Assembly (NCBI GenBank): GCA_037893245.1
Contig: JBAIAA010000818.1
Span: forward strand, 124,001 to 188,000
Reading direction: 5' to 3'
DNA length: 64,000 nt
DNA from: Crossaster papposus
Taxonomy: Eukaryota; Echinodermata; Asteroidea; Velatida; Solasteridae
Position 1 is the stretch's first letter. The number at the start of each line of letters is the position of its first letter. The notes under the pieces are model-generated. The model was not told the DNA's origin. It was given only the letters and a program-made list of their open reading frames with translations, and did not search any database. This document shows, piece by piece, positions 1-64,000 of the stretch. The position numbers and the translations under genes were made by a program.

Positions 1-39
1 TATGAGCGCTTTTTATTATTTAAAAACAATAAGCTCCCA

Positions 40-420
40 ACCCCTGCTCGGATGCGAAATATTATTTTCCCAAACGACATCGCCATAGAACTGGTTTTTA
101 GCGATCTGATTGGTTGTTTAACATCTACGTCATCCATTCATCCATTTGTCGCATCGCATGGCGTTTACTAGGGTCAACAAATCCAAGAGTCCTAGGGTCA
201 AAAAGGGTTAGGGTTAGGGTTAGGGTTAGGGTCAATAAGTTGATAATTCTAGGGTCAATAAAACCCAGAGTCCTAGGGTCAATAAGTTGAGAATCCTAGG
301 GTCAATAAATTTAGAGTACAATTTACTACCATGACGTAACAGATAGCAAATCAGATGCGCTAAAAACCAGTTCCATGGCGATGTCGTTTGAGGAAAAAAA
401 AGGTCGCTGCCCGGATCTAC
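40..420. repeat. Foldback element enclosing telomere-like repeats
   Basis: Arms at about 60-118 and 338-398 are inverted copies (AACGACATCGCCATAGAACT against its complement). Between them, 168-312, is a run of AGGGTCAATAA-like units with a pure TTAGGG stretch at about 204-232. Confidence 0.75.
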
Positions 421-484
421 CCCTGCTATCATTCCATGCATTACAGTGTATCAATTTTTTTCCACATTCGTTCGTCACCTTTAC

Positions 485-834
485 CCTTAAAGGTAGGATA
501 CACTATTTGCAGAACATGATATAAATTACTACCAAATTATAAATATCTCACTTCGAAAGTAAATAATGATTCTAGGCATCCAGCAAAATGATTGCGGGAG
601 ATATCCTTTAGGCCCTATAGATGTTCCGCCGACAATTGAATTTTTTAAAAACAAATACGGGATCGCGAAAAAAAAAGAATAACTGTCCGACGTTGGTTGA
701 AAACGAATGCCGTCTTTCTTGCTTTTCTCAGCATCCATGATCATAGAAACTTCGGAAAATACAACCTCCCAAAACCACCCATCCCTGGCAATTCAATCGA
801 TTACCAATGGTGTAGGCCTAACCTACCTTTAAGT
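485..834. mobile_element. Palindromic MITE, family B (AAAGGTAG ends)
   Basis: Starts TTAAAGGTAGGATACACTAT and ends with the complement near CTACCTTTAA. The interior shares AAATAATGATTCTAGGCATC with copies at 4519, 17355, 18074, 39160 and 51487. Confidence 0.8.
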
Positions 835-839
835 TTTAT

Positions 840-1411
840 ACATAGTTTTAAAGTTTGGTGTTTTCTGTAGATTGCTCGTGCTTTTTTGGAGGGACTTTGC
901 AGTCATTATGTTACGGGTCCTACACCCTCTGTAAAGAAAACTTCGAGGTTATAGTTGCCGCTATCAATAATCATGATTGTAGTGGCTCTGGTTTCGAATC
1001 ATGTACGACTCATCCATCTCATACATTGTTTACACTATACATTATTTTGACTCGTCTATTTTATGCATTAGTATTTTATTCATGCGTCTGTATCATTTAT
1101 ATTTATACGCTCTGACGGCTCTGTCAAAATCGCTTGATTTCGTTCGATGTTTACGTCTTAACCTTATAGAATTGACTACGCTTTCCTATTTTAAACTTAT
1201 TTCCGGAGTCCCGCATGCCAATTTCTTTGTTCACTTTAAAATTTATGCAAATGTCAGTTTTCCTTGTGGTTTATAAGATAAAAAGCCGTAGAGTGAACCA
1301 AACAATGTTGCTTCATAAGTTGTATTGTAAAATTGGGCGTGATCCCTGGTCACACGGTATTTTGGTGTTTATGGATTCTGACTAGTAGTAGTAGTAGTAG
1401 TAGCAGCGACC
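840..1411. other. No recognised feature
   Basis: AT-rich sequence with short open frames but no exon that matches the upstream part of the gene. A (TAG)n run lies near 1384-1401. Confidence 0.5.
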
Positions 1412-1545
1412 TCGAACAAAGATACTGACAGTTGGGAAGACCGCCAACATAATAGGGCAAAATAGCTCAGTTGGTAGAGCGCCGGTTCAGCATTCCAGAG
1501 GTCGCAGGTTCGAGTCCAGCCCTAGTGCCAAATTTCTTTGTTCAC
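1412..1545 (+). mobile_element. tRNA-like element with inverted ends
   Basis: Begins GAACAAAGATACTGAC and ends with the near complement AATTTCTTTGTTC. Inside is TAGCTCAGTTGGTAGAGC and GGTTCGAGTCC, the A and B boxes of a tRNA gene. The anticodon arm is degenerate, so it is not a working tRNA. Copies at 36445 and (reverse) 43500. Confidence 0.75.
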
Positions 1546-1602
1546 TTTGAATTGTTTTCTCCCTTAGTTAACAAAATATTCAATTGTGTTTATTGGATAT
1601 AG

Positions 1603-1705
1603 GAACCAAGCTTTCAATTCGCGGCAAAATATTCACGGATATTTACGATCCCACTCCGAAGCCGGAATTAGATGACAATCTGGAAGGACAACCTCAGATA
1701 TTAAG
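1603..1705 (+). CDS. PKHD1L1: Exon 1 (window numbering): IPT repeat, first half
   Basis: Reads GTKLSIRGKIFTDIYDP, the typical start strand of an IPT/TIG domain, ending QILR. Acceptor is GGATATAG, donor AG|GTGAGG. It enters in phase 1 and leaves in phase 2. No earlier exon was recognised between 1 and 1602, so the 5' end of the gene is upstream. Confidence 0.82.
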
Positions 1706-4700
1706 GTGAGGCACGGAATCTTCAGGCGGCATTCCTTCAAACGGCTGAATAGCAGATCTTCCAAAAAACGAGATGCAGAATTCCCTAGATTCATATTTAA
1801 TTTATGTGACTTTTACTTGTCAGTTTTGTGTTCATAGAAAATGAGCTGGAAAAACCAAATAAAAAGCGCTGACTTGACTTGGTTCCTTGACTTCTTTCAG
1901 GCGAATTCAATAAATTGGAGGCAGTGTTTGAAAATAGTCAGGTTTTTTTGCCGTCCGCAAGCGTAATTTTTTTCCTACGATGTTACGGGCAATTATTATA
2001 ACGGCATAATTACGCCACAGTGAGTGGAAGACACTTAGGTTCTCAGATTCTTCCTTTCCCTTAAATTATTTAAACTCACTCCGACAATAAAATTGGAGAC
2101 CAACAACTGAATAGTCAATGGAAATCGGAGCAGAGACTGAATTTGAACCCCAGTCGAACGATCTGTAACCTAACCCATTATCCACTAAGCTATTGTGAGA
2201 AGTCGATGCTTGAATGTTCCTCTGAGATACGTATATATTAGCTTCATTGTTAAAACTACTTATTATTCATGAAGCGAGGGGCCTAGAGCCGCCCATTTAT
2301 GATAATCACCCCCTAAACATCCTAGGAAACAAATATACGCGGCCGCGGCAAACATTTAAAATGTATGCAAAATTTCACTTCTATTGAAAACCACATCACA
2401 TCAGGTGCCGTGATTTCACAGGATGCTTGAGACTGTTATTCACTTACAGTCAAGTAAGGTATATTCAATAATAACTCAGTAGTTTAGTGTGTTTAAGTTT
2501 GCAAATGGTGTATACTGTGTTTTTAGTTTGTTGTCGTTGTTGTTGTCATAAATTGCATGCGTTGTCATAAATGGTAGTTCACGGTCAGGATAAGTAAGAT
2601 AGGCCTATGCTCTACAAATTCTTTTCTTTTTCACTCGACAAAAGTTTAAAGAATTTCAAAGACTGTTTATTATTTGCCAAAATGCTGTATACAGTGGAAC
2701 GCCGCTAAACGAACATCACACGAGCCACAGATTTTGTTCGGTATATCGATCGTTCGGTTTAGTTCAGGTACCCATCTTATGGCGTCCGACCCCCGTAGCC
2801 ACCCATCACTCTTTAAAATAAAGCACCGGCCGTGAGACATATGCGGGAATTTAAAACGGCCCAACTAGCGTTCGACAAACGCACAAATCTGTTTTCAAAA
2901 AAATAAAAATCTTTGGTATGTTTGGATACAATCAGGAGCCAATTAAGGACGGTATTTGTTTTTAATAGTCTTTGGGCAAGACGTTGCTTAATCTGCAGCC
3001 ACGAGAGGGCGCTTTACGTCTTGCCGCGATAGCGGAATTCGATTGTATCCTGTGCATGCATATTAGGAGCTAGCAGGAGTAACACTTTGTATTTTGTTTT
3101 TGTAGAGTCTACTGGGGAAATTATGCATGTGACCCATTCGATCCAGCAACTGGTGAACTGTAAGTAAAATGGACAGAACTGGACAAAGTGGACAAAGTGT
3201 AAATATTAGTACTTTAACTTTCTTTTTCTGTATCAAGTTTTATTGACCTTTTGTGTGAAATTAGGCCAAATAAAAAAAAAAAACATGTTTAGCGTCATGC
3301 CTTTTTAAAGAAAGGAGGCCCCTTTTTTTCCCCTTTTTTGTTTTCTTCTTTTCTTGTTCTTTTCAAAATGGCCGCCCGACACATCTAAATTCGAGTCATG
3401 TAGTGAACATGCCACCTATCTTCCAATTTAAAATTAAAACATGGTTCACCCTTATTAAATTCATGTGGATCGATCATGCACCGTACACAACTACACGTCA
3501 CACTCTAGCCTTCCTATTAGAAAAAAATATTTCCAGAGCATGTACACAGTGATGCTAAAGTCTAAAATACGATGTTAAAATTTTATTATCTTAAAAAAAA
3601 AAAAAAATGGGGTTTTTGTTTTTGTTTTTTTCTAAAATGGTCAAATTTATCAATTTTTTCACAAAAAAAAGAAAAGAAAAAAAGGAGGCAGCCCCCAAAA
3701 AGGAAGCTGGCGGTGACGCTAAACATCTTTTTTTATTATTTGGCCTTAGTTTTGACAACTGTCTGTATCATTTTATTGACTGTTTGTGTGCACTGAAATG
3801 AATTATAATTAAATAAGTAGACCAAATGTTGCCATTTGTGCATTCTTTTATTTATTTTAGTTTTTTTTAACCAGAAAACTTGCTCAAAATCTTAGTCCAA
3901 GTCAACTAACTTGATAAAATTTGTTACATTTATATTGGGTACCGTACGGTAGTCAGTATGGGTACTGTACTCAAATACTACTCGATTCTCATAGGCCAGT
4001 GTAGGACTACATTACAGATTACAGTGGGATAGTATTTTGTAGTATTAATAGGCGAGGGGTTAGGGTTAAAACAAAAAAAAAAAATCAACAAAAAATTTGT
4101 TGTTGTCTTTTTGGATAACTACAATTTACAAATAGTATACAAATTTCTTTCTAGTCTTAGTCTACAACTAAGAAAATACAGGTGTGATGAAACACACCAC
4201 ATGTGGCTACTATCATGGTCTAATATCAAGAACCTTAATTTTTTTCTGAAATGTTTGACATTTTCTTTCCCTACACATATAGTTACAAAATTGCCCTCGA
4301 TGGCCCAAGCAGCACTAAGGGGGTCATTGAATGTGCTCCGAAAGGAACATATGTCGGTAAGTAAAAAGAAAAAGTAAAAAAAAAAGAATGTTAGTATATA
4401 AAGGGTAATGTTTTATGCAGTTACTGAAAATGCATTCTTTTTTTGCGTTTAACCTAAATTTCCATGTTTTCTTTTCCATGTTTAATACATCTTATAATTA
4501 ACATTTTAGCCTAACCAATTTAAAGGTAGTATACAACATTTGCAGATATCAAAAATATTTACTACCAAATTATTAAGAAATATCTTACTCATTTGAAAGT
4601 AAATAATGATTCTAGGCATCCAGCAAAATTATTGCGCTAGATATCCTGTAATTATTCCCCCAAATAAAAATTTTGAAAGAAAAATTCGCGATCGCCGTCC

Positions 4701-7700
4701 GGCGAAAAAACAAAGATAACATAAGAATAACTGCTCGACGCCGGTTGAAAACAAACGCTGTTTTTCGTGCTTTTCTCGTCATCCACGATTGTAAAACTTT
4801 GGACAGGTTTGTTAAATGATATTTACTATAAAATACAACCACCAAATCACACTACCCATTAATGATAATTCAAGCAATTACCAATGGTGTATCCACCTTT
4901 AACACTTTTCATTCTTAAATGGTTTTTACATCAGCCTCTCAGACTCTGACCTACCTGGTGTCAGACACCTATGGCCGTTCCATGAGTACCTCCAACGCCC
5001 TCCGCGTCAGTGGCAAGAATGAGCTCTACAACTACCAGACCCATGCTGGTGAGTGTCATCCTCGGAGGGAGGAGGCTCAAATGGCAGCATGGCCCCACCC
5101 AGGTCCCTTACGGATCCCTCCCGAGTCCCTTCCGGGTCCCCCCTCTCCCCACAGGTCTCTCCTGATCCCTCCCGGGTCCCTCTCGGGTCCCTCCCAGGTT
5201 CCTCCCGGGTCCCTCCGGGGTTCCTCATAAGTCCCTCCCGGGTTCCTCTCAGGTTCCTCCCGGGTCCATCACGGGTCCCTTCCAGGTTCATCCCGGGTCC
5301 ATCACGAGTCCCTCCCAGGTTCCTCCCAGGTTCCTCCTGGGTTCCTCCCGGGTTCCTCCCGGGTTCCTCCCGGGTTCCTCCCGGGTTCCTCCCGGGTTCC
5401 TCCCGGGTTCCTCCCGGGTTCCTCCCGGGTTCCTCCCGGGTTCCTCCCGGGTTCCTCCCGGGTCCATCACAGGTCCCTCCCGGGTTCCTCCCAGGTTCCT
5501 CCTGGGTTGCTCCCAGGTTCTTCCCGGGTTGCTCCCAGGTTCTTCCCGGGTTGCTCCCCGGTTCCTCCCGGGTTCCTCCCAGGTCCCTCCCGGGTTCCTC
5601 CTGGGTCCATCACGGGTCCATCACGGGTCCCTCCCAGGTTCCTCCCGGGTTCCTCCTGGGTTCCTCCCAGGTCCATCACGGGTTCCTCCCAGGTCCCTCC
5701 TTGGTCCCACCCGGGTCTATTACGAGTCTCCTTTTCATCTTTTACAGATATTTTGAATGTTGAACCACAAGTTGGAAGCATGGAAGGGGGCACCTTGCTA
5801 ACTATCACAGGAAATTACTTTGATGGATATGCTGCATCTGTGCTGGTTGGAGGTATGTCATATAATATTAAGCTCTTTTGATCCTGGCAGATTACTTGAA
5901 CGGAGCACAGAAATTGATCAGGAAGAAAACTAAGCAAACTGCATAACATTGCCAACTCGTGAAGGTGAGACACAAAGTGTGACATTTTAATACATTTCTA
6001 CTTGCGTATGCCGTCTATCGACTAAATTATTTGAATATTTATTTCTGATGTTTGTCTTGGATGTTGGACAGAATTTGTGTACATTCAAACACGATAAATT
6101 GAGTACACCAATGTACTAAGAGGGGACGTCGCATTTCTTTTTTATATTTGTTGTTGTATTGGAATTTTTTTTTACAAATCTCTGCGTGTACTACTAACTG
6201 ATCACAAAATGAAACTATACGTATTTTTTTAGGGCTATTGTAGATAAATTATGAAGGATATGTTGAAAAAGTGCCAACGTAACAAATGTCGCACAAGGTT
6301 ACACCATATTAAATTGTTTATAGCTACTGATTCACTTGTATTTCACGGATTAAAGGGATCGTATACGTTTAGTAAGTACCCCGAAAATTAATGGTAAAAA
6401 CAAGTTTCTCAGATTGAGTATTCCAATGCAGATTATTCTTCCTGCGTGGACATAACCGCTCCATATTCTCGGCAATATCTCAGAATTCAGTACCATTTTT
6501 TGAAATGAAATTTTTACAGGTTAGTTTTATAGTATATATCTATAACTATATATAGGATTGAAACAAACGGTAGGTTCCAATTACCAAACGTATACGATCC
6601 CTTTGAAGAGTAACTGACTTGAAGCTCGTATGGGGTCGATCATTCTTGGTGTTGTACTTAAACTGTCGTAGAAGTTCAGAAGTTGCCTGTAACATAATAT
6701 GCGCTGTGTTGGAGATGGAGTGACTCTTCTATGCAAGGAGGAAAAAAATACTGAAACTCTATCTGTTATAAATGAGTGGAAGAAAGTGTTAAACAATGGA
6801 TAATATCATCTTTCTTAACACATATGTGCAATTTTTTTTGGAAACAGGAGTTTCCTGTGAGATCTCCAACATCACTTCAACGGAGATAACGTGTGTGACG
6901 GGCCTGGCTCCGGCTCCGGGTAACCAGAGTGTGTATCCAGGGAACAGAGGAATGCTCTATGAAGTCTGGAACCAGACCTATGTATCGTAAGCTGCACTGC
7001 ATCTCTCATTTTTGCAAATGGCATTAATTAACCTTAAGAATCCCCATCCAGTCAAACTCCAACACCAGATTTCGTTGGGATCTGTTAGGATGGGTACTGG
7101 ACCCCTGTACTGACAGTCTTTCTAGGCATACCTCCAGAATCAGAGTCCAACAGTTTGTGTGTACAGTTTGCCATAAGGTGTTGGGATTTCCGAGTATGGT
7201 TCCTATAGTATATTACACTAGGAGTTATAGGGTTTATATCCTTACAACTTTTCCACATTATTTTGGTTGGTTACTTTTACGTCATTGAACATTTGAAAAC
7301 ACTTTACAAAGTCTTGTATAGAATGGAATTTTCTCGTTTTCTTTTGCCGCGTCGCAGATGGCGGCTCTATGTAAACACTTAGCTTTGTTGTTGTTCTTCT
7401 TCTTGTGCCAAAAATGACAACCAAAGCTGCACGGCGGTATCGTTTATAGTTGTAGTCGAACAGTGCCCTCCGAACATTATGAAATGAACGTGCTAGAGGC
7501 CTGCGGTATATTGTTGTGCAGAACTAGACCAATACACAACGACGCAGCTCCTGCACGAATTCGTGCTTGTGTTAATTCCAAGTTCCATGATATGCCTGAA
7601 TTGAGGATTAGACTGCAGCGCTGTCATTTTAAACTCTGTCCTTGACACTGCAAGGTTTGATGAAGCATTATGGGATACCAATGCAGCCGATTACAATGTC

Positions 7701-9203
7701 ATGTCGGTTCTGGATGCACGGTCCCCTGATGAGCACCAATTCGGCGAGGAAGACCGCTTCATGGGTCGGCTAAGGGGGCTGTTTGTGCCGCCTCGCACCG
7801 GCGACTACCAGTTCAAAATCGTAGCGGACGATTGCGCCAGGCTCTATCTCAGTCTAACTGGTGATCCAAATGATAAGGTAATTCTACATCATTGGCGAAC
7901 ATCAAAAAGCAAAACTACCATTTTTTTTTGGAAATATATGGATTGACACTTTAAAAATATGGTGCCTCACAATTTGAATTGTGACCATAATCGACATTCG
8001 GAGTAAGTGAATAAGTCCCGACCATCCTGTCAATTCTGTTCAGGTTTTTTTCTTGTTTTCTTGTTTTTGAAGCAGCAAAATTGCTCAAAATTTTAAGACA
8101 GGTGCTTAACCAGTTCGCGCCGGATGACGTATATAAGCGCAAACATTTCCCCAAATTCAAAACGGATGACGCATAAACACGCCAAGTTCAAGTTCGGAAA
8201 TGTATGTCAGCAGCGAGCAAGGCCGGAAATGCGTGGGTGTGCTTCCCGGCACTATCAGCCTGAACCCGCTTCGGATCGAGTTTCGTTAAAAATATTCCCA
8301 CCCGTCGGCTCGTCGATGTTAAAATAATCCCGGCGCGAACTTGTTAACAACAAACCTGATTAGATGAATCTGTGAATGCTGACTATTTGAGAAAACAGTA
8401 TTTTAGGATCTCGATTTCAGTTCAGAAGTTGAATTTTATTATTATTATTAATTCTAGTAATGAAACCAAGGATACCTCAAAAGTGCCTATAGGCTCACAA
8501 GCCTGAAGAAACCTGTAGAGAGAAGACAATGAGAAGAAAGTACAGTTTTAGAGGTGGGAGGAAAACCCGGAAGAATATCCGAGGGGAAAAACCCACGGAA
8601 TCAGGCAGGGACTGAAACCCCAATCCACATCGTGGCACAGGTGGGATTTGAACCCGGGTCACAGCAGTGGAAGATGAGGAAAGTACCGCTACGCCAACTG
8701 ACTCACCAGTTTCGGATCTGGAGATAGGCTGTTTTCGGGGTTGGGACGGAGGTCTGCGCTGTACCTATTATTCTGGGGCCTTGTTTTTAATAAGATTACT
8801 GAGTTAGATACAAAGTTTTTATCAATAGGCTAAATGTTTTTTTTTTTTCAGGAGCAAATAGCAATTCTTGAAGACAATGCCAATGACTGGGAGGCAAACG
8901 AAGAACAAGCATCGGACAAAATCCAACTCATTGCTAATCAGAGGTAAAATGCATTAACCCTAACTCTCTGCTGCTTTTAATAAAGACCTGCACCAAATCC
9001 ACCACAATTCATTACTTACTCCGTTTGCTTCTTGTACATGGGATCATGGAACCACCACTGAAATGCGGGTAGATTTTCCGAATTGGTACAATGGTGGACA
9101 AAATCAACCGGATTTTCTCCAGCAGTGATTTCAGGCCTTCTGGCCTAAGTCCATCATAATACCTCCAGCCTGCAGGACTAAGTCCCCTCAAAACCTGATA
9201 AAA

Positions 9204-9234
<31 letters not shown>

Positions 9235-12200
9235 CTTTGATGGATTTGGGAAGGTTGGTGTTTAAACTAGCCTGCAGGCCCAAGTCCCCTCAAAATCTGC
9301 CGAAAGGGGGGGGGGGGTTGATGGATTTGAGAAGGTTGGTGTAAAAAAAAAAAAAAAATTGAAATTTTAGAAAAAGATGTCTAGAAATGTAGAACACACT
9401 TCAATTTGGTTTTGAATAATTCTGGTAATGAACTTTGAAGTTTACTCAAATTGCAATTCTTTGTAAAGTTACAATGAACTCAATATAAAATAATATTGTT
9501 AAGAATTTAAATAAAATTGAGCTTATCCGCTGTCCGGCCGCCATACTTGTCCGTTTCTTTGAACGTACAATGCTTGCATGTGGCGTATTTCTACCAGTGA
9601 CTCTATACTTCATGATCAGGGTCTGTGGGGGCTGACCAGGGTGAGTCCCGAGCATGACGTAAGACCTGACCTGTGTCGACCCTGGTGAGCTAATAAACCA
9701 GTTTGGTATTCCAACTGCGTGTGTGCACAACAAGACTTGACGATTTTTCTTTCAAGACTTCATCGTATGCGTGCAAAAACATCTAGCGATACCAGAAAAT
9801 GTATCAGCCTGTTCTGAAGTAAAACTTTGCAAATAAAAGTCGGGACAAGGTTTTCAGGTGTAAAGTGTGTCTAAACTTTTGTTCGAACAAAAGTTTCCAT
9901 CGTCTAATTGCACACAAACAAATTGCACAGAATGCGGATTCGGTTACCATGTCTCCCCATAGCCTTGTTTGCATTTATCTGCCGTGTTTATCCCGAGAGA
10001 AAAATAGTTGAATCTTGTTGTGGACAAGCGCAGTTGAAATACCGAACTGGCTTATTGAACTGCACCTCTCCCCCACTTCGGGCGATTCACAATGCAGTGC
10101 GCCACCAAGCGTTTGACTCAAAAGAGCCACTTTTAAACTTTACGGTCGACTTCTTCCGTATATCATACTGTAGTGAAATATCTATTCTTCGTTGTTCACG
10201 CGAGGGACAACACAAACATGAATGTATCCGGAAGCGTCGTTGATTAAAACATTGTTATTTGCAGAAAAAAATTGGAACTTTAATTGTGCGCGTCCCAAAA
10301 AACGTAAAAACTGATGAGTTCATGCAAAATGAATACCGTTTTTCAAACTGATGCCGATTTTTCCCCATGATGCACTGCGAGTATAGCAGGATTTGCGCCT
10401 CCAACGGCAGCTTCTAGGTATTGTGAATCGCTCGAATTTATACCCTTCTGTGTTTACTACAACATTTTCTCAAGCTACTACTTGGAAGCAGTGTACAGGG
10501 AAAACCGCGGCAATGATTATCTCAAAATCGGCGTAGTGTTCTTTGACGTGCCCCTGAATAAGGACGACACAACAGACGCGAAGAATGAGGTGCAGAGTAT
10601 CAAGACGGAGTCAGTTGTGGTCTTAGAAAGTCAGGTAAGAATTCCTCTATGATTGCTTACGAAAATGAGAAATCACGCTTCATAAGATGAAATTTGCATT
10701 TGGAGATTTTTGGCCTTTCACTGACGCGTATTTACTCTATATGCTCAGTGTTGTCCCGAAGAATTTTTTCAACAACAAAAAGTCTGTGCTCCGTAGTCAT
10801 ATATGAGTCGATGTGGCCGGCTGCCGTAGGCGCCTTTACGTGCCAGCGACTCGACCACGTTGTAGCCGCGTCCTTCGCAATTCAGCACACCAGCTGCGAG
10901 TAAGGATGATTAGCCTCCCAAATTATTATTATTATTGAGTAAATAAACTAATATTGAATTGAAATCTCCCGACGCAAATTTCACCAATATGAAACATCTG
11001 GTTGCAGGGCCCGCTGCTGATCAGACTCAAACCAGTCGACTCCGGCTAGCTCGGTGGTTGTGTGGTAAAAGACATCTACACTAGAAAGCAGGAGGTTGTG
11101 GATTCAAGTCCAACCCGAGTCAGTGATTTATTTATTTTAGAATCCCTCGGGACAACACGCACATGCTAACAACGTTTGAAAATGGGCTGTAACTGACGTC
11201 ATAATTTAGCGTTTTCTTTTTCATACTGATTACTAATAATAAACATCATTTCGTGTTTAATAATAGTGAATATGCATGCTTTATAAAAAGTTTTTAAAAA
11301 ATAAAATATTTAATAAGTTTAATATTTAATAAGTCTTTATTATGTAAAAAAAAATTATTATGATTTTTTATTTTTTTTTGACCATATGCTTTTAGTATTG
11401 TGCAACTTGGATTGTTACACCTTTTTAGTTCAAGTTTATACAAATCCTCAACCAACTCCTGTAAAGCTTGATTAAAAAAATTTAAAAAAAATTCATGAAG
11501 AGAATTTCAAATGAAAATGTCCACATTGTCTCGTGATGTATTTTTTCCCTTGTGCTTGTAATGAATTTGACAACAACTCTGAAATTACCTGAAGAAGATT
11601 GTCTCGTTGAAATGCGTTTCAGACATTGACAGTTGAGGGCGCTACATATGAGGTGCAGCAGGTTGTCGTTGAGACCTCGTCGTGTTCCACTAACTGCAAT
11701 TACAAGCTACAGTTTGGCGAACTGGTCACAGGTAAACGCCCCTCCCTACCTATCCCCTATACCATTCAAATACCATGTTATTGGAAGCAGATTTTGTTTT
11801 CCGTTTATTGGCCCGAGTTTAATTTCATTTGGTTAAATGTTTTTAATCGTAGGTGAGTTAAACGCATCGTCAACTGCAGAGCAAATAGAGGCAGCACTGA
11901 ACCCCCTCGTCAGTCCAGATGAAGTCAGTGTAACCATGACAACCAACAGCAAGACCAACACTTATAGCGTCGAGTTCCGATCAACCCAGAGTAAGGCCGC
12001 ATCCAACCGAAAATCCACTTATTTGTGACCTGTCATCACAAAATGAGCGTAAAGTCGGCAAAATCAGAAATTGAGATATGGGTATTTCTGAATTCTGTGG
12101 AAACAGAGCTTTCCAATGGTATATAACACTTGGAGGTTTGATACTCAATATCTTTTTTATTTTTATTTTTTAGTCTGGAGTCTTAATACAGAGATTATGA

Positions 12201-15200
12201 GAAAACGGGCATTTCTTGCAAGAAATTGTGTAAAAAGGCATAGAAAGGCTTAGTCAAAATTGTCTCAAAAACTAATTTTGTTTTTATCTGATTGTCCTGA
12301 AAAATTGGGAATTGATTGTTGGGGATTTAGTCTTTAAAAAACATATAATCTCAAAATCGACCACCCCTTCAAATTTTGACTTTGGCTGTACTGGGAAATC
12401 ACTCCGTGCGACTTTACGCTCATTTTGTGATGACAGGTCACATTTATCAGAGCATTCTCTAAGAAGCACACGACGAATAAGAACTCGGATATACGGAAAC
12501 TCACCAATATCATCCATGTTATAGCTGCTGACTTAAGATTTCCATAACTTGCAAACCAATCAATTTCTAATTGTTGTTTACATTTATAAAACTTATATGC
12601 CATCACTGGTTCTCATATTTAATTTTTTTTAGACATGTAATTTGTATACTATTCTATTCTATTTTATACTATTCTGAATACTTTCTAAATGTATTTTTAT
12701 TGCATTTTTGTAAATAAGTCTTTGACTTATGACTTGGTATTTAATAAACCTGAATTGAATTGAAATTAAATTGAACCTCTTGTCTAGGGCTATTGTCTAT
12801 ATTTGATTAATTCTTTCTGGAATGAAACCAAGGATCCCTCAAAAGCCATGCAACTCTGCCAATTGGCATAGAGACTTTCGACTTTAGGCCATTTATCTCC
12901 GGCCAATATTTACTTGTTTTTGTTTGCAGACGATATCCCACTGTTGACTGCGGTAACGGACGATGCGAGTCTGGACATTACCGTGAACAAGACTGTGTCC
13001 TTTGCTCCCGTCGATCTGAGTAATTTCAACATCCTTGTGGAAGAGACTGCAACCACGGATTTGTCTTCCAACTCGACAGCTGAAGAGGTCAGTTGTAACG
13101 AGTCACTGATTAACCCTAAGGATCCCCATCCAGCCAAACTCCAACACAAGGGTTTGGTGGAGTCCAGCTGTTTAGTGCAGAGTTTAATAGCACAGGGTGT
13201 TTGGATTTGCAAGGATGAGGAAGTTTGCTAGTAAATCATCAAAAGGAGTTAAGCATTCCCTTAACGAGTTCGCGCCGGATGACGTATATAAACGCAAAGT
13301 TTTCCCCAGACTCAAAACGCATGACACATAAAACACCACGAGCAAGGCCGGAAATGTATGTCAGCAGCGAGCAAGGCCGGAAATGTATGTCAGTAGTGAG
13401 CAAGGCCGGAAATGCGTGGGTGTGCTTCCCGGCACTATCGGCCTGAACCCGCTTCGGATCGAGTTTCGTTAAAAATAATCCTGCCTCTCGGCTCAGTGAT
13501 GTTAAAATAATCCCGGCGCGAACTGGTTAAAATCAAGCTTTTCTCCGTTCTTTGAAACGTCTTGAAATTAGGGTATAGTGTACACCATTTGTTTTTGCTG
13601 TATTTCTTTTTAAATGGATGGGTTAGGGATTCATATTTTATATTAAATATTGTGACGCTGACCTGTTTAACGTTTTGTCTTCATTGATGCCCGGAAGAAC
13701 TAAGAACAAATGCTGTTCTTGTAATCTGGTTCCTTGACTTCCTTCAGACGAAACAGAGCAATTTACAGAAGTCAGGGAATTATCAGGTTAGGAAAGCAGA
13801 GTAGGCTGGCCCCCATTGCAAACAAAGTGTGGACTAACTAAATTAAATAAATTGTGGAAAGTGTTTTTAAATAGTCGGATTTTTTCAAAGAGGTGCCGTG
13901 ATTTCACAGGATGCTTGAGACTTTTATTCACTTAGTCAATTAAGTGAGGTATTTAATAATAATTTAGTAATTTTGTTTTTTATGTTTGCATATGGTGTAT
14001 ACTACATGTACCTTTAATTTGTGTCCATATTTTTGCTTGCCTATAATTGTTGGCATGCTGTGCCTCCATTAAATCACAGTGTTAATGAAAGATCACCAGC
14101 ACGCCACTCTGGAGGGTTACTGGTTCGAATCCCAGCCAATTGAGTCAATCTCTCTTTTCCAACCTGATTCCAACCGCAGGTTCAGCGCTCCCTCATAGAC
14201 TTATTCAGTGTCCAGTGCGAGAAAGTGGGGCAGGCCGCGGGCCTCTACGAGCAGGGCTTTGAAGGGGGCGCAGTCGGGGAAGTTGACGATTCCATCATCC
14301 GAGATGAGGAGCCGTATTGCGGGCGCGCCTCGCTCAAGAACCCGGATCCTATCTTCTACGGCGGCAGGACGTTAAAGCCAGGCACCTCCCAGACTTTGAA
14401 GGCTTTTGATGTCAGGTACAATAAGAAGGTAGGTTGCATTCATCTTGATGTTTTGTGTCGAACCTTTGAAACCTTGTGTGGACCTCTGAACAAGATGCGG
14501 GAAGAGGCCACGGATTGTAGACTTGCACACATCCACTGTCACTTGAGGGGCCAAAAACTAAAACAAAAAACGTCTACAGTGCGTATTAAACGTAAGACTG
14601 TGTGTGTATATAAACCTTCCATACTCACTGAGGACCTGTCAACAAAAGATGTCCACAGGATGCAGGAAAAGGTTAAGGATTGTGGACTTGGACACATCTA
14701 TAGTCTGCTCTCCCACCACCCCCCCCCCCCCCCCCCCAACCCCATTTTTCAAAAAAAAGTTTGAGGGAAAATGAACTTAGAGTTAAGTGTAGAAAAATGA
14801 AGTGGAACACTTGAGGAGCCGGCGGCGGAATCAAAATTTTGGGTTGAAAAACAATTCTGAAAGCAATATAAACGAGTATTTAGTCAGTATTTTCTTAACT
14901 ACACAAATACAAAGGAATGTCCACAGTACAGTTTGTGTGTGTGTGTGTGTATATCCAGACCAAGAACAAGAACAACAGAAAAGATAAAATATAATTCAAT
15001 GATTAGGATAATCTCCTCTGTTGAAAATCGCGTGCAAAGGTCGCTTCTTTTTAAAAAGGTGAAGTAAAAACAAAGAAATTAATGCAGCGATTGGGGTCAA
15101 TTTACATGTGCAGAACTCTTTTTTCGAATGAGACTTTGTCGCATCTATTATTTATTGTTACTTATTTGCTGGTAACTAAACTATTTATTAGTGGATTAAA

Positions 15201-18200
15201 TAACGAAGGAAATTTCATTTCTGATTTTGGCCGATACCCACAAAATGGTTGATGCTTTTAGGATTGAAGATTTGTCCACAATTTCTTAGAATTCCCCCTC
15301 TTTTACAATGATAATATGTAGTACGTACACAGAATATTTATCATCGTGTATTTTTCTTCCTTGTTTCTTTTTGACACTTAATCGGGATGATGCGGCAGCT
15401 TTGCCTAGCCCACCGCGGTGAAATGAAATCCCAAATCGATATGCTACTAGGATGGGTGGACTCTAACAACAATGAGCAACAGAATTGGCGGACGTACAAT
15501 GACAAGTTGCTGATTGATTGGACGTCTACTGCGTGAGTGTTTCTTTTTGGCTGTAGGGTCATAGAAAGAATCCTAAATACTACATTATTTACCAGTTCGT
15601 GCCGGGATTATTTTAACATCACCGAGCCGAGGCGTGGGATTATTTTAAAAGAAACTTGATCCGAGGCGGGTTCAGACCGATGGTACCGGGAAGCACATTC
15701 ACCCATTTCTGGCCTTGCTCGCTGCTGACAGACATTTCCGGCCTTGCTCGCTGCTGACAGACATTTCCGGCCTTGCTCGCTGCTGACAGACATTGCCGGC
15801 CTTGCTCGCTGCTGACAGACATTTTCGGCATTGCTCGTGACGTGTTTATGCTTCAACCGCTTTGAATCTGGAGAAAACTTTGCGTGTATATACGTCCTCT
15901 GGCGCGAACTGGTTAATCCGTTCATCCGAACTTCCTCTCGCAACTTTATGCATATTCCATATCTTTTATGTATATAATTTAACCAGTTCGCGCCGGGATT
16001 ATTTTAACATCGCCGAGCCGAGGGGCGGGATTATTTTTAACGAAAATCAATCCGAAGCGGGTTCAGGCTGACAGTGCCGGGAAGCACACCCACGCATTTC
16101 CGGCCTTGCTCGCTGCTGACATACTTTTCCGAACTTGAACTTGGCGTGTTTATGCGTCATCCGTTTTGAATTTGGGGAAATTGTTGCGTTTATATACGTC
16201 ATCCGGCGCGAACTGGTTAAATAATAATAATATTAATATTTGGGGAGGCTAATCTTTCTTAGCTACGTGGTCTAGTCAAAGGTACATATCTGACCACGGA
16301 GCGCAGCCAAAGAACGTAAATGTTAGTTTTGGGAAAAGAAGAAAAAAACGGAGGACCTAGAGAAAAACCCTCAGGGCACAAAAGAGAATAAACGACGAAC
16401 CCAGGCCACATTGGTGAGAGACAAGTGCTTTTAAATTGGACACAATTGCCACACTTGCAATATGTTGCATCGTTCTTAATTCCTGCAGTTGGAAGTTTGA
16501 GTGCATCGACATATACGAAATCGCAACCAAAAGTTGGTTCTACTACTATCACAAGGAAGGCTACCCGTTGAAGGTGATGCGCATCCGATTGTTCGCAGCA
16601 GAGGATCAAGATTTCTTCATAGATAATATGTACATTGGTAACGACGAGCCAACATGTAAGCTAAAGTTCATTCCTTAACCAGTTCGCGCCGGGATTATTT
16701 TAACATCGCCGAGCCCACGGGCGGGATTATTTTTAACGAAACTCAATACGAAGCGTGTTCAGGCTGATAGTGCTGGGAAGCACACCCACGCATTTCCGGC
16801 CTTGCCCGCTGCTGACAGACATTTCCGAACTTGAACTTGGAGTGTTTATGCGTCATCCGTTTTGAATCTGGGGAAATATTTGCGTTTATATACGTCATCC
16901 GGCGCGAACTGGTTAACCAGCTCGAGTCAAAAAAGTGTAAAATTTCTTCAGGAATTTCAAATGGATGACAGATAAACGTGCCACGAGCAAGGCCGAAAAA
17001 ATTTGTCAGTGACTGGCTCGCAGTGAGCAAGGCCAGAAGTATCAAGGTGTGCTACCCACAGATGCTGGCTTGAACTTGTCTCGGATCGAGGTTCATGAAA
17101 CACAAATATCGTTTAACCAGTTCGCGCCGGGATTATTTTAACATCGCCGAGCCGACGGGCGGGATTATTTTTAACGAAACTCGATCCGAAGCGTGTTCAG
17201 GCCTATAGTGCTGGGTAGCACACCCACGCATTTCCGGCCTTGCGCGCTGCTGACATATATTTCCGAACTTGAACTTGGCGTATATATTCGTCATCCGTTT
17301 TGAATTTGGGGAAATATTTGCGTTTATATTCGTCATCCGGCGCGAACTGGTTAACTGACTTTTCCGAAGTTTTACAATCATGGATGCCGAGAAAAGCACG
17401 AAAAACAGCGTTTGTTTTCAACCGGGGTCGAGCAGTTATTCTTATGTTATCTTTGTTTAATTGCCGTCCGGCGATCGCGGATTTTTCTTTATAATTTTTT
17501 TGGAATAATTACAGGATATCTAGCGCAATCCTTTTGCTGAATGCCTAGAATCATTATTTACTTTCAATTGAGTAAGATATTTCTTAATAATTCGGTAGTA
17601 ATTATTTTCGATATCTGCAAATGGTGTATACTACCTTTAAAACTGGTTGGGCATGTTTCATCGGCCATTTTAAACTACCCACTTGTCGGACTCTCGATTT
17701 CTGGTATTTATGAATACTGATTATGATTATTTTGTTAGATAAGCGTACACGAGCAGCAGTCCAGCCAAACGGCATCACAGTGACGGACGTAGACGTCAGG
17801 AAGCGCGGCTACAGCTTTGATGTAACCCTCACGTCGGGGAAATGCGGCTTTGGCTACCCACTTCTGTCCGTCAAGGATGCCGCCAAAACCACCGACGAGA
17901 TCGACAGAGCCGTCTACGCAAACGTCACATGGCCACCTGGCGTCACCATCTCAGTGGTCCGGCAAGATGAGGCACCTGAGCCCATCACTGGAACGTTTGA
18001 TCTCGGCTTGAATGGCGGCGAGACACAAATCAAAGGTAAGTTATGGCATAAAGTTTGTTCCTAAATATACATCTTAAAGGTAGGATACACCATTTGCAGA
18101 TATTGATTTGTTTTACTACCGAATCATGAAGAAATATCTTGCTTATTTGAAAGTAAATAACGATTGTAGGCATCCAGCAAAATGATTGCGCTAGATATCC

Positions 18201-21200
18201 TGTAAGTTCTCAAAAGAAGTTCTGATCGCGAAAACAACAAGAACAACATAAAAAACACTGCCCGGTGTCGGTTGAAAACGAACCCTTTATTTTTTGCTTT
18301 TCTTAGCATCCATGAACTTCCATCCATAAAATACAGCCACCCAAATTCACCCATTCGTGATCATTCAAGCAATTAAGAGTTAAGTTAAGAGGGCCTCAAA
18401 TGTCGATCTTAACAAGATTTTTTTTTCCTCCAGAAAATGACTGTGTACATGAAACAAACATGGGGGGAGGGGGGTGGGGGGAGGAGGGGACGCACAAGCA
18501 CATGTATTACAGGGTTGGGAGAAAAAAACAGAAAGGAGGGACCACAGGAGGGGAGTGGAAGAACCAACGGAAGAGGATGAGGTCCAGAGGGAGTAAAAGA
18601 GCAGGCCAGAGTAGGTAGGATCAAAGACAGATGAAGGGGGTTATTATACAGACATGGGTAAAGAACAAACACCCAGGGTTTATTTGCCAACCAAAAAGTA
18701 TCTCGAGGTCGGCATGACGTCATGAAGGGGCAGCCTGTTGATAGCAACATGCAGTAAACCTCAAATTTTTTCTTTCACGATAACTGCATAAACTGTGAGG
18801 ATGATAAACGTGTTTTCCGGATGTCAACCGCGGGAATGGCAGTGACAAAGTAACAAGTTTATCATAGTACAAACAAATTTTATTTTACATTGCAAAAAAC
18901 AAATCTTAGATTGACTTTGTCCACTTTTACAGGTTTGAACCCCAGTTGTTTAAGAAAGTTATTTTTATGTTTTGAACAACAGTACCCTCAGAAGCCACTG
19001 CAGAGAAGCTGAAGGAAATGTTGGAGGTTAACTTTGATGTGGGTATGCTGAAGGTCGGCAGAGAGGGCATGTGTGCTGGCTACACATGGAGGGTGGAATG
19101 GCTGTCCAAAGGGGGTAGCCAACCACTCCTGCAGGTTAGTACAGTAGAACCTCACTGTGAGGATGTAGAGTCAACTACTCCTGCAGGTTAGTAAAGTAGA
19201 ACCTCACTGTGAGGATGTAGAGTCAACTACTCCTGCAGGTTAGTAAAGTAGAACCTCACTGTAATGGGTCAGCCAACCACTCCTGCAGGTTAGTACAGTA
19301 GAACCTCACTATGGGTTAACCAAATGCTCCTGCAGGTTAGTAAAGTGGAACCTCACTGTGTGGGTATAGAGTCCACCATTCCTGCAGGTTTAGGTGAAGA
19401 TGTAGAGTCGACCACTTCTACAGGTTTAAGTTGAACCTCAATGTGTGGATGTACAGTCAACCACTCCATAAGGTTAGTAAAGTGGAACCTCACTGTGTGG
19501 GTATAGAGTCAACCTCTCCTGCAGGTTTAAGTGAGGATGTAGAGTCAACCACTTCTGCAGGTTTAAGTTGAACCTTAATGTGTGGATGTAGAGTCAACTA
19601 CTCCATAAGGTTAGTACAGTAGAACCTCACTGTAATGGGTCAGCCAACCACTTCTGCAGGTTAGTACAGTAGAACCTCGCTATGGGGTAACCAAATGCTC
19701 CTGCAGGTTAGTAAAGTAGAACCTCACTGTGTGGGTATAGAGTCAACCACTCCTGCAGGTTTAAGTGAGGATGTAGAGTCAACCACTTCTGCAGGTTTAA
19801 GTTGAACCTCACTGTGTGGATGTAGAGTCAACCACTCCATAAGGTTAGTACAGTAGAACCTCACTGTAATGGGTTAGCCAACCGCCTCTGCGGGTTAGTA
19901 CAGTAGAACCTCGCTATGGGGTAACCAAATGCTCCTGCAGGTTAGTAAAGTAGAACCTCACTGTGTGGGTATAGAGTCAACCACTCCTGCAGGTTTAAGT
20001 GAGGATGTAGAGTCAACCTCTCCTGCAGGTTAGTAAAGTAGAACCTCACTGTGAGGATGTAGAGTCAACCACTCTTGCAGGTTTAAGTGAGGATGTAGAG
20101 TCAACCTCTCCTGCAGGTTAGTAAAGTAGAACCTCACTGTGAGGATGTAGAGTCAACCACTCGTGCAGGTTTAAGTTGAACCTCACTGTGTGGATGTAGA
20201 TTCAACCACTCCTGCATGTTAGTACAGTAGAACCTCACACTGTAATGGGTTAACCAACCGCTTCTGCAGGTTAGTACAGGGCAATCTTAATGTAATGGGT
20301 TAGCTAACCACTCCTGCAGGTTATAGTACAATAAAACCTCACTATAGGGGTTAGAGCAACCACTCATGTAGGGTAGTACAGTAGAACCTCGCTGTAATGG
20401 GTTAGCCAACCGCTTCTGCAGGTTAGTACAGGGCAATCTTACTGTAATGAGTTAGCCAACCACTCCTGCGGGTTATAGTACAGTAAAACCTCACGATAGG
20501 GGTTAGAGCAACCACTCATGTAGGGTAGTACAGTAGAACCTCACTGTAATAGGTTAGCCAACCACTTCTTCAGATTAGTACAATAAAACCTTACTATAAG
20601 GGGGTAGACAACCATTCCTATAAGTTAGCAAATTAGAAACTGTCTATAAGGGGGCAGAACTAAACTACTCCTGCAGGTTAGATGAATTCCACAGAAAGAG
20701 GTTTCCCTAAATTGCTTCCTGGATGACATTGTTTATCTCTTCATTTTCACAGGTGAACGGTGGCAGCCTAAATGGTAACGAAGTGAATATCTCTAGCTTC
20801 AGGTCTGTGGAGGGCCAGCTACTAATGGGGCCCATCCCGGGCGAGTTCCTAAGGCAGCCCTACGACAAGCCGCAAGTGAGTCGTAAAATTAATAAGCAAT
20901 AAGATTACGGTAATGATAGATTATCAGCCAGAATACTATGTTCTGCATTACTTCGGAGCAATTCTCTGCTTACATATTTTGGCTTTATACCCAGGTACCT
21001 GTTAAATGGGTCTCATTATTGTCAAAAATTTCATTAACCTGTCTTTGAAAATCATAGAGTGCCTTGAGTACCTTCTTCTTTCGAATGATGAGCAGCTTAA
21101 CTTGTTGCAGCTTAACTTGTTGCTGCATACATCGGTTGGATGACATTAGTGGAAACAGGGTGGACCACGTGAAGGTTGTCATCTCCCACCCCAGCCTTGA

Positions 21201-24200
21201 GTACCAGTCTTGGTGGATACGTGCGCTATTATAAGAACTGCTTAGTAATAACGAATCCCAATCCCAATCCCAAAATTTTAATTTCTGAAGTTGCTAATCA
21301 GATTTTGTAAAAAAGGCTCGTTCTCATTCAGCCGAATGCAGCTATGCGCATGCCACCCACTGGGACGACAAATGTGCGTGTGTGCATCGTTCCAACGCTT
21401 GCGTGCACTTTTACAAAATTAAGAACCAACCACCAATGGAAATTTCCAAAAATGTGTCTCGGAGATGCATCTTTGGAAACGACATCTTTTTTGTTATTTT
21501 GTTTATAAAGACAGCTTTTACCGGTTTTATCGACCGATATCTGTGTTTGTCCACCAACAGGTGGAGGTTATTATCAACACTATCCCTTCCAGCTGTTCAG
21601 GTGGACAGTGCACGTTTGAGTTCAGCGAAGCTACGACACCAAAGGTCCAGAGCTCCTTGCCAGCATCAGGTAAGGGCATTACTTAGAATGAGGAATCCTT
21701 ATATGTCACTGGCTCCACAAAAGAAGGTCGCGCCGTGTATTATCATGAAATGGCGTGCTCAATGTTGGGAGGGTGACAATTTTTTTTAAATGTGATATTT
21801 TTTATTTTGTCATGAACTTGATCCTGAATACCTAGAGTTTCAGGTTTAATTCACAGAAATGTTGATTTTGATGAATAAAGTCGAAAAAACTACCATTTTG
21901 TGTGCATCACTCTGTTCTCCAACAGAGCCATCTAATTCAAATCCTGTTTTCTTAGTTGTGTAATTTGAACTAATCAATATGCAAACATGTCATTTCTTTA
22001 GGGAGTGAGCGAACCCGAATTTGTGATGTTACAGAAAGTGTTTGCACTGCGAATTTTGCACGTGCGAGTTTTTGCAGCGATTGCTTTGTGACGTCAAATT
22101 CGCATCTCATTCGCTTTCGCATGGAGTATAAAACCAGCCTTATGATATTACTTGTAGCTCTAAAGATTTCATAAATGTTTCACTTTTCGTCCATGTCCAT
22201 TTTCGAGTACAATTGCCCTCTATTGTGTGCGTAATGCTCTGGTGTCTTTTACCCATTTCATTAAGGTACTGCGGGCACAGCTCTGACCTTGACTGGTTCT
22301 GGGTTCAGCGCCACCCAAGAGCTGAACGTCGTGACCATCGGTGGAGTCGGCTGCGACGTCACGTCCGCTACCGACGCTTCAATATCCTGCACCGTTGGCC
22401 AGGCAGCCGCTGGAACCTATGAGGTCAGATTGGAGGTCGAAGGTCAAGGGCTAGCAAGCTATCCGAATGGTAAGTAACAAACACTGTGGAGCTGATTGTT
22501 TAGCTCTCTACTTAAAGCTTAATATACCTTTTGCAGCTATTTAACAAATATTAAACCAAAATACTGTTGAAAAGCTTACTCAAAGTCATTCAAAACGGAT
22601 GACGCATAAACATGTCACGAGCAAGGCCGGAAATGTCTGTCGGCAGCAAGCAAGGCCGGAAATGAGTGGGTGTGCTTCCCGGTACCATCGGCGTGAACCC
22701 ACCTCGGATAAAATAATTCTGCGCCTCGGCTCGGGAAGGTTAAAATAATCCCGGCGCGAACTGGTTAATGACTCTAAACTCCCTGTAAAATTATTATTTC
22801 TGGCATGCTGCCATTTTGCTGTCATTTCCAAAGACGCGTCTCAGAGACGCTGTTTGTTGTCCGCGAATGGTGCGCCCACGCGTTCAAATGATGCACACAT
22901 GCGTATTGGCGTTATTATTAGTAGGTTCAGTGCCTGATGTGCCTGACATGGCCCTAGCTGGAATTGGCTGAATAAAAACGCACCCCGAATGATGATAGTG
23001 GTCACCCCTTTCAGCAAATTTTTAATCAAATTCAAAAACTTTTTAAAAAAAAATCACGGAATACACAGCATTTATCGAGATAAAACTCTAAAGGTTAATT
23101 GTCATTCACCTTTCTTTATATTCTGAACACTTTTGCTGCTTCAAACGATAAAAATGCACAACTGACAATGGTATATGCTATAACTTTGGCTTCTCTGTAA
23201 ATGATTTTGTTTAAAGAGTGTTGACTTTAATAAAATACTAAAACAAATTTTGTTTTAGTATTTCTTAAAGCTGCTGAAATTAAATGTTAAATGTTTCTGT
23301 CACGTTTTGTAGGGCCCCTGTCATTCCAGTTTGAGCTCCTTGTTAATAATGGCATCAATCCGCCCTCCGGAAGCCTTGCTGGTAAGCAGTTTTTTTAATA
23401 AGCCATTTGCGCGTGACCCCGAGTTAAATTTAAATAATATCTGGTACACTGACTTGTTCACCCAGTCGTGAAACACGTAACGACCGAGGATCGATATTGT
23501 GTTTTCCTTTGTTCCTTTACTATACCCAATCCCCATTGCTTTGCGCTTGCACCGTCGACCGAGGACAGAATTCGGACAAGCAAACCGTCGATCGAGGATC
23601 CTTTGTTCCCTTTGTTCTCTTTTGTGTTTCGATCCTCGATCGTAATACGATACAAGAACACACAGCTTGGCACAGTTTAACTTTAAATTCTCCAGACCAA
23701 AGACACTGTTGCTATATCACGTGATTCGGGGCAAGCTTTTGCATAGTTACGTAAGAGACGCTCAGCACCAATACATTGTTTACAATGGGTGAGAATGGCA
23801 AAAAGACACCAGACCATTCCAGAGCTGGGGGTTGCTAGCGTATGACGCGTAAGGCTTGCCCCGAATCACGTGATATAGCAACAGTGTCTTTGATCTGGAG
23901 AATTTAAAGTTAAACTGTGCCAAGCTGTGTGAGCAAGTCAGTGTACCAGATGTTATTCAAATTTAACTCTGGGTCACGCGCAAATGGCTAATTGGCTTGT
24001 TCTATTCCTCATACATATTAATGAGCCTTCATCATTCTTTCATTGGCCCATTCATAAGTTTTTAGTATTGTTCGGCTTGCTTTCAAACAAAAGTGAAAAC
24101 ATGACAGTGAGAAAAGTTCAGTAATAATTAGGGGAGGCTAATCATCCTTACTCGCAGCTGAAATGCTGAATTGCTGCAATGTGGTCGAGTCAATGGCACG

Positions 24201-27200
24201 TAAAGGCCCCTCTGGCAGCCGGCTATACGACCTATATCTGACCACGGAGCACAGCCAAGGATTGTAAATGGGTTTTTTTGCGGAGGGAGGAAAACCGCGG
24301 GACCCAGAGAAAAATTCCCTTGCTACAGGAGAGAATCAACGACTAACTCTACTCCTATTATGGTCCGAGACGGGAATCAAAACCAGGCCACATTGGTGAG
24401 AGACGAGTGCTTTTACACACTTGCCACCTATGCCGTACACTTCTACAAGTTTAAACTTGTTTTCAAACCGAGTTTTGTTTCTCTTATTTTTTTTCCCCCA
24501 AAGGCGGAACATCGGTTACAATTACAGGTAATAGTTTCGGCCAGGAAAAAGAGAATGTGACTGTTTCTGTCGGGGATCAGACATGCCATATTGCATCTGT
24601 AACTTACAGTGAAATACGTTGTGTTATCGCATTGAATACAGAGGTAAGAAAAACTAAACTATCAAAAATTTCAAAAAATATGCGTTATGATTTTTTATAT
24701 TTTATCCAAATTCCTATGAAACGTTATCCTAGCTCGCATTTCAAATGGAAGGTTAGCATTTTGAACTCCTCACCAACAATTTGTTATCAGAAAGTATTAA
24801 TTTTTAATTGAAACAGAAGTATGTTTGCAATGGCTTTTTAATTTTTTAGAAAGACCGTATTTCATAAAAAAACAAAAATATAAATATAATTTCTCTTAAC
24901 CAGTTCGCGGGAGGACGTATATACACACAAATTTTTCTCCAGATTCAAAACGGATGACGTATAAACACGTCACGACCAAGGCCGGAAATGTTTGTAGGCA
25001 GCGAGCAAGGTGGGAAATGCATGGGTGTGCTTCCCAGTACCATCGGCCTGAACCCACCTCGGATCGAGTTTCGTTAACAATTATTACGTGCCTCGGCTCG
25101 GTGATGTTAAATTAATCCCGACGCGAACTGGTTAAGAAAAAAACAATATACAAGAAGATTTTAAAGTAATGTAATGCACATTTGACAACATGGGTGTCCA
25201 GGGTATCGTGGTCTTAAACTAAGCATGATGTCCAGCACATCCCTCCCCTTCCCCCTTTTTTATTTGTCCACGTCCAGTGAAAATCCTGCCAACTCTCATG
25301 TATGTAATCATGATTGTTTTTTCTTATTTTAATTGTTCTAGGCACCAGCCTCTTCCACAATTGTTGACGTGACTGTCGACGTGAATGGACAGTCTGAGGT
25401 TCTATCGGACGCCTTCACCTTTGACTCAACAATGACACCAACAATTACTGACATAACACCCAAGATATCTAGCGTAGAAGGTGAAGTTCTTTTCCCATTA
25501 TTACAGTCGCCAATTGTAAGACTTCACATTATTTGCAAAAATTTAAAAAAATAAATTTTTAAAAATGAATTATATTGAATTTTCTTACTTGACTGTTGGT
25601 GAGAAAGTGGAATTTTTGTATCAATTTCCAACGATGATTAGCCAACCACCATTGAAAAAAAGAAGACTTTTTTCTAAATAATCCTTCAAATTTACCAAAT
25701 GTTGTTAGTCCATGCTTTCTTTGCATTCAGTTACAAATCTGTGAGTGGCTGCAAAGCCAGCTGGTTTGGTTCCCTGATTTGATCATTTTCCAACGTTTAT
25801 ACATTGCTCTGTTTTGTCTGTTAAATGGGGTTAAGAAACCAGACTTCAACAACAGCTTTTTTTTTCGTGTTTTTCTCCCAGCATATCTGTGAACAGTTTT
25901 TTTCAGCATTTGCTACAAAAAAATTACCCCAAAATACATTCATTTCCGAAAATTACAGCAAAAACAGATCTTGTATATTCCCTTTAAAAATCTAGAAAAT
26001 GTCTAATTGTTTTTCTTTCTCCAAATTGTTATTTCAGATACTGTTTTTTTCATATGTATATGTTTATATATAGAGAGAGAGAATGGTTTTAATGGTTTTG
26101 AACATAGTTTCCATCACATTTATATAATTGGCGGTTCTTCCGCTGTTGGATGTGGTTAATAAATAAATAAGGCTCATTTTTCTTAGTTACATTTTTTTTT
26201 GCTTCGTCTTCGACTTCACCTCCGAATTCCGAATCACTGATGAGAAGCAAACAGAAATGAAAGCAAACGGAAATATCAATATCAACTTTCATATCAATCG
26301 ATTAATTGTTTCTGAAGCACAACAGGCACCAGAATGTGGCTGGGGTTCACACAGTTAGGGGCCTAAAATCGACTCGGGATTCTAAAAGGCCCATTGTTTA
26401 TATGTGACCCGCTCTGAGAAAAGGTTACATAAGTTGCAAAAACTAAAAAAAGAGTTGTATACATGATTAAAAAGTCCAGGATATAAGCTTTCACTTGGTA
26501 CATAGTACAGCTCCATAGCCCCTCCCGTTCCAGTGATATGACGTTTTTGCATATTAATGGTTGCATGGAATTCAAAATACACAACTGAGAAAACAGGCTT
26601 CGAAACACAACAAAACTAAGACAATACATTGAAACCATGCTCTCTTGAAAGGTTTTGTTTCACTTTATTTATCGAGTTCCAGCTTTTTTCTAATTAAATC
26701 TGAAACTTTGGATATGAAAGATGTCATTTAAGACAAAAAATGAAAATCAGATTTTGACAATCAAATTGACCCTATTAACTTTAACAGGCCATTACACATA
26801 AATGCATAGCGCGACTTATGTCACCTTTTCCTGGAGCAGGTCACATATTTTAAATTGAGCAAATCTGACAAAGTTTTCAAATTGTGAGAACTTCTTCAAT
26901 CCATCACTCTTGTATTTTGCCGACAGGTGGTGGTGAGCTGACCATCTCAGGCGCTGGGTTCGGCGCGTCAGGAGCTACAGTCTCAATCGCTGGAGAAAAC
27001 TGCGACACAACGAGTCAGATTGACACGGAAATCAATTGCACAATTCCCGAGCACGGCCCCGGGACTTTCAGCGTTGAGCTGAGCGTGAACGACCAGGGGT
27101 TTGCAAAAACAAAGTAAGATGTCGGCAGAATTGTAGCAATTGGTTTTTCTTTGACATGAAGCTAAGCATTTTATTTTTGTGCTTAATTAGCAGCTTCATG

Positions 27201-30200
27201 ACATTGGCCCATATGTCTTTAATCTTGTAAGTCTGGTTCCTTTAAACAGCGGGATAACTTTCCAGTATGAATTGGAGGTGACCGGTCTGTTCCCAGACCA
27301 CGGCTCAATGCGAGGGGCGACGGAGATCACCATCACGGGCTCAGGTTTTGGCACCAACGCCAGCGACGTCACTGTCAACCTCGGCGAGTTGGAATGCGAG
27401 GTGAAGACCGTCAACTCGGACTCCATTCGCTGCACCTCGGCCAGCTCTGAGAAGACGCATAGGGTAGACAACAACGGAAGGCACGATTGTAAGTGTGAAT
27501 GTAATGTACATGTCGGTCATTCCACCAAGTTGAAACACAGCGTCCCTTTTAAGCCAAGGGGCCAATTTCCTGGAACTGCTCGGCACAAAAATAGGCTTAA
27601 CACAAAAAAAAGTCTTGCTCAGTAAACTAGGTAAATTGTTGACCAGCCAGGTGCTTTTTGATATACGTCAACTGAAAATTTGGTTTGTAACTCTGTTTTT
27701 GCCAAGGAAGAATTTTCATGCTAAGCATTTTCTTGTTGCGCTTAGCAGCTCAATGAAATTGGCCCTAGGTCTTTTTGATTGCCAAACACACCACATACCC
27801 CATACGGCATACGGCTTTGGAGAACTTTGTAGGAGACCTAGCTCGAAAACTCCACGTTTAGACATATTGCCAAACATTATTTGCCTTGCGAAATTGTAAA
27901 GAGTAGGCCCCAAGGTGAAAACATAGAAATGAACATGTAACACTTCTGTACAAACCATACTCCTCACAAAATGGCTACACATGTTTGGGTTTTGTTTGGG
28001 TTTTTGTTTTTGCCTAACATTTTACATCATCACAAAAGCGTAAAAAGGAATGAAGAATTGAAAAAGTAGCATTCTTAACCAATTCTCAATCACATTTGTG
28101 TTGTTTGTTTTTCTTCTAACCAAAACAGCATACGGTTTGGGCTATAAGTGGAGCCCTCAGTTATTGACAATCGCGGCCGGTGACGTCGTGGTTTGGCAGT
28201 GGGCCACCCCGGGCTTTGTGTCTGACGTCGGGTACTCCGTCCACCAGACAGCTGATGGTGATTCTGTGGCATATGACGGGAATGGATTCTACAGCGGCAC
28301 TACAACTCCTGAAGGTACATTGCAATTCTTGATTGGTAACACAGCACTTTGATTGGCAAGGGTGAATCCAAGAGAGATGGTTGGAGTAGCTAACCTTCTG
28401 TGGAACTTTTGTTCAGAGGTCCACAAAGTGTATGCAATATTAGAGCACCCTCAGGAGTCCTCCTTACAAGTCCTTGCAAGTTTTTGCAAGTCCTTGCGAG
28501 TCTTTGCGAGGCCTCCAGAACGACTGGATAGAACATAGCGCCCTCCATCTTGTGCGCGCATGCGTCTCACCAGTGAGGATTTGAACAATGGTTTGAAACT
28601 TTTAAAATACATTTGTCACACGAGACCACGTACACAGCATGGCGCTCGCGGGAAAAAGTCTGGCTGAGGAAATTCTACTCCATTTTGTAAAAACTTTGTA
28701 AAAACCTCTGTAAAAACTCGAGTTTGTGTCAAACAACAGTGTATTGTATGACACTGCTAGGAAAACCACGACACGTTTCCCAAAACCGCATTGGAAGCTT
28801 GTCCGAGTTTTCCGCATCATCACTGCATGTGAATATACGCATGTACTATCCAGTCTGTTTAATGGAGATCAATGCTCGCAAGTACTAGAAGGACTTAGCA
28901 GGCCCTCGCAAAGGCTCGCAAAGTCTCGCAAAGGCTCGCAAAGGCTCGCAAAGGCTCGCAAAGTCCCGCAAAGTTCCCATAAGTCTCCAGAAATCCTTCC
29001 AGTTTATTCCGACCAACTCTTACCCTAATTCCTACAGGTATGTTTGCGTATCGGTTCTCTTCTCCTGGCACTTACTACTACTCGAGCGGCGAAGTGTCTG
29101 CGAACAGCCAGCTGTACATGAAGGGAATGGTTATCGTCAAGGAACCGACATCAACCTCACACAGACTGACTGTAGAAGTGGCTGGATACCATGCGCAGCA
29201 TACCACTGGATCAGGTAGGGAAAAAACATTGGTGGGTTGTAGCATTACCAGTAGGAGGGCACAGTGCGAAAGCGAGTTTTAAAAAGTGGTAAATGTAGCC
29301 TGTATATATATTATAATAGTTCCTCAAATTTCTCAATCCCCCAAATAGATGTCAGTAATCACTTTTGAGGGGGGTCTAGATAGGTCCTTTTGGATGTTAA
29401 ATGCACAAAATTAAACAATAAAAAGAAAACTGTGATTTTGGGAAGAAAATGGTTAAACATTATTTGAAATATTTTCATTGAATTTTGTATACCCCCAAAT
29501 GAAAATAAATATCTACTTTTTGTGGGTGGGTGGGGGTCAGATAGGTCAATTTGGTTATTAAATGCAGAAAACAATTTTTAAAACTATTTTCATCAAATTT
29601 CTCACACCTCAAAATGGGGGTAATTAACCACCTTTGGGGTTGGACTATCTGGGATAGCTCGTTTGGCTGTAAAATGCCTAAATCACACACAAAATGCAAA
29701 AATGGACTAAAAAAGTCGGACAAGTTGTGGGTAGAATCATGTGAAAGAAGCTCTACATTTGTTTTGTTCCCATTTATTTGAAAGGCGACACTGCTCCTGT
29801 GAGTCCCGATACCTGCCCTGGGAGTGACGCTGCCATTTCAGGGTGCGACATTCCTCAATCTACTGGAGATGATGTTAACAGCTTCTACTTCGCTTACTGG
29901 ATCTGCAGCACCCCGGTTATCACCAAAGTCTCTCCAAATCAGTAAGCAAATTCAAATTCTTATTACCTCCAGGTTATGTATTTCCCCCTGTCTGTCTGTC
30001 TGTCTGTCAGTCGGGCTGATTGTTTGTCTGTCAGGATTTACAGAAAAACTACTGGGGGGTTTAACGAAACTTGGTGGGTCGGTATTAAATAAAAATTTCA
30101 GATTGGTCTGGATCCAGATCAGGAATCTGGATCACTTTGAATGATTTTTTAATATTGGGAGATTTTGCAGTTGGGACGGAGGTCTGCCTTCCATCCAGTG

Positions 30201-33200
30201 CCCATTTTCTAGTTTTTTTCAAGTACATGCGCTCTTAAACTAAACATTTGTGTTGTTTTTTTTCTTCATGTATTTCTAGGCATTGCATTTAACTTATTTG
30301 CAAGTTTTCTGAAAAAAATATTGACAAGTTTTCATAACAAATGTGCAAAAAGTAGAATTTACAATAGTAAAGTAAAATAAATCTGAAAACACAAATAAAT
30401 GTCTTTTATAGTTTGGAATTGTACTTAAAGGGATCGTATACGTTTGGTAATTGGAACCCACTGTTTGTTTCAATCCTATATAGTTATAGATATATATCAT
30501 AAAACTAACCTGTACAAATTTCATTTCAAAGGGTGGTAGCGATTTTGAGATATTGCCGAAAATCTGCAGCGGTTATGTCCACGCAGAAAGAATAATCTGC
30601 ATTGGAATACACAATCTGAGAAACGTCACTGCAGTATTAAACGCTTCTTAGATTCAAATTTTTGGGGATAAAAAGTGATAGCTTTTTCCATAACCGCAGT
30701 ACTTCGAACTAAAAAGTTTTTCAAAATGCATTATACTATCCATAGCTGCTGTACTTCTTACCAAGTAAGTTTTTATTGCCATTAATTTTTGGAGTAATTA
30801 CCAAACGATACGATCCCTTTAAGTGGAGAGTTTTCGAGACTTTTGCAGGGGCACTTCAGCAGGGGGACTTCAGCAAAAAAAAATTAAACAGTTACCTCGA
30901 GTTCAGCCCCTCTCGTACGGGTGGGAGCAGGGAACTCGAAGCATGATGATTTGAAAGTTTGTTTTTTCTTTTTGAACAGAGGTGATTCTAGCACACTTGT
31001 TACAATTGAGGGGACGGGATTCAGCACAGAGAAATGTGAAAATGTGATTTCCGTCGGCGATTTCTCCTGCGAAGTGCAGTCCAGTACCGATAGCGAACTC
31101 ACATGCCTGATTGACCCAGCAGGCAGTATGTCGGTCGGGGAGCCACGCATGGTATCGGTCGTTGTCAGGAACCGCGGACTGGCTCTGAATCAGATCAACT
31201 CAACGGCCGAGCAGGGATTCACGCTGAAGCCACGCATCGATGGATTGTCGCAGCACGAAGGGTCACTCAGTGGCGGCACAAAGGTCATCATAACTGGGAG
31301 CGGCTTTGCGGCCGAGTCGGCCAACGCCGTGTCAATTCGCATCGGCAACCGTGGATGCGCAGTCCAATCTGTGGTGTATACAGAGATACAGTGCGTGACC
31401 AGTGACGCCAACGCCCGCAGGAATCGCAGAGCTACGGAATCGTCGGACGTGACGCTTGAGATCAATTCTGAGCAGGCCGTCTGTAAAACCGACTGCAGTT
31501 TTGACTTTGCTAGCAGTCGGACCCCACAGGTGTATAGCTTCTCTCCGAAGACCGTCTCGGGCGGGAGCACCACAGTCACCATCACCGGTTACCAATTCGG
31601 CCAGAACGCGTCCTTGGTTAAAGTCACTATTGGTGGCGTGGAGTGTGTCGTCACGAGTACCAGCGAGACGGAGATCGAATGCGACGTCGGCTACGTACCG
31701 GCCGGAGTTCGAGAAATGGTCGTAAATGTTGCGGATAGCGGGAATGCTTATTTTAACTTAGGCAACACGGTGACAAGTTCCCGGATCATTGACAGCATCC
31801 TGCCAACCGCGGGGAGCACGGCAGGTGGGCAGGTGGTGACCATTTCAGGAAACGGCTTTGTCAGCGACGACACGCTCATCAAGATCGACGGACAGGTGTG
31901 CGATGTTCAGAGCGTAAGCCTCAACGAAGTCAAGTGTAAGACACCATCGCATAATGCTGGTACAGTTGCTGTGGTAGTGACCTCGAACAACGGAGACTAT
32001 CCACCCCAACCATATGATTATTCATCAACTTCTACACCGACAGTCACATCAGTGACACCAACCAAAGGTCAGTTCTTACCCTTTTACTTAGCAATGCTTG
32101 GAAAGGGAACAAAGCTTGAAATGATTTGGTTTGTCTATGTTGGGCGCGACCGGTGAATCTGCGCTATCACTCGATCACGCAGGAATGCACATGCGCGATC
32201 GGTCGATCCGGTAGGAAATCTTTGACTTTACTTTGATTTTACAAAACACTCCTCCACGATTGGCCGTGAGCACAAATCCAATGGAGAAGGAATTCAATAA
32301 TTTCCAGATTGACCAATCACGCAGGTTCGTTTCTGCGCGATCACGCCCAACATCTACATTTTGTAACTTTATATTTTTTGTTCACATGATGAAAATACAA
32401 AGTTGTTAACTTTATTATTACCCCTGGTCATTGGGCCAATTAAACATTCCAAATACCATCTCAGCTTCCTGGGGAGTATACAGCTTGATGCTGCCATTTT
32501 GGCGCAAGGCAGCTAAATCGGTCACAATAACCATCTCTGCCCTCACAGGTACTCATTTACCCCTGGGTGGAGAAAAGCAATGAGTGACAATGATATGATA
32601 TTGACCGTAGTCACAGGCCGGACTCCAACCCGCAACCTGCAACTTTATCCACAGACGATGAATTTAATACTTTCTCTTCTGTAACAGGTGAAACTGGCGC
32701 TCAGATCACGCTGAGCGGTTCTGGCTTCGGCACAAGTGACCAAGATGTGATCATATCGCTGGATGGTACTGGCTGCAGTATCGACGCGGTGACTGACGTT
32801 TCCGTCATTTGTACATTGGGCGCTCACTCAGCCGGCACGTACCCTATTGTGTTGCACGTACAGGGAAAGGGACTGGCGTCAGGCGACCATCAGTTTGAGT
32901 ATGAGCTAAAAGTGGACTCGGTTGATCCAACAGAGGGTGAGTTGTCACTGGTTCAAGTTCTTCAAATTACCTCTGGCTATCTCTGGCTATCATTCGTATG
33001 TAATTCCTTTCTATGAATAGTGTTCAGTCAGTGGGATGGTTTTATCACAGCCTTTTATTACACATGCAGAGGTTGAAAGAGTCCAGTTATCAATGATTCA
33101 GGTCAAAGTGCGTGCAAAGCGTCGGTAGAACAGACAGTTCGGTCACTGATTTTGCTGTCGTTGCTTAGTTTATCTTTTAAGAATAGACTGTGGATTTTGT

Positions 33201-36200
33201 TGTACAATTAGAATGCTTTTTTTATCATTGTAAAGAGGGAGATCTCCAACATACCAATTAAAACACTGTTGAAAATGTAACTTGTAGGGTAACAGCGTCA
33301 TTGTGGGTCAATTTGCTCTGACAAAAGTAAAATAATGGTAAGTTTGGATTCCTTATGATGTTACCTTTTTCAGAAGAAACCAAAGTCAACCAATTTGGCC
33401 GACCAGTTATATTTTATATGGTTCTTTGAATATTGGCAGCCACGCTCTTTTTACCCAAAATTGAAAACCAAATTGAAAAAATTGTTGGTCTGATGGCGCT
33501 AAAAGTACCCTATACCCCAAATATGGTGTTTAAAATGTCTGCCTTAGTAAAAACAGGTCACCTGCCAAAACATGTGCTGTTCCTGCTAAAGCAAAAGCCA
33601 GCTGATCATAATACCACTCACAAACAATATACTGTACATCACTTGAACATTTGTTTTGTAACCCTGTTTTTGCCAAGGAAGACTTGTCATGCTAAGCAAT
33701 GTTTTTCTTGCTGAGTAGCTCCATGAAACTGGCCCCTATAATAAGCAATATCTGTTTGATTTGAAGGGAGCTTTGGTGGTGGTCAGGTCATGACTATTCA
33801 AGGGACTGGATTTGACGACACCGTTTCAGTGATCATCTGTGACAACGTGTGCGCCAATGGCAACGTGACCTCCTCAGTGATAAACTGTGAGGTACCATCA
33901 AATTCAGGTAAGTGTGGGAAAAAAGGACAACGCGATTGTGATGTTCATTCGGCAACATCATATTTTGTTTGTTGAATCAAATTTTGTACACAGCTTATTT
34001 AGAATGTGTCAGTCACCATTTATATCAAATTTGCATTTGAGGGATTTTACACTATAAAACTTTGAAATAAAACGATACTAGACGATGATGCCCAGCAGCG
34101 ATGTCTAGTTTACCATTCTGAGATTCTGAGAAGAGAACAAAAATCACATTTTTTTATTTTTTATGAAACTTAACGTTCCTGGAACATCAACAAAGGAAGG
34201 AATCTAGAATAGGCTAGTCATTTCTTTGAACAGTCTCCATAAATGAGATTATGAGCCTAGGCCCATGCACAACTATAACAAATACAAATGCACAACTGGT
34301 ATATTGTCCCTTGTTTTCTTCTCATTGTCTTCTCTCTACAGGTCTTATTCGGCTTTCCGTCTACAGAACCCTGGAGTCCTTTGAGATCTCCTTGGTTTCA
34401 TTACCAAAAAGACCATAAAATAAAAAAAAGAAGAAATTTTAATAGTAATTTGTATCTTGGCTTGCAGGAACTGACCCCCAAGCCTGCAATGTGAAAGTCT
34501 TCCTGGCCAGTGGCGCTTCTGCCACCAGTTCGGCCGCCTTCACCTACAAGAAAGATTTGACGCCGGTCATAGACGCCATTGAGCCTCGCCGCGGGGGAAC
34601 GCAAGGAGGAACTGCATTGGTTATCAATGGATCCGGCTTTCTGTAAGGGTTTACTGAGTCAGACTTATACTATAAACGGAATTCCTACTTTCTATTTTCT
34701 TCACTTTGCTCCTACTATTTCCTATTTATTTTTTACCTTGCTCCTACTTTTTCCTTTTTGTTTTCACCTTCCTTTTACTATTTCCGAATTTTGTTCACCT
34801 TGCTTCTACTATTTCCTACTTTTTTGCACCTTGCTCCTACTCGAGGTCAAGATGCCGTCTTGTTTGCATAATTAATCACCGAATCTGCTCGCATATCATA
34901 GACGCTCGTCCAACAAGCGGATATTCTATAGACTAATGAAGCTGTGGACATGGAAACTCACGACTTATGAACAGAACAAATCGTGTCTGATGGGCTCGGC
35001 CAATGTGTTGCAAGGAAGACAAGCGCACTGTGGTTTTATGGATAAATAATTAATATTATTGTCTTTGCAATTTTTCTGCTCGACCTTGCAAAGATTCTTG
35101 TTATAATCATTAATTGCCAGGTCTGCTGGCAATAAAGTGACAATTGGAGGTACCGTGTGTACTATCACTGCCGAAACAGTCTCTCAGATCGACTGCACAA
35201 CAGAAGCCCACGGACATTCAGAAATGACCAGAGTGAGAGTCGAGGTTGGCACCCAAGGAATCGCCACACAGGTGAGTTTTGGGTGTGTGAAAAAGAAAAC
35301 GATTTTGGACGTTTTTTGGAAAATAGAATTAGAGAGTGCATGTAGAGGTAGATAATACATATAAATTGGCCTCTTAAACAAATGGTCCACGACTTGCTTA
35401 ACCAGTTCGCGCCGGGATTATTGTAACATTCACCGAGCCGAGGCGGGGGTTATTTTTAACGAAACTCGATCTGGCGCGGGTTCAGGCTGATGGTCCTGGG
35501 AAGTACGCCCACGCATTTTCTGCCTTGCTCGCTGCTGAGAGACATTTCCGGCTTTGCTCGTTGCTGACAGACATTTCCGGCCTTGCTCGTTGCTGACAGA
35601 CATTTCCGGCCTTGCTCGCTGCGTGTTTATACGTCCTCCGGCGCGCACTGGTTAATGGATAAATATGTGTGGTCAGTTTCCACAGAAACAGAACATCACT
35701 TTCTGAATTTTAACAGCTCCCCTCCATTTTTGGATATGAGAAATTTGATAAAAACGTTCAAAAAGTTTTTTTGATCATTTTCAGAATTGTGTGTTTTATA
35801 ATTTAATTTTTTTAATTTTTCATTAATTTTTTTCATTTCTTGCTTTCGCACTGTACTTCGGGGTGAACCCCTATTGATATGAAAATCAGTGAAAAAATGT
35901 AATCCTCTATTTGGTGGCGTTTGTCTTCGCAGGACAATGCGGACTTCTACTACATCGACGTGTGGTCGTCTCGCTACACCTGGGGAAACCAAGACCCGCC
36001 AATAGAGGGCGATATGGTACGGGTGCCAGCAGGCCAAACGTTGCTGCTGGACATCACCACGCCCATCTTGTCCATGCTTCTCATTCAAGGTGGGTCGGAC
36101 AGCATCTGTGTTGCAATGAAACTAGTAATTCACCGGAACTTGGTGATGACGCAGGCTCACAAGATTCTTCTGTGGCGGCAATATTTTAAGAGTTATTAAA

Positions 36201-39200
36201 TAATTAGTTAATAATTAAAGCTAATAAATCTCGACTTCTAAGCGTTGATCCTTTGTAATACACTTTCTGTGGTTTGCAGAGTAACTTCTTTTCCTTAATA
36301 GGCCAGGGATCACACCCAAAGTCACAATACTAGCAACATTTATAGCAATGTTGCATTGACCTGGAAAATGGCAAACGGGGAACACTCAACGAGGATCCCC
36401 AGCCAAATGGCAATTACAGGTTTATGGTTTTGTCTAACTGTGTAACGCCCCCGAACAAAGATATTGACTAATTTAGGGAACCGCCCACACAGGGCTGGAT
36501 AGCTCAGTTGGTAGAGCACTGGATCGGCAATCCAGAGGTCGCTGGTTCAAGCCCCGCTCCAGTCAATTTCTTTGTTCAATTCTCAAAGTTGTTTTTCGTT
36601 TAGGCGGTACGGTCATCTTTGACGAGGCTGACATTGAGCTCCATGCCCAGAACATCTTGATTGTCGACGGCGGTGGTCTTCAGATAGGCACTGAGGAAGC
36701 ACCCTTCCAGCATGAAGCCACCATCATGATGCACGGCCACGTCCGCTCCACGGAGCTGCCGTTGTTTGGTGCTAAGACCCTGGCTGTCAGGAACGGAACC
36801 CTGGACCTACATGGTACGTTAATAAAACAGGCCCCACGGGAAAAATCTCAATGAATTGGGCGATAATAATTGTCATGCTTATATAATGCTTTCTGCGGCA
36901 GCCCATATCAGTGCTCATTGGGCCTCTACCCTCTACCCTATACTAGTTAAGTGTCTTGCCCAAGAGCACAAACAACATATTCCTGGCAGGCTTTGGACCC
37001 ACGCACCACCGTACATGAGTCAAACACTATAACCATTTGCCCATGGCATTCTACATGACTCTGACTATAAGGCCGATTCATACAAATGGCTTGCACGATC
37101 AACACGCTAGTCATGCTCGGGTAGCTACACAACACTTCAGGCTTCTTTAACCAATAGTGTTTGTTCATATTTGGCAGCAAAAATGTGCTCTTGACCAATT
37201 GGACTCTGGTATTTCTGAAAAGTAAACTACTTTTGATTATAAATCTTTCTTTTTGTGTCTGTGATTAATTAATCCGTTCAGGAAAGCCCGTACCTATAAC
37301 ATGGACACGCTTGGCAGAAACGGCCACGAAGGGAATGACCTCTATGAAACTTGAGGCAGAGGTGACATGGAAGACTGGGGATGAGGTTGTCATTGCATCT
37401 ACCGGATATCGGCACAGTCAGTATGAGAACGAACAGTTGACGATTACAGGTAAAATTCACAACCAAACAATTTAAGGCTGCCTGCGAATTGCCATTAAGA
37501 CCTGTAATTTTCCAGAAAAAGAGGAAATTTAGAGGCCGATACGGGGAATGTTAACAAAAAAATATTTTAATGAAAGTTCGCGCACTGTACCCCGACTCAT
37601 TTAGTGCAACGTGACACTAAATTCTGTCAAGGTACTCATCTGTATTAGTAGAGCAGACTGGTGTCTCGTAGGTTCGAATTTGGCAAGTAAACGAGTCAGG
37701 GTACATTGCAATAAGAGAAAATGTTCGTTTCAGCATCGGGCTCCAAATTTTAATTTCTCTTAAAAATGGCAGGTCTTGTGCTAATGACAATTCACAGAAA
37801 ATTGTTCATGTACCTTAACCAGTTCGCGCCGGATGACGTATATAAACGCAAAAATTCCCCCAAATTCAAAACGGATGACGCATAAACACACCAAGTTCAA
37901 GTTCGGAAATGTATGTCAGCAGCGCGCAAGGCCGGAAATGCGTGGGTGTGCTTCCCGGCACTATCAGCCTGAACACGCTTCGGATCGAGTTTCGTTAAAA
38001 ATAATCCCGCCCGTCGGCTCGGTGATGTTAAAATAATCCCGGCGCGAACTGGTTAAGGCTGTCTGTGAATTGTTATTAAGACCTGTCATTTTCCAAATAA
38101 AGAGAAAATTTGGAGCCTTATTGAAAGTTACCGTTCTATACCCAGACTCTTTTAGTGCAACGTGACACTAAATTCTGTCAAGGTACCTATCTGTATTAGT
38201 AGAGCAGACTGGTGTCTCGTAGGTTCGTATTTTGCAAGTAAACGAGTCAGGGTACAGTGCAATAAGAGAACATTTTCGTTTCAGCATCGGGCTCCAAATA
38301 TGCTTTTAGCTCTTGAAAATTGCAGGTCTTGTGCTAATAACAATTCACAGAATTTGTTTACATGAACCTTAAATAATTTTTTTTAAATGCCGCGGATGAA
38401 AAAGTGAAAAAATGAAAAGCCTGACATTGACGGCTCTACGGCGTACTCGTTAACTACTTTACTGGAACTTCATTTCGTCCACTGAATTTATGCTTTATTT
38501 TGTACGATCCATCTTCAAAATGAAATGAGACATGACCTACCTAGAATACAGATTGACGATTCGAGGAATTTAAGCCACCCTTAAGATTGTTTATCTGCTG
38601 TATCTTTGATAGAGCTACTCGTTCACCACACAGAATAGTTAATTAGGCCGCAATGTTCGTTTGCGTTATTTGCCTCGCTTTGATTGTCAAAATGCCATAT
38701 ACCCTGATAAAGGTCTGTAGGAATGGCTAAACTGTCTCAGATATTTATAAATTGTTAGTCCCGGCCTGTTTGTTGTTGCTTCTCCCCATTGAATTTGGCA
38801 CTCATGAATATACTCTCGTTCATTCCTTTTCCCCCCTCTCCAGGCATTTCATCTGACGGCAGTGCCACCCAGCTCACATTTACGCCAGCCCTAAAGTACG
38901 ACCACTATGGCATAACGCAGACAGTCGAGGGCGTTACTCTGGAAATGCGCGCCGAGGTGGGGCTCTTGACGCGCAATGTCAAAGTCCGGGGGTCGGTGCA
39001 GGAGGAGTGGATTGAGAACTACGATGCCTGCCCGCGAGACTTCAACACAGGTTTGCGATGTGATTTTGATTTTTAAATAATTTGAGATTAACGAGAATGG
39101 ACGAGGAACTGTCGATTCTTGAGTGAATCTACATTTCCGAGGCTATTCTCCAGCTTAAATGAGCGTCGTTTTTCTTGCATTTCTCAGCATCCATGATTGT

Positions 39201-42200
39201 AAAACTTCGGCCAGGTCCGTTAAACGATATTTACTATAAAATACAACCCCCCAAATCCACCCATTCATGATAATTCAAGCAATTACTAATGGTGTATCCT
39301 ATCTTCTAACATAATCATTTTTGATAAAGATAAACAAAGTGTCTTATGAGCTAGTTTATGTACTTTCCCAGCAACCTCATTCTGTTTTTTGGTCTGAAAT
39401 AAAAAAAATACAAAAATCTTTTATGTATTGTTTTAGGTCAATTTGCGACTCAGACATGCTTCCTGGGAAAGTTTGGTGAAGAAACGGGGAGTGATCAGTT
39501 TGGCTCCCAGATCATGTTCTTTGCTGCAAATCCAGACGAGAATCTGATCACCGGTCGTATCGAATATGTGGAGGTCACCCACGCGGGCCAGGGATTCCGT
39601 CTTGGGCGCTACCCGATCCACTTCCACATGAGCGGCGACGTGTCAGGATCGTACGTTCGCGGCTGCGGCATCCACCACACCTTCAATCGCGCGGTCACTA
39701 TCCACGGCGTGCACAACCTCCTGGTGGAGCACAACGTGGCCTACAACATCATGGGCCACGCCTACTTCTTGGAGGACGGCATTGAGACGGGCAACGTCAT
39801 CCAGTACAACCTGGGCGTCTTCGTCCATCCCAGCAGCAGCCTTCTGAATGTCGACATCACCCCGGCCACCTTCTGGATCACCAACCCCGACAACGTCGTC
39901 CGGCACAACGCGGCGGCCGGCGGCTCGCATTTCGGCTTTTGGTACAACATGCCCGCCCATCCCGAAGGACCGTCGTTTACATCCTCAATCTGTCCTCGCA
40001 GCGTCCCCTTGGGGGAGTTCCGGAACAACTCGGCGCACACTCTAGGGTGGTACGGGCTCTGGGTCTTCCCAAACTATCATCCGAAGAAGGGCGGAGGCTG
40101 CAGCGCCTGGCAGGATGAACCTGCCAAGTTCTACTCCTTGTATGCCTGGGAGACGGAGCGTGGCGCCGAGGCGGTAAATGTCGGTGCTGTCCAGTTTCAT
40201 GACTTTGTGGTCTCGGATGCCGACATGTCAGGGGTGGAGTACCAGTTGATCTCGGCCCCTTGGGGCGACGGTGGGGCTCTCGTCAAGGACCTAGTGGTAG
40301 TCGCTCACAGCGAGATATCTGCAGACAAGAAAGAAAAGAAGTGCACAGTGACTGGTGTCCACGGACCGCAGCTGGAAGGTTTGACTGTGGACGGGGTGAA
40401 GTTCATCAACTTTGACCAGGACAGGTGTTCCGCGCTGGCGTATTGTTCCAAATGCCGAATGAACCAAGGGGGCTCTTCGGTACGGCTCAAGGGGCTGGAG
40501 TTCTACAATTCGCCCAACAGGGCGGCCTTCAAGTGGCAGCACGAGTGTTGGTTTGAAGACCTGGATGGCTCTCTGACGGGGACGCCTAATCACATCGTAC
40601 TCCCCAGCAACCCCAATCTTCCCGCAAGTGCTTGCACCCAGAAAGCCGAGTACGGCCACGGTGCCGTGCCAGGTTCGTCCTGCGATGACACCGTCCGTCT
40701 CCACCGCTTGTCGTTCAATTATCCCACTCCGTCATCCCTGCTTGGCAAAGCGGCACTGTTCACCAACGCCCACGGGACCACTGTCGCGCCGTATGCTGAA
40801 AAGCGAATCACTCACAGAAACGGATGGATGGTGACGCTCATCGAAGGAGACACGTACGACATGGCCTTCCAGGATGTGGGTCATGTCACCAACATATCGT
40901 ACGACGCCACCTTTTACGAGTACCAGGATGGGGATTACGTGTTGGTTAGTCACAGCTTCACGCAGATGCCCGACCGATTTGCCATGAATGGTCAGCTCCA
41001 GAACGTTACAGACGCTGCCTTGACGTACGACAGTAACCAGAATGGTGACATGCGCTTTCAGAATGACACCAAAACTCTGACATATATTGGTGAGTTCAAG
41101 AGTAATTTTTGTTTTATTTTCAATTTTAGTTACTTGTTTAAAGGTAGTGTACACCATTTGCTTTTGCTGTAATTTGTGAAAATTGATGGGTTAGGCGATT
41201 CATATTTTATGGTAAATATTTTGACGCTGATCTGTTAAACGTTTTGTGTTTGTAGATGCTAGAAAAATCAAGTAAAAATGCCGTTCTTGTAATCTGGTTC
41301 CTTGACTTTCTTCGCACAAAACACAGCAATTTATAGACGTCAGGGAATTATCAGGTTAGGAAACCAGACTAGTAGGCTTTCACCTATTCACGCGTGTGTA
41401 ACCACATTGCAAATAAAATGTGGGCTAACTAAATCAAATTAAATATAAGAATAATTAGGGGTTTGAAAATAGTCAGGTTTTTCTACCGATTGCCAGACGA
41501 CAATATCATTAGAAATTGAAACAAAATGACACTTTTCTTGAAAACCACAGCACTCCAGATGCTTCAGACTGTTAATCACTTGTTTGTTTTAGGTTTGCAA
41601 ATGGTGCATAGCTACGTTTATTGCATTGACCTGTTTGATGTTTTGGAGAGGTTAACATGTTCACTTTAAACAGTTAAAAGGCCTGATATTTGTGACCTGT
41701 CACCACGACATTAACTTGAAGTTCAAAATTGTCATTTTGCAGAACAGAGGGCAAAAGCAAAAATTTGATGGTGCTCTCGACCACAAGGAATGGCCAAACT
41801 GTCTTTGGTATTGATGAATTGAATGTTCCTTAATTTTTTTCCGTTTTACAGTATCTGGTAAAGGCGAATCGGAGCTTGTGAACAGACAAATCCATCCCAC
41901 CGTCTATACCTGCTTCTACAAGGACTGCTTGCCGTCTGTTCCTATTAAGCCTCCCCCAGATACCCGGCCAGATGACTTCCGGCTCTGGTCCAGTGTGCAG
42001 TCCTGGGAAAGTGGTAGCCTGCCTGTGGACAATGACGACGTGACTATACCAGCCTGTGAGTTTGAAAGGCAGATTGCAATTCGGGCGATTCACAATGCAG
42101 TGCGCCACCAAGCGTTTGACTCAAAAGAGCCACTTTTAAACTTTACGGTCGACTTCTTTCGTATATCATACTGTAGTGAAATATCTATTCTTCATTGTTC

Positions 42201-45200
42201 ACGCGAGGTACAACACAAACATAAATGTATCCGGAAGCGTCGATGATTAAAACATTGTTACTTGCAGAAAAAAAATGGAACTTTAATCGTGCGCGTCCAA
42301 AAAGACGTAAAAACTGATGAGTTCATGCAAAATGAATACTGTTTTTCAAACTGATGCCGACTTTTTCCCATGATGCACTGCGGGTATAGCAGGATTTGTG
42401 CCTCCAACGGCAGCTTCTCGGTATTGTGAATCGCTCGAATTGTCAAAGTTCAGAAAGATTATGTAATCGCTATTTCTGTAGGTAGTTTGTCTTTCCGTAC
42501 GAAGTTCGTCCGCCTGGCCGTATGTTTGTGTCATATTGGTTAAAGTTTAGAAAAATTGGTCTTCTATACAAAGTTGAAGTCTAATTCCAATCAAAACTTG
42601 GGTCATGGATGCAATGTATATGATGGTTGTGTGAAAGGTCAAGTACCGAGGTCAAAGGTCGTTTGAGGTCAGGCCATTAAAGGTGAAGTGTAGAAGTGGC
42701 TGGAATTGTAAAATTTGTCTCATTTGATAACTTGTTAGTGAACAATTGCAAGTAAACTTGGGGTTATAGATGTATGTGATGGTGATAATAAAGGTCACAT
42801 AATGAGGTCAAAGGTCATTTGAGGTCAAGTAAAATAGGGTAATCGCGAAAGTAGTTGAGACTCGTGGTTCGAGAACTATCCTTGTTTATTTTAAAGGTAG
42901 TATATATCATTTGAAATTATCAGAAGCGAGTATAATTTGGGTTGTCTAAGTAGTCTTATACGTTTCTTTCCTGCCGTAGCGGTTTGGATGGTCGCCGACG
43001 TCCAACTTCCCGTCATCAACAAACTCGTCATCTACGGTGGGCTGGAGATTGAAGACAGTCGTGACAACACGCTGGAGGCCACCTACATCCTGATCCAAGG
43101 AGGCCGGTTGGTCATCGGCTACGACGAGTCGCATCCCTTCCAGCATGAGATGAAGATCCTGCTGAACGGGCACCACCTGACTGAGCAGATGTCTCTGCCA
43201 AGTGGACCCAACCTGGGAGCTAAGGCTCTAGGTAAATCACGATCCTGTATTGATTTACACCTGAGCTGACCATGGGGTTTATCCCCAATTGTCAATGGCT
43301 TGGTTCAGGGGTGCTAGTCAGAAGCCATAAACTTGTAAATGCCGTTTAGCCAGAGATCACGTTCAAAGTCGCGATGCTAGCAACATTAGCAATGTTGCAT
43401 TGACCTTGGGATCAATCCAAGAGGATACAGTGGTTTTTTTAATATAACTTTTGAAATAAACCACAAAGGGAGACTGACTGACTATATTTTTTTGGATTTA
43501 AACAAAGAAATTGACAGGAGCGGGGCTTGAACCTGCGACCTCCTGATTACTGTTGCGGTGCTCTTTCAACTGGACTATCCATCCCTAGATTTGCCAATAT
43601 CAAATGCAGGAGGTGCTAGTCAGAAGCCATAAACCTTTAAACCCGTTAATGCCACGTAGCCAGGGATCACATTTATAAATGTTGTATTTTATCTCTAACC
43701 AGTTCTCGCTGGGATTATTTTAACATCACCGAGCCGAGGCGCAGGATTATTTTTATTACTTTGACTGCTAAGCCCGAGAATTCTCGGGATAAACTTAACC
43801 CACCGTAACTACTAAGCCCGAGATTTCTCGGGTTAGCAGTACAACGATTTGCCGCCCTCTGTTGATCAAGAATTAAAATGCTTTTCATGTATAACATGTC
43901 TTGACATTTTTTAACGTACACATCGGAATCATATGCGGCTGGTTCCGGCCGTGTTTTGACCACTGGGCGGGTACCAACGATTGCGAAGTACCGGGGTGTT
44001 TACATTTTTCTGTATTTGGGGATTTAAAAATGGCGGCGCCCAGGAAACGTTAGTTTAGACTATGTTATCGATGAAATATTTGCAAATAGCGACTCTAAAG
44101 CAAGTGAATTTGGAGGAGATGATGATTCTGATACTATAGAATAGGAAGGTAATACCAGTGACGTTGGAAGTGAATCTAATCATTCGGAGGAATTAGACGA
44201 TACTCGACGACAAAGTTTTGGCAATCGACAGTGCTAGTGAACATAGTCAGTGAATCTAGCGGTTCGGACCGTGGTCGTGGCAGAGGTTGTGGTAACCGTG
44301 GCAGAGGCCGTGGAAACCGTGGCAGAGGCCGTGGTAACCGTGGCAGAGGCCGTGGTAACCCTGGCAGAGGCTGTGGTAACCCTTTATTTAAATGTTTTTT
44401 ATATTGGGGAGCATAATAGGGAGTGACGGGGGTAAACACATATTTATTTGTAGTTCTCTAAAAAACTGCAGCACCGTGGGCAGTAACGGTGTAAAAAATG
44501 GCAGCAGTCAAAGTGTTAACGAAACTCGCTCCGAAGTGGGTTCAGGCTGATGGTAACGGCAAGCCCACCCCTGCATTTCTGGCTTTGCTCGCTGCTGACA
44601 GACATTTTAGGCCTTGCTCGTGACGTGTTTATTCGTCATCCATTTTGAATCTGGGGAAAACTGTGCCTGTATATACGTCCTCTGGCACGAACTGGTTAAC
44701 TGTAATGAATTTGTTTGTTACATCCGGTCCTTGTTCAGGTGTATTTGGAGGTCTTGATGTCCACGGAAAGAACCGCAGCGTCTACTGGACCCAGCTCTCG
44801 ACCACCGTCAACCCAGGAGATAACACCCTGAGCGTCAGTGATCAGACGGACTGGCAGGTAGGGGACGAGATAGTGGTGGCCACCACCTCCTACGAAGCCT
44901 GGCAGACGGAAACCTTCAAGATCGAGGCCGTCACCGATTCCTCAGCCTTCAAGATCAACGGGAGCTTTGCATACAGGCACGTTGGTGAGTAAAGCACTTA
45001 GAGCTATGTGCCTGTTTGTAGAACATACTTACATGGAGTGAATTTTAAAAGTGTACTCTAAAAATGCAATGCGCGCAAAAACAACACACGGAAACCGAAA
45101 TAATTCATGGCAGTTAAAAAAAACCATCACGGCCAAAATCATCTGCAGCGGATCAGGCATGCGTTGTATGTGTAGAACAAAGTGAAATGACCTTGTTTTT

Positions 45201-48200
45201 GTTTTTGGGCGTATGAGCTTCGATCAATTTCCTCTTCTTTTTTAAAAACTGATCTAGCTGACTACACTACCGACTACATTCTAGCTGCCGAGGTTGGTCT
45301 GCTAACGCGTAACGTCAAGATTGAAGGCAATGACTACCAGAATCTCTTCAAGGAATCCTTTGGAGCTCGCGTTCTTGTCGGCAAGTTTCTTCAGGACGGA
45401 ACTGAATACAAAGGTAGTGCACTCTATTTACCATAACGTTTGTAGGTCGACCGGAAGCCAAACAATTTGCCCGTTTCGAACAAGCACGTTTTGAACAGGC
45501 ACTGCACTAGTTTAAATTAAGCCTAGCCAGTTGCCTTTTGTCAAATATTGAATAACTTCCAATCCATTCACTTTTCACACAGGGTACGCCCGGATTTCCA
45601 ACGTCCAGTTCTTCCATTCGGGCCAGCTGGGCTGGTCGGATGCCCCTGATCCCCGCTACTCTCTGGCCTTCCTAGACGTGGGTCAGGTCACGGAGACGGT
45701 ACCATCATTTGTCAAGGGCTGCAGCTTCCACAACGGATTCAGTCCGGCCATCGGTGTGTATGGGACCAACGAGCTGCTCTTGAAAGACAACGTGATTCAC
45801 CACACTGTTGGACCCGGTAAGTGTGAATTATTATGTAGTTTATAATGCATGACGTGCATGAATAGTATATTGAAGGTCGCAATTGTTTCGATATACAAAT
45901 CGACTACTTCATTTGCTGACACCCGCTATGCTTTTGCATGCGTACGATAACATATTTTTTCCAGGAAATTTTTTGATGCGCACTTGTTATCAAATGCTGA
46001 CTAAATCCCCTTCCATCATTTGTTCACTGTTTTTTAAGGTATGATTGTGTGGGGCGAAGGGAACCGACTCGTTCACAACCTGGTGACCCTAGTGGTCTTC
46101 CCCGGAACCTACCAAGATCGCTATGAGGATCAAAACGCAGAGTGGACTGCCGGAATCGAAACAAAGAATGCCGACAACGCGGTCCTGGTCAACAACACGG
46201 TGGCTGGCTCAGAGAGGGTGGCCTACAGCATCAGAGGCGAGCCGTGCTACGACCCGCCAGACCCCTCCACGGACTGGCTCGGCAATGTGGGCCACTCTGC
46301 ACTCCACGGAATCCACATGTTTTTAACCAGTCAGCCAGAGTGCTCCAAGATTGCCAATTTCTTGATCTACAAAAGCTGGGACTTTGGCGTCTATGCCCAG
46401 GTAAGAAACGTCCAATTAAACGAGCCAACTAAACTCTGCATAGGCACCAGGCATACGGTGGCAGTGTAATAGTTTCAATCATTGGTTCTCAAATTAAAGT
46501 GTTATAATGTTGGCCAGTTTTAAACAAGTAGGTTAAAACTGGCTAGGAGCCTGGATGCTGAATTGCCTGTGCGAAAGGCGAGTGCCACTATCTGCCACCA
46601 TGCCCTTAACTGGGTTTAAATTAACGGAAATAGTGCATTTCAGTACTGTGCGGAAGTTGAACAATTAAAAAGAAATGCCATTGCCAAGGCCCTTTAGACT
46701 ATAGCTGGTGACTACATCAGACTAGTGCACTACATGAGATTGACCTGCCAGGGCTTGAACCGACAACCCTTAACTTTGTCTTCTGACCGCAACACTTGAC
46801 CACCCTTACTCCCTCCCATTTGGTCAGATTGATTCCAGTATTCTGATGTCCGGGATGACGTTGGTCGACAACAAGATGGCCGTGCTGCCGCTGGTGATCG
46901 GCCCTAGCCCCCTGCGCCATCTCACTGGAGATGTCTTCTTCCAAATGGAGGATTCTATCATCGTTGGTGTTAGTGATTCCTTTGATTGTGTGGCAGATGC
47001 TGTAAGTAAAACCAACCTGTTTTCAATTGTACAGTTGAACAAATGTTTGTGTACCTTAACCAGTTTGCGTCGGAATTATTTTAACATTCCTAAGCCGAGG
47101 CGCGGGATTATTTTTAACGAAACTTGATCCGAGGCGGGTTCAGACCGATAGTATCAGGAAGCACACCTACGCATTTCCAGCCTTGCTCGTTGCTGACAGA
47201 CATTTTTCGGCCTTGCACGAGATGTGTTTATGCGTCATCCATTTAGAATCTCGGGAAAATTGTGCGTGTATATACGTCCGAACTGGTTCAAGGTAGTGTA
47301 CACCATTTGCAATTTTATCAATTTATCATGCATTTATCAATTGGCTTGGGAAAAACTTGACTATTTTCAAACACTGTTACAAATAGATGGGTGTCATCTT
47401 CCTTGAAAATTACAGCAAAAGTGAATGGTGTATACTACCTTTAAGGTTTTTTTATTTTGTTATTCTACTTTCTACATTTGTAGGTCGAACCCGAAAATGC
47501 TGCCCAAAGTACAAGCTGTCGGAGTCCACGCACTCCGGGGGGAGGGCACTCTGGGTTCGTCTGGGCCAGTTTTGTCCAGACGAAAAATATGGCGCCTTTA
47601 GAACTACTGCACGAGGCTACATCGTACCCAACGATCAATGGGCGCAGCCAACTTAAGAGTGAGTCGAAAAATAGTCTCTCCGAATAACGTAGAAATTAGT
47701 TGGACTAATATCTTACGCATGGTGTTGTGTGAATTTCAGACTCCTTGAAATTTGGTAGTATTACGCATGCCTAAGTGAAGATAATTAGGAGAGTAGCTTG
47801 TCACGGGAGGTTCATAAACCAGTAAAAAGGGGGAAAAGGTATTTGATTTGTAATAGGAGTCTGATTTTTATAGGAGTGTTTTTCACATGATAATGGCCTT
47901 CGTGCACATCACAGCTAGGTTTGATTTATTAGCTGAGGGTACTTAAAAAATAAAAAAACAGCAATAGTCAATTGTTTGATGTTGAACTGTCATGGACCTA
48001 CAAACTGTCGTGGACCCCAAACTGTCGTGGACCCCAAACTGTCGTGGACCCCAAACTGTCGTGGACCCCAAACTGTCGTGGACCCCAAACTGTCGTGGAC
48101 CCCAAACTGTCACCTCATATTTCTTTTCCAAATGTGTGGCGACAGATGTTGCTTTCAGGGGATTTGGTACGCACTGTGAAAGGACGGATGTCGCAATCAT

Positions 48201-51200
48201 GACCAATCCGGGCAGCCAGAATGCCCAACATCCCCTGACGACCTCGGGAGTAACGATGCAGGACGTGGCAATGGAGCACAGAATCTTTATTCATCGTCCA
48301 AATGTTGGGTACGTAGGAGGGTAATTTTGTCCTCCCAGTCATCCCCCCTCCCCTCAGTGTAACTTTCATAAAGACTGTTTGGCAGCTGATTGTCACCCTT
48401 CACAGTTGAATTTATAGCGCCTGAAGCCCCTATGTTTCCAACTGTTGTGCACATTGTTACAAGCATTGCAGGATGATTATAAACTACCAAACAAATGGCC
48501 GAGTGTCCAGTGATCATCGGCCGATTTCACGGCACTGCTTAACAGTTGGCAGAAAATCTGCTAACCTTAAGCCTTTTTTCGGCGATTTGCACATGGATAT
48601 TTATATTGTTACGTCACTCCCTTAAGCATATTTTTTTTCTGCTAGGTTTAAGCATGCCTGCAAAAAAATGGTGTGCTTAGCAGCTCCGTGAAATTGGGCC
48701 CATGAGCATTGGATTATTTATTATAACACTTCACAATTAAATTTTGTGCAAGTAGCGTGAATGCTTCGAAACGTTGCACGTATTCTTACAAGTAATGTAC
48801 GACAACAATAAACCACCCCCTTAAAAAGGCTTGGCTGCCAGCGACTATGAGTATCGAACATTTATCATCACACGACCGACCATAAACTGGGCTTACTAGG
48901 CTTTTTGTGTCCCTACATAGTAAGGTGAACCCCTCCGACTGCGTCGACATGGACTGTGACGGCATGAAGAAGGTGATGATCCACGATGTAGACGGAAGTC
49001 TTCTGGGCACTCCAGGCACAGTCATTCCTCAGTCTGAGTTTGAGTGGAACGGCGACCCACGGCGCGGCTTAGGCGACTACCGTATCCCTAAAGCCATGCT
49101 GACTAGACAAGATGGGTCCAGGATCCCTGTAGAAGAAAAAGCTCCCAATAAAGGTAAGAAAATGCGGAGTTATTGTAGACGTTGGTTTGAAAATGCTTGT
49201 ATATTGCTCTGTTACCCCGTTATCTGGTAAGCCTTGACCAATGCCTTCAAGCTTGTTCCCTGAACCGTTTAGCTGATTTGTCTGATCTGTATGTACGGCA
49301 CACAGTGCCCAGCACGCTAGCCTTGTCTTGCTCAACAACCTGAATGCATGTACACGTACGCCTCACACATACATCCAAACAGTACCATAATGGCATGTAG
49401 TCGAGGCGAATGATAGCCTAGTGGACCCAACCATGGCAAATCGATCATATATGACTATATGCATAGTCATTGTCATGAATAGTCATTGTCATGAATAATG
49501 TATATCGTGAACGGCTGAAAACGTCACCCATGGAAGGTGGTTGCTTCGGTAATACAATGCCGGCGCGCGCACAACGAGATCCGTGTTGTGTTTTGGAACA
49601 GCGTGGCATTGTTTACTCGAAGGCCAATCATGCAATTTAAAAACAACCGCATTTATTAACATACGAATTAACATAAAGAAAATGTTGTCCCACAACTCTG
49701 AAAAACGAAATGTCATTAGATACCTTTCACAACAGTGTTACTTTATTTATGAATCACACGCTGATATAGCCTTGGCGCAGGAGTACTGCAATTGTACTAA
49801 GCCCGGAGGATGAAATGCAAGTGTTATGAGTAGAGAACATGCCAAATATGATACTGTAGACATGGGTGAGTAGCAACAAAAACTACTTCTGAAATTGTAT
49901 CCCGTTCTTGTCCTTTAAAGTCGCACTTTTCTACTGTTTCTCTTTTGTAATTGGGTTGCTACTGTTCCCATACCTTTTTGCCCCTGGGTCTGCTTTGCAG
50001 CCCCAGATATCCTATATTTTAGATATCCTATCCTATATTTTAGATATCCTATATTTGTCTGTCCCTTACAGGCATTTATCGCGGTCAAAACAACGAGTGC
50101 GCATATAAGGCTGACTGGCAGGCCTACGAGTGTCACGGCATCAACCACATGTTGCTGGTGGCCGAAAGCATGGATGCTGACACCGAAGTCCGTCGTCTGT
50201 CGCCCCTGGCCATGTACAGCGACAGTTACGTAGACTTGATCAACGGACCAGAGGATCACGGCTGGTGCAATGGGTACGTTTGTTCTCCTTTTTTGGTGTT
50301 TTACATCAACCATAACGGCAACAATAAAGTTAATTATGCAGTATATTTCTTCCTGTACACGATTATAAGTTCATACAATAAGCCAGTTTGGTATCTCAAT
50401 AAAGTAGTCCAGGTCAAAGGTTATTTGGGATACAAATGCTGACGTAATTGGATTTTTTTAGCAAAGCTACGCATTTTGAACTTGGTGATATCCAAAAGTT
50501 ACAAAAACTTAGAAATTGGCTGTTAAAGTTAGGGGGGTTACATTTTAAACCATTTTAAGTGCTCTACCAATCAGCCGAAACGCTACATTTAGAGGTTACA
50601 TTTTTTTTGGTGTGAGCTCTACAGTTAAAGAATTGATGAAGATCACTCCGAGTTCATTTTTTTGGCAATATCTCTTTTGTAACGTGGTACGTCAGGCACT
50701 TTTGGGCAAGAAGTCTTTTTTGAGTTCCCGCATTGCTAGCAAAATGGAGACGTAAACTCCTTCAAATGCAACTTTTTGGGGGGAACTTATAGTTATTACA
50801 TTTAAAAATTGGACTACTTTTCAGACAAAAATGTGGAACAAAGTGTCATTTTGTGAAAAGGCGTACCTCTCTAAAAGTGTGTTAAAAACATTTTGTTGAT
50901 GAAATTTCAGTTTGAAGGTTTTACAGAACCTTTTAAACTCTAGGTGCCACACAAATTGTAAATAATCTCCAAATTGCTGAAAATCAACCCCATGCCATTT
51001 TGCAGGTGTTTTCTCCATTCATAGTTCTGTCAAATGTTGTCTGATTGTTGGCGTCCACATCACATTTGTCTTACTAATTTTTCGGCCCAGAATTGCTCAG
51101 TTTGTCAGAACACGTCAAATACTGGTTGATATATTTCTTGCTTTGCGTATAAACGTAGGTATACCTGTCAAGAACGCATCAGTACGTTCTACACCATGGT

Positions 51201-54200
51201 GGCCGCTGGTAACAAATACGAGGTGTACTTCACCAGCACCAACCCCCAGGGAATGCGCTTCCATCTGCTCAACTCTGCCGAGAGTCAAGCGGTGGTGCTG
51301 GGAATCTGGTACATCAAGCCTGAACGCTTGGACGTCTATTACAAAGTGAGTTGTTTCTAGAAGCTGCTTCTAGAGTTTATTAGCCGAAATGCAGCGTTAC
51401 TAACCAAATGTGACTCATATTCAGCTGGTTTGAGCTTAGCATGTATTAAAAGCACATGGCTGGACATCTGGGGGTTTTTGTGGTAATTAAAGGTAGTATA
51501 CACCATTTGCAGATATCGAAAATATTTACTACCGAATTATTAAGAAATATCTTACTCATCTGAAAGTAAATGTTGATTCTGGGCATCCAGCAAAATGATT
51601 GCGCTATATATCCTGTAATTCTTCAGAAAAATAGAATTTTATAATGAAAAATTCGCGATCGCCGGACGGCGAGCGCGAAAAAACAAAGATAACATAAGAA
51701 TAACTGCTCGAAGCCGGTTGAAAAAAAACGCTGTTTTTCGTGCTTTTCTGGGCATCCATTATTCTAAAACTTCGGACAGCTCAGTTAAACGACATTTACT
51801 ATAAATACAACCCCCCAAATCTACTCATTCGTGATAATTCAAGCAATGACCAATGGTGTATACTACCTTTAACATTAAGCAAATGTTTTTGCAGCTCCAT
51901 GGGATTGAACCCATGGTGGTTTTGACGTGGAATTTCACGAATAGCCTATTATTGAAGCATTTGTGTACTCCTAAGCCACAGAAGTGCAGAAGTGGGTCTC
52001 GTATGCGATTGGGAGTTTGAACCTCCCAAGCTCGCAACCTCGGCAGAAAGACCTGTATAGAGTTTTAACAAGTCAACCACGAGTGAATGAAAACCTGATT
52101 TGATACTGTGTGAAATTTTGTTTATATTTATTGCCACTAGGATCGCTACATCATCCCAAATAATGCCAAATTTAGCTCCTCCGGAGATCTCATCTGGAAT
52201 GCCAAGGACCCGAACCTCCCCGACGACCAGTTCGACCCTTCCGTCACCTCGGGGGTCCACGGTGAGAACTACTTTGACCGCGACACCAAGACCCTCTGGG
52301 TCCTGGTCAAGGGCAGCAAGCCCGTCGAGATCCGCACCACTGCCGTCGTCATGGTTTCCTTCGGCGTGCCCGCCGTCTCCGTGGACGACTTTTACGAGGA
52401 CGGCAATCTGGTGAAGAATCTGGCGGCCCTGCTGAATCTGGACCCGTCGCAGATCCGCGTGGTTGAAGTGGTGAGGGAAGAGGGGCGTCGACGACGGCGT
52501 CTGGCCCAAGGCGAGTCTGGGGTGATCCTGGAGATTGGGTCACAGCCCAGACGGGAGATTGAACCACCTGGTGAAGGTGTTGCCACAGAAGCTCCAACAA
52601 CAAGTAAGTTGCAATTGACTCTCTGAACGGCTTTGTGATCACCTATGTCACAAAATATGCTGTGTGTGAGTACCAGCCATCTGTCTCTTTGTAACTAAAT
52701 GAAGGGGTACTTGTGTATGGAGTGGACCACAAAAAGCTTAGCGTAAAAAGACGATTATAGTTGCTGCATATATTGTTCTGGCGTAATTATTTTCGAAGGA
52801 GTATTCCACAGACCTGCCAAACTATTTCTACAGGGAGTGATTGATACGTTCAAGGCCCAAAGTAGAAAGAGATGAGCTATACAGTTTTCACTGAATTTGT
52901 GTGCAGTTCAACTTGTTGAAGGGTCACAGTATCAACAGCTGCAGGAGACAATTTAAGAGATTTTGAGCGGGAAACTGACCGGAGGGGTGCTCTTCCACCG
53001 GGACAAAATGCTCCAGCCCACACATGCACAGTGGTCATGGCTGCCATCCAGAAATGTAGATTTGACCTGGTTGAACACCTGCCCTATTCTCCTGATTTGG
53101 TACCCTCTACAATCTGTTCCTTTTTTTTTATCCCTCTTTAGTTTCCCCCGAGCCAGAAATCTCTCTGGGATATGAGGACCTCTTGAAGGTAACATCACAG
53201 CTGGCAAACGCCATGCAGATGGGACAGCTCTCCGAATACTTTGGTGTCCAGATCCTGGGTATGGCGATGACGGAGCCTGCTCCCAAGGTCATTGACCCCA
53301 CGGAAGGGGTGCGGGCTACCAACGAGACCGGAGGACCTCCAGAAGTCCCCGAAGGAACCAAACCGTAAGTAGGCAACTTGCTTTGTTGCATTTAAGTCTC
53401 TGCGAGTCTTTTCACAAGTCCTTTCATAAAATCAGTCGCAAGTAACTAGTTGAACAATGACAAAGAAAAGCTTCCCTTAACAGTTTATTTGAATAGCAAT
53501 GTTGTATACCATCAGAACAATCTTGTTCTGCAGAATTCTGAAATCGAATATCTCAATTATTACAGATGTATGACTTTTAGTTCATTTTGTGTGGACACTT
53601 CACATATTTGGTTTTTTTCTTTTGTTCATTTCTAAGATATGACGAAGTGATGCGAGAGGAGGAGGAGGAGCAGAACTCCAAGGAGGGCGTGGAGGTTGAC
53701 TACCGCACCCCAGACCACATGGTGTTCCTTACCCAGCCGGGCGTGGCTTGGGAGGGGTGGGCGTTTGGCCAGCAACCGTCAATCTACGTGGTGGATTCCA
53801 CGGTAAGACATCTTAGCTGGTGTTGTAGTCGAGTCTAATCTCAAGTCAAGAGTGCAAGTCGGAGTTGTATGACTCCCGAACCATTTTTTGTGATTCAGAA
53901 TCAGGCTGGCACTTGAGTCACCATGACAAATGACTCGGACTTGTCCAAATTACTACAAATCCCTTTTTTTTTTTTCAATAATATCATTACAAATTATTGT
54001 AGAGATGATCTTTTCCTGAGCAATTGATGAAGTTAGTATGTTTGTGTTTTGGGTTAAGTTACTCAATTTTTTGTTTGTAATTTCCACATGTTTTCACGAC
54101 TTTTGATGAAACTTGGATACAGTGACTCTAGGGTGGGAAGACACAATTCTTCATTGGATGAGGTTCAAGGGGTTATTTGAGGTTGTTGTTTATACATGCA

Positions 54201-57200
54201 CTAACTCAAAATACAAATTAAAAACACAACCCATACAGGGATTGACTGTGGGAGAAGGTGACAATTGCGATCAACGATGACTTGTTTGGGAAAAAATGAA
54301 GAGAAGTGATGAAGTTATCGAATTTTACCTGCAGGGCAAGATGTTAGCGCAACTGGGATCTCCATCCAACCCGTGGCAACTCAGTGCCTCCGTCAGACAG
54401 TCTACGTCGAACGCTGACGCTGTCCAACTTGTTGGCAACACGACCATCCTGTTTGATGGCAGCTGGGCCAACTTCACCAACCTCGCGATCGCCACACCAG
54501 CGCAGGGCGTCGTCCTGGACTTCAAGATCACGTACCCGGAGTCCACGTCGCTGGCTGGCATCAGCTCTGACATCTTTGACGTGTTGGTGCCACCGTCCAA
54601 GAGGATTCAGATTCGCTTCCTGGCCGACTATGACACGGTGGCCGCCGGGAAGGAGCAATACCTCGTCAAGAGTCTTGTAGACTACATCGTCGAAAAGTAC
54701 GACGGCGTCAAACTCGGCACTGTCACAATTGAGAAAGGTGAGGGGATCTTGCATCCAAAAATGATTGATTCAGTGATTCGTTTTGCCAAACAAGACTGCA
54801 TCTTGCCTCAAGTTTTAGTCCAATCAGCAGGCGCTTTACATCTCAACATCGCGTCTTCCTTTGCTGCGTTACAAAAACACGGCAGCCAAATTGGCCAATC
54901 AGCAGCTATTTCTAGAATTTTGCTCCACATCACGTCACAGTGGGCTCTGAATAAAACAAAATGTTAATCGCGAGTACCTGCTCTACTAGTGCCAGGATGA
55001 GGACTCGATTTACTCGCTCAGCAGGTGCCACCTTTGAATATAAAAAAAATTAAACTGTTTTTAAGGTTTATTGTTTGGTTGTCCTTGCAGGATCTATTCT
55101 GGCTTCCTTCGACATGATGGGAGATGTCGATGCTGCCCTGGGTACCATGTGGACAGATATCCAGGAAGGCCACTTCACCTTCACATTTGACGGCCAGACC
55201 TTAACAGCTGACAAGTACCTCCTTGTCAATGGGAACCCGTACAGACCAATTGATGTAAGATATGTGTATCTGGATATAAACACAGCTCGATTTGCTGACC
55301 TTTCCCAACTCCAGCAGCCAATTTCACCGAACTGTGCGAATAATCCAATTATCTTTGCCGAAGATAAATGAGGCATTTCCAACAGCTGCAGATTTTCAGT
55401 CCCTGCCTGATTCCGTTTGTTTTCCTCTCACCTCTAAAAAAAAAAAAAAAAAAAAAGCATCTGGAACTTTCTTCCACATGTACAGTACTACCAAGGGACT
55501 CTGCTGGAAATAAGTGGACTAGATAATTGTGGGTTATCCCATTCATTTGCCAAATCAAAAAGTACTAACATTAATGAACACGTTTTATTAACTTTGCTCT
55601 GTCCTTTTTATTTCCTCTGGGTTTAATCCTTTATTTGTGTTTCTTGTTCTTTATTAAACAAGTTTGACACCGAAGGGCTGCCTGGATGGGCCATTGCACT
55701 GATTATCATTTTCTCGGTTGCCATAGTTGCGTTGTTAGTTGTCGTGGCCTACAAGCTGTTTGGCCAGAAAGGTGAGGCTTCAGTTTAACAGGACAGCAAA
55801 ATCTAAGTAGCATTTGTAGATTGATAAAGGCGATGAAAGTGAAATTGAAATTGTAAGGATATTTGGCCTGAAACTGCCAGTTTAATAGTAAACCCTGTAC
55901 AGTGATTCACTGGGAACCTTTCACTTCCTTGCATTCATGTCAGACACTTTAATAATGTTGCTCAGGAAAAGTGAATGTGACATCTAATGAGTAGAGAGTA
56001 ATTACAGAGCAAACTTGGGTACACCACTACGTACCTTAACCGACTGCCCACTCTACTGAGCTGCAAATGGCATTTAGGATCTGAAGAAGGTTGACCCACC
56101 ATCAAGGGAATGGCTGCTTAGCAGTAGTTTTGAGATCTGATGAGGATCAGAATTGCTCTGGTATCATACGCTAGAAGAAGAACCTGTATGTATAATGTAC
56201 ATGAAGGATGTAGGTTGTTTGTTTGTTTGTTCGTTCGTAAAAGTGCAGTCCACTAGTTCATGAAAATTCGGATTAGATTTTGATTGGTTAGAGGTGGTTT
56301 GGGTTGGAAGCAATGAGAGAAATGATGCCTAAGGACAATTAATTACAGTTGAACATTGCAAGTTAATTATCTGCTACACTATGTACTTTGTATTTTGGCG
56401 TGATGCATAGAAATTCATGTTGCCTTTGATGAGCTTATTGTGCGTGGTGTACACTATGAAATTACTACCCGACACTTTCCATAAATGTTTGCAAGTGCCT
56501 TCCAGTTGATCAGGCCGAGGCCAAATATCTACAGCAGCTTGAGAGGTGGTCTGCATGCACCCTCACATAATTACCAGTAATGTACTCCTGGGTGGAGAGA
56601 GACAATTGTAGTAAAGTGTCTTGCTCAAGAATACTATGTTTCATGACAAGGAGTCGGACAGTCTATTCAGTCTATTCCTTTGTATTCCTGTAGTTAAGAA
56701 AACGTTGGCTAACTACTCATAGTTGAACCCCAAATTGTGAATCTGGGCCTCTCCGTGGTCCCTCTTCATTTGTCTAAAAATAATTCCCTAACCCTGTGTT
56801 TCCTATAAAGGTTTTTATTCAGAGAGGGCGAACTGGACTGTGTACAAGTTCACATTCCGTATTAAACCTATTCTCGCATCGTATACCGGCGGGGTCCGGG
56901 CCCTTAAACTGCAAGGGAAACGGCCGGCCTTGCGGGACCCATTTAGACAGGGTGCCGTGTGTCTGGGGGATCCTTTGTGGCCCGCCTTCCACGGGATTCT
57001 CTTGGAAAACCGCCTAGAATCAGTCTATCGTTACACTTCTATACAATAGTTCTTTCAATCCTTAGAAACGTTCTCATTCTTTTCCTGTGTGATAATTGTT
57101 CCTTCCGACTCAATGTTTTATATTTTTTATTCTCCACAGTTCACTTGATTGTTTTTTTGGCCACTGATGCCGGTACGGCTTTAAACCCAAAACTCACTCA

Positions 57201-60200
57201 CTCACTCTCGCATCGTATGAATGTCTTTAGTTTATCTGGGTGTTAAAAATACTCAAACCATGGAGATCTGGACTTTATCAAATTTCTTTTTTTTTCATTT
57301 TCTTTTTAGGGAAGAAGTTTGCGGTGTCTGAAGAAATGCAGCTGACAGAGTCTGGAGTTCGACTCAGCAGTTTCTTCGGTTCAAGCAAGGTGCCGATGAT
57401 GGTGATTGAGGGTAGCGAAGCAGACTCGGAAGACGTAGAGTAAGTATCGACTTTGATGATTATAAACTAAATTGTGTGTTTCAAGATCGACTCCATGGCG
57501 AGTTTGACATTTGGTTTTAGCTCGAGTCATGTTAAGTGGCAGTCACATGAACGCACGTAGAAAATGAAAACGAAATCTTGTTTACACTAAAGGTCACATT
57601 GTGTGTGTAAAAAAAACACCAAAGTGGTAAATTGTTGGAGGCTGATGTGTAACTATGATCAAGTTTGTGCGCTGCTGAATTAGTCCCTGTTGTCTAATTG
57701 TAAACCAAGTTGGCCATTCGAGAACTGATAGTAAATGTTGCTAATGCTAACTGTGGTGTGAACGAGCTAGTGAAAGCACGTAGCGTTCAAATAATAACTA
57801 AAGATCAAGTCTTGTCGACTCTAGTTGCCAAACCGAAAAAGCAGAATGTACAAAATTGAAGACTTTTAATAAGATTCTCTGTTACAGAGAGGGAAAAAGA
57901 CGGTTTAAAAACGTTGAGAGCATGATAAATTTAACTCATTGAATCTGTTATGCCATGAAGATAATTATTTGAATTGTTTGTTCATGTTGGAAGCTCAATG
58001 TTATTGGTTTTGTTGTCTACCTCTGAAATCACTGTTTAGTGGTTGATATTCTCGTTAACATTAGAGGATGGCACTATATCGAGCTGTATGCGGGTTAAAA
58101 GTCCAAATTGTCTGCAGATATTATCTCCAATCTGAGCAATTCATACCTTATTGATCATATCATTGTCATTTCAGTGTGACCATATACATGTACATTGGAT
58201 TAGAATAGTTGATGTATTTTGTCATATGTCTTATAATATTTGGTATACAAAATTTCACTTTTGTTGATAAGGACAGCAAACCAGGTGCTACGACTTTACA
58301 GGATGTTGGAGTGTCGTGGCCTGGCGGTTAAGAACCCGGTTTTCTGTTCCGCAGAGCGCGAGTTCGAGTCCCGGTGTTGACACGTGTGTCCTTAAGCAAG
58401 GCAAATAAACCACTATTGCTTCGTCCTTCGGATGGGACGTAAAGCTGGAGGTCCCGTGTGTTGTGTAATGCACGTAAAAGAACCCAGAAAAACTTAACGC
58501 TAAGAGAAGGGGTTTGCCCCGGTGTTTCTAGAGGATCATGACAGCTACCTTCTCGTGGTGATCCGGCTAAGAGAAATAAGACCTCTCGAACTAAAGCTGG
58601 CAATCTGGACTTCGGTCCATACGAAAGAGAGAGAGAGGATGTTGGAGACTATTATCAACTTAGTTGATCAAGGTCTTGTATAAGAATGTGGTAGTTTTCT
58701 TTTTGGCTGTTTCTAAATGTTTTATATTACCTCTCTTTTTACGTTTATCTGTGTATCCTTTATCTGTGTATTCAACAGCCTAAGGAGCCAGGCTAATTCC
58801 CCAAGACGGACACCTGAGATCCAGATCACTGCTCTGCCACCAGGCTTCACGGAGTCTACGGGCCAGGAGGAACGAGGTAGGTTTCTTAGTAGTAGGTTAA
58901 TAATAGACAATTCTGATATAGCAGAACTGGTACTCAAGACACTGTGTTATTCCTGCTCATTGGGCTCGCAAAACTTTGCAAATACCCTGTCGGCTTCCTT
59001 GGGAGTATGCAGCTAATAACACTGTCTTGGAAAAGTAAGAAGACACACACATAAATACTTGAGTTAACTCCTAAACATGCTTTAATGCAACATGGCGTCC
59101 TACCGACACAACAAGCAACCATCTCCACCCTGACAGGTACCCATTTACTCCTGGGTGGAGAGAAGCAATGAGTGACAAAGCGCCTTTCCCAAGGGCACCC
59201 CATGTTGAACTCGCAATGTCACGTTAATCTTGTAGCCGAGGTGTTGAATTGGAAACAGCTTCAGCTTTCTTGAGTCCAAATAATATTGACACAGTGCTTT
59301 GAGTTAGCAGTTCTGGTAGATATACGAATGGACTCTTATTAATTAGCTATAATGTGGTTGAGTCGATTCAGTTGATGGCACGTAAAAGTGCTTAAAGTCA
59401 TACAAGTCATATCCGACCACAGAAGAAGAAAACAATTTGTATAGGACAGAATTTGAGACCAACTGTACTCACATATGCGACCGACCAGCAAATTAGCATG
59501 AAGTTGCAATAAGGCTTTCCGAGTTACAAGTAGAAACAACCATTTTAGGATCAGGTCACATTATGGTTTGAGTTTGGAATTGAACTTGGGCCACATTGAT
59601 GAGAGACAAGTGGTTCACAGACTTGCCAACCATTTCTGTTTGTTTGATCCTATATTAGTTTTGCAGGATCGCATCGAGATGTTTGTGTTGGTCAGGAAGC
59701 ACGACAACACCTTCCAGAAACTCTGCGTGGTCCAGGCTGACAAGGTGGGCAAACTGCGTGACCTGCATGTGGATGTAGCGAGCGCTCTCCCAGGCAAGCT
59801 ACAGGGGAAACCGTTCATCCTTACCAATGTGCTGTTGGAGGACATCAGCTTGGCTCAGGAAGAGAAGCTGTCTGTGAGTGAGGTGTATCACTCGGACCGT
59901 GTGCTGATCCGATGGATGGAAGAGAGCGGTGAGTGTACAGGGGAGTAACTTATCCCTCCCTAAGACGTGTAAGTCTGCTGCCAGTAGTAGATTAGTAAAT
60001 AACACTTGATGTTTTGATGACACTTGTTTCATCCTAGGAGTAATACCTGCTGTCAATCTCACTAAACAAAGACCTGTACCAATTTGATAGTTGTTTGTTT
60101 TGATGCTTGATGAAATAGTTGTTGAAATAAATATGAAAACACTTTTGCACAAGGTGTGATAGAATTGTGTAAAAAGAAAATATTGTATGTAGTTGTTCCC

Positions 60201-60402: not shown

Positions 60403-61613
60403 TGGATATGAGGTTGTTTAGGTTACTTAACAACAAAAATCTTTAACTGTTCGTCAAACGACGGGGCTCATCCGTCTATAAGTCTCTAAGTCTCTAAGTT
60501 CATGCATCAAAGAATACGATCATAGTGATGGAACGTCATTTTTAAGACGCGCGCGTTCCCAAATTACAAGTAAAGGCGAGTGCGTAGAAATAGGACCGCG
60601 TAGTTTAGGGGGTCTGACATGTACGTACGTGTGCTAGTACGTTTGTTTATGGTGTAAATTCGTCTCGATAATTTCCTTTGTTTGTACTCTTAACTTTTTG
60701 CGACGGCTCTCATTGGTTTTGTACACGAATCTCAATCGAGGACGTCCTCGATTCTAACCCTAACCCCAATTCACCTACGTGGCGCCTGGCATGCGTCTTC
60801 TATTTACACCATAAACAAACGCATGTACACGCATGTCCACGCATGTCTAGTTTGTTTACATGCATTTGTGTATGGTGTAAAGTATTGTTGAAATTGAAGT
60901 ATTGCTGAATTTGTCAAATGATTGATGCCGCACTTTATTTTTTTTCTTACTAATTGTGGTGACGGCAATCTGATCAGATAGCTTGTTCTGGAAACTGCGA
61001 TTGGTGGGTGAGTAGGGCGCCACCGTGTGGTGGTGGTGATTCCAGAAATCTCCTGTCACCGCATTGTTGTGTCCTGCAAACCCACTAATTCAGGTACAAT
61101 TTTATTGGGGTTTTTTTACCATCGATATATCTTTTAACATTGCTTGTGTGATGTAGTATACAGTATTGGAGTTTACGATATAAAGATGTGGACATTGTGT
61201 AAAAGTAGCTAGTCGCAAGGCGCAAAGTTACGCTGATTAATTTTACAAACGTGGCGACTCCGTTTATCGATGTATAAATAATGTGCGTGTATTGGGCCAC
61301 TGGATAACCGGGGATGTAAGGCCGTGTCCGAAACGAATATCTAGAGCTATGGTCTACGTCTACAGCTACGTCTACGTAGGCGCTAAGGCAAATGGAATTC
61401 GGACGTGGCTACGGTAGAGCCTACGGCTAGTTATTGTGCCCTCAAGCGATGCTTGAATTAGTGTTTGCAAAATTACGATGTAAGAATTTACAACAATTAT
61501 CGTCTGCTAGATGTTACGCAATGTTTGTTTACAGCCAGTCGGAATACCTGATGATATTGACGTATTTGTCGATCTGTTAGTTTCAATTCAATGCACTATC
61601 ATTGAAAAATAAA
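60403..61613 (+). other. Probable 3' UTR; end uncertain
   Basis: After the stop at 60402 no further coding continuation is visible. AATAAA at 61608-61613 is the first canonical polyadenylation signal seen downstream, but it lies inside or beside an inverted-repeat element, so the real transcript end may be earlier. Confidence 0.3.
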
Positions 61614-61802
61614 AGAAAATTTGCTCCAAAATTAAAATTAGTGCTGCTGCCATTTTGTTTTGCCTGAGCTAGACAACTTCTTTGACGGCTAGATTTGTGT
61701 GACGTTGTAGCTGTAGACGGCATTTCGGACAGCGCCGCAAAATGACCGACGCAGACAATAGCCGTAGCTGTAGCTCTAGACACCCGTTTTTGACACAGCC
61801 TA
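61317..61802. mobile_element. Inverted-repeat element downstream of the gene
   Basis: AGGCCGTGTCCGAAACG and TCTAGAGCTATGGTCTACGT at the left pair with AGCTGTAGCTCTAGACACCC and TTTTTGACACAGCCT at the right. CTACGTCTAC-type short repeats lie inside the arms. Confidence 0.75.
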
Positions 61803-61813
61803 ACTCTCTTCTT

Positions 61814-63306
61814 GATCTTTGTCCCTGGATGTATTATTCTGGATACACGTAAGAAAACGCTATTAGCTCTAGTTGCTTGTGCCACCAATTAAGCCTTATA
61901 TTTTGGTGAAAACTTGCTGTGAAATCGGAGCTCCTGCATATGTTGAATAGTGCCCTGTTGTGTTATAATAATCTGCTAATGTAGAACTGCTTAGTTACTA
62001 ATTGAACTGGAATTTGTGCTTAGCGTATGGACCGTTAATCCGAAAGTTTTGATGGAACCTGTCGAATGTTCATTGGGACTTGCCTGTAATTTAGTTTCTG
62101 CAAAGTCTCTGTGAAATTATTATTTTTATTTTTTTTGCAACCGAGTGAACTGTTTGAATAAGGTTAACATATGTGATGATATTTTTGTTGGATAAAACAA
62201 GTGTATAATTTAAGTGTGCTCTCCCAGTTTGTAGTGGAACTGCAGGACACAACTTGTCCACATAATCACAATGTTAGGAATGATTATTTAATAAGTGTAT
62301 CTTGTGGGGGGAATTAAAGTGACAGCACAGAAGCAAAGCGCCGTCTCCCGACTATCTTCCCCCCCCCTACATCATCATACTTATCTCTGCTATGTTTTTC
62401 TATTTCTAATTATTTGTTTGCATCAAATGTCCCCAGACGTGCGTACACCAACTTATTTATGTATTTATGTTGTCTTCTACTATTTTTCAGATTGGTTTGC
62501 TGTAGCCCTAAATTCACCACTTGTCTACATCCATTGCCTAAAGATGTCATTGCCAGGAAAAAGAAAAATCGTCCCCCTCCGCCCCCGTCTCTCCTCCCCG
62601 CCCCTCTCCCCCCCCCCCCCCCCCTTTCCCCCTCCCGCCCCTTTTCCCCTCCCCTCCCCTCTCCTCCTGCCCCTTTCTCCCTACCCAAGTATTGTTGTGA
62701 ACTAAAGCCTACCTATGTATGTGGTAAAAGTATTGTCCTGACCGCCCAGTGTATCATGATACAGTGCCCAACATTGAGGTGCCCACCCGAAATGTCATTT
62801 TTGTATATTTTTGTCCAAAAAGCAAAGCTAACCCCTTACAATGTAAAAAGTCAAAATTCGGCCAATTTTGACCGAAAAACCAAGGCTAACCCCTTACACT
62901 GAAAAAAGTATTAATATTGGCCAATATTGGCCAATTTCTGAACTCTTCATGGTTGATGTTTGTTGATGCCACAGCTTGTTTGAGGAGTGATGTCCATGCT
63001 GTTTGTAGGAATAGGCATTGAATAGTTAGCCGTTTGGTTTGGTGCTGGGTGTTGCACTTGAGATACGATTTTGTGAAGAGGTAAGGACTGGCAGAACTTG
63101 TATAATGTCGTTGGTGAAGTATTTTTAGCGTTCAAACTTTTTTGTACTGAGTTTGTGTGGTTATTTTCTGAACCACACATCTCACCAAAGAGTATTACTT
63201 ATCCTTTTGCTTTGTCGCCATGCCAACCATCAAATCTCCTGTTTGGAAAGATGTGCTGTCAAACACATTATTCTGAAGTTGTGTTCACTTTTGTTGTCAT
63301 TGTCAG
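61814..63306. other. Intergenic or 3' flank with a C-rich tract
   Basis: A low-complexity C/T tract at about 62570-62690 makes long false ORFs. Two diverged copies of AAGCTAACCCCTTACA-type sequence at 62825 and 62883. No gene recognised. Confidence 0.5.
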
Positions 63307-63388
63307 GCTCCCTGCCACGTACATGCAGCTAGCGGGAAAGAGTCGCCACTTCATGAAGAAATACTTGAGTGTTAAGGAGGAGTTGTAG
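63307..63388 (+). CDS. Possible orphan terminal exon
   Basis: After an acceptor-like GTCAG, one frame reads LPATYMQLAGKSRHFMKKYL then SVKEEL and stops at TAG (63386-63388). It looks protein-like (basic then acidic helix) but no upstream exon could be joined to it. A donor consensus CTG|GTAAGT follows at 63401. It might be the 3' end of another gene, an alternative 3' exon, or chance. Confidence 0.25.
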
Positions 63389-63400
63389 TTTGGAACCTGG

Positions 63401-64000
63401 TAAGTTGTTCATTAAATCTAATTAAGTAGAGAGTTTTTGCATGCAAATGAAACTAGTCATATTCTGGATATGTTAGCATACATGTTAGTTTGTATTTGTA
63501 AAGGTAGTATACACCATTTGCGAACCTCCCCAAACGAAATCACTGAATTACGGTTGAATTAATGAAAGTAGTTAGTCCCCCAGAGTTTGCTGAATATCAA
63601 CGCAAGACCCAGGTAATGGGATGACCTATATTACTGCGTCTCCAACCCTCCAGCCAGCACTGCACAAAGGCCCGAATATTCTGTCCTTTGGCAAGACTCA
63701 TCCCCTGCCAAGGCAGTCAAGCCTAGTCAACCATAACAGTCTATCCACACTGCCACTGTCATCATAGAAATTCTGAACTTGGACCCCACTCCATGTAGAT
63801 GTATAGTGGATATTTTTATAGTTTGCTCTAAAGCAGTGTAACGTTGTAGAGTTATTACCGAAAAGGTAAAAAATAGAAATAGCCTAAAGTTCACTGACTG
63901 CTTTTATCTAATAGTCTTTTTGAATGTGTTTTGCTGTTGAGGTTCCCGGGACTCCAGAACTGATGATTTGAGCCACACCCAATCCATGCTGATAACTGTA
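63401..64000. other. No recognised gene
   Basis: Starts with a donor-like GTAAGT; a family B left end (AAAGGTAGTATACACCATTT) sits at 63502 without a matching right end in the window. Confidence 0.4.

Follow-up and report, generated by a model that had tools for sequence, protein, structure and literature searches.

The window analysed here is a 64-kb stretch (C818:124001-188000) of an echinoderm genome that comprises 1.02 Gb in 1841 contigs, and a many-exon gene lies on its plus strand. Pfam families matched three of the ten long open reading frames scanned: two contain IPT/TIG repeats, one of them with four stretches, and one contains a CEMIP-type beta-helix. The CEMIP_beta-hel family (CEMIP/TMEM2-like beta-helix) reaches 198.8 bits in this gene. 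In its predicted spliced pieces, PA14 scores 27.8 bits against a cut-off of 24, and two G8 domains score 131 and 82.5 bits against a cut-off of 22.9. The translation of 55663-55771, read by eye, contains the one transmembrane (TM) helix, close to the C-terminus. IPT/TIG repeats, PA14, two G8 domains, two CEMIP-type beta-helix matches, and the C-terminal TM helix are common to this gene and vertebrate fibrocystin-L (PKHD1L1). We therefore assign it as a fibrocystin-L-type gene, the name PKHD1L1-type resting on domain content.

Upstream, no Pfam family was found in window positions 1-29997, read in one plus-strand frame with stops as X. A tandem array of about 50 copies of an 11-base unit occupies 5168-5716; its plus strand is open as PPGFLPGSSRV-type repeats, and the gene finder called it coding. 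Within the gene region, ARAGORN predicted a tRNA-Ala (ggc) at 36493-36565, which may be repeat-derived.

Four exons after the transmembrane helix

Downstream of the TM exon lie four further exons, t1-t4 (Table 1), all with AG/GT borders and in one frame with 55663-55771. The initial annotation had placed four in-phase exons here and estimated a tail of about 212 residues; all four were recovered at its positions. By our count the tail is 213 residues long up to the stop codon, since the TM exon and the tail together encode 249 residues and the TM exon 36. The working acceptor of t3 reads ttag/TTTTGCAG, and the corresponding exon of a second gene on contig C350, described below, begins at the corresponding base. 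A nearer acceptor, with the exon starting at 59667, was rejected because it breaks the frame and because C350 uses the counterpart of 59659.

Table 1. Exons of the window gene and of its paralog on contig C350. Identities are for aligned residues; the TM and t1 exons were paired less by sequence than by position, phase, and length.
Feature	Position	Strand	Identity, window versus C350	Remarks
Window, ectodomain exon	52141..52603	+	61%	run of five arginines at 52486-52500; same run at C350:475304
Window, membrane-proximal ectodomain exon	55091..55254	+		completes conserved G-S pair split by preceding intron
Window, TM exon	55663..55771	+	9/36	donor phase 1; C350 counterpart also 109 bases, same phase
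Window, t1, linker	57310..57439	+	14/42	in frame; same phases in C350
Window, t2, proline-containing linker	58779..58876	+	22/33	in frame; PRRTPEIQ in both copies
Window, t3, ~90-residue domain	59659..59928	+	43/90	in frame; C350 exon also 270 bases
Window, t4, MYND finger, then TAG stop	60260..60402	+	34/47	in frame; zf-MYND above cut-off; 83% over 41 residues
C350, TM exon	481170-481278			matches window TM exon by position, phase, and length
C350, t1	482349-482469
C350, t2	483693-483802
C350, t3	484330-484599
C350, t4	485697-485860

Two repeat-like stretches were noted among the introns. A SINE-like repeat lies in the t1-t2 intron (58290-58640) with an apparent tRNA-type promoter box, recognized by eye; ARAGORN called no tRNA in it. 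Window positions 56674-56882 resemble the TM-t1 intron of C350 (67% over 237 columns), probably as a shared repeat.

A genome search with t3 at E up to 10 found at least two places, the window and C350:484329-484601, the latter 49% identical over all 91 residues. The C350 match belongs to a diverged fibrocystin-L-type gene, which is collinear with the C-terminal ectodomain of the window gene over the 30 kb compared. Across the last five exons, both genes have the same series of intron phases (1, 2, 1, 1), and the whole tail is conserved in the second gene. For the TM and tail exons of the two genes, the NG86 method gives a dN of 0.44 and a dS of 2.2 over 248 codons, the dS being near saturation and, taken by exon, computable for neither t1 nor t4. 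Identity in the finger exon reaches 83% over 41 residues, as compared to 35-79% in 13 ectodomain matches, a ranking that covers the ectodomain exons within the 30 kb of C350. Another match to the TM segment, at C160:1380433 (E 1.08), was set aside as a different membrane protein, since the TM exon is the one exon with an appreciable match there (3.75e-5).

How many such genes does the genome hold? A conserved probe from the C-terminal ectodomain, at E up to 1, yielded at least six matches, all in the window and C350 loci. The CEMIP beta-helix family, at E up to 0.001, likewise occurs only in these two loci, with at least two matches in each. The finger exon, at E up to 1, matches at least 18 places; the two genes stand at 5.9e-25 and 1.1e-18, and the next match at 0.004. 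All of these counts are lower bounds because only the best candidates were scored, so that a diverged third gene could be missed. Both fibrocystin-L-type loci found by the two ectodomain probes carry the predicted MYND tail.

Genome-wide, zf-MYND itself has at least 58 matches at E up to 0.001, with the window finger included and the C350 finger absent. Some belong to gene arrays (C412:947000-996000, and C237) with open reading frames of about 550-580 residues, one example combining DUF4470 with MYND. Five others share an identical score of 39.5 bits (on C2, C334, C728, C1010, and C1212), as if one repeated element had been copied. Separately, the 16,330-base contig C1841 has a cox1 gene with internal TGA codons, which is open alike under NCBI tables 5, 9, 13, and 14. 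Tables 9 and 14 yield identical residues and, judged by eye, those expected at conserved positions, such as STNHKDIG. As table 9 is the code of echinoderms and flatworms, we regard the animal as an echinoderm, probably a sea star, provided that C1841 belongs to it. Contig C8 (5,301,754 bases) also matches the cox1 family, in addition to this mitochondrial gene; its matches contain no stops, and the contig may be a bacterial chromosome.

Do the tail exons belong to the fibrocystin-L-type gene?

A simple gene finder left the tail unconnected to the TM exon. Its prediction lacks the TM and t4 exons, ends the ectodomain at a small, spurious exon (56514-56570), begins a separate gene at ATG 57336, and has a cytosine-rich stretch (62557-62705) in place of t4. 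We regard these breaks as weak evidence, because the finder split the ectodomain elsewhere too. At -2.2, the acceptor of the TM exon scores weakly, and t4 shows no codon-usage signal (-0.2 bits); the controls of the codon scores are partly circular, as the gene finder had been trained on t2, t3, and most of t1, with t3 and t4 among its seeds.

The finder's start at ATG 57336 would fit a separate small MYND gene just downstream of a fibrocystin-L gene with a short tail. If the frame of the window gene is continued beyond the TM donor, a stop follows five codons (GEASV), and a protein ending there would resemble the human one, with its tail of eight or nine residues. The second gene argues against both the separate gene and the early stop. 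On C350, the same exons follow the TM exon in the same order and phases, 45 codons are open past the TM donor with no early stop, and the 77 residues of t1-t2 contain no methionine, leaving ATG 57336 without a counterpart. The initial annotation had named an independent promoter and start codon of the tail as telling against its own reading; ATG 57336 could be such a start, but the objection is weakened by the lack of a counterpart in C350. In addition, the t1 acceptor is strong (6.3), and no AATAAA occurs between the TM exon and 58404, although an ATTAAA stands at 56861. The AATAAA at 58404 is in the t1-t2 intron, another is in the t3-t4 intron (60126), and the first after the stop codon is at 61608. 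Taken together, we consider a separate MYND gene very improbable.

The early stop could also mean that short-tailed and MYND-tailed forms are both made, by alternative splicing or polyadenylation. A possible extra exon on the plus strand at 63307-63387, encoding 26 residues and then a stop, has an acceptor phase that fits the t1 donor and a codon score of 7.3 bits; it may be an alternative last exon or part of another gene. The early stop, however, is not conserved in C350, and the extra exon has no sequence match in the PDB and a codon score within the range of non-coding windows. The production of two forms is therefore a tentative reading, which we think rather unlikely, and we favor a single product in which the TM exon is spliced to t1-t4.

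The MYND finger and the t3 domain

The translation of t4 alone matches Pfam zf-MYND (PF01753) with 32.9 bits (E 6.6e-8; cut-off 22.7), which bears out the family assignment suggested for the last exons. With the TM segment and the entire tail as the query, the score is 28.3 bits (E 1.9e-6) for the window gene and 24.7 bits for C350, both against the same cut-off of 22.7. A chance match is unlikely, because the scores exceed the cut-off and the tail is conserved in a paralogous gene.

The ligand residues follow the order C-x1-C-x7-C-x2-C-x5-C-x3-C-x7-H-x3-C, a C7H set with C-x-C as its first pair. The C350 finger retains all eight, its first pair again being C-x-C. The normal first pair in MYND fingers is described as C-x-x-C (PMC3555993). 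In the Pfam alignment the finger enters the profile at position 4, and phmmer places a gap of one residue at the first pair; zinc binding by the first cysteine is therefore only putative. Thus, of the complete MYND-type C7H set initially proposed, the eight ligand residues and the family assignment hold; the first pair, which had been given as C-x-C from the start, departs from the canonical form.

Among sequences in the PDB, the finger best matches DEAF-1 (5.8e-4) and SMYD2 (7.9e-4). The MYND fingers of DEAF-1, SMYD2/3, and ETO (CBFA2T1) have the same order of ligands as the t4 finger, and in DEAF-1 the spacing after the first cysteine is also equal. They differ in their first pair, C-x-x-C as compared to C-x-C in t4, and the t4 finger is placed at the end of a predicted single-pass membrane protein. 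In DEAF-1, the corepressor peptide is reported to be contacted by Met512, Glu514, Thr516, Gln529, and Trp533 (PMC3555993). When both echinoderm fingers are aligned to these residues, the glutamate, glutamine, and tryptophan are kept and two of the five contacts are changed, with serine for threonine and glutamine for methionine. None of the three proline patterns tried matched in either the window or the C350 tail.

Neither copy of the t3 domain matched a Pfam family at E up to 10, and a PDB search with a profile of both copies returned nothing meaningful (one chain, E 0.16). A ubiquitin-like (beta-grasp) fold, suggested by eye, found no support: hhalign to ubiquitin gave a probability of 0.5% over 7 columns. 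Single-sequence structure models were of too low quality for use (mean pLDDT 51.3 for t3, and 58.3 for a second model), so the best hit of the t3 fold search, at E 0.72, is meaningless. Searches for relatives of t3 plus t4 gave 4 pattern stretches in viral contigs and 35 stretches in prokaryote genomes, with none confirmed in either, results that have no bearing on other animals.

A possible role of the tail and comparison with known systems

We propose that the protein extends into the cytosol by a tail of about 213 residues, in which a linker would be followed by the t3 domain and then by the C-terminal MYND finger. By analogy with MYND fingers elsewhere, the finger would bind a cytosolic partner through a short peptide that contains proline, and this partner would thereby be tethered under the membrane to the giant ectodomain. 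Since the glutamate, glutamine, and tryptophan contacts are kept in both fingers, tethering of a cytosolic partner seems the most likely role. We give a probability of about 0.68 to this reading, in which an echinoderm fibrocystin-L and its MYND tail form one protein that serves as a membrane-tethered peptide-binding scaffold; it is set at this level because we infer even the expression as one protein. As to the earlier proposal that a cell-surface beta-helix protein is joined to a cytosolic binding module, the in-frame finger at the end of the gene supports the joining, and the binding is a prediction from sequence.

The finger might instead be mainly a device for trafficking or ciliary delivery, rather than a part of a signalling scaffold, a view that we consider doubtful. 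CHB-3, a zf-MYND protein that we take to be of the ANKMY2 type, has its finger in a soluble adaptor and not in the cargo. Nevertheless, CHB-3 is reported to be needed for the delivery of a receptor guanylyl cyclase to C. elegans cilia, an allele without the MYND region is defective (PMC2991246), and mouse stereocilia carry fibrocystin-L (PMC11043200).

The initial annotation had also raised release by cleavage. Fibrocystin is described as undergoing a convertase cut, shedding near the membrane, and a gamma-secretase cut in the membrane that yields a free tail (PMC13424714), and by this precedent the echinoderm tail could be cut free by Notch-like processing and act in the cytosol or nucleus. 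The run of five arginines is a possible proprotein-convertase site. Both copies keep it, as well as the membrane-proximal G-S pair, with an intron interrupting the glycine codon in each. A SEA domain before the TM helix, suggested by the G-S pair, found no support: at E up to 10, Pfam gave no families in either copy and the four PDB matches included no SEA chain, which counts against the proposed release. Furthermore, our searches relate the echinoderm tail in no way to that of fibrocystin, MYND being its sole Pfam match above a cut-off. Release by cleavage therefore appears unlikely, and we retain the tethered scaffold as the preferred reading.

The presence of a predicted MYND tail in both loci found suggests an intracellular role of fibrocystin-L outside vertebrates, and the small finger offers a handle for seeking the pathway. 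The fibrocystin family has been studied for kidney and hearing disease. The open-access literature that we searched contained no description of a fibrocystin-L with a MYND tail; subscription journals and protein databases were outside this search, so predicted proteins with the same architecture may already be public.

How does the echinoderm protein compare with its vertebrate relatives? The cytoplasmic part of human fibrocystin-L is given as eight (PMC11043200) or nine (PMC13424714) residues, in contrast to about 213 with a MYND finger in the window gene. This length leaves no room for a finger in the human protein, in agreement with the initial annotation, in which no MYND finger was known from vertebrate PKHD1L1. 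A very short tail is a trait of the vertebrate fibrocystin-L members and need not define the family. Fibrocystin (PKHD1) resembles the window gene in its long tail, 192 residues in human (PMC13424714), and in an ectodomain site at which a convertase may cut. The fibrocystin tail differs in being described as of low complexity with targeting sequences, and MYND occurs nowhere in this 2026 review (PMC13424714). The same review describes fibrocystin-L as the ancestral member of the family and the long tail of fibrocystin as unique among vertebrate proteins. One speculative sequence of events, which we would not favor at present, is that fibrocystin-L was first a receptor with its own intracellular output module (t3 and MYND), possibly released in a Notch-like manner to recruit corepressors; this module would have been lost in vertebrate fibrocystin-L, now an almost tail-less coat protein of stereocilia, and fibrocystin would later have gained an unrelated long tail.

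Finally, CHB-3, an ankyrin-plus-MYND adaptor of ciliary cargo, resembles the window protein in having its finger near the C-terminus and in its tie to membrane receptor biology (PMC2991246). CHB-3 is a soluble ankyrin protein and not a receptor, whereas the window gene is predicted to encode a membrane protein with the finger in its own tail.
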